Shown here: one piece after another, positions 1 to 64,000 of the stretch
Layout: every line of letters starts with the position of its first letter
Numbering within the stretch: the stretch's first letter is position 1
From: Arthrobacter citreus
GTDB taxonomy: Bacteria > Actinomycetota > Actinomycetes > Actinomycetales > Micrococcaceae
Assembly (NCBI RefSeq): GCF_009192745.1
Contig: NZ_VTFV01000003.1
Location: forward strand, 248,001 to 312,000
Direction of reading: 5' to 3'
DNA: 64,000 nucleotides
Notes under the pieces: generated by a model
Told to the model about the DNA's origin: nothing
The model's input: only the letters and a program-made list of their open reading frames with translations
Databases searched by the model: none
Made by a program: the position numbers and the translations under genes

Positions 1-567
1 CGCCTTGGCTGCGTCGGACGAGGACTCCAGCGGTATCCGCTCTCCGCGGTTCCAGACCCATTCCCCGTTCTTATCTGCCGGTATGTAGAGCTGGTCGCTG
101 GCGGTTGCCTGCCAGGAAAGGTCGCTGCCGTCAGGCATTTGCATACCACCCCATGTCAGCTCAGTTGTGTCGATCTTCAGGTATTGGCCGGGACCTACCA
201 CGGGGTCGGAGGTCCGGATGGTTGCTTCCGCAGCGTTGCTCAAGATCTCGGCGGCTTCAGCGGTAGCGCCGGGACCTCCTGGGCGCACCACGTCGGCCAC
301 CACAACCCCGCCCACCAGCAAAGCCGCAGCCACAGAGGCCAGCAGGACACGACGCCGAAGACGCGGCGGGGCACCCCGGCCATATTCAGGAAGCGGAGGA
401 AGAGCATGCAGGCGGGAAACCGAGGCGCTCCGTACCGTGTGCGGAGAATCCATGACGGCTAGCGACCTCGCGCGGCTGCGAGCAAGGTCGTTTTCGCTGA
501 CGGAACGTGCGGGATCAACGGAGGAGAGCATGCTTTCAAGGTCTCCCGGCAGATTGGTATTGCTCAT
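1..567 (-). CDS. CU044_5270-type membrane protein, partner of ECF sigma factor (3' end outside window)
   Basis: Only the first 189 codons are visible; the frame is still open at the window edge. A soluble basic N-terminus (about 70 residues) precedes one hydrophobic segment at residues 73-93 (LLASVAAALLVGGVVV), followed by an extracytoplasmic part with YLKIDTTEL and WVWNRGER. This layout, directly downstream of an ECF sigma gene, is that of the actinobacterial CU044_5270 family. The start ATG overlaps the sigma stop codon as ATGA, so the two are probably translationally coupled. A role as anti-sigma factor or sensor is inferred from context only; I see no zinc-binding anti-sigma motif in the visible part. 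Confidence 0.75.
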   Translation of the reverse strand, partial: MSNTNLPGDLESMLSSVDPARSVSENDLARSRARSLAVMDSPHTVRSASVSRLHALPPLPEYGRGAPPRLRRRVLLASVAAALLVGGVVVADVVRPGGPGATAEAAEILSNAAEATIRTSDPVVGPGQYLKIDTTELTWGGMQMPDGSDLSWQATASDQLYIPADKNGEWVWNRGERIPLESSSDAAKA

Positions 568-1091
568 TGTTTCGCTCCTTCTGAAAGTGATTCCGTTTCG
601 AGCAGGCGGCCGAGTGCCTTACGGGCCCGGTGCAGGCGCATCCTGACGGCGGTGGCACTGGTGTCGAGCAGGTCCGAGACTTCGCTGGAGGTAAAGCCGT
701 CCCAATAGGTCAGTAGGAGGACTTCTCGTTCATCCGGGCCGAGCCGGGCGAGTGCCTCATGGAGACGGGAGTCTTCTTCGTTCCGCTCGTGGTCCCGTTC
801 GAGCTGAAGGGCGCCCAGAAGACTCGCGGACCGGGATGCTGACCGGTCGTGGTTGCGGAGGACGTTTTTCGCGATCCCGAAGAGCACCATGACGGAAAGT
901 GATTCGTCCGTCCCCGTCTTTTCCCAGGTGATCCGGAAGACTTCGGCGCACAGGTCTTCAGCGGTCGCGGCATTATCTGTCCGACGGCGGAAATAGCGGT
1001 AAATGCGGTCGTGACAGGCAGCGTGGGCAGCCAGGAAACGTTTCTCCCTGTCCATGTCCCGCTGTTCCTTCCGGAGGGTTTGTAGGCTCAT
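564..1091 (-). CDS. ECF-type RNA polymerase sigma-70 family factor
   Basis: A 175-residue alternative sigma factor. Region 2 lies at about residues 20-90 (IYRYFRRRTDNAATAEDLCA is the helix that contacts core polymerase and the -10 element). Region 4 lies at about 115-165, with LGPDEREVLLLTYWDGFTS and the recognition helix TSATAVRMRLHRARKAL. There is no C-terminal extension. An internal ATG at residue 13 has a better spaced GGAAGGA upstream and may be the real start. The gene forms an operon with the membrane protein whose ATG overlaps its stop. The target regulon cannot be read from the sequence. Confidence 0.9.
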   Translation of the reverse strand: MSLQTLRKEQRDMDREKRFLAAHAACHDRIYRYFRRRTDNAATAEDLCAEVFRITWEKTGTDESLSVMVLFGIAKNVLRNHDRSASRSASLLGALQLERDHERNEEDSRLHEALARLGPDEREVLLLTYWDGFTSSEVSDLLDTSATAVRMRLHRARKALGRLLETESLSEGAKQ

Positions 1092-1241
1092 GCCCTGTTA
1101 ATGTCCGGCAGCCACCAAAGTGTAACCAGACGATCAAACCATTCCGTAGTGCTCTTCTTCTTGGCACGCGTCAGTTGAGATGACTCAGATAGTTCAGTCC
1201 CGTAAGCCAATCCTTGAGCGGGACTCGGCCTGCTGCCGTAC

Positions 1242-1247
1242 TAGGGT
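1242..1247 (+). promoter_or_regulatory. -10 element TAGGGT, leaderless-type
   Basis: TAGGGT ends exactly 6 nt before the ATG of the small membrane protein, which would place the transcription start at the A of the ATG. No Shine-Dalgarno sequence is present. A possible -35 (TTGAGC, from 1214) is too far away for a standard spacer. Confidence 0.45.
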
Positions 1248-1253
1248 GGCCGT

Positions 1254-1454
1254 ATGCCAAAGAATACGTGGTTAGCAGCCATTGCCCTTCTCCTCATCAA
1301 CGCTACAAGCGGTCTCGCTTTCTTCTTCCTTTCGCTGCCTGAGCGGTCGGAATGGGGGAGCCTGACAACCGGAATCATCTGCGGCATCGTGACGACGCTT
1401 CTCATCATCAATTACAGGAGAACCTACCCATCCCGAGCGAACACGCCGGTGTGA
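1254..1454 (+). CDS. Small two-helix membrane protein, unknown function
   Basis: A 66-residue protein with two predicted membrane helices, about residues 6-27 (AAIALLLINATSGLAFFFL) and 38-52 (TTGIICGIVTTLLII), and a basic C-terminal tail (NYRRTYPSR). The start is supported by a TAGGGT box 6 nt upstream, the same arrangement seen before several certain genes in this window. It stands alone, divergent from the sigma factor gene. I do not recognise a family; its length leaves some chance that it is spurious. Confidence 0.5.
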   Translation: MPKNTWLAAIALLLINATSGLAFFFLSLPERSEWGSLTTGIICGIVTTLLIINYRRTYPSRANTPV

Positions 1455-1732
1455 CTCTCTCGTGTGGCGCTGGGCCGGAAGCTGACCATAAGGGTCTCCC
1501 TTCAGCGGGACGGCAGACGTCATGTCTCACCACGGCGGCGCTATTGGAGGATGCCGGCATGTCTCACAAGCCGATCCTTTTACGGGACAGTGCGTGTGTA
1601 GCCCCTTAGCCGGGTGTCCCATTGAAGGAGCGACACACGGAACATGAAAGGCAGCAACGATCCCGTACATAACCAAGCGTTCTGCGCTGCGGTTCACAGC
1701 TTCGGACCCAATGCGCTCGACCGGGTATAAAC
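1455..1732. other. Intergenic stretch with short direct repeats, no convincing gene
   Basis: No open frame here looks coding. The 9-mer ATGTCTCAC occurs at 1522-1530 and 1559-1567, 37 bp apart, and GGGACA/TGTCCC half-sites lie a little further on. This could be an end of a lost mobile element, but no transposase sequence is present. Confidence 0.3.
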
Positions 1733-1771
1733 AGTGGGGTGCTGACTGGGATTCTCAGCCAGCACCCCACT
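1733..1771 (-). terminator. Intrinsic terminator of the EamA transporter gene
   Basis: A perfect 12-bp inverted repeat (AGTGGGGTGCTG and CAGCACCCCACT) around a 15-nt loop, starting a few bases beyond the EamA stop codon in its direction of transcription. The T-tract is poor on both strands. Confidence 0.75.
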
Positions 1772-1774
1772 CTA

Positions 1775-2656
1775 CTAAGGCTGGACATCTCCCGGCGGTG
1801 CCGTGGCAGTCCGGCCGCTTCGCCAGATGATGGCCGCACCCGACGCGATGACCAAGCCGATACCGGCTGCCGCCGAAACTGACAGTTTCTGATTCAGCGC
1901 CAGAGCGCCGACTACGGCGGCTGCCGCTGGATCAACGGCAAACAACGTCCCAACTACACGCGGAGACGTGAGCTTTGTCGCCAGGAAGTCCAATGTGTAA
2001 GCCAGCGCGACCCCCAGCAGGGCAGATATCAGCACAGCCGCCCAATCTGCTGATTCCAGCTTTGGCACAGCAGGCAGCGAAAACGGCGAGAGCAAGAGGG
2101 CAGCAACCCCAACTGACAACGCCAGACCCTGTACACCGGCGCTGTCCTGACCAACCCGGCCGGCCATTAGCGTGTAGGTTCCAAACGCGACCGCCGCTCC
2201 CAGGCCGAATAGGACACCGGCTTCGTCGACCTCGGACTGGACACCCGCGGTGGCGGCGACCCCGGCCAGTGTCAGGAGGGGCAGGAACCTGTCGATAGGC
2301 CCCTTCGCTCCGAGGCTGGCCACGGCCAGCGGGCCGAGGAATTCCAGAGTGACTGCCAAACCAAGCGGAATGCGTTCAAGGGCGCTGTAAAGCAGTACGT
2401 TCATGGCAGCCATAGCTGCCCCGTATAGCAGGATTCCGGACCAGGCACGCGAGTCCAGCCTGTGCATCCGGGGACGGGCAATGGCAAGGAGAAGGAGGGC
2501 AGCCAGCCACAGCCGCAGCCCGCTGGTACCGAGGGTGCCGGCAACGGCAAATACGCCGCTAGCCAGCACGGAAGATATCTGGATGCTGATCGAACCGATG
2601 AGGACGCAAACTGCGCCCGTTAGGGCACGCGAACGCGAAGAGAGATTGTGGAACAC
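1775..2656 (-). CDS. EamA/RhtA-type drug/metabolite transporter (DMT superfamily)
   Basis: A 293-residue integral membrane protein with about ten hydrophobic segments arranged as two EamA repeats (roughly residues 10-140 and 150-275). GTLGTSGLRLWLAALLLLAI, LEFLGPLAVA and the second-half TLFAVDPAAAAVVGAL match the RhtA-like branch, whose characterised members export threonine, homoserine or related metabolites. The substrate here is unknown. The start is GTG without an obvious ribosome binding site. The gene is monocistronic and ends at a strong hairpin. Confidence 0.88.
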   Translation of the reverse strand: MFHNLSSRSRALTGAVCVLIGSISIQISSVLASGVFAVAGTLGTSGLRLWLAALLLLAIARPRMHRLDSRAWSGILLYGAAMAAMNVLLYSALERIPLGLAVTLEFLGPLAVASLGAKGPIDRFLPLLTLAGVAATAGVQSEVDEAGVLFGLGAAVAFGTYTLMAGRVGQDSAGVQGLALSVGVAALLLSPFSLPAVPKLESADWAAVLISALLGVALAYTLDFLATKLTSPRVVGTLFAVDPAAAAVVGALALNQKLSVSAAAGIGLVIASGAAIIWRSGRTATAPPGDVQP

Positions 2657-2933
2657 GATAACCGTTTCTGGGCAGACCGGAAGACCGGTCGTTGACGGGG
2701 AAGTCAGACGACAGGCAGCCGCTCAGAAAGAATTAGGAGAATCCGCGATGCCTGTCAGCGGCGCGCGGACGGTCCTCGGCGGGCAGAACAGCCCAGGTTA
2801 CTCATCGGGTCCATAGAAGAAGCGTATTGGCGGAACTGAACCAAGGCCAACTGTGACTATGCACCACGGGAGTAATGGACCGCTTCTTCATTTCCCGTAA
2901 CGCTTGTTTGCTGGCTCCAGTCGTGCCGTCCGC
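2657..2933. other. Intergenic stretch upstream of the EamA gene
   Basis: Contains an inverted repeat GACCGG-AAGA-CCGGTC at 2675-2690, about 20 bp upstream of the EamA start and a plausible operator. It also holds a 22-codon frame at 2748-2816 (ATG preceded by AGGAGA) that is too short to call a gene. Confidence 0.3.
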
Positions 2934-3116
2934 CTAGCTAGGGGGTGCGTACGCTTCGCAGCGGGTCTGGAGTTCACTAGCAGCCGCGGTCCAGGTATCC
3001 ACGTTCAAGTTCCACGACGCGTCTGGGTTCTCAGCCTTCCGGAGAACATTCTCAGTGGGGGAGGAGAACTGCTTCACCAGAAGGGACATGTCCTCAGGAG
3101 CAGCTTTGGCGATGGT
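2934..3116 (-). pseudogene. 5'-truncated coding remnant, probable secreted-protein C-terminus
   Basis: An uninterrupted minus-strand frame of 60 codons ends in TAG and reads like a genuine C-terminus: EDMSLLVKQFSSPTENVL, then DASWNLNVDTWTAAASELQT and RCEAYAPPS. About 70% of third positions are G or C. Upstream the frame meets a stop with no usable start codon, except an internal ATG giving 51 residues. I read it as the 3' end of a lost gene. I do not recognise the family. Confidence 0.35.
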
Positions 3117-3224
3117 TAGTATCTGATCAGATCCGGCTCGGCCCTAAGCCCGGTACTTGTCCGCCGAGCTGTACAGGAATTTTCAGGGAGGCTAGGAGAA
3201 GGAAATGAATCCCCAGGCAAAAAG

Positions 3225-3608
3225 ATGCCGTATATCCTCTTGGCCACTACCGCCCTCATCCTTTTTGCTGTCGGTGACTTTGTTGGTTGGAACCAGTGGG
3301 TAACCGTGGTCATCGTAACGGTACCTCTCGTCGTCATGGCTGCGTTTGCCATGCTTTCTGGGCGCAGCCGAATCGCTGACGAGGGAGGATTTCATATTGA
3401 ATCTCGGGGACCTTTGTTAGATGGACAGATGCTTGTTGACGTTCCGATGGTGTCCTTTCCACCGGTCATACAGCAGGCGCTTAAGGGGATGAGACGGTTT
3501 CGGATCCGCAACACCTCTGACGGGGGCGCAGAAATCCGCACGTCTTGGACGACGAATGCTTGGGGTGAGGACCTTTCTCTGACCTGCGAAAAGACTGACT
3601 CAGGCTAG
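3225..3608 (+). CDS. Small membrane protein with cytoplasmic domain; N-terminus probably frameshifted
   Basis: 127 residues with two N-terminal membrane helices (about 3-20, ILLATTALILFAVGDFV, and 25-45, VTVVIVTVPLVVMAAFAML), then a polar domain of about 80 residues. No function recognised. The Shine-Dalgarno AGGAGAAGG sits before a different ATG at 3205, one frame off. That frame meets this one if the run of five A at 3219-3223 had a sixth A, giving an N-terminus MNPQAKKMPYILL with basic residues before the first helix. So either the annotated start is a fallback, or the base run is miscounted or variable. Confidence 0.55.
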   Translation: MPYILLATTALILFAVGDFVGWNQWVTVVIVTVPLVVMAAFAMLSGRSRIADEGGFHIESRGPLLDGQMLVDVPMVSFPPVIQQALKGMRRFRIRNTSDGGAEIRTSWTTNAWGEDLSLTCEKTDSG

Positions 3609-3654
3609 ACACTCATCAAGGTCGTCTGCACTCCCAGTAGTCCGTTCGACGGCC

Positions 3655-3744
3655 GTCGACTGGGTGCAGAGTGCTTGTGATCTTCGTTCTGTCTTCAAGG
3701 CCATCGCCAGCCAAGCGGAGTCGGTGATGAAGAGTGAAAGCTAA
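3655..3744 (+). pseudogene. Possible coding remnant (C-terminal fragment)
   Basis: A plus-strand frame with no start codon reads VDWVQSACDLRSVFKAIASQ then AESVMKSES and TAA, which resembles a real protein end more than random translation. It lies between two small genes in the accessory region. Evidence is weak and rests on composition only. Confidence 0.2.
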
Positions 3745-3789
3745 CTGGGGTCATGCCGCGGTCAGGGATCACCTAACAGGACCCCTCCA

Positions 3790-4308
3790 GTGCTTACCTT
3801 CGGAGTGAATCCTGCACCGTCCGCTAGGCTGGGGCCGTTGCATCGATGGGTGTGGCAGCGGGTCAGGGGGACCACCATTAACAGAAAACCGTCAGTAAGA
3901 ATGATCGTCGTACTAGCGATCTTGGGTGGCTTTGTCCTTGGAATAGGAACCACGCCCATATCTGCGCCTGATGAATCCGCTGGTGAGACCGGCCCAGTTG
4001 CAATGGCAACCATAGCGTCGATGGGGTCTTCGGGGCTGACGGATGATCCTGCGACAGCGGTCTACGAACCGTTCATCGCGTGTTCCGCTGATTATCCCAA
4101 CGGTCCCGGCGCGGCCCTGGACCGGAGCAACCTGATCGGGCCGGAGAACAGCGTGATGGTTTCACCCGAGCAGATGAGAGCCATGGGCCTGCCGGAATCA
4201 GAGGTCACAGCCCAGGCACACGCATGGAATGACTTGAGCCCCGAAATGCGCGAAGAGCAGCTGTGTCGTGCTGCTCAGCAGGACGATGTCACCGACGAAT
4301 CCCGTTGA
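3790..4308 (+). CDS. Predicted secreted or membrane-anchored protein, unknown function
   Basis: 172 residues from the first in-frame start. A basic stretch (RKPSVR) followed by a hydrophobic segment at residues 38-56 (MIVVLAILGGFVLGIGTTP) looks like a signal anchor. The rest is polar, with two cysteines (FIACSADYPN and EEQLCRAA) that could pair outside the cell. The start is uncertain: GTG at 3790 or 3850 lack a ribosome binding site, ATG at 3901 would begin inside the anchor, and an AGGGGG lies 6 nt before an ATT at 3873. It neighbours another small anchored protein. No family recognised. Confidence 0.5.
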   Translation: MLTFGVNPAPSARLGPLHRWVWQRVRGTTINRKPSVRMIVVLAILGGFVLGIGTTPISAPDESAGETGPVAMATIASMGSSGLTDDPATAVYEPFIACSADYPNGPGAALDRSNLIGPENSVMVSPEQMRAMGLPESEVTAQAHAWNDLSPEMREEQLCRAAQQDDVTDESR

Positions 4309-4402
4309 GCGGCCATTCTGCTTTTGATGAGCTGGGTTGTCACTGGAGAGATCACGGCCTTTCGAATAACCCTGCAAGCTTGCAGAACCAAGGAACTCGC
4401 TG

Positions 4403-4804
4403 ATGATGGATCACGGGGCCCGGCTTAGAACTCGTCAACGACGAAGGCGCGCCGTGAAGCTCGCTATCGTTCTCTTTCTCGCTGCCTGGGTGGGATCTGT
4501 TGCCTTCAGCGCTGTAAACGAAGGTGCCGTTCCTCCCGTCTCGGAGTTCGGGACCATTCCAGCGCCCAGCACGGCAGGAGAAATTTCACAATTCTGTGGC
4601 TCTGGAGGCTGCTGGTGGGAAATGGACGTTGACATCGAATCCCCGCAGACTGCAAGGTCTTTAGTTGCCGATCTGGGGCTGGCATCGGAGCGTTGCGAGC
4701 CGCTGAACGTGTGGACGTTGCGCAAGACATGCACCGGCCGTGCTGAAGGTGTTGGGGGTCTTAGGATCTACCTGCGGTCTGACTTCTTGCTGTCCAAGTA
4801 TTAG
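4403..4804 (+). CDS. Membrane-anchored small protein, unknown function
   Basis: 133 residues: an arginine-rich N-terminus (RTRQRRRRAVK, residues 10-20), one membrane helix (about 19-37, LAIVLFLAAWVGSVAFSAV) and an extracytoplasmic domain with four cysteines (FCGSGGCWWEM, RCEPLNVW, KTCTGRA) that could form two disulfides. The ATG is preceded by AAGGAA at good spacing. Together with the preceding gene it suggests a locus for small cell-surface proteins, but I do not recognise the family. Confidence 0.65.
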   Translation: MMDHGARLRTRQRRRRAVKLAIVLFLAAWVGSVAFSAVNEGAVPPVSEFGTIPAPSTAGEISQFCGSGGCWWEMDVDIESPQTARSLVADLGLASERCEPLNVWTLRKTCTGRAEGVGGLRIYLRSDFLLSKY

Positions 4805-5220
4805 ACGCGTCCCGCTTTAGCTGGCGAAAAGCGGAGTGTCGCGGTGGGGATACCTCGAGCGGGACACCTGCCGTTCCCGGCGATCAGGATCAGGTCATTG
4901 CCCGTCTGCGTCTGTTTGGCGAACTGACTTACTCAACACCTTGAGCACAACGAGAATTGTGACGAACAAAGCAAAAATCAATGCATTTCGGGGGTGGAGA
5001 CAATCTAGCCTTTGAGCGCTTGTCCGGCCAGCAACTATGTGTCGTGTTTTGCACGAGACGACCTCATCCGGCTGGCCGGAAGGAGCCCCAACGCTGAGGC
5101 AGCGGTCCACATCACGACGTTCCTCTCCAGCTAGGACAGGCTGCAGTCAACCCTTCTCCTTGCCCAATCGCGCGCGCTGAGGAATCCTTATCCGGACGTT
5201 GCAATGGGAGGGATGACGGT
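4805..5220. other. Intergenic stretch, no convincing gene
   Basis: A minus-strand frame here contains a hydrophobic run (ALIFALFVTILVVLKVL, near 4930-4980), but the upstream part of that frame looks random and no ribosome binding site fits, so it is not called. CCGCTTT/AAAGCGG at 4812-4834 may be a weak hairpin after the preceding gene. GGGAGGG near the end is the ribosome binding site of the next gene. Confidence 0.3.
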
Positions 5221-5850
5221 GTGGAGCGGAACGTGGTCTGGCAGAGCATCGACGTCGAACGGGAAGCTCTCGCGGACCAGCTTCAGCACATAGACGAGGC
5301 GCAGTGGTCAACTCCTTCGCTCTGCGCTGGCTTGACAGTACGTGAGGTGCTCGCGCATCTGACTGTCAGCGGAGCGGTCTCGGGGCCCCGTTGGTTCGCG
5401 GGCGTCGTGCGTGCCCGGTTCGACTTCGACAAACAGGTGGACGACCGCCTACGCGAGCAGCTGGGTACCTCCTCCTCAGAGACCCTGAACCGATTCCGCT
5501 CGACCATCGGCAGCCGCACATCTCCGCCGCTTCCGAGGCTCGCGCTGCTAGGCGAGATGATCGTTCACGGCGAGGACATCCGTCGGCCGCTTGGCCTGGT
5601 GCGCGATTACCCGGCCGCGGCCCTCGTCGCGTTGCTGCGTTACTACGCGGGTACCGATCAAGTGGTCATCGCCAAGAAACGGGTTCGCGGCCTGCGACTG
5701 GAGGCGGTGGACACGGGCATCAGCATTGGGGAGGGCGACGTCGTGCGCGGTAGTAACCTTGCGCTCATCATGGCGATGACGGGCCGCAGCCCCTACTGTG
5801 CCGAGCTTGCCGGCCCGGGCGTAGCCGAACTTGTCGCCCGCTCAGGCTGA
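5221..5850 (+). CDS. Maleylpyruvate isomerase family, mycothiol-dependent-type (DinB fold)
   Basis: 209 residues of the MDMPI_N/DinB_2 type: the N-terminal helix ends in QWSTPSLCAGLTVREVLAHL, where C and H are the usual positions of the W-x-x-P-x-L-C-x-G-W-x-x-x-x-x-x-A-H-L signature, and LLGEMIVHGEDIRRPLGL supplies the other conserved His and Asp/Glu. Characterised relatives are metal-dependent and use mycothiol as cofactor; the substrate here is unknown. Starts at GTG with GGGAGGG upstream. It stands alone and converges on the next gene. Confidence 0.8.
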   Translation: MERNVVWQSIDVEREALADQLQHIDEAQWSTPSLCAGLTVREVLAHLTVSGAVSGPRWFAGVVRARFDFDKQVDDRLREQLGTSSSETLNRFRSTIGSRTSPPLPRLALLGEMIVHGEDIRRPLGLVRDYPAAALVALLRYYAGTDQVVIAKKRVRGLRLEAVDTGISIGEGDVVRGSNLALIMAMTGRSPYCAELAGPGVAELVARSG

Positions 5851-5893
5851 TAACCCGCGGTCGGTCATGTGGACGGAGCAACATCCATCCTTT

Positions 5894-6736
5894 TCAGCTT
5901 CGGGTCGTAAACCGGACCTGGATCCGTTTGAGTTCCGCGCGTGGCAGTACCGCGGTCACGACGCCGCCACCAGCGAGGCGGGCTCCGATCCCGTACACGA
6001 ACGGGTCGGTATCGACCTCTGCGCCCGGTACGCTGACGCCGTTCACGACGGTTCTGGCCTGGCCGTTGACCATCCGGCCGGTTACCAGGGGCGCTTGCTG
6101 CTCGAAGGGATTACTGCCGGGCCAGAGCTCCTGACGGTACTGGTTCATCAGGATGTGGTTCACGTGGTCCGCCAGGAGGTATTGAAGCGAAGAGTGCGGC
6201 TCACGCTGCCACGTGGTTCGAACCGCCTCCCACAATTGCGGATAGCGCAATCGCTCCATTTGTTCGATCAGCCAAGGGGGCCGCGGCCATGGCGGAACTT
6301 CCTCCATCGCCCTGCCGGTCTCCTCATCGAGGTCCACGACGTTAACCGGGTCTGAGCGGTCATCCGGATTTCGCCAGAGTGTGTAGGTGATGCTCGCTGT
6401 CATCTCGCAGTACCCCCGGTCATCCAGCACGGAGTTCACGCTCACGGAGTCCGTGTCCTCCAACGACGGCTGGGGCGCGAGCCCCAATACCGGGATAGGC
6501 ATGCGCTTGAGGTCCTCGACCCATTCAGCACGGGGGTCGGGCGCGTCTTCGGGAAGAATTCCAACCCAATCCATGCCTCGACTATGAATCACACGAGGGT
6601 GCCTGTAAACGGGAATGAAGTGAGGGGCCCCAATATGAACAACGCCTGTTAGAAGGTCATGCCCGTCCGGACTCGGGGACACCATCGATGCCTTCAACAC
6701 GTTGACGAACGTAGCTGCCATCTCGAAGCCACACAC
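5894..6736 (-). CDS. Hypothetical protein, unknown function
   Basis: 280 residues, soluble, without signal peptide or membrane segment. Tryptophan- and proline-rich middle section (EEVPPWPRPPWLIEQMERL) and a C-terminal part with ADHVNHILMNQYRQELWPG. I do not recognise a domain. The first codon is GTG; an ATG five codons later (MAATFVNVL) may be the true start. Neither has a clear ribosome binding site. It lies about 105 bp downstream of the RES-domain gene on the same strand and could be co-transcribed with it. Confidence 0.6.
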   Translation of the reverse strand: MCGFEMAATFVNVLKASMVSPSPDGHDLLTGVVHIGAPHFIPVYRHPRVIHSRGMDWVGILPEDAPDPRAEWVEDLKRMPIPVLGLAPQPSLEDTDSVSVNSVLDDRGYCEMTASITYTLWRNPDDRSDPVNVVDLDEETGRAMEEVPPWPRPPWLIEQMERLRYPQLWEAVRTTWQREPHSSLQYLLADHVNHILMNQYRQELWPGSNPFEQQAPLVTGRMVNGQARTVVNGVSVPGAEVDTDPFVYGIGARLAGGGVVTAVLPRAELKRIQVRFTTRS

Positions 6737-6841
6737 ACCGCGGGCCCATCTACTACGTGGAGAAAAAGGAGTCTTACCGCCGGTGCATCGTCTTGCCGCC
6801 GCCGGAGATGCCAGTGCATGTTTTCCGCAACGTGCAAAGGT

Positions 6842-7369
6842 TCACCGACCCGCAACGTTTCGATGCAGGGCTTGCGTGACGGTCGGAGCGTCAGCTTTGT
6901 TCCAGCTGAAAAGCGTCAGATGCCACAGATGCGGCTGCTTGCGTGAAGGGTCGATCAATCCCTGGGCACCAAAGCCCTCCAGCACCTCGCGGACCTTCCA
7001 CGAGGCGGGCGAACCGCCGGCGGCAACAAGTTCCTGCCAGTCCGCTGCGGCGTCCGCTGGATCCACGCCCATTCTTTTCAAGGCTTGATGATCACGCAGA
7101 TCCACGATGCGCTCGGCCTGAACCCCGAACTCCAGCACTTCGAGCCGGGGAGCCCGATGATCCGTATGGGCGATCATGGCAACAGCGACCCCCTCCCGCG
7201 AGGAGCTGAGGTACAGGGTTGGTGTATTCGGCGGTGAATACCGGCCCGCGGATCTGGAACCTTCCAGGGCTGCGCTACGGTACTCGGGATCGACGGCCCG
7301 AAAGAAGGAGCCGGTTACCGTGCACATCAAATCGCCGTCCCGGCTCACCTTCGGTTCATTGCCCTGCAC
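6842..7369 (-). CDS. Divergent RES-domain protein (putative NAD+ phosphorylase/ADP-ribosyl fold)
   Basis: 175 residues. FFRAVDPEYR, AGRYSPPNTPTLYLSSS and the C-terminal PSRKQPHLWHLTLFSWN match the RES domain, in which the conserved Arg, Tyr and Ser lie in just these blocks. Characterised RES proteins are toxins that degrade NAD+ and are paired with an Xre/MbcA antitoxin. Two differences here: the conserved Glu after the Tyr block appears to be replaced (EGVAVAMIAH), and no MbcA-like gene lies next to it. The domain starts just after an ATG at residue 15, which may be the real start; the listed start is GTG. Toxin activity is not established. Confidence 0.65.
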   Translation of the reverse strand: MQGNEPKVSRDGDLMCTVTGSFFRAVDPEYRSAALEGSRSAGRYSPPNTPTLYLSSSREGVAVAMIAHTDHRAPRLEVLEFGVQAERIVDLRDHQALKRMGVDPADAAADWQELVAAGGSPASWKVREVLEGFGAQGLIDPSRKQPHLWHLTLFSWNKADAPTVTQALHRNVAGR

Positions 7370-7509
7370 TTTGACGGCCTCCGCGTTTTTGGAAGTTCAA
7401 CCTGGACTGCCAGCTTGCCATGACCGTGGTGTAGACGGGCCTCGGGACATAGCTCACCGGGGACACGAGTGTGCGGCCTCGCCCGGCAGCGAGCACTGAC
7501 TAAGCTGAA
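7370..7509. other. Gap between RES gene and upstream fragment
   Basis: About 140 bp with no coding signal; it would hold the promoter or the intercistronic leader of the RES gene. Confidence 0.3.
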
Positions 7510-7742
7510 TCAGTGCCATAAGGACCCCGTGTCGGACAGCCCTTGCATTTGCGAGGCCGCGCGTAGAACAGTTGGGCGAATGCGCTCCCATGTCCTTTTC
7601 ATCAGCGGCCGCGGGGCGCGGGGTGGGCCAGATCCAGGTAGTCGCCCTCCTTATCGAGCAGGTTCGCCATGGAGGCACTCTGGCCGAGCAATACCGACCA
7701 GCTCCATCCGTCAGAGGTGGCGGCCCAACTGCTTTCACTCAC
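7510..7742 (-). pseudogene. Frameshifted small gene, or two coupled micro-ORFs, upstream of the RES gene
   Basis: From a GTG at 7742 the minus strand reads SESSWAATSDGWSWSVLLG, then QSASMANLLDKEGDYLDLAH, and stops at 7602. The stop overlaps an ATG as TGATG, and that frame reads MKRTWERIRPTVLRAASQMQ then GLSDTGSLWH to a stop at 7510. Both halves look like real protein, and a single-base shift in the C-rich stretch near 7606-7620 would join them into one protein of about 77 residues. I do not recognise it. Its position upstream of the RES gene makes it a possible partner, but this is speculation. Confidence 0.35.
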
Positions 7743-7923
7743 TAATTGGGCCGAGCCTCGGATCTCGCCGCGGCCGCATCCAGGTTTCGTCACGACGTCA
7801 GCAGACGTCCCGGTCAGGAAACTCGCAACCGACTGAAGGACTCGGTGGCAGACGGCGGCTGCCCTCTTGAAACTGGCGTTACCACCCGTTCCTGTAGCCG
7901 GAGGCCTGTGTAAGACTTCGCGC
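7743..7923. other. Divergent intergenic stretch
   Basis: Between the minus-strand fragment and the following plus-strand gene. I see no convincing gene. A weak AAGACT box 6 nt before the ATG at 7924 may be a leaderless -10 element. Confidence 0.25.
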
Positions 7924-8505
7924 ATGAATGGTCCCCAACGGGATGTGGGAATAAAGAATTGGATACGGCTGCATCCGTACCAGGCACTTGCACTGGGCTA
8001 TGTGGTCTTTCTGGCATTCATAACTGCAGTGAGCCTCGTGAGGGACTCTGCGGACTTGGCTAATGCCCTGTTCAGCGCCTTGCTCTACTCCCTGGTTTAC
8101 TGGCTTGGCGCATTGTTCCAGGTACGAACTGTCCGCAAGACCAAAAAGCGGCTCGATGAGCACGGGCAGTCCAAGGCGTATATCCGCTACCCGAATTCCC
8201 GTCCGGGTTCACTCAGCGGGATCTGGAACCAGGGAATTGCGGCTCCCGAGTCCGGGTTTATCCGCTTCCAGCCTGCTGTGTACAACAATTTGGAGCCTTC
8301 AGGGCGAGCAACTGATTTCATGGTGCAGGAAGTGCTCCCTGATCGCCGCAAGGTAAGCCGCAAAGAGCGAAAATTCCTCTGGGACTCCGGATACGAAGTC
8401 ATCACCCTGATTACCGACGCGGGCACAGTCGAACTCGCTTCCAGTCCGGAATCACTGGACAAGCTCGTCAAGGTCCTGGCGTCGGACCCTGGGGTGCAGC
8501 CCTGA
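7924..8505 (+). CDS. Membrane protein of unknown function
   Basis: 193 residues from the chosen ATG. Two adjacent membrane helices near the N-terminus (about residues 17-38, YQALALGYVVFLAFITAVSL, and 45-68, NALFSALLYSLVYWLGALF) are followed by a basic linker and a cytoplasmic domain of about 120 residues (FIRFQPAVYNNLEPSGRA, GYEVITLITDAGTVELAS). An upstream in-frame TTG at 7867 would add 19 residues unlike a membrane protein N-terminus, so I prefer this start. No family recognised. Confidence 0.6.
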   Translation: MNGPQRDVGIKNWIRLHPYQALALGYVVFLAFITAVSLVRDSADLANALFSALLYSLVYWLGALFQVRTVRKTKKRLDEHGQSKAYIRYPNSRPGSLSGIWNQGIAAPESGFIRFQPAVYNNLEPSGRATDFMVQEVLPDRRKVSRKERKFLWDSGYEVITLITDAGTVELASSPESLDKLVKVLASDPGVQP

Positions 8506-8682
8506 ACGTCGCCGGTTCCCTGTGGTCAAGGCGGTATCCACGGAAGCAGGGTCAAGCCTGTTTAGCCCATCGGCACGTGTCGCAGACAGCCGACACGCAG
8601 GGTCAAACAAGCTTTACGTACAACTTGCTTGACAGTACAGTTTCCTTGACAGGCGGGTTGCTAGCTGGAGGAAGACTGACTG
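8506..8682 (+). promoter_or_regulatory. Upstream region of the membrane protein/XRE pair with repeated motifs
   Basis: TTGACAG occurs at 8629 and 8646, 17 bp apart, and GTACA occurs three times (near 8618, 8635 and 8689, the last inside the coding start). Such repeats suit an operator for the XRE regulator encoded in the operon, but no -10 element at standard spacing is clear. Confidence 0.3.
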
Positions 8683-9144
8683 ATGACTGTACAAAATGCC
8701 CGGAGTAAATGGGGCAGAGCGAAGTTTGGCGGCAGTACCGCACAGCTGCTGTGCGCCTCGCTGGCAGCCGGAGTGCTCCTGTCTGCCGCGCTGGGCTGGC
8801 TCTTTATGGTGCTGCGGAATGGAGACCGTCCGCTGCTGTCCTTCGCTGTTATGGCAGTCTTCACCCTGCCCGTTGCAGCTGTGCTCGCCTGGGCAGTGCT
8901 CGTTGACCGCTCTACCCTGGCCGGGGCCCTCGAAAAACCCGAGGACTCCGTCGAATCCGCCTGGTACGAAAAAGCGGCCAGCGGAGCGTTTACGGACATT
9001 CTCCTGGTGGGGGGACTGGGCTGCGCCGCCCTCACGTTCCTGGGAACCGAGGGCACTGCCGGGCTGGTCCTGGGAGGCGTGGTCGCGTTCGCCATGCTTG
9101 ACTTCGGCGCGCGCTACCTGTGGCTGAAGAAAACCGCTGCCTGA
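8683..9144 (+). CDS. Four-helix membrane protein paired with XRE regulator
   Basis: 153 residues with about four membrane helices (roughly 18-42, 48-72, 103-122 and 126-145). The ATG follows GGAGGAAG at good spacing. Its stop overlaps the ATG of the following small XRE regulator as TGATG. Two-gene units of a small multi-helix membrane protein with a YozG-like regulator are common in Gram-positive bacteria; their physiological role is mostly unknown. No transport or enzyme motif is visible. Confidence 0.7.
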   Translation: MTVQNARSKWGRAKFGGSTAQLLCASLAAGVLLSAALGWLFMVLRNGDRPLLSFAVMAVFTLPVAAVLAWAVLVDRSTLAGALEKPEDSVESAWYEKAASGAFTDILLVGGLGCAALTFLGTEGTAGLVLGGVVAFAMLDFGARYLWLKKTAA

Positions 9145-9350
9145 TGGAGAACACCCTGACCCGCCGCCGCTCAGAACTCGGCTGGTCGCAGCAGCGCCTC
9201 GCCGACGAACTGGGGGTGTCGCGGCAGACCGTCATCTCGATCGAAAAAGGCCGCTACGATCCGTCGCTGCCGCTGGCCTTCCGGCTGGCCGCCGTTTTCG
9301 AGTGCCGGATTGAAGACCTGTTTACCCCCGGTCACGCGCCCGGCAAATGA
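9144..9350 (+). CDS. Small XRE-family transcriptional regulator (YozG-like)
   Basis: 68 residues that are almost entirely one helix-turn-helix domain: RRSELGWSQQRLADELGVSR (helices 1-2) and the recognition helix SRQTVISIEKGRYDPSLPLA, then FRLAAVFECRIEDLFTP, the usual end of this subfamily. An upstream in-frame start would add eight residues; the ATG used here overlaps the previous stop by one base and lies immediately before the domain. Probably autoregulates the operon it shares with the membrane protein; this is inference from family behaviour. Confidence 0.88.
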   Translation: MENTLTRRRSELGWSQQRLADELGVSRQTVISIEKGRYDPSLPLAFRLAAVFECRIEDLFTPGHAPGK

Positions 9351-9378
9351 CCGGACAGAAAGACAGAAAGGCGCCGCG

Positions 9379-10413
9379 ATGACAAACTCTCTGCTTCCCT
9401 CCCGCCTGCCGATAGCCGCAGCGCCCATGGCCGGCGGACCAACGACGACGGCGCTGGCCGCCGCAGTTGCCGCAGCCGGCGGATTCCCGTTCCTGGCAGG
9501 CGGCTACAAAACGCCGGAAGCCCTGGCGCAGGAAATCAGCGTGCTGCGCGCCGCCGGGCTGCCCTTCGGTGTGAACCTTTTTGTTCCCGCCCCTGAAACC
9601 GTCGATGAAGCAGCCTTCCGAACCTACGCCCGCGCGCTGCAGCCTGAGGCGGACCGCTATGGGCTGATCCTCAGCGAGCATCCCGTGGACGATGACGATT
9701 CCTGGGCGCAAAAGCTGGCGCTGCTGATTCAGTATCCGGTCGACGTCGTGTCGCTGACCTTCGCCCTCCCGGCGGCGTCGGATATCGCCGCGCTGCAGGC
9801 TGCTGGAAGCAAAGTCCTCGCTTCGGTAACCACACCCGCGGAAGCACGCCAGGCACAGGCCGCCGGCGTCGACGGCCTGGTGGTTCAGGGACCGCGGGCC
9901 GGCGGGCACAGCGCCACGTTCGACCCCGCCCGCCGGATCGATGAGGTGTCCACCGCAGACCTGGTCAGGGCCGTCCGGGCAGCAGCAAGCCTGCCGGTCA
10001 TCGCTGCCGGCGGCGTCGACGGCCCGGCAGCATTCGAGGCCCTGCTGGCAGCCGGCGCTGAAGCCGCAGCGGTCGGCACCCTGTTGCTCCTCGCCGACGA
10101 AGCAGGGACTTCGCCAACGCACCGGGCGGCACTGACCGCCGGTGCTTTCTCCGAGACCGTGCTTACCAAAGCCTTCACCGGCCGCCCGGCGCGGGCGCTG
10201 CGCAACGGATTCGCCGTCCGGCACGGCTCCCACGCACCCGCCGCCTATCCCGCCGTCCATCACCTCACCCGGGAGCTGCGCCAGGCCGCCGGCAAAGCGG
10301 GCGACGCCGATACCCTCCACCTGTGGGCGGGCACCGGCTGGCGGAGCGCGCCCCGGCGTCCGGCAGCGGACATCATCGCTTGGCTGTCCGGGCCGGAACA
10401 CACCCTGCAGTAG
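9379..10413 (+). CDS. Nitronate monooxygenase family (2-nitropropane dioxygenase-like) flavoenzyme
   Basis: 344-residue TIM-barrel FMN enzyme. Family blocks in order: PIAAAPMAGGPTT at the N-terminus, GVNLFVPAPE (about 55), the phosphate-binding GVDGLVVQGPRAGGHSATF (about 160-180) with the conserved GGH, and PVIAAGGVDGPAAFEALLAA with GAEAAAVGTLLLLADEAGTS (about 210-245). Known members oxidise propionate-3-nitronate or alkyl nitronates using FMN and O2; the physiological substrate here is unknown. Start is the ATG after AGAAAGG. It sits 28 bp after the XRE gene on the same strand and may be part of that transcript. Confidence 0.85.
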   Translation: MTNSLLPSRLPIAAAPMAGGPTTTALAAAVAAAGGFPFLAGGYKTPEALAQEISVLRAAGLPFGVNLFVPAPETVDEAAFRTYARALQPEADRYGLILSEHPVDDDDSWAQKLALLIQYPVDVVSLTFALPAASDIAALQAAGSKVLASVTTPAEARQAQAAGVDGLVVQGPRAGGHSATFDPARRIDEVSTADLVRAVRAAASLPVIAAGGVDGPAAFEALLAAGAEAAAVGTLLLLADEAGTSPTHRAALTAGAFSETVLTKAFTGRPARALRNGFAVRHGSHAPAAYPAVHHLTRELRQAAGKAGDADTLHLWAGTGWRSAPRRPAADIIAWLSGPEHTLQ

Positions 10414-10528
10414 CCAATCTCACGCGGCAGCAGAGCCGTTCCGGAACGCTCGAAGCTCTTCGGGCATCCTAGGCTGGAAGCAAGGCCGCGGCTCACCGCC
10501 GCCACCCGAAACCTTTGAGAGGACCGTC

Positions 10529-11530
10529 TTGAGCAAGCTGCCCTGCGCCGAACTCCACCTGCACATTGAAGGAACCCTGGAGCCGGAGCTGATCTTTGAA
10601 CTGGCTGCCCGCAACGGCATCGAGCTGCCCTACGCGAACCTGGACGAGCTCCGTGCCCGCTACGAGTTCACGGACCTGCAGTCCTTCCTGGACCTCTACT
10701 ACGCCAACATGGACGTGCTGCGCACCGAAGCCGACTTCGCCGCCATGACCCGCGCCTACCTTGCCCGCGCAGCTGCCGCCGGGGTGCGTCACGTTGAAAT
10801 GATGGTGGATCCCCAGGCCCACCTGGCCCGCGGTGTCGCACTTGAAACCTGCATTGGGGGAGTGGCGTCCGTGCTGGAGACCTCTGAGGCGGAGTTCGGT
10901 ATCTCTACGGCGCTGATCGCGGCATTCCTGCGTGACCGACCGCAGGAGGAAGCGTCACGGGTCCTGGCCGACCTGGTGGCCATGGACGCGCCCATCATCG
11001 GCATAGGCCTGGACTCAGCGGAGCTGGGCAACCCGCCGGAGGACTTTGTACCGCTCTACGAGCAGGCCCGTGCCGCCGGCCTGAAGCTCGTGGCGCACGC
11101 GGGGGAGGAAGGGCCGTCCCACTACATCGAACAAGCACTGGACCTGCTGCTGGTAGACCGGATTGACCACGGTATCCGCTGCATGGATGACCCGGAACTG
11201 ATAGCACGGCTTGAACGCGAGCAGGTTCCACTGACCATCTGCCCGCTGTCCAACGTCCGCCTGCAGGCGGTCGATTCGCTGGAGAGCCACCCGCTGCCGC
11301 TGCTGCTGGAACAGGGGCTGAACGTTTCGGTGAACTCCGACGACCCGGCATACTTCGGCGGCTACGTTGATGACAATTTTGCCGTCCTGCGCGAAACGTT
11401 CGATCTCAATCCCGCCCAGCTGGCCAGGCTCGCGGAGAACTCCATTACGGCGTCGTTCGCGTCCCCGGAACGCAAGGCTGAGCTGCTCGCGGAGATCGAG
11501 GCATGGCTCCTGGTGGAGGGAATCGACTAA
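10529..11530 (+). CDS. Adenine deaminase-like amidohydrolase (often annotated adenosine deaminase)
   Basis: 333-residue metal-dependent deaminase. Zinc ligands and catalytic residues are visible: HLHIEGTLEPELIF (HxH), LVAHAGEEGP (His plus catalytic Glu neighbourhood), RIDHGIRC and VNSDDPAYFGGY (Asp). The HIEGTLEPEL and SDDPAYFGGY versions are those of the adenine deaminase branch of the adenosine/AMP deaminase superfamily (fungal Aah1-like) rather than classic adenosine deaminase, so hydrolysis of adenine to hypoxanthine is the more likely reaction. Start is TTG with GAGAGGA upstream. The frame extends upstream without homology. It overlaps the convergent small gene by 4 nt. Confidence 0.85.
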   Translation: MSKLPCAELHLHIEGTLEPELIFELAARNGIELPYANLDELRARYEFTDLQSFLDLYYANMDVLRTEADFAAMTRAYLARAAAAGVRHVEMMVDPQAHLARGVALETCIGGVASVLETSEAEFGISTALIAAFLRDRPQEEASRVLADLVAMDAPIIGIGLDSAELGNPPEDFVPLYEQARAAGLKLVAHAGEEGPSHYIEQALDLLLVDRIDHGIRCMDDPELIARLEREQVPLTICPLSNVRLQAVDSLESHPLPLLLEQGLNVSVNSDDPAYFGGYVDDNFAVLRETFDLNPAQLARLAENSITASFASPERKAELLAEIEAWLLVEGID

Positions 11531-11721
11531 ACCTCGTGGTGCTTCCGGGCTAGCCGGAACGAGATGAGAGTCAGAAGAACCGCGGCCGCCAGAAGGGCTG
11601 ACGCGGTCCACACCAGGGCGCTCTTTTCCGGAAGGGAAAGATTCAGGACCAGAGCCAGTGCCAGCAGCAGGAGCTGCGTGACCAGCAGTTTCCGGCCCGG
11701 AACCTTGTTGGACTTCTGCAT
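11527..11721 (-). CDS. Small two-helix membrane protein, unknown function
   Basis: 64 residues with two membrane helices (about 11-29, LLVTQLLLLALALVLNLSL, and 34-55, ALVWTASALLAAAVLLTLI) and a basic C-terminus. The ATG is preceded by GGGGG at a 5-nt spacing, which decides it over two upstream in-frame starts. Its stop codon overlaps that of the convergent deaminase (shared CTA/TAA). No family assignment. Confidence 0.6.
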   Translation of the reverse strand: MQKSNKVPGRKLLVTQLLLLALALVLNLSLPEKSALVWTASALLAAAVLLTLISFRLARKHHEV

Positions 11722-11787
11722 GTAAACCCCCATGTCATAGCCGTGTTGCTGGCTCCCACGATACAAGTTACCTGTGACCCAGGGGAG

Positions 11788-13071
11788 TCAGCGTCCGCGG
11801 CGGAAGGTCAGTCTCACCACGGCACCGGCAACAACCGCCATCAGCCCCAGCGAAATATCCAGCAGCGGAAGAGACAGCGCCAGCAGGAGCGATCCGGCGA
11901 TTCCGACCACATTCAGCACCCGCGGTGTGTACCAGCGCCGTTTATGCAGCGTAAAGGCAATGACGGCGGTGCCGCCGGCGTACAGCAGCCCGGTGAACGC
12001 AGCGACGCCCAGCAGGGTGGACAAAGGGAATGCAAGGACCAGGGCGATGACGACGACGGCGCCGGCCGCCACGCCAACCCACGCGATCTCGGGCCGGCCG
12101 CGCAGCAGGGAGCGTTTCCGGCCGAACAGCGGCGGCAGCTCACCCTCGGCTGCCATCGCCGCGCCGATCCGCGCGCAGCCGGCATTCAGGGCTGAAAGTG
12201 CCCCCAGCCCGGCAGCGGCCGCAGCGATCAGCACCACGCCGGTGCCCACCCCTCCGCTGAGCTCGGCCGCCGGGACCAGCAGGGGAGCAGGCTCTGCAGC
12301 GAGCGACGCCGGCCCGAAGAAGTTCAGCAGCGACTGGCCCAGCACCAGATACAGGCCCAGCACGACGGCGATGGCCGCCGGCAGCGCCAATGGAATGTTG
12401 CGTGCAGGGGAGCGTACGTGCGGTCCGAGTGAGGCCAGGTACCCGTAGCCGATGAAGGCAAAGTAGAGCAGCGCAGAGGATTCCAGTAGTCCGGCAAACC
12501 CCGGCTCGGGCAGGGTTGCCAGCTTGGGGTTGCCGCCGGGCAGATCGGAGTTGAATGCCACCACGGCCACAAAGGCAAGCACCGCAATAACGAAGGCCAC
12601 GATGAAGCGGGACACCCAGTCGCTGCGGGTCGCCCCAAACAGGTTGAGCACCGCGGTCAGGGCGACGGCCGCGACGGCCACCGCCACCGCGTAGTCCGGG
12701 GCCAGATAGGTGCCCAGCATCAGTGCCGCCACCCCGGCGGCCGCCAGCCGCGAGCACAGGAAGACCCAGCCGGTAACGAACGCCGCTGTGGGACCGAGGA
12801 TCACCCGCGCGGCCCGGGTGCCGCCGTCGTCGTAATTGGCCTGTCCCTCGTTCAACGCCGCACTGATCTGGAAAATCGCGACGCCGCAGGCATAGGCAAC
12901 GACGGCGGCAATCAGCAGCGGGATGGCAAGCGGGCCGCCGTCGGCACTCACCGCAGCGGGGAAGACAATAAACACGCCCGCGCCGACAATGGAACCGATG
13001 CCGGCAGTCGTCGCGTCGAAGCCGCCCAGCGGGCGGGCAGTGGCAGCGTTGCCGGACAAACGGGCCTCCAA
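11788..13071 (-). CDS. APC-family amino acid permease
   Basis: 427 residues, about twelve hydrophobic segments. The first helix carries the family substrate/sodium loop (AGIGSIVGAGVFIVFPAA). ALNEGQANYDDGGTRAAR is the conserved loop after the second helix, and ESSALLYFAFIGYGYLASLG is the sixth-helix region that lines the binding site. Substrate not predictable; amino acid or amine by family. The start is TTG with AAGGGC upstream. It is divergent from aspS and downstream there is only the small membrane protein gene. Confidence 0.85.
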   Translation of the reverse strand: MEARLSGNAATARPLGGFDATTAGIGSIVGAGVFIVFPAAVSADGGPLAIPLLIAAVVAYACGVAIFQISAALNEGQANYDDGGTRAARVILGPTAAFVTGWVFLCSRLAAAGVAALMLGTYLAPDYAVAVAVAAVALTAVLNLFGATRSDWVSRFIVAFVIAVLAFVAVVAFNSDLPGGNPKLATLPEPGFAGLLESSALLYFAFIGYGYLASLGPHVRSPARNIPLALPAAIAVVLGLYLVLGQSLLNFFGPASLAAEPAPLLVPAAELSGGVGTGVVLIAAAAAGLGALSALNAGCARIGAAMAAEGELPPLFGRKRSLLRGRPEIAWVGVAAGAVVVIALVLAFPLSTLLGVAAFTGLLYAGGTAVIAFTLHKRRWYTPRVLNVVGIAGSLLLALSLPLLDISLGLMAVVAGAVVRLTFRRGR

Positions 13072-13109
13072 TCGGTCAGCCCTTGGCCGGGAAGCGCGGG
13101 GAACACCGG

Positions 13110-13115
13110 TAAACT
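13110..13115 (+). promoter_or_regulatory. Candidate -10 element TAAACT of aspS
   Basis: TAAACT lies about 70 bp before the aspS start in the divergent intergenic region. No convincing -35 at standard spacing; assignment is tentative. Confidence 0.3.
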
Positions 13116-13187
13116 CAAAGAAGATCTCTACTCACAATGGGCGGAAACAGGTGGTTTCCGCAACCAATCGAAGTTGAAAGGACTGCT

Positions 13188-14981
13188 GTGCTGCGCACAC
13201 ATGCCCTTGGTTCCCTGAGGGCCGAGCATATTGGACAGACTGTCACCCTGGCCGGCTGGGTTGCCCGCCGCCGGGACCACGGAGGCGTTGCTTTCCTCGA
13301 CCTGCGTGATGCCTCCGGCGTTGCCCAGGTTGTTGTCCGCGAAGAGGACGTCTTCCACGGCCTGCGCAACGAGTACGTCCTGCAGATCACCGGCAAGGTG
13401 GAGCGCCGCCCCGAGGGCAACGAGAACCCTGCCCTGGCCACGGGCGAGGTGGAGGTCATTGCCGACGACGTCGTCATCCTCAACACTTCCGATCCGCTGC
13501 CGTTCCAGATCGACGAGCACGTGGAGGTCGGCGAGGAAGCCCGCCTGAAGCACCGCTACCTGGATCTGCGCCGTCCGGCACCCGCCGCCGCCATGCGCCT
13601 GCGCTCCGAGGCCAACCGCGTAGCCCGCGAACTGCTCCACGACGAGGGTTTCGTTGAAATCGAAACCCCGACCCTGACGCGCTCCACCCCCGAAGGCGCC
13701 CGCGACTTCGTGGTCCCGGCCCGCCTGGCACCCGGCTCCTGGTACGCGCTGCCGCAGTCCCCGCAGCTGTTCAAGCAGCTGCTGCAGGTAGGCGGCTTCG
13801 AGAAGTACTACCAGATTGCCCGCTGCTACCGCGACGAAGACTTCCGTGCCGACCGCCAGCCGGAGTTCACCCAGCTGGACATCGAAGCGAGCTTCGTTGA
13901 AGAGGACGACATCATTGCCCTCGGCGAGCAGATCGTCAAGGCACTCTGGAAGCTGATCGGCGTCGAGATCCAGACTCCGATCGCCCGCATGACCTACGCA
14001 GACGCGATGGCCCGCTACGGTTCGGACAAGCCGGACCTGCGCTTCGGCCTGGAGTTGACCGAGCTCACCGAGTTCTTCAAGGACACCACCTTCCGCGTCT
14101 TCCAGGCACCGTACGTCGGCGCCGTCGTCATGCCCGGCGGTGCCTCGCAGGCCCGCCGCACCCTGGACGCCTGGCAGGAATGGGCCAAGCAGCGCGGTGC
14201 CAAGGGCCTGGCCTACGTGCTGGTCCAGGAAGACGGCGCCCTCACCGGCCCGGTCGCCAAGAACCTCACCGACTTCGAGCGCGAAAACCTGGCCGGGAAG
14301 GTCGGCGCCAAGCCCGGCGACTGCATCTTCTTCGCCGCCGGCCAGGCCAACGAGGCCCGCGCCCTGCTCGGCGCTGCCCGCGTTGAAATCGGCCACCGCA
14401 CCGGCCTGATCGACCCGAAGGACTGGGCTTTCGTCTGGGTTGTTGACGCCCCGATGTTCGAGCCCGCCGCCGCAGCCGTGGCAGCCGGTGACGTGGCTGC
14501 AGGTGAAGGCGAATGGACCGCGGTGCACCACGCGTTCACTTCCCCGAAGCCGGAGTTCCTGGACACCTTCGACAAGGATCCGGGCTCGGCCCTGGCTTAC
14601 GCCTACGACATTGTCTGCAACGGCAACGAGATTGGCGGCGGTTCAATCCGTATCCACCGCCGCGACGTCCAGGAGCGCGTCTTCAAGGTTATGGGTATCT
14701 CCGAGGAGACGGCCCAGGAGCAGTTCGGCTTCCTGCTTGAAGGTTTCAAGTACGGCGCTCCGCCGCACGGCGGCATCGCCTTCGGCTGGGACCGCGTGGT
14801 GGCCCTGCTGGCCGGCGCCGACTCGATCCGCGACGTCATCGCGTTCCCGAAGTCCGGCGGCGGTTACGATCCGCTGACCTCCGCTCCGGCTCCGATCAGC
14901 GCCCAGCAGCGCAAGGAAGCCGGCGTTGACTTCAAGCCGGAGAAGAAGCAGGAAAAGCCGGCTGAGACGCCCGCTTCCTAG
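13188..14981 (+). CDS. aspS: Aspartyl-tRNA synthetase (aspartate/asparagine-type)
   Basis: 597-residue bacterial-type class II synthetase that charges tRNA-Asp. In order: N-terminal OB anticodon-binding domain ([20 protein letters not shown]), class II motif 1 near residue 140, motif 2 ([19 protein letters not shown]), the bacterial GAD insertion (about 300-420) and motif 3 ([13 protein letters not shown]). The start is GTG after GAAAGGA; an upstream in-frame start adds 17 unrelated residues. Whether it also charges tRNA-Asn, as many actinobacterial enzymes do with GatCAB, cannot be decided here. Single gene ended by a strong terminator. Confidence 0.98.
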
Positions 14982-15000
14982 GCATATCCAGCCCGCATAG

Positions 15001-15035
15001 CGAAACCCGGCCGCCGATTTGGCGGCCGGGTTTCG
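15001..15035 (+). terminator. Intrinsic terminator of aspS
   Basis: Perfect 15-bp stem CGAAACCCGGCCGCC / GGCGGCCGGGTTTCG with a GATTT loop. The 3' arm ends in TTTCG, then GCTTTCC; being symmetric with A and T ends it could act in both directions. Confidence 0.92.
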
Positions 15036-15068
15036 TGCTTTCCGGTAAACGGTAAAAGGAAAGCATGC

Positions 15069-15113
15069 TTGGCGTTTTTAGGCTATTTTGCTAATGCGCA
15101 GCCTCTTTTAGGC
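15069..15113 (+). promoter_or_regulatory. Candidate promoter with direct repeats upstream of the M66 protease
   Basis: TTGGCG at 15069 and TAATGC at 15092 are 17 bp apart, a possible but weak promoter. The octamer TTTTAGGC occurs at 15076-15083 and 15106-15113, exactly 30 bp apart, close to three helical turns, each followed within 4-6 nt by GCTA. This is a candidate tandem operator. Confidence 0.35.
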
Positions 15114-15228
15114 GTTCGCTATTCCGGCGGCTGGGTCTTCATTCGTAGTGTCCTTAAGGCGATTATTTTCTGTCCGCACCGGCTATCTGTCACATCGTCG
15201 AATGACCGCGGGCGAGCTAGGAATACGA

Positions 15229-18200
15229 ATGAAGTCTCAAAAAACGCAGCACCTGGGGATCCGACTGACTACGGCGTCGCTGAGCGCTGCCCTGGTCCTG
15301 GGCATCACCGGATTCGCCACGGACGTACCGCGCACCGCCGGGGAGGACGCGGCAACCGCCGGTTCCGCGGCGCCCCAGCTTCCGCTGGACATAGCCGGCT
15401 TCTACGACACAACGGCGTCCGGAGCCGTGCGTGAACTTCGGAATGACCTCACCGGCACTCTCCAGGGCCAGGTTCAATTCGCCCAGAGCCACACGGTCAA
15501 TCCGGCAGGGAACACCGTGGCGAAAATGCCGTCCCTGGTCACGGACCGGGCTGCACTGGTTCTCTTCTCACCGCTGTCCGGGGCGGCGCAGGCCAGCGTC
15601 ACCGCCACCGTGGACGGGGTGCTGCAGGGGACTATGGAGCTGGCACCGCCGGCACAGATTCCCCGCTCGGACATGAACATTACGCAGAACAGGCCGGATG
15701 TCGCCTATTCCTCGACGGCCTGGACTGCGGAGCTGCCCTGGAACTGGATGAAGCCCGGACTGGAACTGACCTTCGGTACGGATAAAGGCAGCGGCGTGCT
15801 GGGGAGGGACAGCATCGAATTCGCAGCTCCGGCGGAATTGATCATCAGTTCAATTCAGCTTGGCATGCTGACCGATTACCCCCAGTCCAGCGGCCATTAC
15901 ATGTTCAACGAGCCGGAGAAGTCGGGTTCCGACTACTTCCAGACAATTCCGGTCTCCAAACTCACCATGGCCGTCTATGAACCGGTCCGGCTTGAAAAAG
16001 TCATTGTTGCCTCCGGAGTGATCTATGCGGAAAAAAGCGCCGTCAACGGAGATGTTTATTCCGGGGACCTGCGCGAGAACGTCGGCAAGGCGCAAGTCAG
16101 CACGGGCATCAACCTGGCGAATTTCGGCACCACCAGCGGACCCATGGACCAGCGGCAGCCCGGCACCTTCAACCAGCGGATCATTCACCACTCGGCCGGG
16201 AACTACGCCAACGGGGTGCACAAGCACGGGCTCAGCGGCGGCAATGGCATGGCAACCCTGTATGACTCCGTGGGCAACGAGCTCAGCCACGAACTCGGCC
16301 ACTCCTACGGCCTGGGACACTACCCGGGAGTCGACACTTCCAAGCAGGGCGACGACCGGGTGATCAACGCCAGCCACCACAGTGAAAGCGGCTGGGGCTA
16401 CATTGCCTACCGGGACCGGATGCGTTCAAACCTGTCCTCGAACACGGCCTTCACTGCCGAAGGATTCGACCTGAGCGCCGGCAAGTTCACGCAGAACTAC
16501 CAGGGCCTCTACAACTACCACCGTGACACCATGTCCGGCGGAAGCAACTCCAGCACCCTTTCCCGCTACACCCACGTCACCGGCTACAGCACCGACATCA
16601 CGCAGCGTTCCCTGCGCACCGTGGTGCCGGACCTCGCCTATCCCAGCGGGTACCGGGACTGGGACGCCGCCGCCGGAAAATACGTCGACGCGAAGGTGAA
16701 GACACCGGCGTTCTCCTCACCCCGGCCCGAGCAGGTAGGAGTGCCGGTCTACACCCTGCTGGGCGGGTACAACCCCGCCAAACCTGAGCAGACAGTTCTC
16801 TATCCGGCTTTCCGCAGCAACTATGGCAACGTGTTCAGCCTTCCCCAGGCGGACACCGCGGCCACCGATTCGACCCGCCGCTGCTGGCTGGAGGTCACCT
16901 TCGCCGACGGCCGGGTGGATAAGACGGCCCTGCAGGCGGGTGACGGCGTGAAGCAGTTCAACGTCAACCTGGCCCACACGGACCAGCCCTCAGGGGCGTC
17001 GATCTACTGCCGGACCAACGGGATAACCACCAAGCTGGGCAACTCGATTTCGATCGCTGCGGACCAGGAACCGCTGCGTCCCGCCGTCGTTATTGGCCAG
17101 GAGGCCGGGTACGAAGCCCTCCGCGCCGTTGAACTGCCGGAACTTGAGGCCAAGCTGCAGGCCGTGGCAGGCCGGCCCGCCCCGGTGCTGGATACCGACG
17201 GCGCCGTCCTCCTGGCCAGCTGGAAGGACAACCTGGGGCCACTCACCCCGGCCGCCCGCGCAATTGCCGAATCCGTCCTGGCCCAGACTGAGTCTGCCGC
17301 CTCGGTGGACGCATTCATCCAGCTCAACCAGGAACGGCTTGATGCCGCAGATGCGGCCGCGACGGCAGAACTGTTCGCCCTGCTGACCTCGGCCGGCTTC
17401 ACTGAGAGCCCCACCCAGGTGCTGCCGGCGGGCGGGCGGCTGCTGGTCGACGGCGGCCATTGCCTGGTGCTGGGTGAGGACCTTGGCGTCACCGTGCCCC
17501 GGGACAAAACCCTGTGCGCCGATACAGCGTCACAGCGCTGGTTCCAGGACGCACGCGGAGCCATTCACAGCGAACTGCGCCCGGATCTGTGCCTGGTGCC
17601 CGGAACACCGGTGAGCACCGCGCCTTGTGCGCGGACCGCCGGAACCCAGGTCTGGATCCAGGAGGCTGACGGACACCTCAAGAGCGCTGTCTCCAGTTAC
17701 CTGGACTTCTACCGCCACCAGGGAATAGCAGGAATGTACGGGAAGGGGACCGGAGCGAACCAGATCTGGACCGGCCTGGCTGCGGCTGGGAGTCCCGGCA
17801 TGGCTCTGCTGAGCGCAGGCAGCCTGGCGACCCTCGCCGGCCTGGATTTCGCGGCTGCGTCAACGGATGCGTTTATCCAGGTGAACGGTGCAGCCCTTGA
17901 AGCCGGGGATCCGGCTGCGAATGCACAGCTCAAGTCCCTCCTGGCAGCGAACGGCTTTATGGAAAACCAGGAGAGGTTCCTGCCGGAGGGCAGCCGACTG
18001 CAGGTCAACAACGGCCACTGCCTGGTGTTGGGGGAGGACCTCGGCGTAACCGTCCCCATCAGCAAGAACCCCTGCGCGGATACTGACGCGCAGCGCTGGT
18101 TTATGGACGCCCGGGGTGCCATCCACAGCCAGGCCCGCCCTGACCTGTGCCTGGTGCCGGCAACCCCGGTGAAGGCAGCCCCGTGCTCTCCGGCTGACGG

Positions 18201-18417
18201 ATCCCAGGTATGGCTTCCGGAGGCTGACGGGCACATCAAAAGCGCTGTCTCGAGCTACCTCGACTTCTACCGGGAGAGAGGGTTCGCCGGGATGTACTCG
18301 AGGAACGACGGGGCAAACCAAATCTGGACCGGACTCCAGACAGCTTCAAATCCGGGCCTGGCCAGGCTGAATTCGGGCAGCCTGGCCGTGCTGTTCCGGC
18401 TGGGACTCGATGCCTAG
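15229..18417 (+). CDS. Secreted M66 (StcE/TagA-like) zinc metalloprotease with duplicated C-terminal domain
   Basis: 1062 residues. A signal peptide (about 1-32, basic MKSQK then LTTASLSAALVLGITGFATD) directs secretion. The N-terminal part contains PWNWMKPGLELTFGTDKGSG, typical of peptidase M66. The catalytic zinc motif HELGHSYGLGH is at residues 354-364. Characterised relatives (StcE, TagA) cleave O-glycosylated, mucin-like proteins. Residues 694-879 and 880-1062 are a tandem repeat, each unit with CLVLGEDLGVTV, a QRWF and a QVW element, resembling a ricin-B-like QxW fold; binding to glycans is inference. ATG chosen after AGGAA; two upstream in-frame starts exist. Confidence 0.88.
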   Translation: MKSQKTQHLGIRLTTASLSAALVLGITGFATDVPRTAGEDAATAGSAAPQLPLDIAGFYDTTASGAVRELRNDLTGTLQGQVQFAQSHTVNPAGNTVAKMPSLVTDRAALVLFSPLSGAAQASVTATVDGVLQGTMELAPPAQIPRSDMNITQNRPDVAYSSTAWTAELPWNWMKPGLELTFGTDKGSGVLGRDSIEFAAPAELIISSIQLGMLTDYPQSSGHYMFNEPEKSGSDYFQTIPVSKLTMAVYEPVRLEKVIVASGVIYAEKSAVNGDVYSGDLRENVGKAQVSTGINLANFGTTSGPMDQRQPGTFNQRIIHHSAGNYANGVHKHGLSGGNGMATLYDSVGNELSHELGHSYGLGHYPGVDTSKQGDDRVINASHHSESGWGYIAYRDRMRSNLSSNTAFTAEGFDLSAGKFTQNYQGLYNYHRDTMSGGSNSSTLSRYTHVTGYSTDITQRSLRTVVPDLAYPSGYRDWDAAAGKYVDAKVKTPAFSSPRPEQVGVPVYTLLGGYNPAKPEQTVLYPAFRSNYGNVFSLPQADTAATDSTRRCWLEVTFADGRVDKTALQAGDGVKQFNVNLAHTDQPSGASIYCRTNGITTKLGNSISIAADQEPLRPAVVIGQEAGYEALRAVELPELEAKLQAVAGRPAPVLDTDGAVLLASWKDNLGPLTPAARAIAESVLAQTESAASVDAFIQLNQERLDAADAAATAELFALLTSAGFTESPTQVLPAGGRLLVDGGHCLVLGEDLGVTVPRDKTLCADTASQRWFQDARGAIHSELRPDLCLVPGTPVSTAPCARTAGTQVWIQEADGHLKSAVSSYLDFYRHQGIAGMYGKGTGANQIWTGLAAAGSPGMALLSAGSLATLAGLDFAAASTDAFIQVNGAALEAGDPAANAQLKSLLAANGFMENQERFLPEGSRLQVNNGHCLVLGEDLGVTVPISKNPCADTDAQRWFMDARGAIHSQARPDLCLVPATPVKAAPCSPADGSQVWLPEADGHIKSAVSSYLDFYRERGFAGMYSRNDGANQIWTGLQTASNPGLARLNSGSLAVLFRLGLDA
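17308..18417 (+). repeat. Tandem 558-bp (186-residue) repeat inside the M66 protease gene
   Basis: Unit 1 begins DAFIQLNQERLDAADAAA and unit 2, 558 bp later, DAFIQVNGAALEAGDPAA. Both continue through matching HCLVLGEDLGVTVP, RPDLCLVP and YLDFYR blocks. The two copies have diverged at many positions, so the duplication is not recent. Confidence 0.9.
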
Positions 18418-18540
18418 CTGAGTGCTCAGCGGTGCCCGTCCTGACGCAGGGCGTGCGCCGCTGAGGCGGCGGTTGAATCCGTACCACCGCCGAGATGTGC
18501 AGGAACGGAGAGTTTTCCCAAACCGGACCGATCCGCTGCG

Positions 18541-19401
18541 TCAGATCCTGAGAGTCCCGGCGATGAGGGTAGTGCACTGCCCGCCAACCCAGATGTCTTC
18601 CCCGTCAGCTTCAACATGGACGCGTCCGGTTCGGCCAAGGACCGTCCCCTGGGCGGCGACGTACGACGACGGTGCCCGGCCGCTGCCCATCAGCCACTGG
18701 GCCACCCCGGCATTGAAACTGCCCGTCACCGGGTCCTCGCAGGGAAGCTCATCGGCGATGAAGGTGCGTACTTCAAACGTGGTGGCGGCGCCGTCGGGAT
18801 GCGGGCCGATGACACCGACGGCCAAACCGGCCATGGCGGGGTAGTCGGGCCGTACGGCCAGTACCTGCTCTGCCGAGTCGAGCAGCACACCGATCCACTC
18901 CGGACCGTTGACCAGCCAGGCGGCATCCCGCAGTGCCTCGCGGGGCAGCCCCAGGCCGGCGGCCACGCGGTCCAGCGCCTCTTCCGCAACAGGTCCGAAC
19001 CGTGTCAGCGGCGGAGCCGCAAAAGCCAGCAGGCCGGCGTCGTCCGTCTTGATCCGTACCAGGCCGGCTGCTGATTCCTGGACAAGTGTGCCCTCCTGCC
19101 GGGGTTTCCCTCCGGCTTCAAGCCAGGCATGGGCAGAGCCAAGGGTGGGATGCCCGGCGAACGGCAGCTCCTCGGTGGGAGTGAATATTCGCACCCGATA
19201 GTCCGCCAGCGGATCAGACGGGGGCAGCAGGAAAGTGGTCTCTGCCAGGTTGGTCCAGTTCGCGAACTGCTGCATCCGGGCGGTGGTGAGGCCGGATGCA
19301 TCGAGAACGACGGCGAGCGGGTTGCCGCCTAAGGGGTCGGGGCTGAACACATCGACCTGGACGAACGGTCGGCTGGTGGATACGGGAGTTTCGGAAGTCA
19401 C
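18541..19401 (-). CDS. PhzF-family isomerase-like protein (copy 1)
   Basis: 286 residues of the PhzF/diaminopimelate epimerase fold: VDVFSPDPLGGNPLAVVLD, the catalytic Glu in NWTNLAETTFLLPP, FTPTEELPFAGHPTLGSAHA, and in the second half ELPCEDPVTGSFNAGVAQWL. PhzF itself isomerises dihydro-3-hydroxyanthranilate in phenazine synthesis, but no other phenazine genes are present, so the substrate is unknown. GTG start with TAAGCT exactly 6 nt upstream, suggesting its own leaderless promoter even though a flavin reductase gene precedes it by 37 bp. A paralog lies about 1.4 kb away in opposite orientation. Confidence 0.9.
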   Translation of the reverse strand: MTSETPVSTSRPFVQVDVFSPDPLGGNPLAVVLDASGLTTARMQQFANWTNLAETTFLLPPSDPLADYRVRIFTPTEELPFAGHPTLGSAHAWLEAGGKPRQEGTLVQESAAGLVRIKTDDAGLLAFAAPPLTRFGPVAEEALDRVAAGLGLPREALRDAAWLVNGPEWIGVLLDSAEQVLAVRPDYPAMAGLAVGVIGPHPDGAATTFEVRTFIADELPCEDPVTGSFNAGVAQWLMGSGRAPSSYVAAQGTVLGRTGRVHVEADGEDIWVGGQCTTLIAGTLRI

Positions 19402-19407
19402 TGTTTG

Positions 19408-19413
19408 AGCTTA
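19408..19413 (-). promoter_or_regulatory. -10 element TAAGCT, leaderless-type, for PhzF copy 1
   Basis: On the minus strand TAAGCT is followed by six bases and the GTG start of the PhzF gene; no ribosome binding site lies between. Confidence 0.5.
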
Positions 19414-19438
19414 GTGAGGCGCCCGGACCGCGGGCGAC

Positions 19439-19945
19439 TCAGGCGAATGCCGGAACCGCGAGATTCCGGAACGCCGAGCCGTGGAAGACGAGCGGCTCAT
19501 GTGCGCCGTCGTGGGTTGAGTAGCCGTGCACGCGGAGCAGGACGACGGCGTGGTCCCCGGCCGGAACCTCGTTCTCAACCGACGTTTCAAGCCAGAGGGC
19601 GGCCTCATCCAGGAACAGGGCGCCGGTGTCGGCTTCGTGCAGGCTCAGCCCGGCGAAGCGGTCGCCGTCGCGGGAAGCGATCTGGCGGCAGACGCCGTCG
19701 TGCCCCGTGCCCAGGATGGACACGCCGATCCGGACCGCAGTCCGAAGCAGCGGCCAGGTGCGGGAAGTATTCTGCACCGCGAACATGACCAGGGGCGGAT
19801 CCATCGAAACGCCCACGGTGAAGGAAGAGGCCACGATTCCCTGCGGTGCGCCGTCGACTTCGGCGCAGAGCGCTGCGATTCCGGAGGGGAAGCGCCCAAA
19901 GGCCTGGCGCAGTGCGTTGGGCTGGAGATCGGTTTCAAGTGTCAT
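19439..19945 (-). CDS. Flavin reductase family protein (FMN-binding split barrel)
   Basis: 168 residues. LRQAFGRFPSGIAALCAEVD, GIVASSFTVGVSMDPPLVMF and QNTSRTWPLL are the standard blocks of NAD(P)H:flavin oxidoreductases that supply reduced FMN or FAD to two-component monooxygenases. FAGLSLHEADTGALFLDEAA is the later substrate-face block. The ATG follows GAGGAA; an upstream in-frame start adds 26 unrelated residues. The gene precedes PhzF copy 1 on the same strand by 37 bp. A partner oxygenase is not adjacent. Confidence 0.88.
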   Translation of the reverse strand: MTLETDLQPNALRQAFGRFPSGIAALCAEVDGAPQGIVASSFTVGVSMDPPLVMFAVQNTSRTWPLLRTAVRIGVSILGTGHDGVCRQIASRDGDRFAGLSLHEADTGALFLDEAALWLETSVENEVPAGDHAVVLLRVHGYSTHDGAHEPLVFHGSAFRNLAVPAFA

Positions 19946-20237
19946 GGAGATTCCTCTGCCTGACGCGCAGCCCGCGGCGCAATACCGCGGAAGACGCTGT
20001 ACTTGCCGGACCGGGAGATCCACCGGAACGGCCGAATCGTCACCTGGAGCACCCCGCTACGGCGAGAGGGTTGCCGTCCAGCCGGCCAGGGCCTGTGGCT
20101 GGAACTCTTGATTCTGGCTACCAATCTAGGAGCCATGATGTCCCGGGGCAAACGTCCGTCACATATCGGCAATGCCGGGCAACAGTTCGTAACGGGCGTA
20201 CTTAACCGGTGGGCGCCCGGATTTGTCCCAGTGCCGC
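19946..20237. other. Intergenic stretch, no convincing gene
   Basis: Upstream of the flavin reductase gene and downstream of the next minus-strand gene. Frames here look random in composition, and I find no clear terminator or promoter. Confidence 0.3.
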
Positions 20238-20672
20238 CTACAGGCCGACCCAGTAATTGTCGAGCACGTACCCTTCGGGAAGGTACTGGTTCACCAGACC
20301 CACCACATCGTTCCAGTCGCGGTTCATTTTGAAATCAATTCGAACACTGTAGTCCCAGCCACCGTCATGCGGCATGCGCGTCATCGACAGATAGATGTAG
20401 CGGCTGATCCTGGCTTTGTCCTCCTCCGTGCAGGACTCGCTGAACCGTGCGGGGTGGGTATCGAGGTGCGGAACATCCGCCGGGTCCACACCACCCTCGT
20501 TGCCCTGCTTCGACCGGTCACCGTGATGGTGCATTGAAACGTAGACCGGGAATGGACTGTGATCATCCGGGCCAAGATACTCACCGGCGTAGCTGAGGCC
20601 TCCCGCAACCCACGTGGTGTTGTAGTGGTCAGGAACCACCTCCGGGAAGTCCTGATCAATACTTCGCTTCAC
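20238..20672 (-). CDS. Hypothetical protein, unknown function
   Basis: 144 residues, soluble, acidic and rich in His, Asp and Tyr (VYVSMHHHGDRSKQGNEGG, ARISRYIYLSMTRMPHDGGW, VGLVNQYLPEGYVLDNYW). The GTG start has GGGAA at suitable spacing. I do not recognise a domain. It is a single gene divergent from PhzF copy 2. Composition and codon pattern look coding. Confidence 0.6.
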   Translation of the reverse strand: MKRSIDQDFPEVVPDHYNTTWVAGGLSYAGEYLGPDDHSPFPVYVSMHHHGDRSKQGNEGGVDPADVPHLDTHPARFSESCTEEDKARISRYIYLSMTRMPHDGGWDYSVRIDFKMNRDWNDVVGLVNQYLPEGYVLDNYWVGL

Positions 20673-20792
20673 TCTTGTTCCCGTCTGTAGTGCCCTGTGC
20701 TTTGGTGCGGCGGAAGAGGTTCTGCCGCTTTCTCATGTGTAGAGCCTAACGGCACCACCGGCACGCCTTTCCGCGCACGCGGGGCCAGCTAT

Positions 20793-20798
20793 TACAGT
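20793..20798 (+). promoter_or_regulatory. -10 element TACAGT, leaderless-type, for PhzF copy 2
   Basis: TACAGT lies exactly 6 nt before the ATG; no ribosome binding site is present. Confidence 0.5.
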
Positions 20799-20804
20799 GT
20801 CCGC

Positions 20805-21641
20805 ATGAGACAACGCTGGTTCAAACAGGTAGACGTCTTCGGCAGCAAGCCTTACCAGGGCAACCCGCTGGCCGTGGTGCTGGACGGGGAAGACCTCGAC
20901 GACGACGCGATGCTGCAGTTCGCCCGCTGGACGAACCTCTCCGAAACCACCTTTATCCTCCCGGCGACGCAGGAGGAAGCGGACTACCGGGTGCGGATCT
21001 TCACGCCGGGCGGGGAGATCCCCTTTGCGGGGCACCCGACGCTGGGAACCTGCCACGCATGGACCGAGGCCGGGAACACCCCGATGAAGGCCGGACTGGT
21101 CGTGCAGGAATGCGGAATCGGACTGGTTCCTCTTCGCGTCAACGCCGGTCTGGCCGCCTTTGCAGCGCCCCGGCTGATCCGCACCGGGCCGGTGGAGGAG
21201 GGCACCCTGGCCCGGGTAACGGCCGCGCTGGGACTCACTGCGGACCAGATCCGCGGCCATCAGTGGGTGGATAACGGTCCCGGTTGGCTGGGACTCCTGC
21301 TGCCCGACGCCGAGACGGTGCTCTCGCTGCGCCCCGACCACGCCGCGATCGGCGACCTGCGCGTCGGCGTGATCGGACCCCAGCCTGAAGCAGCGGAGAC
21401 GGACTTCGAAGTCCGTGCTTTCGCGCCCGGCCTCGGCGTCTCCGAGGATCCGGTCACCGGCAGCCTCAACGCCGGACTCGCCCAGTGGCTGATCGGCGAG
21501 GGCATCGCGGAGGAACGCTATACCGTCACGCAGGGCACCGCCGTCCACCGCTCCGGACTGGTCCGCGTCTTCACCCGCGAAGGACGGATCTGGATTGGCG
21601 GCGAGTCCGTCACCTGCATCGACGGATCGGTTTCCCTCTAA
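20805..21641 (+). CDS. PhzF-family isomerase-like protein (copy 2)
   Basis: 278 residues, clearly paralogous to the copy at 18541-19401: QVDVFGSKPYQGNPLAVVLD, NLSETTFILP (catalytic Glu), FTPGGEIPFAGHPTLGTCHA and SEDPVTGSLNAGLAQWLIG. The reaction is unknown; the family includes epimerases and isomerases of amino-acid-like compounds. An upstream in-frame start would add 36 residues without homology; this ATG has a TACAGT box 6 nt upstream. Followed by a long palindrome and rarA. Confidence 0.9.
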   Translation: MRQRWFKQVDVFGSKPYQGNPLAVVLDGEDLDDDAMLQFARWTNLSETTFILPATQEEADYRVRIFTPGGEIPFAGHPTLGTCHAWTEAGNTPMKAGLVVQECGIGLVPLRVNAGLAAFAAPRLIRTGPVEEGTLARVTAALGLTADQIRGHQWVDNGPGWLGLLLPDAETVLSLRPDHAAIGDLRVGVIGPQPEAAETDFEVRAFAPGLGVSEDPVTGSLNAGLAQWLIGEGIAEERYTVTQGTAVHRSGLVRVFTREGRIWIGGESVTCIDGSVSL

Positions 21642-21663
21642 CAGTCCATCTAGTGCATCATGC

Positions 21664-21727
21664 CCATCGAGATGACACTTACGGCTCTTTTCAGCGCTGA
21701 AAGGAGCCGTAAGTGTCATCTCGATGG
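21664..21727. repeat. 64-bp near-perfect palindrome (2 x 32 bp, no spacer)
   Basis: The 32-base arm beginning CCATCGAGATGACACTTACG is mirrored by the following 32 bases with a single mismatch, which in RNA is a G-U pair. The central dyad is CAGCGCTG. It lies between PhzF copy 2 and the rarA promoter. It could serve as a terminator, but there is no T-tract after the stem; a REP-like or cruciform-forming element is an alternative. Confidence 0.95.
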
Positions 21728-21733
21728 CACGGG

Positions 21734-21739
21734 TAGCCT
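21734..21739 (+). promoter_or_regulatory. -10 element TAGCCT, leaderless-type, for rarA
   Basis: TAGCCT is followed by TGAAGC and the GTG start of rarA; no ribosome binding site is present. Confidence 0.45.
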
Positions 21740-21745
21740 TGAAGC

Positions 21746-23146
21746 GTGAATGACTTGTTCAACAGCGGCGAGGATCAGAACCTGCAGGACCACGACGACG
21801 ACGACGCCACAGCGGACGGCGACTCACGGCAGCGCCCGCGCAGCCCCCTTGCTGTACGCATGCGCCCCCGCAGCCTGGACGAGGTTGTCGGCCAGCAGCA
21901 CCTCCTGGCACCCGGGTCACCGCTGCGCACCCTCGCCGAAGCACCTCAGGGAGGGCCGGCCGGCCCTTCCTCGGTGATGCTCTGGGGCCCACCGGGCACC
22001 GGCAAGACCACCCTGGCGCACGTCGTTGCCCGTGGTCCCGGCCGTAAATTCGTGGAACTCTCGGCAATCACCTCCGGCGTCAAGGACGTCCGCCGGGTCA
22101 TGGATGAGGCGCTGACGGCACGGGACCTGCACGGCATCACCACCGTCCTGTTCCTGGATGAAATCCACCGTTTTAATAAGGCCCAGCAGGACGCCCTTCT
22201 GCCCGGCGTGGAGAACCGGTGGGTTGTCCTGATCGCAGCCACCACCGAAAACCCGTCCTTCTCGGTGGTTTCCCCGCTGCTTTCCCGGTCCCTGCTCCTG
22301 ACCCTCAAGCCCCTGACCGAAGCGGATATCTCCGGGCTGCTGGTGCGTGCAGTCGAGGACGAGCGGGGCCTGGCCGGGCGGGTGGAACTTAGCGGCGAAG
22401 CCCTGGAGCACCTGGTGCGCCTGGCTGCCGGGGACGCCCGCCGAGGGCTGACCGCACTGGAGGCCGCTGCCGGCGTCGCGTACTCCGAACGCGACCCCGA
22501 CGTCGCTGTCCCCACCGTGGAGCTGGCACACGCCGAACAGGCCCTCGACGTCGCCGCACTGCGCTACGACCGGGCCGGCGACCAGCACTATGACGTCACC
22601 AGCGCCTTCATCAAGTCCCTGCGCGGATCCGACGTGGACGCTGCCCTGCACTATCTGGCCAAAATGCTTGAGGCGGGGGAGGACCCACGCTTTATCTCCC
22701 GCCGGCTGATGATCTCCGCCGCGGAAGACGTTGGCATGGCGGACCCGACGGCGCTGCAGACGGCGGTGGCCGCAGCCCAGGCCGTGCAGATGATCGGTAT
22801 GCCCGAAGGCCGGCTGATCCTGGCCGAAGCGGTGGTGCACATTGCCACCGCGCCAAAGTCCAACGCGTCCTACAAGGCGATCGGTGCTGCCACAGCGGAT
22901 GTACGTGCCGGATACGGGACAGGCGTTCCGGCGCACCTGCGCGACGCCCACTACCCCGGTGCCAAGCAGCTGGGGCACGGCAAGGGCTACATCTATTCCC
23001 ATGACGAGCCGCACGGCATCGCCAAGCAGCAGTACGCCCCGGACGACCTGGTGGGCAAGGACTACTACAAACCCACCGCCAACGGGGCGGAACGGGATAT
23101 TGCGGCACGGCTGGAACGCCTGCGCGGCATCATCCGCGGAAAGTAG
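21746..23146 (+). CDS. rarA: Replication-associated recombination protein A (RarA/MgsA), AAA+ ATPase
   Basis: 466 residues. It acts at stalled replication forks as a clamp-loader-like ATPase. Walker [17 protein letters not shown] (about 80-95), Walker [21 protein letters not shown] (about 130-150), sensor 1 [10 protein letters not shown] and the Arg finger region SPLLSRS. The C-terminal MgsA domain has [20 protein letters not shown] and [24 protein letters not shown] sequence. The N-terminal 35 residues are acidic ([12 protein letters not shown]). Starts at GTG and is probably leaderless. Lies just downstream of the 64-bp palindrome. Confidence 0.95.
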
Positions 23147-23190
23147 GGTCCGCGGCGCCGCACGCCCGCACCCCGCAGGCCCGCGCATGC

Positions 23191-23411
23191 TAGGATTGAT
23201 GGTTGACTGGCAAGCGCACTGCCGGACAATCCCACGTACCAGCCGGATTCACTTCCGGACGGGGTGGAACTGTGTCCGGTAACTGCGTTGCAGCAGAAGG
23301 CAGCGGTTGGCCGGAGCTCTCCCTAATGGAGGCCAGTGACTACGTATTAGCCGCGCACAGCGGGTTTTCCCGGTGCGTGCGGCAAGACCGCCAAAACAGT
23401 GAAAGGTGAAC
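23191..23411 (+). promoter_or_regulatory. rpsD promoter (-10 TAGGAT) and long 5' leader
   Basis: TAGGAT at 23191-23196 would give a leader of about 210 nt before rpsD. I see no gene in it. Bacterial rpsD messages are often autoregulated by S4 binding to the leader, so a structured leader is plausible; I have not identified a specific fold. Confidence 0.35.
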
Positions 23412-24038
23412 GTGGCTAACAACACACGTGCACGCCGTCAGGCCCGCGCTTCGCGCGCCCTCGGCATTGCTTTGACCCCCAAGGCAGCAAAGTACTTCGA
23501 GCGCCGGCCTTACCCCCCGGGTGAGCACGGCCGCGCACGCCGCAAGCAGGACAGCGACTACGCAGTCCGCCTGCGCGAAAAGCAGCGCCTGCGCGCACAG
23601 TACGGCATCCGCGAAGCACAGATGACCCGTGTCTTCGAGGAAGCCCGCCGCACCGCCGGTCTGACCGGTGAAAACCTGATCGAGCTTCTCGAGATGCGTC
23701 TTGACGCCCTCGTGCTGCGTGCCGGCTTCGCCCGGACGATCGCCCAGGCCCGCCAGCTGGTTGTGCACCGCCACATCATGGTTGACGGCGCCCGCGTGGA
23801 CCGCCCGTCGTTCCGCGTGTCCGAAGGCCAGCTCATCCATGTGCACCAGCGCAGCGAGACCATGACGCCGTTCCAGGTTGCCGCTGCCGGCGCCCACCGC
23901 GACGTCCTGCCCGCTGTTCCGGGTTACCTGGATGTCTCCCTGGACAAGCTGCAGGCTCGCCTGGTTCGCCGCCCGAAGCGCTCGGAAATCCCCGTGACCT
24001 GCGAAGAGCAGCTCGTGGTGGAATACTACGCACGCTAA
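23412..24038 (+). CDS. rpsD: 30S ribosomal protein S4
   Basis: 208 residues. Primary 16S rRNA-binding protein of the small subunit. The zinc-free (C-) form: RRQARASRALGIALTPKAAK at the N-terminus without a CxxC cluster, YPPGEHGRARRKQDSDYAVR, and the S4 RNA-binding domain LEMRLDALVLRAGFARTIAQ with ARQLVVHRHIMVDG (about 95-125). The GTG used has AAAGG upstream; a GTG two codons earlier is in frame. Here it is a single gene, not part of the alpha operon, as in many actinobacteria. A strong terminator follows. Confidence 0.97.
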   Translation: MANNTRARRQARASRALGIALTPKAAKYFERRPYPPGEHGRARRKQDSDYAVRLREKQRLRAQYGIREAQMTRVFEEARRTAGLTGENLIELLEMRLDALVLRAGFARTIAQARQLVVHRHIMVDGARVDRPSFRVSEGQLIHVHQRSETMTPFQVAAAGAHRDVLPAVPGYLDVSLDKLQARLVRRPKRSEIPVTCEEQLVVEYYAR

Positions 24039-24080
24039 TTCGACTCTCTTCCCGCTTTTGCGGGAGGTATGGCGAAATGG

Positions 24081-24111
24081 AACAGCCCGCGGCCCCGTGC
24101 CGCGGGCTGTT
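24081..24111 (+). terminator. Intrinsic terminator of rpsD
   Basis: Perfect 12-bp stem AACAGCCCGCGG / CCGCGGGCTGTT with a 7-nt loop, followed by TCGTTT. Confidence 0.92.
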
Positions 24112-24235
24112 TCGTTTCCCGGCGGTGTCCGCGAACCTGCCGGGTACAGAACGCGCCGCCGCCAAGTAAGTGTCCGGTCCCGTCAATGGGTAAGGTACAT
24201 AGCGGAAACTCTTCGAAAACAACCCAAGGAGAACC

Positions 24236-24610
24236 ATGTCAGGTGGAGATATTGCCGGTCTGATCGCAGCCGGGGTTTTTGCCGTGCTGGTTGCGCTGCT
24301 GGCCGTCCCCATCCTCAAGCTTGGGAAGGTGTTCGACGAGCTTCGCGGATCGATCAAGACCCTCAGCGACGAGACCACTCCGCTGATTGACGAGGTCACC
24401 ACAACGGTCTCCACCACCAATTTGCAGCTGCAGAAGGTTGACGGCATTTCCTCGAACGTCTCCGACGCCTCTGCCAACGTCTCCGCGCTCACGTCCCTGG
24501 TCGCCGCCACCGTGGGTTCCCCGCTGATCAAGGTATCCGCGTTCACCTATGGAGTCCGTACTGCCCTGGCCTCCCGCCGGCCCGCCGGGCGCGGACGCCG
24601 CAGCCGCTAG
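24236..24610 (+). CDS. DUF948-family membrane-anchored protein
   Basis: 124 residues: one N-terminal membrane helix (about 6-27, AGLIAAGVFAVLVALLAVPI), then a long amphipathic helix rich in Thr and Val (STTNLQLQKVDGISSNVSDA) and a basic tail. This matches DUF948, small envelope proteins commonly found upstream of alaS in actinobacteria; biochemical role unknown. AAGGAGA precedes the ATG. First gene of a run leading into alaS. Confidence 0.88.
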   Translation: MSGGDIAGLIAAGVFAVLVALLAVPILKLGKVFDELRGSIKTLSDETTPLIDEVTTTVSTTNLQLQKVDGISSNVSDASANVSALTSLVAATVGSPLIKVSAFTYGVRTALASRRPAGRGRRSR

Positions 24611-24646
24611 GGCCTTCCGCCATCCAGTCCACCACAGGAGCAGCAC

Positions 24647-24901
24647 ATGATTAAGCGTGTCTTTTGGATGTCGATCGGCATCACCATCGGCGTTATTGCG
24701 GTTCGGCGCATCTCCGACGCCAAGGAAAGCCTCGGCCCGGCCGGGCTCAACCGGGCCGTCGGCACCGCCGCCGACGCCCTGCACGATTTCACCGATGCCT
24801 TCCGTGACGCCATGACCACCCGCGAGGGCGAGCTCCGTTCCGCCCTGGGCCTGGACACCACGGACACGGTGTCCCAGACCATGTCCTCAGCCCGGCGCTG
24901 A
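24647..24901 (+). CDS. Small membrane-associated protein (DUF6167-like)
   Basis: 84 residues with one N-terminal hydrophobic helix (VFWMSIGITIGVIAVRRI) and an amphipathic remainder (AADALHDFTDAFRDAMTTRE). It always seems to accompany the DUF948 gene in front of alaS in related genomes, from general knowledge of the synteny; function unknown. AGGAG lies upstream of the ATG. 36 bp after the DUF948 gene, 61 bp before alaS. Confidence 0.75.
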   Translation: MIKRVFWMSIGITIGVIAVRRISDAKESLGPAGLNRAVGTAADALHDFTDAFRDAMTTREGELRSALGLDTTDTVSQTMSSARR

Positions 24902-24962
24902 CTTTCTCCCGCCGCGCAGCTGCCCTGCGCGGCATTGATTTACCAGAAGGGTAAGAAACACC

Positions 24963-27656
<2,694 letters not shown>

Positions 27657-27663
27657 CGCCACA

Positions 27664-28233
27664 GTGTCCGGCTATCCGCGCGGAACCAAAATCGGCGTCG
27701 ACGTTGGACTGGCACGCGTCGGGGTCGCAGCATGCGACCCCGACGGCCTGCTGGCCACTCCCGTCCGCACGCTGAAACGCGATGCCAAGAAGAACAGCGA
27801 CATCCAGGTCCTGGTCCGCGAAGCCGCTGAGCGGGGGACCGTCGAGTTCTTCGTCGGCCTGCCGCAGAGCATGAAGGGCACGGAAACCGCCTCCACGGCG
27901 ATGGCCAGGGACTACGCCCAGGCCTTGGTGCAGGCCCTGGACAAGGCAGGACTCACTGTTCCGGTCCGGCTCATTGACGAGCGCCTGAGCACTGTCAGTG
28001 CCCACCGCTCACTGCGTGAAGCTGGCTTGGAGACACGAAATCACCGTAGAGTAGTAGACCAAGTGGCCGCTGTGGGTATATTGCAGCAGGCCATCGACAT
28101 GCAGCGTTCCCTGGGACGCGATGTGGGGGTGCCGGTCACACTGCGCCGGAGCACGCATTCTGCTGTTCCGGCCCCGAACGAGGAGCCAACTATTTTCGAG
28201 GAACGCCGCCCCGAAAGCGACAAGCCGTCGTGA
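27664..28233 (+). CDS. ruvX: RuvX/YqgF-family Holliday junction resolvase-like nuclease
   Basis: 189 residues with the RNase H-like fold: KIGVDVGLARVGVAACDPDG (first catalytic Asp), VEFFVGLPQSMKGTETAS and the second acidic site LIDERLSTVSAHR, then HRRVVDQVAAVGILQQAID with the last Asp. Members process 16S rRNA 5' ends and/or resolve branched DNA. A C-terminal extension of about 40 residues is not conserved in the family. GTG start; the frame is open far upstream inside alaS, so this start is chosen by homology. Its stop overlaps mltG as GTGA. Confidence 0.9.
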   Translation: MSGYPRGTKIGVDVGLARVGVAACDPDGLLATPVRTLKRDAKKNSDIQVLVREAAERGTVEFFVGLPQSMKGTETASTAMARDYAQALVQALDKAGLTVPVRLIDERLSTVSAHRSLREAGLETRNHRRVVDQVAAVGILQQAIDMQRSLGRDVGVPVTLRRSTHSAVPAPNEEPTIFEERRPESDKPS

Positions 28234-29591
28234 GCCACAGGTACCCCGACCCCTACGGAACGGGAGAGCGTCCGGACCACGAACCGGCCGCTGACGGCTA
28301 TGCCGGCGAGGAGTATGTGGACACCCGGTATCCGGACCCGCCTGCCGACGACGTCCGGTACGAAGATGACACCTATCAGGACGTCCGGTACTCCCGGCAG
28401 GCCGAGGCGCATGCGGATGCCTACGCCGGCGGGCAGCACCAGGAGGCTGCCCCCGCCGTCCAGAACTTCTTCGCCGAAGAGGAAGCTGCGCCGAGCAGGC
28501 GCAGCCGCCGCCCGTCCCGGGAAAAGCAGCGCCGCCGGCGCCGCCGCACCGTGGTCATGATTGCCGTGCTTGCCGTTTTTGCCGGTGTTGTCTTCGGACT
28601 GACGGTTTTCCTGCGCGATCTCCTCGGCATGAACGAGGTCGAGGACTATCCCGGGCCGGGGGAGGGCACGGTCTCCTTCGTGGTGCAGCCGGGTGACGGT
28701 CCGCTGGTGATTGGCAACAACCTCGCCAGCCAGGACATCGTTGCCAGCTCCAAGAAATTCGTTGAAGTTTTCCAGCAGGAATCCCAGGGCCGGGAAATCC
28801 AGCCGGGCACCTTCGAAATGCGCCTGCAGATGAGTTCGTCCGGTGCGCTTGGCGCACTGCTGGGCGACGGCGGAACTGCCGTCCACTACGCTGCCATTCC
28901 CCGCGACCAGCGGCAGAGCGAGACCTTCGACGAGCTGGTTGCTTCCACCGGCATCCCGCTGGAGGAGTTCACTGCCCTGGCGCAAAACCCCCAGGCATTC
29001 GGCCTGCCGCAGCAGGCCGTGAGCCTGGAAGGGTACCTGTTCCCCGGGGAATACCGCTTCCCGGTCGATATGACGGCCGAGGAGATCATCACCGAGATGG
29101 TCCAAAATGCCTTTACGGCGCTGGAAGAAGCAGGCGTGAGCGATCCGGCTGAGCAGTACCGGGTCCTCACCAAGGCGAGCATTATCCAGGCCGAAGCCGG
29201 GGAAGCCGATTACGCGACGGTTGCCGGCGCGATCGAGAACCGGCTGCGCGCTGACAACACTGAGACCAACGGCCTGATCCAGTCGGATGCAACGGTCACG
29301 TACGGCCTCGGACGGAAGAGCTACAACCTCACGCCGGAAGAGAAAGCGGATACCTCCAACCGCTGGAACACCTACGCCAACCCGGGCCTGCCCGTGGGGC
29401 CGATCGGTTCCCCGAGCGTAGAGGCGATCGACGCCGCAGCGAACCCAGCTGACGTTCCCTACTTCTACTGGGTCACGGTCAACCTGGACTCGGGGGAGAC
29501 CAAGTTCTCCTCCACCCTGGCTGAGCACGGACGCTACGTTGCCGAATACCAGCAGTGGTGCAGCACCCAGGAAGCTGGAAGGTGCGAGTAA
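28230..29591 (+). CDS. mltG: Endolytic peptidoglycan transglycosylase MltG
   Basis: 453 residues. It cleaves nascent glycan strands and sets their length. A long acidic, Tyr/Asp-rich cytoplasmic segment (1-90), a basic stop (REKQRRRRRR), one membrane helix (about 109-128, VVMIAVLAVFAGVVFGLTVF), a LysM-like region and the YceG domain with KASIIQAEAG, whose last Glu is the catalytic position, NRLRADNTETNGLIQSDATV and NTYANPGLPVGPIGSPS. The cytoplasmic extension is longer than in Escherichia coli MltG. GTG start overlapping ruvX; aroE begins directly after its stop. Confidence 0.94.
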   Translation: MSHRYPDPYGTGERPDHEPAADGYAGEEYVDTRYPDPPADDVRYEDDTYQDVRYSRQAEAHADAYAGGQHQEAAPAVQNFFAEEEAAPSRRSRRPSREKQRRRRRRTVVMIAVLAVFAGVVFGLTVFLRDLLGMNEVEDYPGPGEGTVSFVVQPGDGPLVIGNNLASQDIVASSKKFVEVFQQESQGREIQPGTFEMRLQMSSSGALGALLGDGGTAVHYAAIPRDQRQSETFDELVASTGIPLEEFTALAQNPQAFGLPQQAVSLEGYLFPGEYRFPVDMTAEEIITEMVQNAFTALEEAGVSDPAEQYRVLTKASIIQAEAGEADYATVAGAIENRLRADNTETNGLIQSDATVTYGLGRKSYNLTPEEKADTSNRWNTYANPGLPVGPIGSPSVEAIDAAANPADVPYFYWVTVNLDSGETKFSSTLAEHGRYVAEYQQWCSTQEAGRCE

Positions 29592-30473
29592 TTGTCCGTC
29601 CGCAAACGGGCGGCGGTACTGGGACACCCGATCGGGCATTCCCGTTCGCCCCAGCTTCACCGTGCCGCCTATGACTATCTGGGTTTCGACTGCAGCTACG
29701 ACGCGATAGACGTTACGGAGGAGGCAGCGGCGGAATTCGCCGCTGCCGTCCGGGCCGAACCCAATTGGAACGGGCTCTCCGTCACCATGCCGCTGAAAGC
29801 AGTGATGGCCGCAGCCGTCGACCGGCTGGACCCACTCGCTGAGGCACTCGGTGTGCTCAATACCGTCACCTTTGACCACGGACCCGCCGGGACTGTGCTC
29901 ACCGGATGGAACACTGACGTCCTTGGCCTCGTCAACGCGCTGCGGCATGCCGGCGCCGGGGAAGCTCCGCGCGGGGTCATCCTCGGCGCCGGGGGGACGG
30001 CCTGCGCGGCTGTCGCTGCCCTGGCCCGGATGGGTTGCACCAGCGTGGACGTCCATGCCCGGAGCTTCCGCGGCGCGGGTGCGTCCGGGCGGCAGGCAGA
30101 CGTTGCGCAGGTGGGCAGCCGGCTTGGCGTGCAGGTAAACCTGCGCCCCTGGGAGGAAGCCGCCGCAGCCTGTGCTGCCGCCGACGTCGTAATCTGCACC
30201 CTGCCGCCGCGCGGCGCCGACGCCCTGGCGGATCAGTTCCGCACCCTGGCTGCTGACCGCAGCGGAGCAGTCCTCCTTGATGCTGCCTACGACCCCTGGC
30301 CCAGCCAGATGGCGGCGGCCTGGGAAAGCGCCGGGGGAACAATCGTGCCCGGACTCGAAATGCTCCTCTACCAGGCGGTGGAACAGGTGCGCCTGTTCAC
30401 CGGCAGCGCGTTCCGCGACGAGCCCGCCGTCATAAACGTGATGTGTGACGCAGTGGGACTGCCCCGGCGCTGA
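29592..30473 (+). CDS. aroE: Shikimate dehydrogenase
   Basis: 293 residues. Converts 3-dehydroshikimate to shikimate with NADPH. Substrate site [20 protein letters not shown] and the catalytic Lys in [32 protein letters not shown] follows; the nucleotide site is [20 protein letters not shown] (about 128-148). The adenine-phosphate-binding basic residue region is HARSFRGAG. Start is TTG immediately after the mltG TAA, with GGAAGG in the end of mltG as ribosome binding site. First of four consecutive shikimate genes. Confidence 0.93.
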
Positions 30474-30505
30474 AGGCCCCTTCCGAACGTGGCAGTATTG
30501 AAGCC

Positions 30506-31717
30506 ATGTTGCGTTGGTTGACCGCCGGTGAGTCCCATGGGCCTGCACTGGTTGGAATTATTGAGGGCGTCCCTGCTGGCGTCGAAGTAAGCACCCCGTC
30601 CATCCAGGAAGCACTGGCACGCCGCCGCCTCGGCTATGGCCGCGGCGCCCGGATGAAGTTCGAACAGGACGAGGTCCGCATCCTGGGCGGAGTCCGCCAC
30701 GGACTGACCCAGGGCGGCCCCGTGGCTATTGAGGTGGGCAACACCGAGTGGCCCAAGTGGGAACAGATCATGGCCTCGGATCCCGTTCCAGCGGAGATCC
30801 TAGACGGTCAGGCACGCAACGCCCCGCTGACCCGGCCGCGCCCCGGCCACGCAGATTTCACCGGCATGCAGAAGTACGGCTTCAGTGAAGCCCGTCCGGT
30901 CCTGGAGCGCGCCAGCGCCCGGGAAACCGCAGCCCGCGTTGCACTCGGCGCAGTGGCCTCGGCTTTCCTGAAGCAGCTTGGCGTTGAACTGGTCAGCCAT
31001 ACCGTGGGCATCGCCGGCGTCGCGTCGCCTGAGGGCTCAGCCCTGCCGCTGCCCTCCGACGTTCCCGCGCTGGATGAAAACCCGATGCGCTGCTTTGACC
31101 CGGCCGTCACCGAAGCCATGGTCGCCGAGGTGGACGCCGCCCACAAGGAAGGCGAAACCCTGGGCGGAGTCGTGGAAGTCCTTGCCTACGGTTTGCCGCC
31201 GGGACTGGGCAGCTACGTTCACTGGGACCGCCGCCTTGACGCCCGCCTGGCCGGAGCCCTGATGGGTATCCAGGCCATCAAGGGTGTTGAAGTCGGCGAC
31301 GGTTTCCTCACCGCTTCCCGCCGCGGTTCCGCAGCCCATGACGAGATCCTCCAGGACGAATCCGGCCGGGTCATCCGCTCCGGCAACCGTGCCGGCGGCA
31401 TCGAAGGCGGCATGAGCATCGGTGAAGTGCTGCGCGTCCGTGCTGCCATGAAGCCCATCGCCACCGTTCCGCGTGCCCTGAAGACCGTGGATGTTTCCAC
31501 GGGTGAACCTGCCCGTGCCCACCACCAGCGTTCGGACGTGTGTGCCGTACCTGCCGCCGGCGTCGTAGCCGAAGCCATGGTGGCCCTGGTCCTTGCCGAA
31601 GCCATGACCGAGAAGTTCGGCGGAGATTCCGTGGCGGAGACGGCACGGAACCTGCGAACGTACCTGGAGAGCATTCCGGATTCGCTCTCCTCGACCGGTA
31701 CCGGTACAGGTGCCTGA
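30506..31717 (+). CDS. aroC: Chorismate synthase
   Basis: 403 residues. Last common step of aromatic synthesis: EPSP to chorismate, using reduced FMN. Signatures: [20 protein letters not shown] (N-terminal), [34 protein letters not shown] and [27 protein letters not shown] box 7 nt before the ATG and no Shine-Dalgarno suggest an internal leaderless promoter 33 bp after aroE. aroK starts 8 bp inside its 3' end. Confidence 0.97.
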
Positions 31718-32225
31718 GCAGCACCTGGTCCTGATTGGGCTGATGGCCGCCGGCAAGTCCGTCGTCGGCCGGTCGCTGGCTGCCCGCCATGGGCTGCCCT
31801 ATGTGGACACCGACCAGCTGGTGGTCGAGGAGCATGGGCCCATCCCGGAGATCTTCGCGCGCCACAGCGAACGGTTCTTCCGCGAAGCCGAGGCGCGGGC
31901 CGTAGCCGGTGCGCTTGACTCGCCCGTGCGCTCAGTGATCTCCCTCGGCGGCGGGGCAGTGCTGGACACCGGAACCCAGCAGCTGCTGGAGCACGCTACG
32001 GTTGTATTTCTGGATACCGACCTGGCCACGGTGCTGCCGCGCATATCCCGCACGGCCCACCGTCCGCTCCTGGCCGGTGATCCGGCGCAGCGCTGGAGCG
32101 CGCTGGCAGAGGTCCGCAGGCCAATTTACGAATCGCTGGCAGACATAGTCATAGATACCAGGGGACTGGCAGTAGCCGAGGTGGTGGAACGCATCACCGC
32201 AGCCCTGGACGAAGGAGAGAACTAA
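31710..32225 (+). CDS. aroK: Shikimate kinase
   Basis: 171 residues. Phosphorylates shikimate with ATP. P-loop [17 protein letters not shown] (residues 8-24), shikimate-binding [23 protein letters not shown], Walker-B-like [10 protein letters not shown] and the lid [23 protein letters not shown] start overlapping the aroC end by 8 nt; aroB's ATG follows its stop without a gap. Confidence 0.96.
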
Positions 32226-33347
<1,122 letters not shown>

Positions 33348-33363
33348 GTAATCGCCGAACAGG

Positions 33364-33369
33364 TAGAAT
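33364..33369 (+). promoter_or_regulatory. -10 element TAGAAT of the efp-nusB unit
   Basis: TAGAAT in the 71-bp aroB-efp gap, which would give a leader of about 43 nt. The -35 region is not distinctive. Confidence 0.5.
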
Positions 33370-33418
33370 GGTCGACGGATAAGACTCGAAGCAGAAGCGA
33401 AACGACGAAAGAGAAACT

Positions 33419-33982
33419 GTGGCAACGACCAACGACATCAAGAACGGCACCGTGCTGAAGCTTGAAGGCAACCTCTGGAGCATCATTGAGTTCCAGCACG
33501 TAAAGCCGGGCAAGGGTGGTGCGTTTGTCCGTACCAAGATGCGCAACGTCCGCTCAGGCAAGGTTGTCGACAAGACGTTCAACGCCGGCATCAAGATCGA
33601 AACCGCCACGGTTGACCGCCGCGATTACCAGTACCTGTACAAGGACGGCGAAGACTACGTCTTCATGGATACCTCGGACTACGACCAGCTCACGGTCCCG
33701 GGTTCGATCGTCGGTGACTACGCCAACTTCATGCTTGAGTCCATGATGGTCACCATCGCCATGCACGAAGGTGCCCCCCTGTACATTGAACTTCCGGCTT
33801 CCGTGGTCCTGGAGATCACCTACACCGAGCCCGGCCTGCAGGGCGACCGCTCCACCGGCGGCACCAAACCCGCCACCGTGGAAACCGGCTACGAAATCCA
33901 GGTTCCGCTGTTCCTGGAAACCGGCACCAAGGTGAAGGTTGATACCCGCACCGGAGACTACCTGGGACGCGTTAACGAGTGA
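33419..33982 (+). CDS. efp: Translation elongation factor P
   Basis: 187 residues. Relieves ribosome stalling at polyproline. Three OB-like domains; the tip loop carries [17 protein letters not shown] with the conserved Lys at about residue 32. No modification enzymes lie nearby; actinobacterial EF-P of the PGKG loop type has been reported to work with an unmodified lysine. The C-terminal domain ends in [12 protein letters not shown], the standard ending. GTG start after AAAGAGA; stop overlaps nusB as GTGA. Confidence 0.97.
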
Positions 33983-34389
33983 GTGCACGCAGTAAAGCAA
34001 GAACACGGGCACTTGAGGTGCTCTTCGAAGCGGAACAGCGATCCATGTCTCCGCTCGAGTCCCTGCGTTCCCGCCGGGAAAAGACGGACCAGGTAATCAA
34101 CCCCTACACCATGGACCTGGTGGAAGGCGTGATTGCCAAGCAGGAGCAGATCGACGAGTTCCTCAGCACCTATTCCCAGGGCTGGCCATTGGAGCGGATG
34201 CCTGCGGTTGACCGCATCATCCTGCGCCTTGGCAGCTGGGAACTGCTCTACAACGACGACGTACCGGACAAGGTCGCCATCAGCGAAGCTGTTGAACTGG
34301 CCAAGTCGCTCTCCACGGATGAGTCGCCTGCGTTCATCAACGGACTGCTGGGCCGTCTGCATGAGCTTAAGGATTCCCTGCTGGCCTAG
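33979..34389 (+). CDS. nusB: Transcription antitermination factor NusB
   Basis: 136 residues, all helical. Binds boxA RNA with S10 in rRNA antitermination. [20 protein letters not shown] is the N-terminal RNA-binding basic helix; [20 protein letters not shown] and [18 protein letters not shown] with [12 protein letters not shown] are family signatures. Overlaps efp by 4 nt. Terminator 22 bp after its stop. Confidence 0.96.
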
Positions 34390-34411
34390 GCAGGCGGGAA
34401 CAGCTACGCGT

Positions 34412-34442
34412 AAAGCCCGGCGGGATTCCCCGCCGGGCTTTT
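34412..34442 (+). terminator. Intrinsic terminator of efp-nusB
   Basis: 13-bp stem AAAGCCCGGCGGG / CCCGCCGGGCTTT with ATTC loop, ending in TTTT. Confidence 0.95.
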
Positions 34443-34476
34443 GCGTGCTCGGGCAGCCGGCCCTCGGAGGGGATAC

Positions 34477-35670
34477 CTACCAGCGGCGCCCTGCGGCAGC
34501 GACGCCGAGCAGCTGGGTGCGGGTTCGGGTCAGCTCTGCGAGCAGCCGGTGCTCGCGTGCCGTGTTCTTCTCCGGATCCCGGCCGTTGACGAGCTGCTGC
34601 CGGATCAGGGCAAGGTTCGTGGCCTCCCGGATGAACGCGCGCATGCAGGCCTTCGCACCGAACGCTCCTGCCCAATGCAGGGCCTGGCGGCGCCCGCCCG
34701 GCGTGGAGAGCAGGTTCACCTCCGCAGGGGTAAACCAGCCGGCGGCTGCGTACTCTCCGAGCCGCTGGCCCGTGAGGCGCTGTTCCTGCCGCCGGAGCCA
34801 CGTCACGCCGCCCACCGCAAGGGCGAAGAGCGGCACCTGCAGCAGGAAGTAGAAGGCGAAAAAGTCGTCGGCCACCAGGGCCATGCCGCCGTTCCAGAAC
34901 ATGTGGCCGGCCACTGCCGCCGCCAGCCCTGCGGCGAATCCGCCCGTGATCCGCCCGGCACCGGGCCTGCGCACGGCGATGCCAAGGGCCAGGCCAATCG
35001 CGGCGGTGAACAGCACGTGCGCGAAGGGCGAGAAGAGCCCGCGCAGCACAAAGACGAAGCCAAGCTGCAGGCCCACTCCGCCGGCCTCGAACAGTGCAGC
35101 GCTGAAGTAGAGGATGTTCTCCGTGAACGCGAAGCCGGCGCCGACTACGCCCGCGTAGACAATCCCGTCCAGCGGTCCGTCAAAGTGGCTGCGGCGCGCG
35201 AAGACCAGCATCAGGACCCCCAGTCCCTTGGCGGTTTCCTCGACCAGGGGTGCCTGGATGACAGTGGTCAGCACATCGGCCGGGGTGAGGGGCAGCAGCA
35301 TTACCAGGACCTCATTTACCGCACCGCCCAGCAGCAGGGTGATGGCCACGGAAACACCGGCTCCCCACAGGAAAGCGAAGACCAGTGCGCCCCGGGGCTC
35401 GGGTTCCCACCGGTCGATCCAGTGCAGGCCCAGCAGGCAGATGCCCAGGGGAATCAGTGCCAGGATCCCGCACAGGACAAAGGCCTCGCTGCCCAGGGCC
35501 GCAAAGAGAAACAGGCCAACCACTACCAGCACCACTGACGCTGCCACGATCAGCACTATGTTCAGGACTCCCGAACCGCCGCGTCCGGCGGCTGGAACGC
35601 TGAGCCCAGGCAGCGGTTCGGCCGGCTGCCGGGGCGGATTGGCAGGCCCGTTGCCGGGCATCAGTGTCAT
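34477..35670 (-). CDS. PrsW-family intramembrane glutamic metalloprotease
   Basis: 397 residues from the chosen ATG. A membrane core of about eight to nine helices holds the PrsW motifs: PLVEETAKGLGVLM (EExxK), DGIVYAGVVGAGFAFTENIL (FxxxEN) and FSPFAHVLFTAAIG (His). Bacillus PrsW cleaves the anti-sigma factor RsiW; the target here is unknown. A cytoplasmic tail of about 130 residues follows the last helix. An upstream in-frame TTG adds 23 residues; the ATG with GACAGG is preferred. Divergent from the pyrimidine operon. Confidence 0.9.
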   Translation of the reverse strand: MTLMPGNGPANPPRQPAEPLPGLSVPAAGRGGSGVLNIVLIVAASVVLVVVGLFLFAALGSEAFVLCGILALIPLGICLLGLHWIDRWEPEPRGALVFAFLWGAGVSVAITLLLGGAVNEVLVMLLPLTPADVLTTVIQAPLVEETAKGLGVLMLVFARRSHFDGPLDGIVYAGVVGAGFAFTENILYFSAALFEAGGVGLQLGFVFVLRGLFSPFAHVLFTAAIGLALGIAVRRPGAGRITGGFAAGLAAAVAGHMFWNGGMALVADDFFAFYFLLQVPLFALAVGGVTWLRRQEQRLTGQRLGEYAAAGWFTPAEVNLLSTPGGRRQALHWAGAFGAKACMRAFIREATNLALIRQQLVNGRDPEKNTAREHRLLAELTRTRTQLLGVAAAGRRW

Positions 35671-35719
35671 GGGCGCATGCCTGTCATGGACCCAAGAATA
35701 TACGTGTGGGCTGCTGTGA

Positions 35720-35725
35720 TAGTTT
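35720..35725 (+). promoter_or_regulatory. Candidate -10 element TAGTTT of the pyr operon
   Basis: TAGTTT lies so that transcription would begin near 35732, just ahead of the PyrR-binding hairpin. The -35 is not obvious. Confidence 0.4.
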
Positions 35726-35739
35726 TGAGGAGCATTCAA

Positions 35740-35773
35740 CCTTTAAGTCCGTCCTGTGAGGCGGGGAAGGAGG
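35740..35773 (+). promoter_or_regulatory. PyrR-binding-type RNA hairpin over the pyrR ribosome binding site
   Basis: Stem CCGTC (35749-35753) and GGCGG (35760-35764) closes the hexaloop CTGTGA, which fits the PyrR loop consensus CNGNGA within the conserved UCC-GUGAGG context. Below an internal loop, CCTT (35740-35743) can pair with AAGG (35767-35770), part of the Shine-Dalgarno AAGGAGG of pyrR. Binding of PyrR would stabilise the hairpin and hide the site. Mycobacterial pyrR is known to be controlled by such translational repression. Confidence 0.75.
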
Positions 35774-35782
35774 AAGCAGAAT

Positions 35783-36364
35783 ATGGATCCCAGTGGTCCC
35801 CCGCAGGCACACCTGCCTGCCCGTACCGTTCTGACTTCAGCTGACATTGACCGCGTGCTGACACGCATCGCCTACGAGATCCTTGAAGCAAACAAGGGCG
35901 GCACCGACCTGGTGCTGATGGGCATTCCCCGCCGGGGCTATCCACTGGCCCGCCGGCTCGCCGCCAAGATCGCGGCAGCGGACCCCACTGTAAACGCAGA
36001 GGCCATCACCGGGCAGCTGGACGTCACCATGTTCCGTGACGACCTGGCGCACCACCCCACGCGTCCCCCGCACCCCACGCAGCTTCCCGCCGGCGGCATA
36101 GACGGCAAAGTCGTAGTCCTGGTGGATGACGTGCTGTATTCCGGCCGCACCATCCGCGCCGCGCTGGACGCCCTGATCGACCTTGGCCGTCCCCGCGCCG
36201 TGCGGCTGGCCGTCCTGGTGGACCGCGGACACCGCGAACTGCCTATCCGCGCGGACCACGTTGGCAAGAACCTGCCGACAGCAGCCGTGGAAAAGGTCCG
36301 GGTGAGGCTGGCGGAGACTGACTCACCGGCCCTGGACGAAGTCGTGATCGAAGGCGCTGCATGA
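35783..36364 (+). CDS. pyrR: Bifunctional pyrimidine regulator PyrR / uracil phosphoribosyltransferase
   Basis: 193 residues. RNA-binding regulator that senses UMP/UTP and also a type I phosphoribosyltransferase. The PRPP loop [20 protein letters not shown] is at about 108-127; [16 protein letters not shown] and the basic [14 protein letters not shown] lie on the RNA-binding face. [23 protein letters not shown] is the later signature. The ATG follows AAGGAGG; an earlier in-frame GTG at 35756 lies inside the regulatory hairpin and is unlikely. First gene of the pyr operon; ATGA overlap with pyrB. Confidence 0.96.
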
Positions 36365-37359
36365 AACACCTGCTCTCCACCCTGGACCTCTCCTACCAGG
36401 ACGCCATCTCCATCCTGGACACTGCGGAGGCCATGGCCGCAGTAGGGGAGCGGGAAGTCAAAAAGCTTCCCGCCCTGCGCGGCCGCACGGTGGTCAACCT
36501 CTTCTTCGAGGACTCAACCCGGACCCGCATCTCCTTCGAGGCCGCAGCCAAGCGACTCTCTGCCGACGTCATCAACTTCTCCGCCAAGGGATCATCGGTT
36601 TCCAAGGGCGAGTCACTGAAGGACACCGCCCAGACCCTGGCCGCCATCGGTGCCGACGCCGTGGTCATCCGCCACGGAGCCTCCGGAGCACCGGCCAGGC
36701 TGGCCAACTCCGGCTGGATTGACGCCGCCGTCCTCAACGCAGGCGACGGTACCCATGAACATCCCACGCAGGCCCTGCTGGACGCATTCACCATGCGCCG
36801 GCACTGGGCACAGCTGCACGGGGTTCCTTCCTCGGGGACGGACCTGGCGGGCATGCACGTGGCGATCGTGGGAGACATCCTGCACTCCCGCGTGGCCCGC
36901 TCCGACCTCTGGCTGCTGAAGACCCTCGGCGCGGACGTCACGCTGGTGGCGCCGCCCACTCTGCTGCCCTTCGGCGTCGAATCCTGGCCCTGCAAGGTCA
37001 GCTACTCCCTGGACGAGACGCTGGAAACCAAGCCGGATGCCGTCATGATGCTTCGCGTGCAGGCCGAACGCATGCACTCCGCGTTTTTCCCCACGGTGCG
37101 GGAGTACTCCCGGCGCTACGGGTTCGACGACGTCCGTCTGGACCACCTGGACGCCCTTGGCATGGACAACACGATCCTGCTCCACCCCGGGCCGATGAAC
37201 CGCGGCCTCGAAATCTCCTCCCGGGCCGCCGACTCGCCGCGCTCCACCGTCCTGGCCCAGGTCAGCAACGGCGTCTCGGTCCGCATGGCCGCCCTCTACC
37301 TGCTGCTCTCCGGTGAAGGCAGCTCCCCGCGCACACCACAGGAAGTATCTGCTCAGTGA
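36361..37359 (+). CDS. pyrB: Aspartate carbamoyltransferase catalytic subunit
   Basis: 332 residues. Joins carbamoyl phosphate and aspartate, the first committed pyrimidine step. Carbamoyl phosphate site [19 protein letters not shown], the mobile loop Lys in [33 protein letters not shown], and the C-terminal aspartate-domain [11 protein letters not shown]. No pyrI regulatory subunit is present. ATG overlaps pyrR; stop overlaps pyrC as GTGA. Confidence 0.98.
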
Positions 37360-38753
37360 CTACAGCAAACCCCGCTACACCCGCCAAACCCGCCCCTGCG
37401 GCCACCCCGGTGCTTTCATCCACCGGAACCTACCTGCTCCGCGGCGCAATGCTGCTGGGCAAGGACCGCTCCGACCTCCTGATCCGTGACGGCATCATCG
37501 CCGCCGTTGGCCAGGACCTGGAAGCGCCCGACGGCGCGTTGAGAATTGATGCCGACGGCCTGGTTGCCCTGCCCGGCATGGTTGACCTGCATACCCACCT
37601 GCGTGAACCCGGCCGGGAAGACGCAGAGACCGTAGAGACCGGAACCCGGGCCGCGGCCCTGGGCGGTTTCACCGCCGTGCATGCCATGGCCAACTCCAAC
37701 CCCGTGGCGGACACCGCCGGCGTGGTGGAGCAGGTCTACAGCCTGGGGCTGAAATCCGGCTGGGTGGACGTCCGCCCGGTAGGCGCCGTCACCGTGGGCC
37801 TGAAGGGGGAGCGCCTGGCTGAGCTCGGTGCCATGGCCGACTCCCGTGCCCGCGTCCGGGTCTTCTCCGATGACGGTATGTGCGTCCATGACCCGGTGCT
37901 GATGCGCCGCGCGCTTGAATACGTCAAGGCGTTCGACGGCGTGGTCGCCCAGCACGCACAGGAACCGCGCATGACCGACGGCGCGCAGATGCACGAGGGC
38001 GAAGTCAGCGCCGTCCTGGGACTGCCTGGCTGGCCCGCCGTGGCGGAGGAATCCATCATTGCCCGCGACGTGCTGCTGGCCCAGCACACCGGCTCAAGGC
38101 TGCACGTGTGCCATGTCTCCACCGCCGGATCCGTGGAGATCATCCGCTGGGCCAAGGAACGCGGCATCAACGTGACGGCTGAGGTCACTCCGCACCACCT
38201 GCTGCTCACCGATGAAGCCGTGCGCAGCTACGACCCCGTGTACAAGGTGAACCCGCCGCTGCGCACTGAATCCGACGTCGAGGCACTGCGCCGCGGTCTG
38301 GCGGACGGCACGATCGACATCGTCGGCACCGACCACGCACCCCACCCCAGCGAGCACAAGGAATGCGAGTGGGCGCAGGCCGCCATGGGCATGACCGGAC
38401 TTGAAACGGCACTGTCCGTGGTCCAGGCCACCATGATCGAAACCGGCCTGATGGACTGGGAGGGCTTCGCCCGGGTGACTTCCACCACGCCGGCCCGGAT
38501 CGGACGCGTAGCAACACAGGGAAGACCGCTCCAAACCGGTGAACCGGCCAACGTCATATTGGTTGACCCGGCTGCGCGGCGCACCGTGGACCCCCATAAG
38601 ATGGCAACCATGGGCAAGAACAGTCCTTATGCGGGGCTGGAACTGCCCGGAATGGTCCGTGCCGCTTTCTTCGCCGGCCACCCCACCGTCCTGGACGGCG
38701 CACTAAACGGCCCCCGGGCCGCAGCAGCAGAGGAGACTCCATGGATTGGCTGA
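37356..38753 (+). CDS. pyrC: Dihydroorotase
   Basis: 465 residues. Cyclises carbamoyl aspartate. Metal ligands [13 protein letters not shown] (HxH), the VAQHAQEP and [11 protein letters not shown] histidines, and the catalytic Asp in [12 protein letters not shown]. The type I (multi-domain-like, Bacillus-type) form. The first 20 residues are Pro/Ala/Thr-rich and not conserved. GTG start overlapping pyrB; a small membrane protein gene begins 13 bp inside its 3' end. Confidence 0.97.
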
Positions 38754-39256
38754 TCTTCCTCATCGGAGTTCTTGCAGCCGCAGCGATTGTGCTGACGCTG
38801 TTTGCCGTCGGCTGGCGGGGACGCCGCCGGCGCCAGTCGGACATTCCCCGGCCCCGGCCGCTGCCGGCAGACCTGGAGCTGCCCCGGTTCGAGGCTGACG
38901 GACAATACGTCGCCACCACCACCGCGGGCGACTGGCTGGACCGGGTGGCTGTCTACGGCATGGGCGTCAAATCAGTGGCGACTGCCGCAGTCTTCGATGA
39001 AGGCCTGCTGTTCGCACGGACGGGCGCACCGGACGTCTGGATTCCCCGGGAAGACCTGCGCGATGTACGCCTGGAGCGCGGGATGGCCGGAAAATTCGTG
39101 GAGAAGGAGGGCCTGGTCATGGTGACCTGGCAGCTCGGACCAAAGCGGGTCGACACCGGGTTCCGTACCCGTGCGGCCGACCACAAGAACCCCCTGGTTT
39201 CGGCGATCAAGGCGCTGGGCCCGGAATCAGCAACATCTAGCGAGGAACAACTGTGA
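38741..39256 (+). CDS. Single-helix membrane protein with PH-like domain, in the pyr operon
   Basis: 171 residues: one N-terminal membrane helix (about 3-25, [20 protein letters not shown]), a basic stop (RGRRRRQ), a Pro-rich linker and a beta-rich domain of about 110 residues ([40 protein letters not shown]) resembling the PH-like domains of small actinobacterial membrane proteins. Position between pyrC and carA is common in actinobacteria from general knowledge; its job there is unknown. Overlaps pyrC by 13 nt and carA by 4 nt (GTGA). Confidence 0.85.
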
Positions 39257-40430
39257 CAGTGAACCAAACCCCCGCCCCGAGAACAGCTGTCCTCATGCTG
39301 GAGGACGGCCGCAGCTTCCGCGGCCGCAGCTACGGGGCCACGGGCACCGCCCTGGGCGAGGCAGTCTTCGCCACCGGCATGACCGGCTACCAGGAGACCA
39401 TCACGGACCCCTCCTACGCCCGGCAGCTGGTCGTCCAGACGGCCCCGCACATCGGTAACACCGGTGTGAACAGCGACGACGCCGAGTCCCGGCGGATCTG
39501 GGTAGCGGGCTACATTGTCCGCGACGCAGCCCGAAAGCCCTCCAACTGGCGCTCCGAGCGGACCCTCGACGAGGACCTCGCCGCCCAGGGTGTGGTTGGC
39601 ATCTCCGGCGTCGACACCCGCGCCATCACCCGCCATCTGCGGGAGCGCGGCGCCATGAAGGCCGGGATCTTCTCCGGCGAGGCAGCCCTGCGCAGCGACG
39701 CTGACCTGCTCGCTGAAGTGCGGGCCCAGGAGTCAATGGCCGGCTCCCGCCTCGCCGAGGAAGTGAGCATCGAGGCAAGCTACGTCGTCGAGCCTTCCGC
39801 CCACGGCTGGGAAGGTGAGCCCCGCTTCACCGTGGCCGCCCTGGACCTGGGCATCAAGTCCATGACCCCGGTGCGTTTCGCTGAACGCGGCGTGCGGGTG
39901 CACGTGCTGCCCGCTTCCGCCACCCTCGAAGACGTACAGGCACTGAACCCCGACGGCGTCTTTATGTCCAACGGTCCCGGCGACCCCGCCACGGCCGATA
40001 ACCAGGTGAAGCTGCTGCGCGACGTGCTGGACACCGGCACCCCGTTCTTCGGCATTTGCTTCGGCAACCAGATCCTCGGACGTGCCCTGGGCTTCGGCAC
40101 CTACAAGCTGCCCTACGGCCACCGCGGCATCAACCAGCCCGTCCTGGACCGGCGCACCGGCAAGGTGGAAATCACCTCGCAGAACCACGGCTTCGCCGTC
40201 GACGCTCCGCTGGACGGTCCCGTCACCGCGCCCGAGGCCCGGTTCGGCCAGGTGGAAGTGAGCCACATCAGCCTCAATGACAACGTGGTGGAAGGCCTCG
40301 CCTGCCTGGACATCCCCGCGTTCTCCGTCCAGTACCACCCCGAAGCCGCCGCCGGCCCGCACGACTCCGCCTACCTGTTCGACCGCTTCGTCGACCTGAT
40401 GGCCTCCAGCAAGAACAAGGAATCCCGCTA

Positions 40431-40431
<1 letters not shown>
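39253..40431 (+). CDS. carA: Carbamoyl-phosphate synthase small (glutaminase) subunit
   Basis: 392 residues. Releases ammonia from glutamine for CarB. N-terminal domain [20 protein letters not shown]; class I glutamine amidotransferase domain with the nucleophile Cys in [17 protein letters not shown], oxyanion [11 protein letters not shown] and catalytic His/Glu in [18 protein letters not shown] start; stop shares one base with the carB ATG (TAATG). Confidence 0.98.
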
Positions 40432-43719
<3,288 letters not shown>

Positions 43720-43727
<8 letters not shown>

Positions 43728-44583
43728 GCACGGCACTAACGCTGCCGGCGGGCGCGCACCCTTTGGTGCGCGCCTGCGGGCAGCGATGGACACGCGCGGA
43801 CCGCTCTGCGTCGGCATCGACCCCCATCCCGGCCTGCTGGCCGCCTGGGGACTGAACGACGACGCCGCCGGGCTGGAACGCTTCTCGCTCACCGTCCTGG
43901 AGGCGGTGGGGGAGCAGGCTGCTGCCCTGAAGCCGCAGGTTGCACTGTATGAGCGCCACGGGTCGGCAGGCATCGCCGTCCTGGAACGGCTGCTGGCTTC
44001 CTGCGCTGAGGCCGGCGTCCTTTCGATCGCTGATGCCAAGCGCGGAGACATCGGCTCCACCATGGCCGCCTACGCAGACGCGTGGCTGCGGGACGACTCG
44101 CCGCTGGCGGCTGACTCGGTCACCCTGAGCCCGTATCTTGGCTACGAGTCGCTGCGTCCGGCCCTGGACCTGGCTGACGCCACGGGCAGGGGAGTTTTTG
44201 TCCTGGGACTGACCTCCAACCCAGAGGGTGCCTCAGTGCAGCACGTTGGGGCGGACCGGTCCGTGGCTGCACGGATCATCGATGCCGCGACGGCGGAAAA
44301 CGCTGCCGCCCGGCCCCTCGGGTCCACGGGCCTGGTTATCGGGGCAACCGTCGGTTCTGCACTGGCTGACCTGGGCATTGACCTGGCTGCCGCAAACGCG
44401 CCCATCCTTGCACCCGGGCTCGGTGCCCAGGGAGCAACAGGGGAAGACCTGCGGAAAACTTTCGGCGCCGCCTACGCGAACGTGCTCGCCACGTCCAGCA
44501 GGGACATCCTCAAGGCAGGCCCGGATCGCGCGGCACTGCGGGAAGCTGCCGTCCGGACGCTGGACGGACTCCCTCAGCCATAG
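43720..44583 (+). CDS. pyrF: Orotidine 5'-phosphate decarboxylase (type 2)
   Basis: 287 residues. Last step to [22 protein letters not shown], the catalytic [19 protein letters not shown] (Lys-Asp array), [14 protein letters not shown] and the C-terminal [16 protein letters not shown] mark the type 2 family. TTG start overlapping carB, chosen because the family's RAPFGARL segment begins before the first ATG at 43786. The operon ends here at a hairpin; pyrD and pyrE are not in the window's operon. Confidence 0.95.
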
Positions 44584-44616
44584 TGGAAACCGGTACGTCT
44601 AACGTACCGGTTTCCA
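44584..44616 (+). terminator. Hairpin terminator of the pyr operon
   Basis: Perfect 15-bp stem TGGAAACCGGTACGT / ACGTACCGGTTTCCA with a CTA loop right after the pyrF stop. Only a short T-rich tail (TTGCATT) follows, and this tail doubles as the -35 of the next promoter. Confidence 0.8.
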
Positions 44617-44645
44617 TTGCATTGCCCGCACAGTGCGGATAGGTT
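44617..44645 (+). promoter_or_regulatory. Promoter of mihF (TTGCAT - 17 bp - TAGGTT)
   Basis: TTGCAT at 44617-44622 and TAGGTT at 44640-44645 with a 17-bp spacer; leader of about 75 nt to mihF. Confidence 0.55.
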
Positions 44646-44725
44646 CGGACCCTAGCCCAAGAAACCGCAAAGCCGCCGGTCACAACCAGTTTGACGGGCG
44701 GTCAGTCTTCGCCCGGGAGAGCCAA

Positions 44726-45043
44726 TTGAACCTCAAACCACTGACTGAAGCCGAGCGCACCAGGGCGCGGGAAAAGGCCACCGCCGCCCGCACCGTGCGG
44801 GCCGAGATCAAGTCCAAGATCAAATCCGGTGAACTCTCGGTCGAAGAGGTCATCGTCTCCCGTGCTTCCGAGGAAGCAGTGGGCCGCCTGAAGGTCGTAG
44901 ACCTGCTGCGGGCACTGCCTGGTGTGGGGGAACGCCGCGCAGCTGGAATAATGGCTACCGTGGGTATCGCCCCAACCCGCCGGGTGAGGGGTCTTGGTGT
45001 CCACCAGCGCAAGGCGCTGATTGAATTACTGGAGTCCGACTAA
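44726..45043 (+). CDS. mihF: Actinobacterial integration host factor (mIHF)
   Basis: 105 residues. Nucleoid-associated DNA-binding protein unrelated in sequence to proteobacterial IHF. A long basic N-terminal helix (TRAREKATAARTVRAEIKSK), then SGELSVEEVIVSRASEEAVG and the H2TH DNA-binding module VVDLLRALPGVGERRAAGIM with GIAPTRRVRGLGVHQRKAL. Essential in mycobacteria. TTG start with GGGAGA upstream; the frame is open further upstream but that part is not conserved. Synteny pyrF-mihF-gmk is typical. Confidence 0.95.
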   Translation: MNLKPLTEAERTRAREKATAARTVRAEIKSKIKSGELSVEEVIVSRASEEAVGRLKVVDLLRALPGVGERRAAGIMATVGIAPTRRVRGLGVHQRKALIELLESD

Positions 45044-45107
45044 GCCGGCCGCCGCCTACCGCGGCTGCGGCGCCGTCGGACCTGTTCCCTAAACAAGTGA
45101 GGTCTAC

Positions 45108-45677
45108 GTGTCGCAACCGCGGCTGACAGTTCTGGCAGGTCCCACCGCCGTTGGCAAAGGCACTGTGTCCACCTACATCCGGGATAACTATCCCGAGGTC
45201 TGGCTTTCCGTGTCCGCTACCACCCGCGCCCCTCGCCCGGGCGAGGAAAACGGCGTGCACTACTTCTTCGTGACGTCGGACGAGTTCGACGACCTCGTCT
45301 CCGAGGGGCAGATGCTCGAGTGGGCCGTGGTCCACGGACACAACCGCTACGGCACGCTGCGCCGCACCGTGGAAGCTGCCATGGCTGACGGCCGCTCGGT
45401 ATTGCTGGAGATTGACCTGCAGGGCGCGCGGCAGGTCAAGGAGTCCATGCCGGAGGCGAATTTCGTCTTCTTGGCACCGCCTTCATGGGATGAAATGGTC
45501 CGCCGCCTGGTGGGCCGCGGCACTGAAACACCCGAGGAGCAGCAGCGGCGGCTGGAAACCGCTAAACTGGAACTTGCTGCCGAGCCCGAGTTCGATCACA
45601 CTGTCATCAATGATGACGTTCAGCGGGCTGCAGCAGAGCTCGTTTCACTCATGGGGATCAGCCCTCGCCAACGCTGA
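45108..45677 (+). CDS. gmk: Guanylate kinase
   Basis: 189 residues. GMP to GDP with ATP. P-loop [17 protein letters not shown] (Thr in place of the usual Ser), GMP-binding [20 protein letters not shown] and [32 protein letters not shown] and the lid [22 protein letters not shown] start with GAGG upstream. Confidence 0.97.
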
Positions 45678-45716
45678 GCTGCTGTTCTTGATCCGCACGA
45701 AAACTTTGGAGATCTT

Positions 45717-45977
45717 TTGTCTACCCAGCCTGAAGGCATCATCAACCCGCCGATCGACGACCTGCTGACGGCCGCTGATTCCAAGTACGCCCTGGTCATC
45801 TACGGCGCCAAGCGCGCCCGGCAGATCAACGCCTACTACTCCCAGCTGCACGAAGGCCTGTTCGAGTACGTGGGCCCGCTGGTGGAAACCAAGCTCAACG
45901 AAAAGCCGCTTTCCATCGCCCTGCGCGAGATCAACGAGGGCATGCTGGTAGTCCGCGCCAACGAAACCGCCGAGTAA
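45717..45977 (+). CDS. rpoZ: DNA-directed RNA polymerase omega subunit
   Basis: 86 residues. Helps assemble RNA polymerase through the beta' subunit. [20 protein letters not shown] with [15 protein letters not shown] and [16 protein letters not shown] are the conserved omega blocks. TTG start with GGAG upstream; 39 bp after gmk. Confidence 0.96.
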
Positions 45978-46011
45978 GGCACAAAACCTACGGCTAGGAG
46001 GTTGGACAGGC

Positions 46012-47286
46012 GTGCGCATTGTCCTGGGGGTGGGCGGCGGTATCGCTGCCTACAAGGCAGCGTCACTGCTGCGCCTGTTCACCGAAGCCGGCCACAGCGT
46101 CCAGGTGGTGCCCACCGAGGCATCCACCCGCTTTGTGGGCATAGCCACCTGGGAAGCACTCTCCGGGCACCCGGTCAGCACCACGGTGTTCGACGCCGTG
46201 GACACCGTCAACCACGTCCGGCTCGGCCATGAAGCCGACCTGATCGTGGTGGCACCGGCCACTGCGGACCTGCTGGCCAGGGCCGCGGCAGGCCTGGCCT
46301 CCGACCTGCTCACCAACACGCTGCTGATGGCCAGCGGACCGGTGTTCTTTGCTCCGGCAATGCACACCGAAATGTGGAACCACCCGGCCACGCAGGCCAA
46401 CGTGGCCACGCTGCGCTCCCGCGGCGCAGTTGTCATGGAGCCGGCCATTGGCCGCCTGACCGGCAAGGATTCCGGCCCGGGACGGCTCCCGGAGCCGGAG
46501 GACATCTACGCTGCGGCGCTGGCTGCGGCTGGAGAAGCCGGCTCCGCGCCGGCTGCCGGCCTGCTGGCCGGCCGCCGGGTAACCGTTACCGCAGGAGGCA
46601 CCCGGGAACCCCTGGATCCCGTCCGCTTCCTGGGCAACCGGTCCTCCGGCAAGCAGGGTGCGGCTGTTGCGGCTGCAGCCGTAGCCGAAGGAGCCCAGGT
46701 GAGGTTCGTCGCAGCCCACTTGGAGGTTCCCGTCCCTGAGGGGGTGGAACTGGTACAGGTGGAAACCGCCCTGGAACTGCGCGACGCCGTCCACGATGCG
46801 GTGCAGTCCACGGATGTGCTGGTCATGTCCGCAGCAGTGGCAGACTTCCGGCCCGGAGAAAACGCGGACACCAAAATCAAGAAGCGCGACGACGGAGCGG
46901 ACCCCGTGATCACGCTGGTGCGCAATCCGGACATCCTGGCCGAAACCGTGCAGAACCGCTCCGCTTCCGGCACCGGACCCTCCCTGATTGTGGGTTTCGC
47001 CGCGGAGACCGGCGACGGCAGTGGATCGGTGCTGGAGTACGGACGCCGCAAACTCGAACGCAAGGGCTGCGACCTCCTGGTCCTGAACCAGGTGGGCCGT
47101 TCGCTTGTGTTTGGCCAGGACAGCACTGAAGTGAGGATTCTCTCACCGCATGAGGACCCCCGGATCGAGCCGCCGGCACTGACGGGAAGCAAAACCGACA
47201 TTGCCCGGCACCTGGTGGAACGGATCGCCGCTGAACTTGCCGGTGCTCCGGCGTCCAGCTCCACCGGCGCCGTTCCTCCGGGATAG
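46012..47286 (+). CDS. coaBC: Bifunctional phosphopantothenoylcysteine decarboxylase / synthetase
   Basis: 424 residues. Two successive steps of coenzyme A synthesis. CoaC flavoprotein half (1-180): VGGGIAAYKAASLLRLFTE, NHVRLGHEADLIVVAPATAD (active-site His), and PAMHTEMWNHPATQ. The E. coli active-site Cys loop is here GRLTGKDSGPGRLPEP, without Cys, the version I associate with actinobacteria. CoaB half (190-424): VTVTAGGTREPLDPVRFLGN, RSSGKQG and AAVADFRPGENADTKIKK. GTG start with AGGAGG. Confidence 0.96.
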   Translation: MRIVLGVGGGIAAYKAASLLRLFTEAGHSVQVVPTEASTRFVGIATWEALSGHPVSTTVFDAVDTVNHVRLGHEADLIVVAPATADLLARAAAGLASDLLTNTLLMASGPVFFAPAMHTEMWNHPATQANVATLRSRGAVVMEPAIGRLTGKDSGPGRLPEPEDIYAAALAAAGEAGSAPAAGLLAGRRVTVTAGGTREPLDPVRFLGNRSSGKQGAAVAAAAVAEGAQVRFVAAHLEVPVPEGVELVQVETALELRDAVHDAVQSTDVLVMSAAVADFRPGENADTKIKKRDDGADPVITLVRNPDILAETVQNRSASGTGPSLIVGFAAETGDGSGSVLEYGRRKLERKGCDLLVLNQVGRSLVFGQDSTEVRILSPHEDPRIEPPALTGSKTDIARHLVERIAAELAGAPASSSTGAVPPG

Positions 47287-47344
47287 CGTTTCCAGCCCGT
47301 TCGTTTTCCCTCCCGGCCGCTGAGCAACCCGCCGACCCTGCGCG

Positions 47345-47364
47345 CCTGCCCTGAGGCCGGCAGG
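47345..47364 (+). terminator. Possible weak terminator after coaBC
   Basis: CCTGCC / GGCAGG stem with an 8-nt loop followed a few bases later by a T-rich stretch. Short stem, low confidence. Confidence 0.3.
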
Positions 47365-47405
47365 ATCGGGTATTTCTTCCCGTGCAGCAATGCGACTCCC
47401 GATGA

Positions 47406-47460
47406 CCGTGCATGGCACGGCATGACCCAGACGGGGACTGTCCCCGGAACGAAGTAGAGT
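47406..47460 (+). promoter_or_regulatory. metK leaderless promoter region with two palindromes
   Basis: The -10 TAGAGT (47455-47460) ends 6 nt before the GTG of metK. Upstream lie two perfect short inverted repeats, CCGTGC-ATG-GCACGG (47406-47420) and CGGGGA-CTG-TCCCCG (47432-47446); the second covers the -35 position and could be an operator. No SAM riboswitch can lie in a leaderless message. Confidence 0.5.
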
Positions 47461-47466
47461 AAACCC

Positions 47467-48693
47467 GTGACTTCCAGCAATACGACTGCCCCCGCCGAAT
47501 CCAGTGCCCTGCGGCTGTTCACCTCCGAGTCGGTGACCGAAGGCCACCCGGACAAGATCTGTGACCAGATCAGCGATGCGATCCTCGACGGCCTGCTCAA
47601 AGCCGACCCCGAATCCCGCGTTGCCGTGGAGACCCTCGTCACCACGGGGCTGGTCCACGTTGCGGGTGAGGTCACCACAGAAGGCTATGTGGAGATCCCG
47701 CAGCTGGTCCGCGACACCATCCTGGAGATCGGCTACGACTCCTCGGCCAACGGTTTCGACGGTGCACGCTGCGGCGTCTCCGTCTCCATCGGCCAGCAGT
47801 CCCCGGAGATCGCCTCCCGCGTCTTCAACTCTGTGGAGAACCGTTCCGGCGACGCCGTAGACCCCTTCGACGCCCAGGGCGCCGGCGACCAAGGCATCAT
47901 GTTCGGCTTTGCCAGCGATGAAACCAGCGTCCTGATGCCCACACCGATCTGGCTGGCCCACCGCCTCTCCGAGCGCCTGACGCAGGTCCGCAAGGACGGC
48001 ACCCTGCCTTACCTGCGTCCTGACGGCAAGACCCAGGTCACCATCGGCTACGAGGGCGACCGCCCGGTGTCCGTGGACTCAGTTGTTGTTTCCACCCAGC
48101 ATGCTGCGGACCTCGACCAGGGCCAGCTGCACCGGGACATGGTTGAGTACGTGGTCAATCCCGTCCTCTCCGGAACCGAGCTGGACACCTCCGGAGTGCG
48201 CCACATCATCAACCCCGGCGGCCCCTTCGTCATTGGCGGCCCCGTAGGCGATGCAGGCCTCACCGGGCGCAAGATCATCGTGGACACCTACGGCGGGTTC
48301 TCCCGGCACGGCGGCGGTGCCTTCTCCGGCAAGGACCCGAGCAAGGTTGACCGTTCAGCTGCCTACGCAATGCGCTGGGTTGCCAAGAACGTGGTTGCCG
48401 CAGGGCTGGCGCGCCGGGCCGAAATCCAGATCGCCTATGCAATCGGCATGGCCCGCCCCGTGGGTATCTACGTTGAGACCTTCGGCACGGAAACCGTAGA
48501 CCCGATGCGTATCTCGCAGGCCATCAACGAGGTTTTCGACCTGCGTCCGCTGGGCATCATCAACGCCCTGGACCTCAAGCGGCCCATCTACCAGAAGACA
48601 GCCGCCCACGGGCACTTCGGCCGCGAGGATGAAGGCTTCACCTGGGAGCGCCTCGACAAGGTCGAGGAACTGCGGCGCTGGTTTAACGCCTAG
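47467..48693 (+). CDS. metK: S-adenosylmethionine synthetase
   Basis: 408 residues. Makes SAM from methionine and [23 protein letters not shown] at the N-terminus, [17 protein letters not shown] (signature 1), TVDTYGG-type loop [20 protein letters not shown] (signature 2) and [23 protein letters not shown] start, apparently leaderless. priA follows 64 bp downstream. Confidence 0.98.
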
Positions 48694-48757
48694 CCCCATG
48701 GGAGAGCATCCGCCGCAGCGTGCGCCCGGGGGAGGGCGCGCTTCAGCGGAGGAAGGT

Positions 48758-50866
48758 GTGCAGCTCTCCCTGCTGCACGGCTTCAGCACGCCCGCAACAC
48801 CCGTGGGGAAGTCCCAGCCGGCACCTGAACTGCCAATCGCCCGGGTATTGCTGGACTCACCCCTGCCGCACCTTGACCGTCCCTTCGACTACCTGGTGCC
48901 TGCCGACCTCAGTGACGCCGCGGTGCCCGGCGTCCGCGTGAAGGTCCGTTTCGGCGGCCAGGAGCTTGCCGGGTTCCTGATTGAGCGGCTGGCATCCACG
49001 GATACCACGGCCCGGCTGGTGAACCTGGGCAAGGTGGTATCAGCGGTACCCGTGCTGAGTCCGGAAATACTGGGCCTGGCCCAGTCCGTTGCCGCACGCT
49101 GCGCCGGATCCGTCCACGACGTGCTCAGGGTTGCAGTTCCGCCGCGGGTGGCCCGGGTAGAGAAGGAGTTCGCTGACCGGGTGCCCGGAGCCGGGACCCA
49201 GGACGAACCCACCGCCGGGACGGCGGAAAAAGCGGAGGAAAAAAACGGGCCATCCGACGCTCCGCCGAAGCAGGGCCAACCTGCCGGGAACCCTTTCCGG
49301 CGGTACGCGCACGGCCCCCGTTTCCTGAGCCATCTTGCTGCCGGCCACAGCCCGCGTGCCGTGCTGAGTTCGCTCCGCGGCTATGGTCCTGACGCCTGGC
49401 CGCGGGAAATAGCCGCAGCCGTGGAGGCCACCGTGCTATCCGGGCGGGGCGCCGTCGTGGTGGTGCCGGACCAGAAGGACCTGGCACGCGTCATGGACGC
49501 GCTGCAGGACAGGGTGCCGGCGGATACCGCCGTTCGGCTCACGGGCGAGGACGGTCCCACCCCCAGATACCGCAGTTTCCTGCGGCTGCTCTACGGCGAC
49601 GCGTCCGTGGCGGTGGGCACCCGCTCCGCCGCCTACGCGCCCGTGGCGAATCTTGGCCTTGTCTGCATCTGGGACGACGCCGACGACCTCCATGCCGAGC
49701 AGCGTGCACCGTATCAGCATGCGCGCGATGTCCTGCTGCTTCGGGCCGAGGCCGCCGGTGCCGGGATGCTCGTTGCCTCGCATACCCGCAGCACCGAAGC
49801 CCAGCGCCTGATCGAGTCCGGATGGGCGGCACCACTGGACGCCGAGCGTGCGCTGGTGCGGGCCTCCACGGCACGGGTGATGAGCACCGCGGACACCTTC
49901 AACCTGGAGCGGGACCCGCTGGCCGCCCGCGCACGAATTCCGCATGCGGCGTGGAAAGCGGCCCAGGATGGCCTGAAGCGCGGCCCCGTGCTGGTGCAGG
50001 TAGCCCGGACGGGTTTCTCCCCGGCGCTGTCCTGCCAGGACTGCCGGGAACCGGCCCGGTGCCGGCAATGCCAGGGGCCGCTGGCCCAGGCGGGCCGGAA
50101 TTCCCCGCCCGCCTGCCGCTGGTGTGCCCGGCCGGAGCCGAGATGGCACTGCCCCCACTGCGGCAGCTTCCGGCTGCGGGCATCTACCGCCGGTGCGGGA
50201 CGGACGGCCGAGGAGCTCGGACGGGCTTTCCCGTCCGTGACCGTGGTGTCCTCGGCTGGAGACCATATCCGTTCGGAGGTTCCTGACGCACCTGCCCTGG
50301 TTGTTGCCACCCCCGGGGCGGAACCGGTGGCGCCGTCGGGCTATGCCGCCGCCCTGCTGCTGGACGGAACCGCCATGCTCTCGCGGCAGTCGCTGCGGGC
50401 ACAGGAAGAAACCCTGCGCCGCTGGCTCACCGCCTCAGCCCTGGTCCGCCCGGCGTCAGAGGGGGGAGTGGTAGTGGTTACTGCCGATGACACCGCCACC
50501 GTAGGCCATCTGCTGCGCTGGGATCCGGCAGGTGCTGCCGAGCGCGAACTTGCCCTCCGCCGGGAGCTGGGACTGCCGCCGGCTGTGCGCTACGCGGAGC
50601 TGACCGGCTCCCGTGAAGGCCTGGAGGGATTTGTGTCCCGTCTTGGCCTGCCCGAAAGCGCCCGCATTGTGGGCCCGGCTCCCGTGGAAGAATCGACGGT
50701 TCACGGCGCCGAAGCCGCCGCCCAGCGCTGGCGGACCCTCTGCTTCTTCCCCTACAGCGAGGCAAACGTGATCACGCCGGCCATGCGGGCTGCCAAGGCA
50801 GCCCTTTCCGCCCGGCGGACCGGCGATCCGGTGTACATACGCGTTGACGCCCCCGACGGCCTCTAG
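48758..50866 (+). CDS. priA: Probable primosomal protein PriA, helicase motifs degenerate
   Basis: 702 residues. N-terminal 3'-DNA-binding domain (ARVLLDSPLPHLDRPFDYLV, PGVRVKVRFGGQELAGFLIE) and the central zinc cluster CQDCREPARCRQCQGPL with CRWCARPEPRWHCPHCGS are intact. The expected Walker A is absent (AATVLSGRGAVVVVPDQKDL in its place) and the DEAH position reads WDDADDLHAEQ. Actinobacterial PriA proteins are known to lack detectable helicase motifs. Start is GTG with GGAGG 5 nt upstream; the frame is open back into metK. Confidence 0.9.
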   Translation: MQLSLLHGFSTPATPVGKSQPAPELPIARVLLDSPLPHLDRPFDYLVPADLSDAAVPGVRVKVRFGGQELAGFLIERLASTDTTARLVNLGKVVSAVPVLSPEILGLAQSVAARCAGSVHDVLRVAVPPRVARVEKEFADRVPGAGTQDEPTAGTAEKAEEKNGPSDAPPKQGQPAGNPFRRYAHGPRFLSHLAAGHSPRAVLSSLRGYGPDAWPREIAAAVEATVLSGRGAVVVVPDQKDLARVMDALQDRVPADTAVRLTGEDGPTPRYRSFLRLLYGDASVAVGTRSAAYAPVANLGLVCIWDDADDLHAEQRAPYQHARDVLLLRAEAAGAGMLVASHTRSTEAQRLIESGWAAPLDAERALVRASTARVMSTADTFNLERDPLAARARIPHAAWKAAQDGLKRGPVLVQVARTGFSPALSCQDCREPARCRQCQGPLAQAGRNSPPACRWCARPEPRWHCPHCGSFRLRASTAGAGRTAEELGRAFPSVTVVSSAGDHIRSEVPDAPALVVATPGAEPVAPSGYAAALLLDGTAMLSRQSLRAQEETLRRWLTASALVRPASEGGVVVVTADDTATVGHLLRWDPAGAAERELALRRELGLPPAVRYAELTGSREGLEGFVSRLGLPESARIVGPAPVEESTVHGAEAAAQRWRTLCFFPYSEANVITPAMRAAKAALSARRTGDPVYIRVDAPDGL

Positions 50867-50872
50867 CACCGG

Positions 50873-51286
50873 CTAGGCGGCTTTACCGCGCCGGGAGTAC
50901 TGCACGGGGACCGTGCGGCGGCTGCCCGGCTTGACGGGGAGCTGCAGGCTGAGGACGCCGTTGGCGTAGTGCGGTGCGGCCCGTGAAGGGTCTACGCTCC
51001 CGCCCACCGGAATTCGGCGGAGGATCAGGCCGTCCTCCCGCTCACGCACGTTCCAGAGCGTTCCGCTGTCCATGCCGCGCAGGCTGCGGTGCGCCCGGAT
51101 CAGCAGGGAATCGCCGTCCAGCTCCACGGAAAGTGATCCCGGGTCGATCCCGGGGAGGTCTGCGTTGAGGACAATGAAGCCTTCGTGGCGGTAAAGGTCC
51201 ACGGCGGTGCCGCCGCGTGCCTGGCTCCGGGCCTCCAGTGCCGCTCTTTGCCGTTCGTGGTCCCGGGGAGGAACCCCCATGGGCAT
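50873..51286 (-). CDS. Hsp20 / alpha-crystallin family small heat-shock protein
   Basis: 137 residues. ATP-independent holdase chaperone. The alpha-crystallin domain spans about 30-130: VDLYRHEGFIVLNADLPGID, SLSVELDGDSLLIRAHRS, and the closing ANGVLSLQLPVKPGSRRTVP (A-x-x-x-G-V-L motif). Three ATGs lie close together; the one 9 nt after AGGAG is used. Converges on priA with 6 bp between stops. No HspR or CIRCE element was noticed. Confidence 0.92.
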   Translation of the reverse strand: MPMGVPPRDHERQRAALEARSQARGGTAVDLYRHEGFIVLNADLPGIDPGSLSVELDGDSLLIRAHRSLRGMDSGTLWNVREREDGLILRRIPVGGSVDPSRAAPHYANGVLSLQLPVKPGSRRTVPVQYSRRGKAA

Positions 51287-51362
51287 GATGATCATCTCCT
51301 GGCAGAAATTCGATTCCGGTGCTGCAATTCTAGAAGTGGTGCGCCCGGCAATCCGAATCCTC

Positions 51363-51368
51363 TACAGT
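51363..51368 (+). promoter_or_regulatory. -10 element TACAGT, leaderless-type, for the DinB gene
   Basis: TACAGT is followed by GTGGCA and the ATG; no ribosome binding site. Confidence 0.5.
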
Positions 51369-51374
51369 GTGGCA

Positions 51375-51896
51375 ATGGCCATAACCCCTGACACTAAGAA
51401 CTGGACCTGGGTCCTGGACCGGACATGCCCCGAATGCGGGTTTACCGCCTCGGAAACCGCTTACGAGGACATCCCGCAGCTGTTGATGGCCAACGCCGAG
51501 GCATGGCAGGACGTCCTGGATCGCCCGGATGCGGCGGTGCGGCCGGACGAGAGCACCTGGTCGCCGCTGGAATATGCAGCGCACGTCCGTGACCTGTGCA
51601 ATGTCTACCGGATGCGCCTGCTGCTCATGGTGGACACCGACGGAGCGGAGTTCGCCGACTGGGACCAGGACGCCACAGCCGTGGCGGAACGGTACGGCGA
51701 GCAGGACCCGGCACGGGTTGCCGCCGACCTGGCTGACGAAGCCGAAGCCACTGCGGAGGCCTTTGCCGCCGTCGAGCCCCGGGACCGCACCCGGCGCGGC
51801 CTCCGCTCGGACGGGAGCACGTTCACCGTTGACTCCCTGGCCCGGTATTTTATGCACGACGCCGCCCACCACCTTTGGGACGTCCGGCCCAGGTAG
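51375..51896 (+). CDS. DinB-family protein with N-terminal CxxC
   Basis: 173 residues of the four-helix DinB fold: ESTWSPLEYAAHVRDLCNVY (first His ligand), DWDQDATAVAERYGEQDPAR and the C-terminal YFMHDAAHHLWDVRP (His-x3-His). A CPECGF motif sits at about residues 16-21. Some members use mycothiol or bacillithiol in thiol transfer; the reaction here is unknown. Upstream in-frame starts add residues antisense to hsp20; this ATG has a leaderless -10 box. Confidence 0.85.
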   Translation: MAITPDTKNWTWVLDRTCPECGFTASETAYEDIPQLLMANAEAWQDVLDRPDAAVRPDESTWSPLEYAAHVRDLCNVYRMRLLLMVDTDGAEFADWDQDATAVAERYGEQDPARVAADLADEAEATAEAFAAVEPRDRTRRGLRSDGSTFTVDSLARYFMHDAAHHLWDVRPR

Positions 51897-51983
51897 GCCG
51901 CCGCGCCCGTCCAGGCAGGCATGATAGACAGGTTGCTGATGTTTCATCTGCGCCTGCCATCGGCGGCGCCCGAAAGGAGACCC

Positions 51984-52997
51984 ATGACGTACCCTGCGGC
52001 AACCCGTGAAATCCAGCTGGCAACCCGTCCCGAAGGATGGCCAACAGGAAAGAATTTCCGGCTCGCCGAAGTTGATGTTCCCGCGCTGCAGGACGGACAG
52101 GTCCTGGTGCGGAACACCCTCATGTCGGTGGATCCCTACATGCGCGGGCGCATGAACGACGCAAAGTCCTATGTTCCGCCGTTCCAGCTCGATGCCCCTC
52201 TTGAGGGCGGCGCCGTGGGCGAAGTGATCGAGTCGCGTGCGGGGACGCACAAGCCGGGGGACACCGTCCTCCACAACCTCGGCTGGCGGGACTACGCCGT
52301 CCTGGATGCCAAGCGGGCCCGCGTGATCGACACGTCCATAGCCCCTGCCAGCGCCTATCTGGGTGCCATGGACCTGACCGGACTAACGGCGTGGGCCGGC
52401 CTAACCAAGGTGGCGGACTTCCGCGAAGGCGACTCGGTGTTCGTCTCCGGTGCTGCCGGGGCCGTAGGCTCCATGGCCGGGCAGATCGCCAAGGCACTGG
52501 GCGCGGGCAAGGTCATTGGCAGCGCAGGTTCTGAGGAGAAGGTCCGCCGGCTGCGCGAACTCGGCTTTGACGCCGCCTTCAACTACCACGACGGCCCGGT
52601 GAAGACCCAGCTCAAGGAAGCCGCCGGCGCCGGGGGAATCGATGTCTACTTCGACAACGTCGGAGGGGACCATCTGGAGGCGGCAATCTCCGTGCTGAAC
52701 AAGTACGGGCGTGTGGCACTGTGCGGAGCCATCTCTGCCTACAATTCCACCGAACCGCAGTGCGCCCCCCGAAACCTGTTCCAGGCCATAGGCAAGGAAC
52801 TGACCCTGAAGGGCTTCATTGCCAACAGCTACAACCAGTACGCCGGTGAATTCGCATCACTGATGGCCGGGTGGCTGCGGGACGGCAGCGTCAGCTATGA
52901 CGAGACGTTCGTTGACGGACTTGAAAACGCCCCGCAGGCCTTCATCGACCTGATGAAGGGCGCGAATACCGGAAAGATGATTGTCCGGCTGGGCTAG
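51984..52997 (+). CDS. NADP-dependent oxidoreductase (MDR superfamily, leukotriene B4 dehydrogenase-like)
   Basis: 337 residues, zinc-free medium-chain reductase. MSVDPYMRGRMNDAKSY and PLEGGAVGEVIES in the catalytic domain; cofactor site DSVFVSGAAGAVGSMAGQIA (about 145-165) then GSAGSEEKVRRLRELGFDAA. VYFDNVGGDHLEAAISVLNK is the family block after the Rossmann fold. Members reduce the C=C bond of enones. GAAAGGAGA precedes the ATG. Its TAG overlaps the TAG of the convergent glycosyltransferase gene (CTAG). Confidence 0.92.
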   Translation: MTYPAATREIQLATRPEGWPTGKNFRLAEVDVPALQDGQVLVRNTLMSVDPYMRGRMNDAKSYVPPFQLDAPLEGGAVGEVIESRAGTHKPGDTVLHNLGWRDYAVLDAKRARVIDTSIAPASAYLGAMDLTGLTAWAGLTKVADFREGDSVFVSGAAGAVGSMAGQIAKALGAGKVIGSAGSEEKVRRLRELGFDAAFNYHDGPVKTQLKEAAGAGGIDVYFDNVGGDHLEAAISVLNKYGRVALCGAISAYNSTEPQCAPRNLFQAIGKELTLKGFIANSYNQYAGEFASLMAGWLRDGSVSYDETFVDGLENAPQAFIDLMKGANTGKMIVRLG

Positions 52998-54088
52998 GCC
53001 TTCCTGCGGGTCCGGGCCGCAAACGCCCGGGATGCTTCCGCCGCGGCGTCAAGGAGCTGATGGGCGGAAGTATCCCAGTCATACGCTGCGGCCCGGGCCA
53101 GTCCTGCGCTTGATGCCTCGCGCCAGCGATCCGGATCCGAGAGGCTGCGCACCGCACGGGCAAAGCCTTCGGAGCTTTCAGCATCCACCAGCACGGCAGC
53201 CCCGCCGGACACTTCCCGGAAGATCGGTGTGTCAGCAGCGATCACCGGGGTGCCTGCCGCCATCGATTCGATGATCGGCAGGCCGTAGCCCTCTGCCTTG
53301 GAGAGCGACACCAGCGCTGTGGCACGCCTTAGCAGCGAGTCGTATTCCTCATCCGTGACGCCGTTGTGGAACACCACCCGGGACGGGTCGCTGCACAGTG
53401 CTTCCAGCTCGCTGCGGCGGACCGGCGAAATCCTGCTGAGCAGGTGCAGGGTGTACCCCGGCAGCGCATCCATGCCCCGGACAATCGTCTCGACATTCTT
53501 GTACGGCATGAAGGAACCCATATAGAGCAGCGACTTCTCCGGATGCTGCGCCGGATCGCGCGGTTCCGTGCCGGGCTGCGGGGCGTTTGAAACCATCCGC
53601 ACCGGCCGCCGCGTCAGCCGGTGCCGTTCCATCAGCCGGCGTGTGGTGTCCGAGATGGTGGCAACGACGTCGGCACGGTTCAGCAGCAGGCGCTGCGGCC
53701 AGTACGCCAGATGGTAAACCCGCCACAACAGCCGGACCGGCAGCGGCAGGAAACCCGGCGGAGTGGGGTTCTGGTAGTAGATCAGGTCGTGCAGGGTCAG
53801 GATCAGCGGATAGCGCCGCCCCCAGCTGCCCATGGTCTGCATGGGGCACACCACCACGTCGGCGCCCAGCTTGTTGACGTGCCGGGATACAAAAAGCTCG
53901 GCCGGGGACAGCGGGGAGTTGATCCTGGTCCACGGCACCTGCGGCAGCAGCGCCAGCTGGCGTTCATCGCTGATCAGCATGTGCACGTCCGCGTGGCGGG
54001 ACACCGCCTCGATGAGACTGGCCCCGTAGCGGCTGATGCCGTCGTGCTGGTCGGTGCGGGTGAAGCGCGCGTCAAAGACAATTCTCAT
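52994..54088 (-). CDS. Glycosyltransferase family 4 (GT-B fold)
   Basis: 364 residues. N-terminal acceptor domain begins MRIVFDARFTRTDQHDGISR (Gly-x-Arg-Tyr typical of the mannosyltransferase-like branch), VVCPMQTMGS and LTLHDLIYYQ. The C-terminal donor domain has LLYMGSFMPYKNVETIVRGM and the E-x7-E element SKAEGYGLPIIESMAAGTPV. Donor and acceptor unknown; probably cell-surface glycan or glycolipid. Third gene of a minus-strand cluster; its ATG overlaps the hydrolase stop (ATGA). Confidence 0.9.
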   Translation of the reverse strand: MRIVFDARFTRTDQHDGISRYGASLIEAVSRHADVHMLISDERQLALLPQVPWTRINSPLSPAELFVSRHVNKLGADVVVCPMQTMGSWGRRYPLILTLHDLIYYQNPTPPGFLPLPVRLLWRVYHLAYWPQRLLLNRADVVATISDTTRRLMERHRLTRRPVRMVSNAPQPGTEPRDPAQHPEKSLLYMGSFMPYKNVETIVRGMDALPGYTLHLLSRISPVRRSELEALCSDPSRVVFHNGVTDEEYDSLLRRATALVSLSKAEGYGLPIIESMAAGTPVIAADTPIFREVSGGAAVLVDAESSEGFARAVRSLSDPDRWREASSAGLARAAAYDWDTSAHQLLDAAAEASRAFAARTRRKA

Positions 54089-55011
54089 GCGCTGCGGTGC
54101 CTCCGGCCCAAAAAGTCAGTGATGAGGGCTGCGGCGGAATCCGGTGCCTCATAGTGGACCAGATGGCCCACCCCTTCAAGGATCTCAAGTTCAGAATCGG
54201 GAACCAGCGCCGCAAGCCGGCGCTGGGCGGGAACGGAACCCAGATCGTCCCGGTCGGCAGCGATGAGCAGCACGGGCATCTGCAGCTGCGGAGCGTAATC
54301 GCGAACGGTTTCGGAGATCGAGGAGCGGAACGCCTCCAGGACGACCGCGCGTGAGGCAAAGGCGCTGAAGTAAGCATCATGCTGCCCATGGATCCAGCGC
54401 CGCAGGGCGGGGTCCCGGGTCTTGGCCATGAGCATGCTCATGCCGCGCACGATCAGCGGGTTGGCCAGCAGCGCCCGTCCCGGTTTCTCGGGCAGCCTGG
54501 CCGCGGCGAGGTAGTACAGCTCCGCCAGCTTGCTGGTGAACCCCTTGGGACCCTCAAGCGCAGGTTCGCTGATCGGGTTGACGAGGATGACTTCGCTAAG
54601 CAGCTCCGGATGCGCGGCCGCCGTGCGCGCGGCAATGATCGAGCCGAACGAATGTCCCAGCAGAACCGTGTCCGGTCCCAGGCCCATCACCTCGAAGCTG
54701 GTCCGCACAAAATCTGCGTAAGCAGCGGCGTCGTGGGTCCCGGGCAGGACAGCGCCTTGGCCGAACCCGGGCAGGTCCGGCAGGATGACCCGGTTGTCTG
54801 GCAGCGCCTCAACCAGCCGCAGCAGCCCGTGATGGTCGCCGCGGAAGCCGTGGACCATAAAGACAGCAGGGCCTGCGGTGTCCGGGTCAGCGGCGGGAAA
54901 ATCCCAGAAGCGCTGGGCACTTCCCTGTACTTGAACGGTCCGGACACTGGCCTTGCGCTGGAAGGGGGCCGGAGCGCCTGTCTTCGCGGCCGCGCGGCGG
55001 CGCAGCAGCAT
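54085..55011 (-). CDS. Alpha/beta-hydrolase
   Basis: 308 residues. Oxyanion region VFMVHGFRGDHHGLLRLVEA, ILPDLPGFGQGAVLPG, nucleophile elbow LLGHSFGSIIAARTAA (Ser at about 149), acid ADRDDLGSVP and the catalytic His in GVGHLVHYEAPD. The basic N-terminus (LLRRRAAAK) is not a signal peptide. Substrate unknown. Shares one base with the stop of the aldo/keto reductase (TGATG) and overlaps the glycosyltransferase, so the three are co-transcribed. Confidence 0.9.
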   Translation of the reverse strand: MLLRRRAAAKTGAPAPFQRKASVRTVQVQGSAQRFWDFPAADPDTAGPAVFMVHGFRGDHHGLLRLVEALPDNRVILPDLPGFGQGAVLPGTHDAAAYADFVRTSFEVMGLGPDTVLLGHSFGSIIAARTAAAHPELLSEVILVNPISEPALEGPKGFTSKLAELYYLAAARLPEKPGRALLANPLIVRGMSMLMAKTRDPALRRWIHGQHDAYFSAFASRAVVLEAFRSSISETVRDYAPQLQMPVLLIAADRDDLGSVPAQRRLAALVPDSELEILEGVGHLVHYEAPDSAAALITDFLGRRHRSA

Positions 55012-55847
55012 CAGTTCACCTCGCTGGGGTTGGACCCGGTCCGGCGCCCGCAGTCAAGGGCGTCCAGCACGGCCACGTGTTCAGGTTCAAGCGCAAAGGA
55101 GAAGATGTCCAGGTTCTCCGCAATCCGCTCCTCGCTGCTGGCCTTGGGAATCACGGTGTGCCCGGCCTGAACATGCCAGCGCAGCACTGCCTGGGCCGGA
55201 GAGCGCCCTAAATCACCGGCGATTTCCCGCACCCCGGGATCTTCGAGAATGGCCCCGCGCCCCAGCGGGCTCCAGGCGACAGTGCGGATGCCGTTGGCCT
55301 CATGGAAAGCCCGCAGCTCCCGCTGGGCGAGCCAGGGATGAAGCTCCACCTGGTTGACGGCAGGAACGACGGAGGTTCCGTCCATCAGTTCTTCCAGGTG
55401 TTCACGGTTGAAGTTCGAGACGCCGATCGCGCGGATCCGTCCCTCGGAATACAGCTTTTCCAGTGCCCTGTAAGTGTCGAGGTACAGGCCGCGCTCCGGG
55501 CACGGCCAGTGGATCAGGTACAGGTCCAGATAGTCGAAACCGAGTTTCTGCAGGGATGTATCGAAGGCCCGGAGGGTGGCGTCGTAACCATGGTCCGTGT
55601 TCCACACCTTGGAGGTAACGAAGAGGTCTTCGCGGACTATGTGTCCGGCGTCCGTGAAATTCCGGACCGCCTGGCCCACTCCCTCTTCGTTTCCGTACAG
55701 GGCGGCGGTGTCTACGTGCCGGTAGCCAAGGGACAGTGCCGTGCTGACCAGCGGCGCCGCATCCTGCGCGGGAACCTTGTAGGTACCGTAGCCCGCCTGG
55801 TCCATGAGTACGCCGTTGTTCAAAGTCAGTTTTGGTGCCGGATCCAT
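55011..55847 (-). CDS. Aldo/keto reductase (2,5-diketo-D-gluconate reductase-like)
   Basis: 278 residues, TIM barrel, NADPH-dependent. The catalytic tetrad is visible: Asp in GYRHVDTAALYGNEEGVGQA with Tyr, Lys in LFVTSKVWNTDHG and His in LYLIHWPCPERG. VNQVELHPWLAQRELRAF and VIPKASSEERIAENLDIF are family signatures; the latter binds the NADPH phosphate. First gene of the minus-strand cluster, with a TAGAGT box 6 nt before the ATG. Confidence 0.94.
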   Translation of the reverse strand: MDPAPKLTLNNGVLMDQAGYGTYKVPAQDAAPLVSTALSLGYRHVDTAALYGNEEGVGQAVRNFTDAGHIVREDLFVTSKVWNTDHGYDATLRAFDTSLQKLGFDYLDLYLIHWPCPERGLYLDTYRALEKLYSEGRIRAIGVSNFNREHLEELMDGTSVVPAVNQVELHPWLAQRELRAFHEANGIRTVAWSPLGRGAILEDPGVREIAGDLGRSPAQAVLRWHVQAGHTVIPKASSEERIAENLDIFSFALEPEHVAVLDALDCGRRTGSNPSEVN

Positions 55848-55853
55848 GCTGCA

Positions 55854-55859
55854 ACTCTA
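55854..55859 (-). promoter_or_regulatory. -10 element TAGAGT, leaderless-type, for the reductase cluster
   Basis: On the minus strand TAGAGT is followed by TGCAGC and the ATG; identical hexamer and spacing to the metK promoter. Confidence 0.5.
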
Positions 55860-56109
55860 CCGAGGTGCGCGCGGCGTGCGCTCCTGCCGTGCCGCGTGTA
55901 CCGTGAAGAGCCTGTAAACGCCTGCTGACAAGCAGTTTCCCTAAAGCCATGGCGTTTCTGGAAAAAGATTGATTGCATAGGGCCTTACAGTGCGCCGACA
56001 GGCTGCGGCAGGTGAAAATGCCCCCGTTCCACGCCGGAGCCCGTGGCGGGACCTGCATCCCTGTTTTACCCCCAACAAAATGGCACTACTAAAAGGATCG
56101 GAGTAGTCG
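55860..56109. other. Divergent intergenic region upstream of glpF
   Basis: No gene seen. TACAGT at 55986-55991 is a possible -10 for glpF with a leader of about 110 nt, but no -35 matches. AAAGGATCGGAG just before glpF is its ribosome binding site. Confidence 0.3.
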
Positions 56110-56853
56110 ATGGTGACTCTTGGAGAGGTTTTTGTCAGCGAGATGCTGGGTACAGCAGCGCTGATAGTCCTGGGCTGTGGTGTAGTCGCCAACGTTGCCC
56201 TGGGTAAAACCAAAGGCAATGGCGGCGGCTTCCTGATGGTCAACTGGGGGTGGGGGCTCGGCGTGTTCGCCGGCGTCTACCTCTCTGTGATGTCCGGGGC
56301 GCACATCAACCCCGCCGTGACGGTAGGCATCATCACCGGCGGCGCGGAGGAATTCGTGCCCGGCGTGGCAGTTACCATCGGATCCACCCTCACCTACTTC
56401 GGCGGACAGATGCTCGGTGCCATCATCGGCGCCTTTGTGGCGTGGCTGGCCTATAAGAAGCAGTTCGATGAAGAGCAGGATCCGGCGAACATCCTGGGCG
56501 TGTTCTCCACCGGGCCCGCGATCCGCTCCTACGGCTGGAACGTGGTCACGGAGGTCGTCGGCACGTTCATGCTCGTGTTCGTGATTGTCGCTTTTGCCGG
56601 AACCCCCTCCGGGCTCGGCCCGCTGGCCGTTGGCCTGCTGGTTGTCGGTATCGGCGCCTCACTCGGCGGACCCACCGGGTACGCCATCAACCCGGCCCGT
56701 GACCTTGGTCCCCGCATCGTGCACGCCCTGCTGCCTATCCGCAACAAGGGCAACAGCGACTGGTCCTACTCCTGGGTTCCCGTGGTTGGGCCGCTGATCG
56801 GCGGCGCACTGGGTGGCTGGGCCGGCGGCTTCATCCCGCTGCCGGACCTCTAA
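56110..56853 (+). CDS. glpF: Glycerol uptake facilitator (aquaglyceroporin)
   Basis: 247 residues, six membrane helices and two half-helices with the channel motifs [14 protein letters not shown] (NPA 1) and [14 protein letters not shown] (NPA 2; the Asp after NPAR marks glycerol facilitators). Lets glycerol diffuse in, trapped by GlpK encoded next. The stop is 46 bp before glpK. Confidence 0.95.
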
Positions 56854-56899
56854 CCGTTACTTCGTCCGCAAGACTTACGACCTCAAAGGAGAGACCCAC

Positions 56900-58426
56900 G
56901 TGACCGACAGCAAGCCGCAGTACGTGATCGCAATCGACCAGGGCACCACCAGCAGCCGGGCCATTGTCTTCGACCACGACGGCAAGATTGTTTCAACCGG
57001 CCAGAAGGAACATGAACAGATCTTCCCCCGCGCCGGCTGGGTCGAGCATGACCCCATGGAGATCTGGACCAACGTCCGCGAGGTGGTGGGCACCGCCCTG
57101 TCCAAGGCGAACCTGACCCGGCATGACATCGCCGCCGTCGGCATCACCAACCAGCGCGAAACGGCAGTGGTGTGGGACCGGAACACGGGCAAGCCCGTCT
57201 ACAACGCAATCGTCTGGCAGGACACCCGAACCCAGCCGATCGTTGACGAACTGGCAAAGGAAGGCGGCCTGGACAGGTTCAAGGACACTGTTGGGCTGCC
57301 GCTGGCCACCTACTTCTCCGGAACCAAGATCAAGTGGATCCTGGACAACGTTGAGGGCGCCCGCGAGAAGGCCGAAAACGGCGACCTCATGTTCGGCAAC
57401 ACGGATTCCTGGGTTACCTGGAACCTGACCGGCGGCACGGACGGCGGTGTGCACATCACTGACGTCTCCAATGCTTCCAGGACCATGTTCATGGATCTGG
57501 ACACGCTTTCCTGGGACCAGTCGATCCTGGATACCTTCGGGGTTCCGGCATCAATGCTGCCTGAAATCCGCTCCTCCTCCGAGGTCTACGGAACGGTGCA
57601 CGGCTCGCAGCTGCTGCGCGAAACTCCCGTGGCCGGCATCCTGGGCGACCAGCAGGCAGCGACCTTCGGCCAGGCCGCGTTTGGCGTCGGCGATGCCAAG
57701 AACACGTACGGCACGGGTAACTTCCTCATCTTCAACACGGGTGAGGAAAAGGTCATGTCCGAAAATGGACTGCTCACCACCGTTGCCTACAAGATCGGCG
57801 ACGCCGCCCCGGTCTACGCACTGGAGGGCTCCATTGCAGTCACCGGTTCACTGGTGCAGTGGCTCCGCGACAACCTCGGCATCATCAACAGTGCCCCGGA
57901 AATCGAGAAGCTGGCCAGCGCCGTCGAAGACAACGGCGGCGTCTACATTGTTCCGGCCTTCTCCGGCCTCTTCGCACCCCACTGGCGTTCAGACGCCCGC
58001 GGCGTGATCGTGGGCCTGACCCGGTTTGTGAACAAGAACCACATTGCGCGCGCCGCCCTCGAATCAACAGCCTTCCAGACCCGGGAAGTCCTTGATGCCG
58101 TGAACGCCGACTCCGGTGTACCGCTCACGGAACTGCGGGTTGACGGCGGCATGGTTGCCAACGACGCCCTCATGCAGTTCCAGGCGGACATCCTCGGAGT
58201 GGACGTAGTGCGTCCCGAAGTCGTGGAGACCACGGCACTCGGTGCCGCCTACGCCGCCGGCCTGGCAGTCGGGTTCTGGAACTCCACGGACGAGGTGGCT
58301 GCGAACTGGAATGAAGGAAAGCGCTGGACTCCGAATATGGACCAGGCAGAGCGTGAGCGGCAGATGCGGCTGTGGAGCAAGGCCGTAACCCGTACCTTCG
58401 ACTGGGTTGATAAGGACGTCCTCTAG
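56900..58426 (+). CDS. glpK: Glycerol kinase
   Basis: 508 residues, FGGY family. Phosphorylates glycerol to sn-glycerol 3-phosphate. ATP site [20 protein letters not shown], glycerol site [20 protein letters not shown] and [11 protein letters not shown], second phosphate motif [16 protein letters not shown] and the C-terminal [23 protein letters not shown] start with AAAGGAG; the upstream in-frame ATG lies inside glpF and is unlikely. glpD is not adjacent. Confidence 0.98.
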
Positions 58427-58455
58427 CCCAGGCGCCAAGCCTCCCAGCCGGAAAC

Positions 58456-58494
58456 AAGCCGCTCCCGGATCAACGGATCCGGGAGCGGCTTTTT
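58456..58494 (+). terminator. Intrinsic terminator of glpF-glpK
   Basis: Perfect 16-bp stem AAGCCGCTCCCGGATC / GATCCGGGAGCGGCTT with AACG loop, then a run of five T. Confidence 0.96.
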
Positions 58495-58521
58495 GCGTAC
58501 CGATTCCCGGGTGTGTTGCGT

Positions 58522-58551
58522 TTGACCTGCAGGAACGCAGCCCGGTAGCGT
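58522..58551 (+). promoter_or_regulatory. Promoter TTGACC - 18 bp - TAGCGT of the monooxygenase operon
   Basis: TTGACC at 58522-58527 and TAGCGT at 58546-58551; transcription would start near 58558, ten bases before the CRP-like palindrome. Confidence 0.6.
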
Positions 58552-58567
58552 GCTGGCAGCATCAATG

Positions 58568-58581
58568 GTGATGCACATCAC
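58568..58581 (+). promoter_or_regulatory. CRP/GlxR-like operator GTGA-N6-TCAC
   Basis: GTGATGCACATCAC matches the core of the actinobacterial CRP/GlxR consensus TGTGA-N6-TCACA, with an additional A on the right. It lies downstream of the promoter and about 16 bp before the GTG start, a position that would repress. Confidence 0.55.
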
Positions 58582-58597
58582 ATAGAAGCGGGACGCA

Positions 58598-59974
58598 GTG
58601 GCAGCTACAGCAGATACAAACGGGGTCCGGACGGTGAGGCGTCCGCGCCCGGTAGCAGTGATAGGTGCCGGTCCCAGCGGGCTGGCTGCCATGCGGGCTG
58701 TGTCTAAACGCGGACTGGACGTCGTTGGATTCGAGGCACACAACGACGTCGGCGGGCTATGGAACATTTCGAACCCCGCCAGCACGGTGTACGAGTCCGC
58801 CCACCTGATCTCCTCCCGGACCACCACGGAGTTCGCAGAGTTTCCGATGCCGGAGGGAACGCCGGACTATCCGGGCCACCGGCACCTGCTGGAGTACTTC
58901 CGTGCCTACGCCGGACATTTCGGACTCACCGGCCGCATTCGGTTTGGCACCCGCGTCACCGCCGCTCGCCAAACGGACGACGGCGGCTGGGAAGTGGCGT
59001 GGGAGGGGCCGGAGGGTGCGGGAAGCGGTCGGTTCAGCGCCGTCGTCGTCGCGTCCGGCACCTTGCACACCCCGTACCTGCCGGCTTTCCGGGGAGAATT
59101 CTCCGGGGAAATCCGCCATTCGGCGCAGTACAAGGAAGCCGTGGAGCTGGCCGGCAAACGGGTGCTGGTTGTGGGTGCCGGAAACAGCGGCTGCGACATA
59201 GCCGTGGACGCCGTGCACCATGCCGCTGCCGTGGATATCAGCGTCCGCCGCGGCTACTACTTTGTGCCGAAATACGTTTTTGGCCGGCCCACGGACACCC
59301 TGAACCAGGGCAAACCCCTGCCGCGGCCGCTCAAGCAGTTCCTGGACAAGCGCCTGCTGCGCATGTTCACGGGAGACCCTGCCCGTTTCGGCTTCCCGAA
59401 GCCTGACTACCGGATCTACGAATCCCATCCCGTGGTCAACTCCCTGGTCCTGCATCACCTGGGCCACGGCGACCTGTCCGTCAAGCCGGACATCGACCGG
59501 CTGGAGGGTTCCACCGTTCATTTTCGGGACGGGACGTCGGGGGAGTACGACCTGCTGCTCTGCGCCACCGGCTATGTGCTCAGCTATCCGTTCCTGGCCC
59601 CGGACCTGCTGGGCTGGACCGGAGCCTCACCCCAGCTGTACCTGAACATTTTCAGCCGCCAGGCGGAGAACCTGATGGTGGTGGGGATGGTTGAAGCCTC
59701 CGGGCTGGGCTGGGAAGGCAGATACCGCCAGGCCGAGCTGGTGGCCGCCTACCTCGCCGCGAAGCAGGAAAGGGCGGAGGTGGCCGCCGCGTTCGACGCC
59801 GCTGTCCGCGGACCGTCCCCGGATGTCACGGGCGGCTACCGCTATCTGGGACTGGACCGGATGAGCTACTACGTGAACAAGGATGCCTACCGGGCGCAGC
59901 TTGAGGCGCACCTCGCCAGGCTGGCAGCACCGGCGGGCGCTTCCGTTCCCGCGCCGGCGGAGGTGAACCGCTGA
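58598..59974 (+). CDS. Flavin-containing monooxygenase (class B, FMO-like)
   Basis: 458 residues. FAD site VAVIGAGPSGLAAMRAVSKR (GxGxxG), VGGLWNISNP, the class B fingerprint FSGEIRHSAQY (FxGxxxHxxxY) and the NADPH site VLVVGAGNSGCDIAVDAV. LLLCATGYVLSYPF is the C-terminal ATG motif. Such enzymes oxygenate N or S atoms or perform Baeyer-Villiger reactions; the substrate is unknown. First gene of a three-gene operon; stop shares one base with the transporter ATG (TGATG). GTG start after GCGGGA, no strong ribosome binding site. Confidence 0.92.
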   Translation: MAATADTNGVRTVRRPRPVAVIGAGPSGLAAMRAVSKRGLDVVGFEAHNDVGGLWNISNPASTVYESAHLISSRTTTEFAEFPMPEGTPDYPGHRHLLEYFRAYAGHFGLTGRIRFGTRVTAARQTDDGGWEVAWEGPEGAGSGRFSAVVVASGTLHTPYLPAFRGEFSGEIRHSAQYKEAVELAGKRVLVVGAGNSGCDIAVDAVHHAAAVDISVRRGYYFVPKYVFGRPTDTLNQGKPLPRPLKQFLDKRLLRMFTGDPARFGFPKPDYRIYESHPVVNSLVLHHLGHGDLSVKPDIDRLEGSTVHFRDGTSGEYDLLLCATGYVLSYPFLAPDLLGWTGASPQLYLNIFSRQAENLMVVGMVEASGLGWEGRYRQAELVAAYLAAKQERAEVAAAFDAAVRGPSPDVTGGYRYLGLDRMSYYVNKDAYRAQLEAHLARLAAPAGASVPAPAEVNR

Positions 59975-60900
59975 TGTCCATCGACGACGTCGTACTTAAC
60001 TTCTCTCCCGGCTCCCTGGTGATCCTGAACGTGGTCCTGGCCGTGATTATCCTGGGCATTGCCCTGGAGGTCCGTCCCGCCGACTTCCGCACAGTCGCCC
60101 GGAGCCCCAAGGCCATCCTGCTGGGCCTCGCGGCGCAGTACCTGCTCCTGCCTGCGGTGACCGTGGGAATTGCACTGGCACTGCAGGTTCCGGCCTCGAT
60201 TGCCCTGGGCATGATCCTGGTGGCCTGCTGCCCGCCGGGCGGTATTTCGAACGTGCTGACCCACCGGGCGCACGGCGATGTGGCGCTGTCCGCGTCCATG
60301 ACCGCCGTGTCCAACCTGGTGGCGATCATCGTGATGCCGCTCAACGTGGCCTTCTGGGCCGCGCTGAGCCCGTCCACGAACTCCCTGATGCGCGACTTTT
60401 CCCTGGACCGGGGCGGAATGCTGGTCCAGGTCCTGCTGATCATAGGAGTCCCGTTTGCGCTGGGCATGCCGCTCGCCCGCCGCTTTCCCGAGCTCACGGA
60501 CCGGCTGCGGCCCTGGGTGCAGCGGATCGGACTGGTGGCGCTGCTGGCGTTCATCGTTGCCGGAACCGCCAGCAACCTTGGCCCCCTGCGCGAGCACCTC
60601 GGCACCATCTTCCTGGTGGTAGCCCTGCACGACGCCGTTGCGCTGGCCGTTGGATACTGGGCAGCCGCGGCCGTTCGGCTGAATGAAGCCAGCCGGCGGG
60701 CGGTGACGTTTGAGGTTGGTGCCCGCAACACCGGACTGGGACTGGGACTCACCCTGACCTTCTTCTCCGGGCTGGGCGGGATGGCCATGGTCGCTGCCTG
60801 GTGGGGGATCTGGGACATCCTGGCGGGGCTGGCGCTGGCCGCCTGGTGGCGCCGGCGTGATGCCCGGAAAGCCGCCAGGGCACAGGAGGCCGCACTGTGA
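59974..60900 (+). CDS. Bile acid:sodium symporter (BASS) family transporter
   Basis: 308 residues with about nine to ten membrane helices. The crossover region LVACCPPGGISNVLTHRAHG with DVALSASMTAVSNLVAI is the BASS signature, and FEVGARNTGLGLGLTLTF is the second-repeat counterpart with the sodium-binding Glu. Bacterial members carry bile salts, pantoate or keto acids. Being between an oxygenase and a dehydrogenase gene suggests uptake of their substrate. GTGA overlap with the next gene. Confidence 0.92.
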   Translation: MSIDDVVLNFSPGSLVILNVVLAVIILGIALEVRPADFRTVARSPKAILLGLAAQYLLLPAVTVGIALALQVPASIALGMILVACCPPGGISNVLTHRAHGDVALSASMTAVSNLVAIIVMPLNVAFWAALSPSTNSLMRDFSLDRGGMLVQVLLIIGVPFALGMPLARRFPELTDRLRPWVQRIGLVALLAFIVAGTASNLGPLREHLGTIFLVVALHDAVALAVGYWAAAAVRLNEASRRAVTFEVGARNTGLGLGLTLTFFSGLGGMAMVAAWWGIWDILAGLALAAWWRRRDARKAARAQEAAL

Positions 60901-61865
60901 ACCGGGTATGCGTGACCGGAGGCAACGGCTTCCTGGGCAGCGCCGTCGTGTCCCGGCTGGCGGCAGACCCTGCAGTGAGCCACGTCCTGAGCCTGGACCT
61001 CCGGGAGCCCTCGGCTGAGCGGAAGGTTGACGGCGTGGTGTACGCGCTGGCGGACGTCTGCTCCCCGGACGTTGCCAAGGAGCTGCAGGAGCACCGGATC
61101 GACACCGTGGTCCACTTGGCGGCGATCGTGAATCCCGGCAGGGACACCACCCGGGAGCAGGAGTACCGCGTCGATGTTACCGGCACGCAGAACGTACTGG
61201 CCGCCTGCCTTGAATCAGGCGTGAAGCACGTGGTCATCTCATCCTCCGGCGCCGCCTACGGCTACCACGCAGACAACGCCCCGTGGCTGAACGAGTCCCA
61301 CCCGCTGCGCGGCAATGACGAGTTTGCCTATTCCCGGCACAAACGCCTGGTCGAGGAGGAACTGGCCCGGCTGCGCACTGAGCACCCGGAACTGCGGCAG
61401 ACCATCTTCCGGATCGGAACGATCCTGGGGGAGCGGGTCCGGAACCAGATCACGGCGCTGTTCGATGCGCCTCGGCTGCTGCGGGTGGCCGGCAGCGAGT
61501 CGCCGTTCGTCTTTATCTGGGACCAGGACGTCGCTGATGCCATGGCACAGGCCGTGATCACCGGACGCAGCGGGATCTTCAACGTGGCCGGCGACGGCGC
61601 CCTCACCGTCCGCGAGATCGCGGGGCTTCTGGGGAAACGGACACTGACGGTTCCCGCTCCGCTCCTGGCAGCCGGTCTCTGGGCGGGGCAAAAGCTGAAA
61701 CTCACGGTGCACGGTCCGGAGCAGCTGCGCTTCCTGCGCTACCGTCCGGTCCTGGACAACACGGCCCTGAAACAGGAGTTCGGCTTCACCCCCACGCGAA
61801 CCAGCAGGGAAGCCTTCCTCGAGTTCCGGAAAGCGCGGGAGACCGCCGGCGCCCGGCAACGATGA
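60897..61865 (+). CDS. NAD-dependent epimerase/dehydratase (extended SDR)
   Basis: 322 residues. Cofactor site VCVTGGNGFLGSAVVSRLAA (TGxxGxxG), VVHLAAIVNPGRDTTREQEY, catalytic Ser in VISSSGAAYGYHAD and Tyr-x3-Lys in EFAYSRHKRLVEEE. GIFNVAGDGALTVREIAGLL is the later family block. Extended SDRs act on nucleotide sugars, steroids or aldehydes; in this operon a hydroxysteroid- or terpenoid-like substrate is conceivable but unproven. GTG start overlapping the transporter; a convergent terminator follows. Confidence 0.9.
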   Translation: MNRVCVTGGNGFLGSAVVSRLAADPAVSHVLSLDLREPSAERKVDGVVYALADVCSPDVAKELQEHRIDTVVHLAAIVNPGRDTTREQEYRVDVTGTQNVLAACLESGVKHVVISSSGAAYGYHADNAPWLNESHPLRGNDEFAYSRHKRLVEEELARLRTEHPELRQTIFRIGTILGERVRNQITALFDAPRLLRVAGSESPFVFIWDQDVADAMAQAVITGRSGIFNVAGDGALTVREIAGLLGKRTLTVPAPLLAAGLWAGQKLKLTVHGPEQLRFLRYRPVLDNTALKQEFGFTPTRTSREAFLEFRKARETAGARQR

Positions 61866-61913
61866 CGGATCCGCTGCCGGCCGCAGTGGATTGCGCGGCC
61901 AGCAGCGGATCCG
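61864..61913. terminator. Bidirectional terminator between convergent genes
   Basis: 13-bp perfect outer stem ACGGATCCGCTGC / GCAGCGGATCCGT with an inner 6-bp stem GGCCGC / GCGGCC, separated by single mismatched bases. It starts inside the epimerase stop codon and ends 10 bp before the sigma factor stop. Confidence 0.85.
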
Positions 61914-61922
61914 TGGAAAGTG

Positions 61923-62966
61923 CTAGAAGTAGCTCACACCATTGGTCTTGAAGGGCAGGCCCAGCCCGCCGGCCACTTCCGCCACAACCTCGGGGCAAAA
62001 GAAGTACCACTTTAGTTCCGCGACCAGCGGGGCGCCGAAGGCGGGCCGGAGCCGCAGGACGTCCGAGACCACCTCCGGTGCCCCGGGGGCATTCTTCTGC
62101 CGCTCCCACATCAGGATGATGTCCTCCCCATCGAAGTAGTGGACTGTTGACCGGTGAATCTCTGCGGCGTCCGGACCGAACGTGTCCGTCAGGGAACCGG
62201 CACGGATTTCCTCATGCCCGGTTTCAGTGGCGTTGCCAACCACCTCGGACCGTCCGCTTGCCAGGAACAGGGACACCATGGCGTCAATGTCGTAGGCGTT
62301 GAAAGCCGCGGCCAGCCGGCGCAGCAGCGCCTGGTGTCCGGGATGCCCGGCGGCGGCCCGGGGACCGGGTGCCACGGTTTCGGGGGAAGGTCCTGCAGAG
62401 TCCGTACGCGCCGCCCGCAGCGTGGCCCGGCCGCGGTGCAGGGCGGACTTGACGGCGCCGGGAGTCGTCTCCAGCATCTCGGCAATCTCGGCGAGGGAAT
62501 AGGAGAACACATCCTTGAGGACCACACACGCCCGTTCCCGGGGAGGCAGCAGGTGCAGCAGCTGACGCAGTGCGGACTCGACTGCAAGGGCTGCCAACGG
62601 ATCCTCCGCCTGGTCATCAGGAAGATCAAGGGTGGATTCTGCCCGCTCAAGGGTCACCCGGCCGCTGCGGCGCAGGGAATCGATCCACGTGTTCGTGGCG
62701 ATTCGGACAAGCCATGCCTGGATATTTCGGATCGGTTCATACCGCTGCGATGCTTCCGCCAGGGCCTTCGTCAAGGTCTCCTGCAACAGGTCCTCGGCGT
62801 CCCACACGGTGGGGGTCAGGCTGCGGCAGTAGGCGTACACCGAAGCCCGGACCGGTTCCATCGCCACCAGGAAATCGCGGCGGGCCTGCCGCAGGATCAC
62901 CCTGTTTTCTGCCAAAGCCTGCGTTTCGCCGGGTGTGCCGGCTTCGAAGTCCGTTCCCGTTGTCAT
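61923..62966 (-). CDS. ECF-like sigma factor with C-terminal SnoaL/NTF2-like domain
   Basis: 347 residues. Sigma region 2 at about 35-100 (YAYCRSLTPTVWDAEDLLQE, RNIQAWLVRIATNTWIDSLR) and region 4 at about 125-180 (LPPRERACVVLKDVFSYSLA, EIAEMLETTPGAVKSALHRG). A linker leads to an NTF2-like domain (about 205-345, AAAFNAYDIDAMVSLFLA, STVHYFDGEDIILMWERQ). Such fused sigma factors usually lack a separate anti-sigma gene and are controlled by their own C-terminus; none is adjacent here. ATG chosen after GAGGGG; upstream in-frame ATGs exist. Confidence 0.9.
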   Translation of the reverse strand: MTTGTDFEAGTPGETQALAENRVILRQARRDFLVAMEPVRASVYAYCRSLTPTVWDAEDLLQETLTKALAEASQRYEPIRNIQAWLVRIATNTWIDSLRRSGRVTLERAESTLDLPDDQAEDPLAALAVESALRQLLHLLPPRERACVVLKDVFSYSLAEIAEMLETTPGAVKSALHRGRATLRAARTDSAGPSPETVAPGPRAAAGHPGHQALLRRLAAAFNAYDIDAMVSLFLASGRSEVVGNATETGHEEIRAGSLTDTFGPDAAEIHRSTVHYFDGEDIILMWERQKNAPGAPEVVSDVLRLRPAFGAPLVAELKWYFFCPEVVAEVAGGLGLPFKTNGVSYF

Positions 62967-63176
62967 TGCGCATCCCCTCGCTCTCCCGCCCATGGCGGTG
63001 CCTGATAAAAAGCATGGCACTGTGCCATGCCCTTACCGGGTAGACGCACAGGCAAGCCCAAAAGATACGCCGTAGCCGGCGCCTTCCGCCGCATGGCTGA
63101 AGCGCCGGAGGGGAACTGCGGATGTCCGGTCCGTTACAGCCCTGTGGCGGGCACCGCCGTCGGGCGCTGCCTGTTG

Positions 63177-63182
63177 TAAAGT
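63177..63182 (+). promoter_or_regulatory. -10 element TAAAGT of the leuS leader transcript
   Basis: TAAAGT is followed by GGAGAA and the ATG of the leader peptide, so the transcript would begin at that ATG. No clear -35. Confidence 0.6.
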
Positions 63183-63188
63183 GGAGAA

Positions 63189-63215
63189 ATGACCGCATTG
63201 CTCCTCCTTAGATAG
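63189..63215 (+). CDS. leuS leader peptide MTALLLLR, four consecutive Leu codons
   Basis: An eight-codon frame: ATG ACC GCA TTG CTC CTC CTT AGA TAG. Four different Leu codons in a row, directly upstream of the leucyl-tRNA synthetase gene, is the hallmark of a ribosome-sensing attenuator. The frame is probably translated from a leaderless message. A hairpin begins at its stop codon and a terminator follows. Confidence 0.8.
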   Translation: MTALLLLR

Positions 63216-63237
63216 CCGCGTTTGTATCAAACGCGGC
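63215..63237 (+). promoter_or_regulatory. Hairpin immediately after the leuS leader peptide
   Basis: Perfect 10-bp stem GCCGCGTTTG / CAAACGCGGC with a TAT loop. It starts at the last base of the leader stop codon, so a ribosome at the stop would keep it open while one paused on the Leu codons would not. Confidence 0.8.
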
Positions 63238-63265
63238 AGCCCCTTGCATCTGACGAGGGGCTTTT
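63238..63265 (+). terminator. Attenuator terminator in the leuS leader
   Basis: AGCCCCT / AGGGGCT stem, 11-nt loop, then TTTTG. It adjoins the preceding hairpin. GCTCCTC inside the Leu codons (63200-63206) can also pair with GAGGGGC of its 3' arm (63255-63261). Confidence 0.75.
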
Positions 63266-63361
63266 GTGTGTCTGGGGAAGAGTCAACAGCGCAGGCGGAA
63301 CCGGCGGCACGCCGGAGTCCGCGGATCACCGGGATTTTCTTGAGGACAGAGGCGAAGCATA

Positions 63362-64000
<639 letters not shown>

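Follow-up and report, generated by a model that had tools for sequence, protein, structure and literature searches.

A conserved leader of leucine codons, with two abutting hairpins, upstream of leuS in Arthrobacter citreus and its relatives: a candidate transcription attenuator

The leuS gene of Arthrobacter citreus begins near the end of the window, the whole stretch of 64,000 nucleotides that was analysed, and is preceded by a very short leucine-rich open reading frame and two neighbouring hairpins. The question raised by this locus is whether these elements tie leuS expression to the supply of charged tRNA-Leu and, if they do, how a first hairpin that has no strand in common with the terminator could govern it. 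The box, its spacing, the MTALLLLR frame, the 10-bp hairpin touching the stop codon, the terminator and the distance to leuS, all described in the initial annotation, are read directly in the sequence and are listed here with the other features.

63177..63182, plus strand: -10 box TAAAGT, a sequence reading; GGAGAA (6 nt) separates it from the ATG.
63189..63215, plus strand: putatively leaderless leader ORF MTALLLLR, ATG ACC GCA TTG CTC CTC CTT AGA TAG (8 codons and TAG), a sequence reading.
63201..63209, plus strand: control Leu codons CTC CTC CTT (codons 5-7), assigned from Leu conservation in aligned leaders.
63210..63214, plus strand: gap of 5 nt between the last Leu codon and hairpin A, with the same spacing in distinct leaders.
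63215..63237, plus strand: hairpin A, 10 bp with a loop of 3 (TAT), GCCGCGTTTG-TAT-CAAACGCGGC, from sequence reading, folding and compensatory changes; the proposed antiterminator.
63238..63265, plus strand: hairpin T and TTTT, a putative intrinsic terminator with the stem AGCCCCT...AGGGGCT at 63238-63262, from sequence, terminator scan, folding and compensatory changes.
63362..64000, plus strand: leuS, with a GTG start and extending past the window end (TIGR00396, PF00133).

The downstream gene matches TIGR00396 at 889.7 bits, against a cut-off of 548.4, and its GTG lies 173 nt after the A of the leader ATG and 96 nt downstream of T. Codon 4 of the leader (TTG) likewise encodes leucine, the last control codon, CTT, occupies 63207-63209, hairpin A opens on the final G of the stop codon TAG (63215), and the gap between A and T is 0 nt. 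The 77-nt leader folds better than its own shuffles (z -4.49; 0 of 200 as good), and a terminator scan of 601 bases returned T together with two further sites on the minus strand, 0.6 being expected. The same scan gave no sigma-70 consensus promoter, so that the promoter is called from the -10 box and from the conservation of that box. The leader transcript would start at or beside the ATG, with a 70S ribosome loading on the bare 5' end; the leaderless character that had been ascribed to the frame is probable, given the -10 box 6 nt upstream and an S. lividans counterpart reported as leaderless in the accessible text of PMC8079986. The upstream gene (61923-63020, minus strand) is divergent, and T therefore terminates no neighbouring gene on the plus strand. 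The product of this divergent gene is an ECF sigma factor, in which sigma-70 regions 2 and 4 are recognised along with a weak SnoaL-like C-terminal match that lies below the cut-off. No Rfam family reached its gathering score at the window leader, where none of the three below-threshold matches is a T-box, and none reached the cut-off in the leuS, leuA and ilvB leaders of L173, L150, L108, L093 and L221.

Relatives of the leader were collected at 203 loci, comprising the 80 best of 586 loci in a LeuS protein search, 122 found by a covariance model, R1, and hence biased towards leaders, and the window. R1 had been built from 42 leaders on an RNAalifold structure that included a pairing of AGCC (the stop codon plus CC) with the terminator GGCU, and for that reason it finds leaders largely by sequence. 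By eye, this pairing is lost in the wider set, and it was discarded; base 26 is A, G, C and T in 87, 24, 6 and 4 of 121 leaders of the wider set. Leader frames were assigned by a script. An acceptable frame opened with ATG or GTG placed 5-9 nt after TAnnnT, was 6-25 codons long, had Leu at one or more of codons 4-9 and was followed by GGGG; candidates richer in Leu and those with GCCG were preferred. By this rule a leader precedes leuS in 174 of the 203 loci, 159 of them distinct; 25 loci have no qualifying ORF, including those of Kocuria, Rothia, Yaniella, Auritidibacter and Micrococcus lylae, and four lack the LeuS motif. Within the best 80 of 586 LeuS loci, 58 have a short ORF by the script rule, 50 carry an in-frame Leu codon 5 nt ahead of the GCCG hairpin base, and 38, as well as the window, have the exact pattern M-xxx-LLL-x-stop of 8 codons. 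As these loci were picked by LeuS protein alone, a chance arrangement is unlikely. Within the genus, R1 detects the leader in every one of 29 genomes, with Leu at codons 5-7 in 28 of them (G032 reads LNL, Leu6 being replaced by Asn). At E up to 0.01, 73 of 248 genomes in the order and 98 of 246 in the class have a match to R1; some of these matches are ilvB leaders, and weak ones lie beside ilvB in G121, G129 and G229. Leader rows are related by descent, and such counts are not independent events. The arrangement itself is real, strongly conserved and of a known kind.

The element that is kept most strictly is a distance. Across the 159 distinct leaders the -10 box stands 6 nt from the start codon in 131 and 7 nt in 27 (5-9 nt being permitted by the script), the ORF is 8 codons long in 97, 11 in 37 and 12 in 19, and an in-frame Leu codon lies exactly 5 nt before GCCG in 147. 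Since the ORF length varies whereas the gap and the hairpin are constant, the quantity maintained appears to be the spacing between Leu codon and hairpin. When the 150 rows in frame are aligned on the hairpin, Leu is found at the last three codons before the fixed point in 131, 140 and 147 rows and at the next codon in 0, which fits a boundary at the step past the last Leu codon. This last codon is CTT in 140 of the 150; similarly, an earlier set of 119 leaders, chosen for CCG[CG] or CCGC around base 27, has Leu at codon 7 in 113, spelled CTT in 106. By comparison, CTT makes up 3.0% and CTG 73% of the 4413 Leu codons in 118 LeuS genes from the same loci. Rare control codons occur in other attenuators. 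The reading frame either ends before GCCGC or continues through those bases as xPR or xPRR and a stop, and the bases of hairpin A are thus conserved despite an altered coding role. Variants that keep the last Leu and lose others (MRAILQLS, MRAILVLS, MHNFLPLS) occur together with one that lacks the last Leu (MSAVLRPS), and leaders of the Glutamicibacter type have a single Leu codon, CTA. Two Glutamicibacter variants were read by eye: in L057 the frame is MKPQ, the Leu codons are gone and the spacing between the hairpins is wider, and in L048 hairpin A is apparently missing and a terminator-like stem follows right after the ORF. In L020, L031 and L103 the stop TAG has become CAG and the leader ORF extends through hairpin A, the remaining parts being kept.

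T was found in 158 of the 159 distinct leaders, a set pre-chosen with GGGG downstream, of which 152 have GCCG and 149 a firm base of A. Hairpin A spans 23 nt (10th percentile) to 51 nt (90th percentile), and the gap between A and T measures 0, 1 and 2 nt in 66, 64 and 13 of the 149, that is, 0-2 nt in 143. Even an outward extension of A leaves every base of T untouched in 140 of 147 leaders (the two with gaps over 4 having been left out), and at least three bases are shared in none, which bears out the earlier statement that the first hairpin and the terminator share no strand. Covariation was measured in 42 of 52 leaders, leaving out rows without Leu, near-duplicate or odd (L057, L012, L015, L032, L033, L036, L053, L027, L043 and L060). 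A and T together are paired in 92.9% of cases, against 88.1% in shuffles, and contain 29 doubly changed cells, against 6.2 in shuffles, a number that 0 of 500 shuffles reach; slid versions of the pairing drop to 40-59% paired. Part of the double changes come from Glutamicibacter-type rows, and further pair types (14 against 12.4, reached by 98 of 500 shuffles) are not above the shuffles in these 42 rows. The comparison of relatives that had been suggested for this locus was therefore positive both for Leu codons (exact pattern in 38 of 80) and for compensatory changes in the stems (29 against 6.2).

Attenuation of leuS that depends on Leu-tRNA, in some form, is a likely role of this leader, and the initial annotation was plausible in reading it as Leu-codon attenuation, with which the S. 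lividans leuS leader and the Leu conservation agree. The sharp Leu boundary, the rare CTT, the double changes in A and T, the A-T gap of 0-2 nt and the constant distance between Leu codon and hairpin speak for an attenuator; against it stand the Leu-poor leaders (the CTA type and the MKPQ of L057), the change of Leu6 to Asn in G032 and the loci without ORF. The model proposed here is a ribosome-controlled transcription attenuator that would couple leuS to the supply of charged tRNA-Leu. If Leu-tRNA is scarce, the ribosome would wait at codons 5-7, the last of which is the rare CTT; once this last codon occupies the A site, hairpin A would have its base just beyond the ribosome and so would remain closed. 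T must presumably close down to the U-tract inside the polymerase, where a helix joined to its foot would leave no room; closed A, ending where T starts, may thus block the zipping of T to the U-tract in the exit channel, and the polymerase would continue into leuS. If Leu-tRNA is ample, the ribosome would reach codon 8 and the stop codon and open the base of A, T would close and transcription would stop. A and T would then be mutually exclusive as neighbours within the polymerase, without a common strand.

The geometry of the leader can be compared with this model. Counting from the start of the P-site codon, hairpin A has its first pair at the 12th base when the ribosome holds the last Leu codon in its A site. 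Ribosomal unwinding is placed near that same 12th base, and on this figure waiting at any of the three Leu codons leaves A closed and the next step opens it. The response probably runs towards more LeuS when leucine runs short, and a rise of leuS in starvation would require that closed A impedes T. The best explanation for hairpin A is that it is the antiterminator, an assignment we put forward tentatively, and its action by abutment against T is proposed with slightly greater reserve. The new part would be this geometry, namely the Leu boundary, the rare CTT 5 nt before A, and A abutting T without a shared base.

It could be argued that hairpin A plays the opposite role, helping T to terminate. 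A ribosome stalled at the last Leu codon would then cover the base of A, the tandem stacking of the two hairpins would be lost and termination weakened, with the same physiology. With a ribosome footprint reaching about 15 nt past the start of the P-site codon, the base of A would already be covered at the last Leu codon, to a depth of 4-5 bp that corresponds to the near-constant GCCGC; abutment of A on T in 143 of 149 leaders suits this explanation as well, as does L048, in which the script accepted no T and, by eye, a stem comes straight after the Leu codons, so that a stalled ribosome would mask the stem itself. However, a Leu at the next codon should serve this purpose as well or better, yet it is found in 0 of 150 rows, and T is predicted to be stable without the base of A. 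A helping role for A is accordingly regarded as rather unlikely, and A as antiterminator is kept as the preferred reading.

A further explanation is that T is a fixed attenuator setting leuS expression low, any regulation being exerted through timing, polymerase pausing at A or ribosome-polymerase coupling. This is suggested by the folds, in which the bases under the ribosome were barred from pairing, its cover being set to end 15 nt beyond the start of the P-site codon. T falls below a probability of 0.5 in 4, 0, 2 and 3 of 152 leaders with no ribosome and with the ribosome at Leu5, at Leu7 and at the stop, respectively, and a first run over 114 leaders agrees. As T is nearly equally probable at all ribosome positions, no switch is seen in these folds, which represent the equilibrium of RNA without polymerase. 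Neither by eye nor in the ribosome-blocked folds was a conserved classical 2:3 antiterminator found. In these models, then, there is no conserved antiterminator sharing a strand with the terminator, and T appears indifferent to ribosome position at equilibrium, kinetic switching lying beyond their scope; the claim that the logic of the leader is not classical gains a broader ground in this way. The Leu boundary and the rare last codon nevertheless indicate a step that depends on decoding, and a fixed attenuator is unlikely.

Translational control has been proposed for the LEU element of leuA, with a pseudoknot and pairing to the Shine-Dalgarno sequence (accessible part of PMC1262725), and by analogy the Leu run could mask the leuS ribosome-binding site. 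The 173-nt fold of the window does pair the Leu codons with bases just upstream of the leuS start, and the leuA leader of the same genome (L093 154-245), VRAEILLLSCRGEATQPTV, shows the same layout of CTT, AGC and hairpin, reading CTC CTT CTT AGC TG with a CCGC hairpin 5 nt after CTT. That leader lacks a clear U-tract and folds no better than its shuffles (z -0.81), and S. lividans leuA is described as having no typical terminator in the accessible text of PMC8079986; leuS, unlike the leuA element, has a clear terminator. Moreover, pairing of the Leu run with the leuS ribosome-binding region is unsupported in 102 leaders with a script-guessed leuS start (-9.02 matched, -9.11 permuted, -8.97 shuffled), despite the fold seen in the window, and control of this kind is improbable for leuS. 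The tail of the leuA leader, TTTGTGTTGCCCGG, resembles the leuS tail of relatives, TTTTGTGTGTCCGGG; in alignment A1 of the leuS leaders a conserved tail, GTGTGTCCGGGG or similar, follows the U-tract, beyond any terminated RNA.

The weakest proposal takes up a pairing noted in the initial annotation, in which ribosome-free Leu codons bind the 3' arm of T, and makes it the antiterminator; it is very improbable: although this pairing is the best fold of the window leader up to the U-tract, T has a probability below 0.5 in only 3 of 29 leaders of the genus (one being the window's own, at 0.44 without ribosome and among the few that disfavour T, and another identical to it), covariation is absent (71.8% paired against 71.5% in shuffles), 97 leaders show no co-adaptation between species (the value being -9.18 both matched and permuted), and a ribosome on the Leu codons would promote termination in starvation, which is the wrong sign. 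The pairing is local to a few genomes.

A leuS attenuator with Leu codons is as such of a kind already known from Streptomyces. Attenuators of leuS were predicted in S. avermitilis and S. coelicolor by Seliverstov 2005 and termed classical, with an antiterminator; the same source recalls that control-codon changes in the S. coelicolor ilvB leader were without effect, which counts against an attenuator reading (both from the accessible part of PMC1262725). In S. lividans the leuS leader encodes LeuL2, MRAVRLLLSEPR, which is leaderless by RNA-seq and followed by a hairpin and uridines (accessible text of PMC8079986); among 20 fetched stretches, MRAVRLLLSEPR is identical in L173, L174 and L178 and one residue off in L175 and L179. 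The Streptomyces and window leaders have in common the gene, the Leu-rich uORF, the hairpin and the terminator, and R1 matches both groups. They differ in that the LeuL2 ORF stops at codon 13 and the window ORF at codon 9, and, whereas the Streptomyces leuS leader was called classical in 2005, no conserved shared-strand antiterminator was found here. The C. glutamicum ilvBNC leader is also close, its uORF starting one nucleotide from the transcript start, with CUU among the control codons and hairpins adjacent as in leuS; mutation of the terminator increases expression seven- to eight-fold, and the adjoining hairpin is modelled as an antiterminator that forms upon ribosome pause (accessible portion of PMC11857589). 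In that model, however, the hairpins compete for a shared GCC, with a third hairpin, whereas 140 of 147 leuS leaders have no common base; the precedent is inexact, as the model needs the shared GCC. Compared with the classical attenuators of trp and his, the leuS leader has the control-codon ORF, here rich in Leu, and the terminator before the gene, but lacks a shared-strand antiterminator in equilibrium folding. Poly-cysteine leaderless attenuators of mycobacteria have reportedly been described by Canestrari in 2020; going by the title, they resemble the leuS leader in their short leaderless ORF of control codons and differ in the amino acid, which is cysteine.

We found no published leuS attenuator for Micrococcaceae in a search whose coverage mostly excluded subscription journals, and earlier predictions may exist. 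Within their accessible parts, PMC10272879 has no leuS in its main text and leuS is not evident in PMC11109978; it is named in those of PMC3896937, PMC9413887 and PMC11995493.

If the reading of A as a wedge is true, the Leu boundary marks to one codon where the ribosome must stand. If abutment is true, attenuation need not depend on competing base pairs, searches requiring overlapping hairpins would overlook such switches, and many actinobacteria would possess a leucine sensor for leucyl-tRNA synthetase, together with a reason for the strict rare-codon rule. It is conceivable, and more speculative, that leuS, ilvB and perhaps leuA represent a widespread actinobacterial class of attenuators in which antiterminator and terminator have no common sequence, A, set 5 nt from a rare last Leu codon, is a removable wedge at the foot of T and exclusivity is imposed by the polymerase exit channel. 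The ilvB leader of the same genome (L221 1132-1247), MQIVTVVLSKRVA, reads GTC GTC CTT AGC AA, followed by hairpin A and T with an A-T gap of 0. Of 30 ilvB loci, most were missed by the strict script and eight were returned by a looser one, a further four (L236, L239, L241 and L246) being read by eye. In the best fold of the eight, hairpin A lies 5 nt after the last Leu in four (L225, L226, L228, L248) and 3 nt after it in L234; it is missing in L231, L235 and L242, where it is drawable by eye only. The extension of the layout to ilvB is therefore a lead. Upstream of trpS in the same genome, the 320 nt contain two short ORFs, neither of them Trp-rich.

Two observations lie apart from the leader. 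The leader and a Micrococcaceae-like leuS (89% identity over the matched part) also occur in L011, whose record bears the name Sporosarcina beigongshangi; this assembly is probably mislabelled or contaminated. In the window, a SAM-IV riboswitch (19994-20113, minus strand, 90.5 bits) lies ahead of a minus-strand ORF near 19945.
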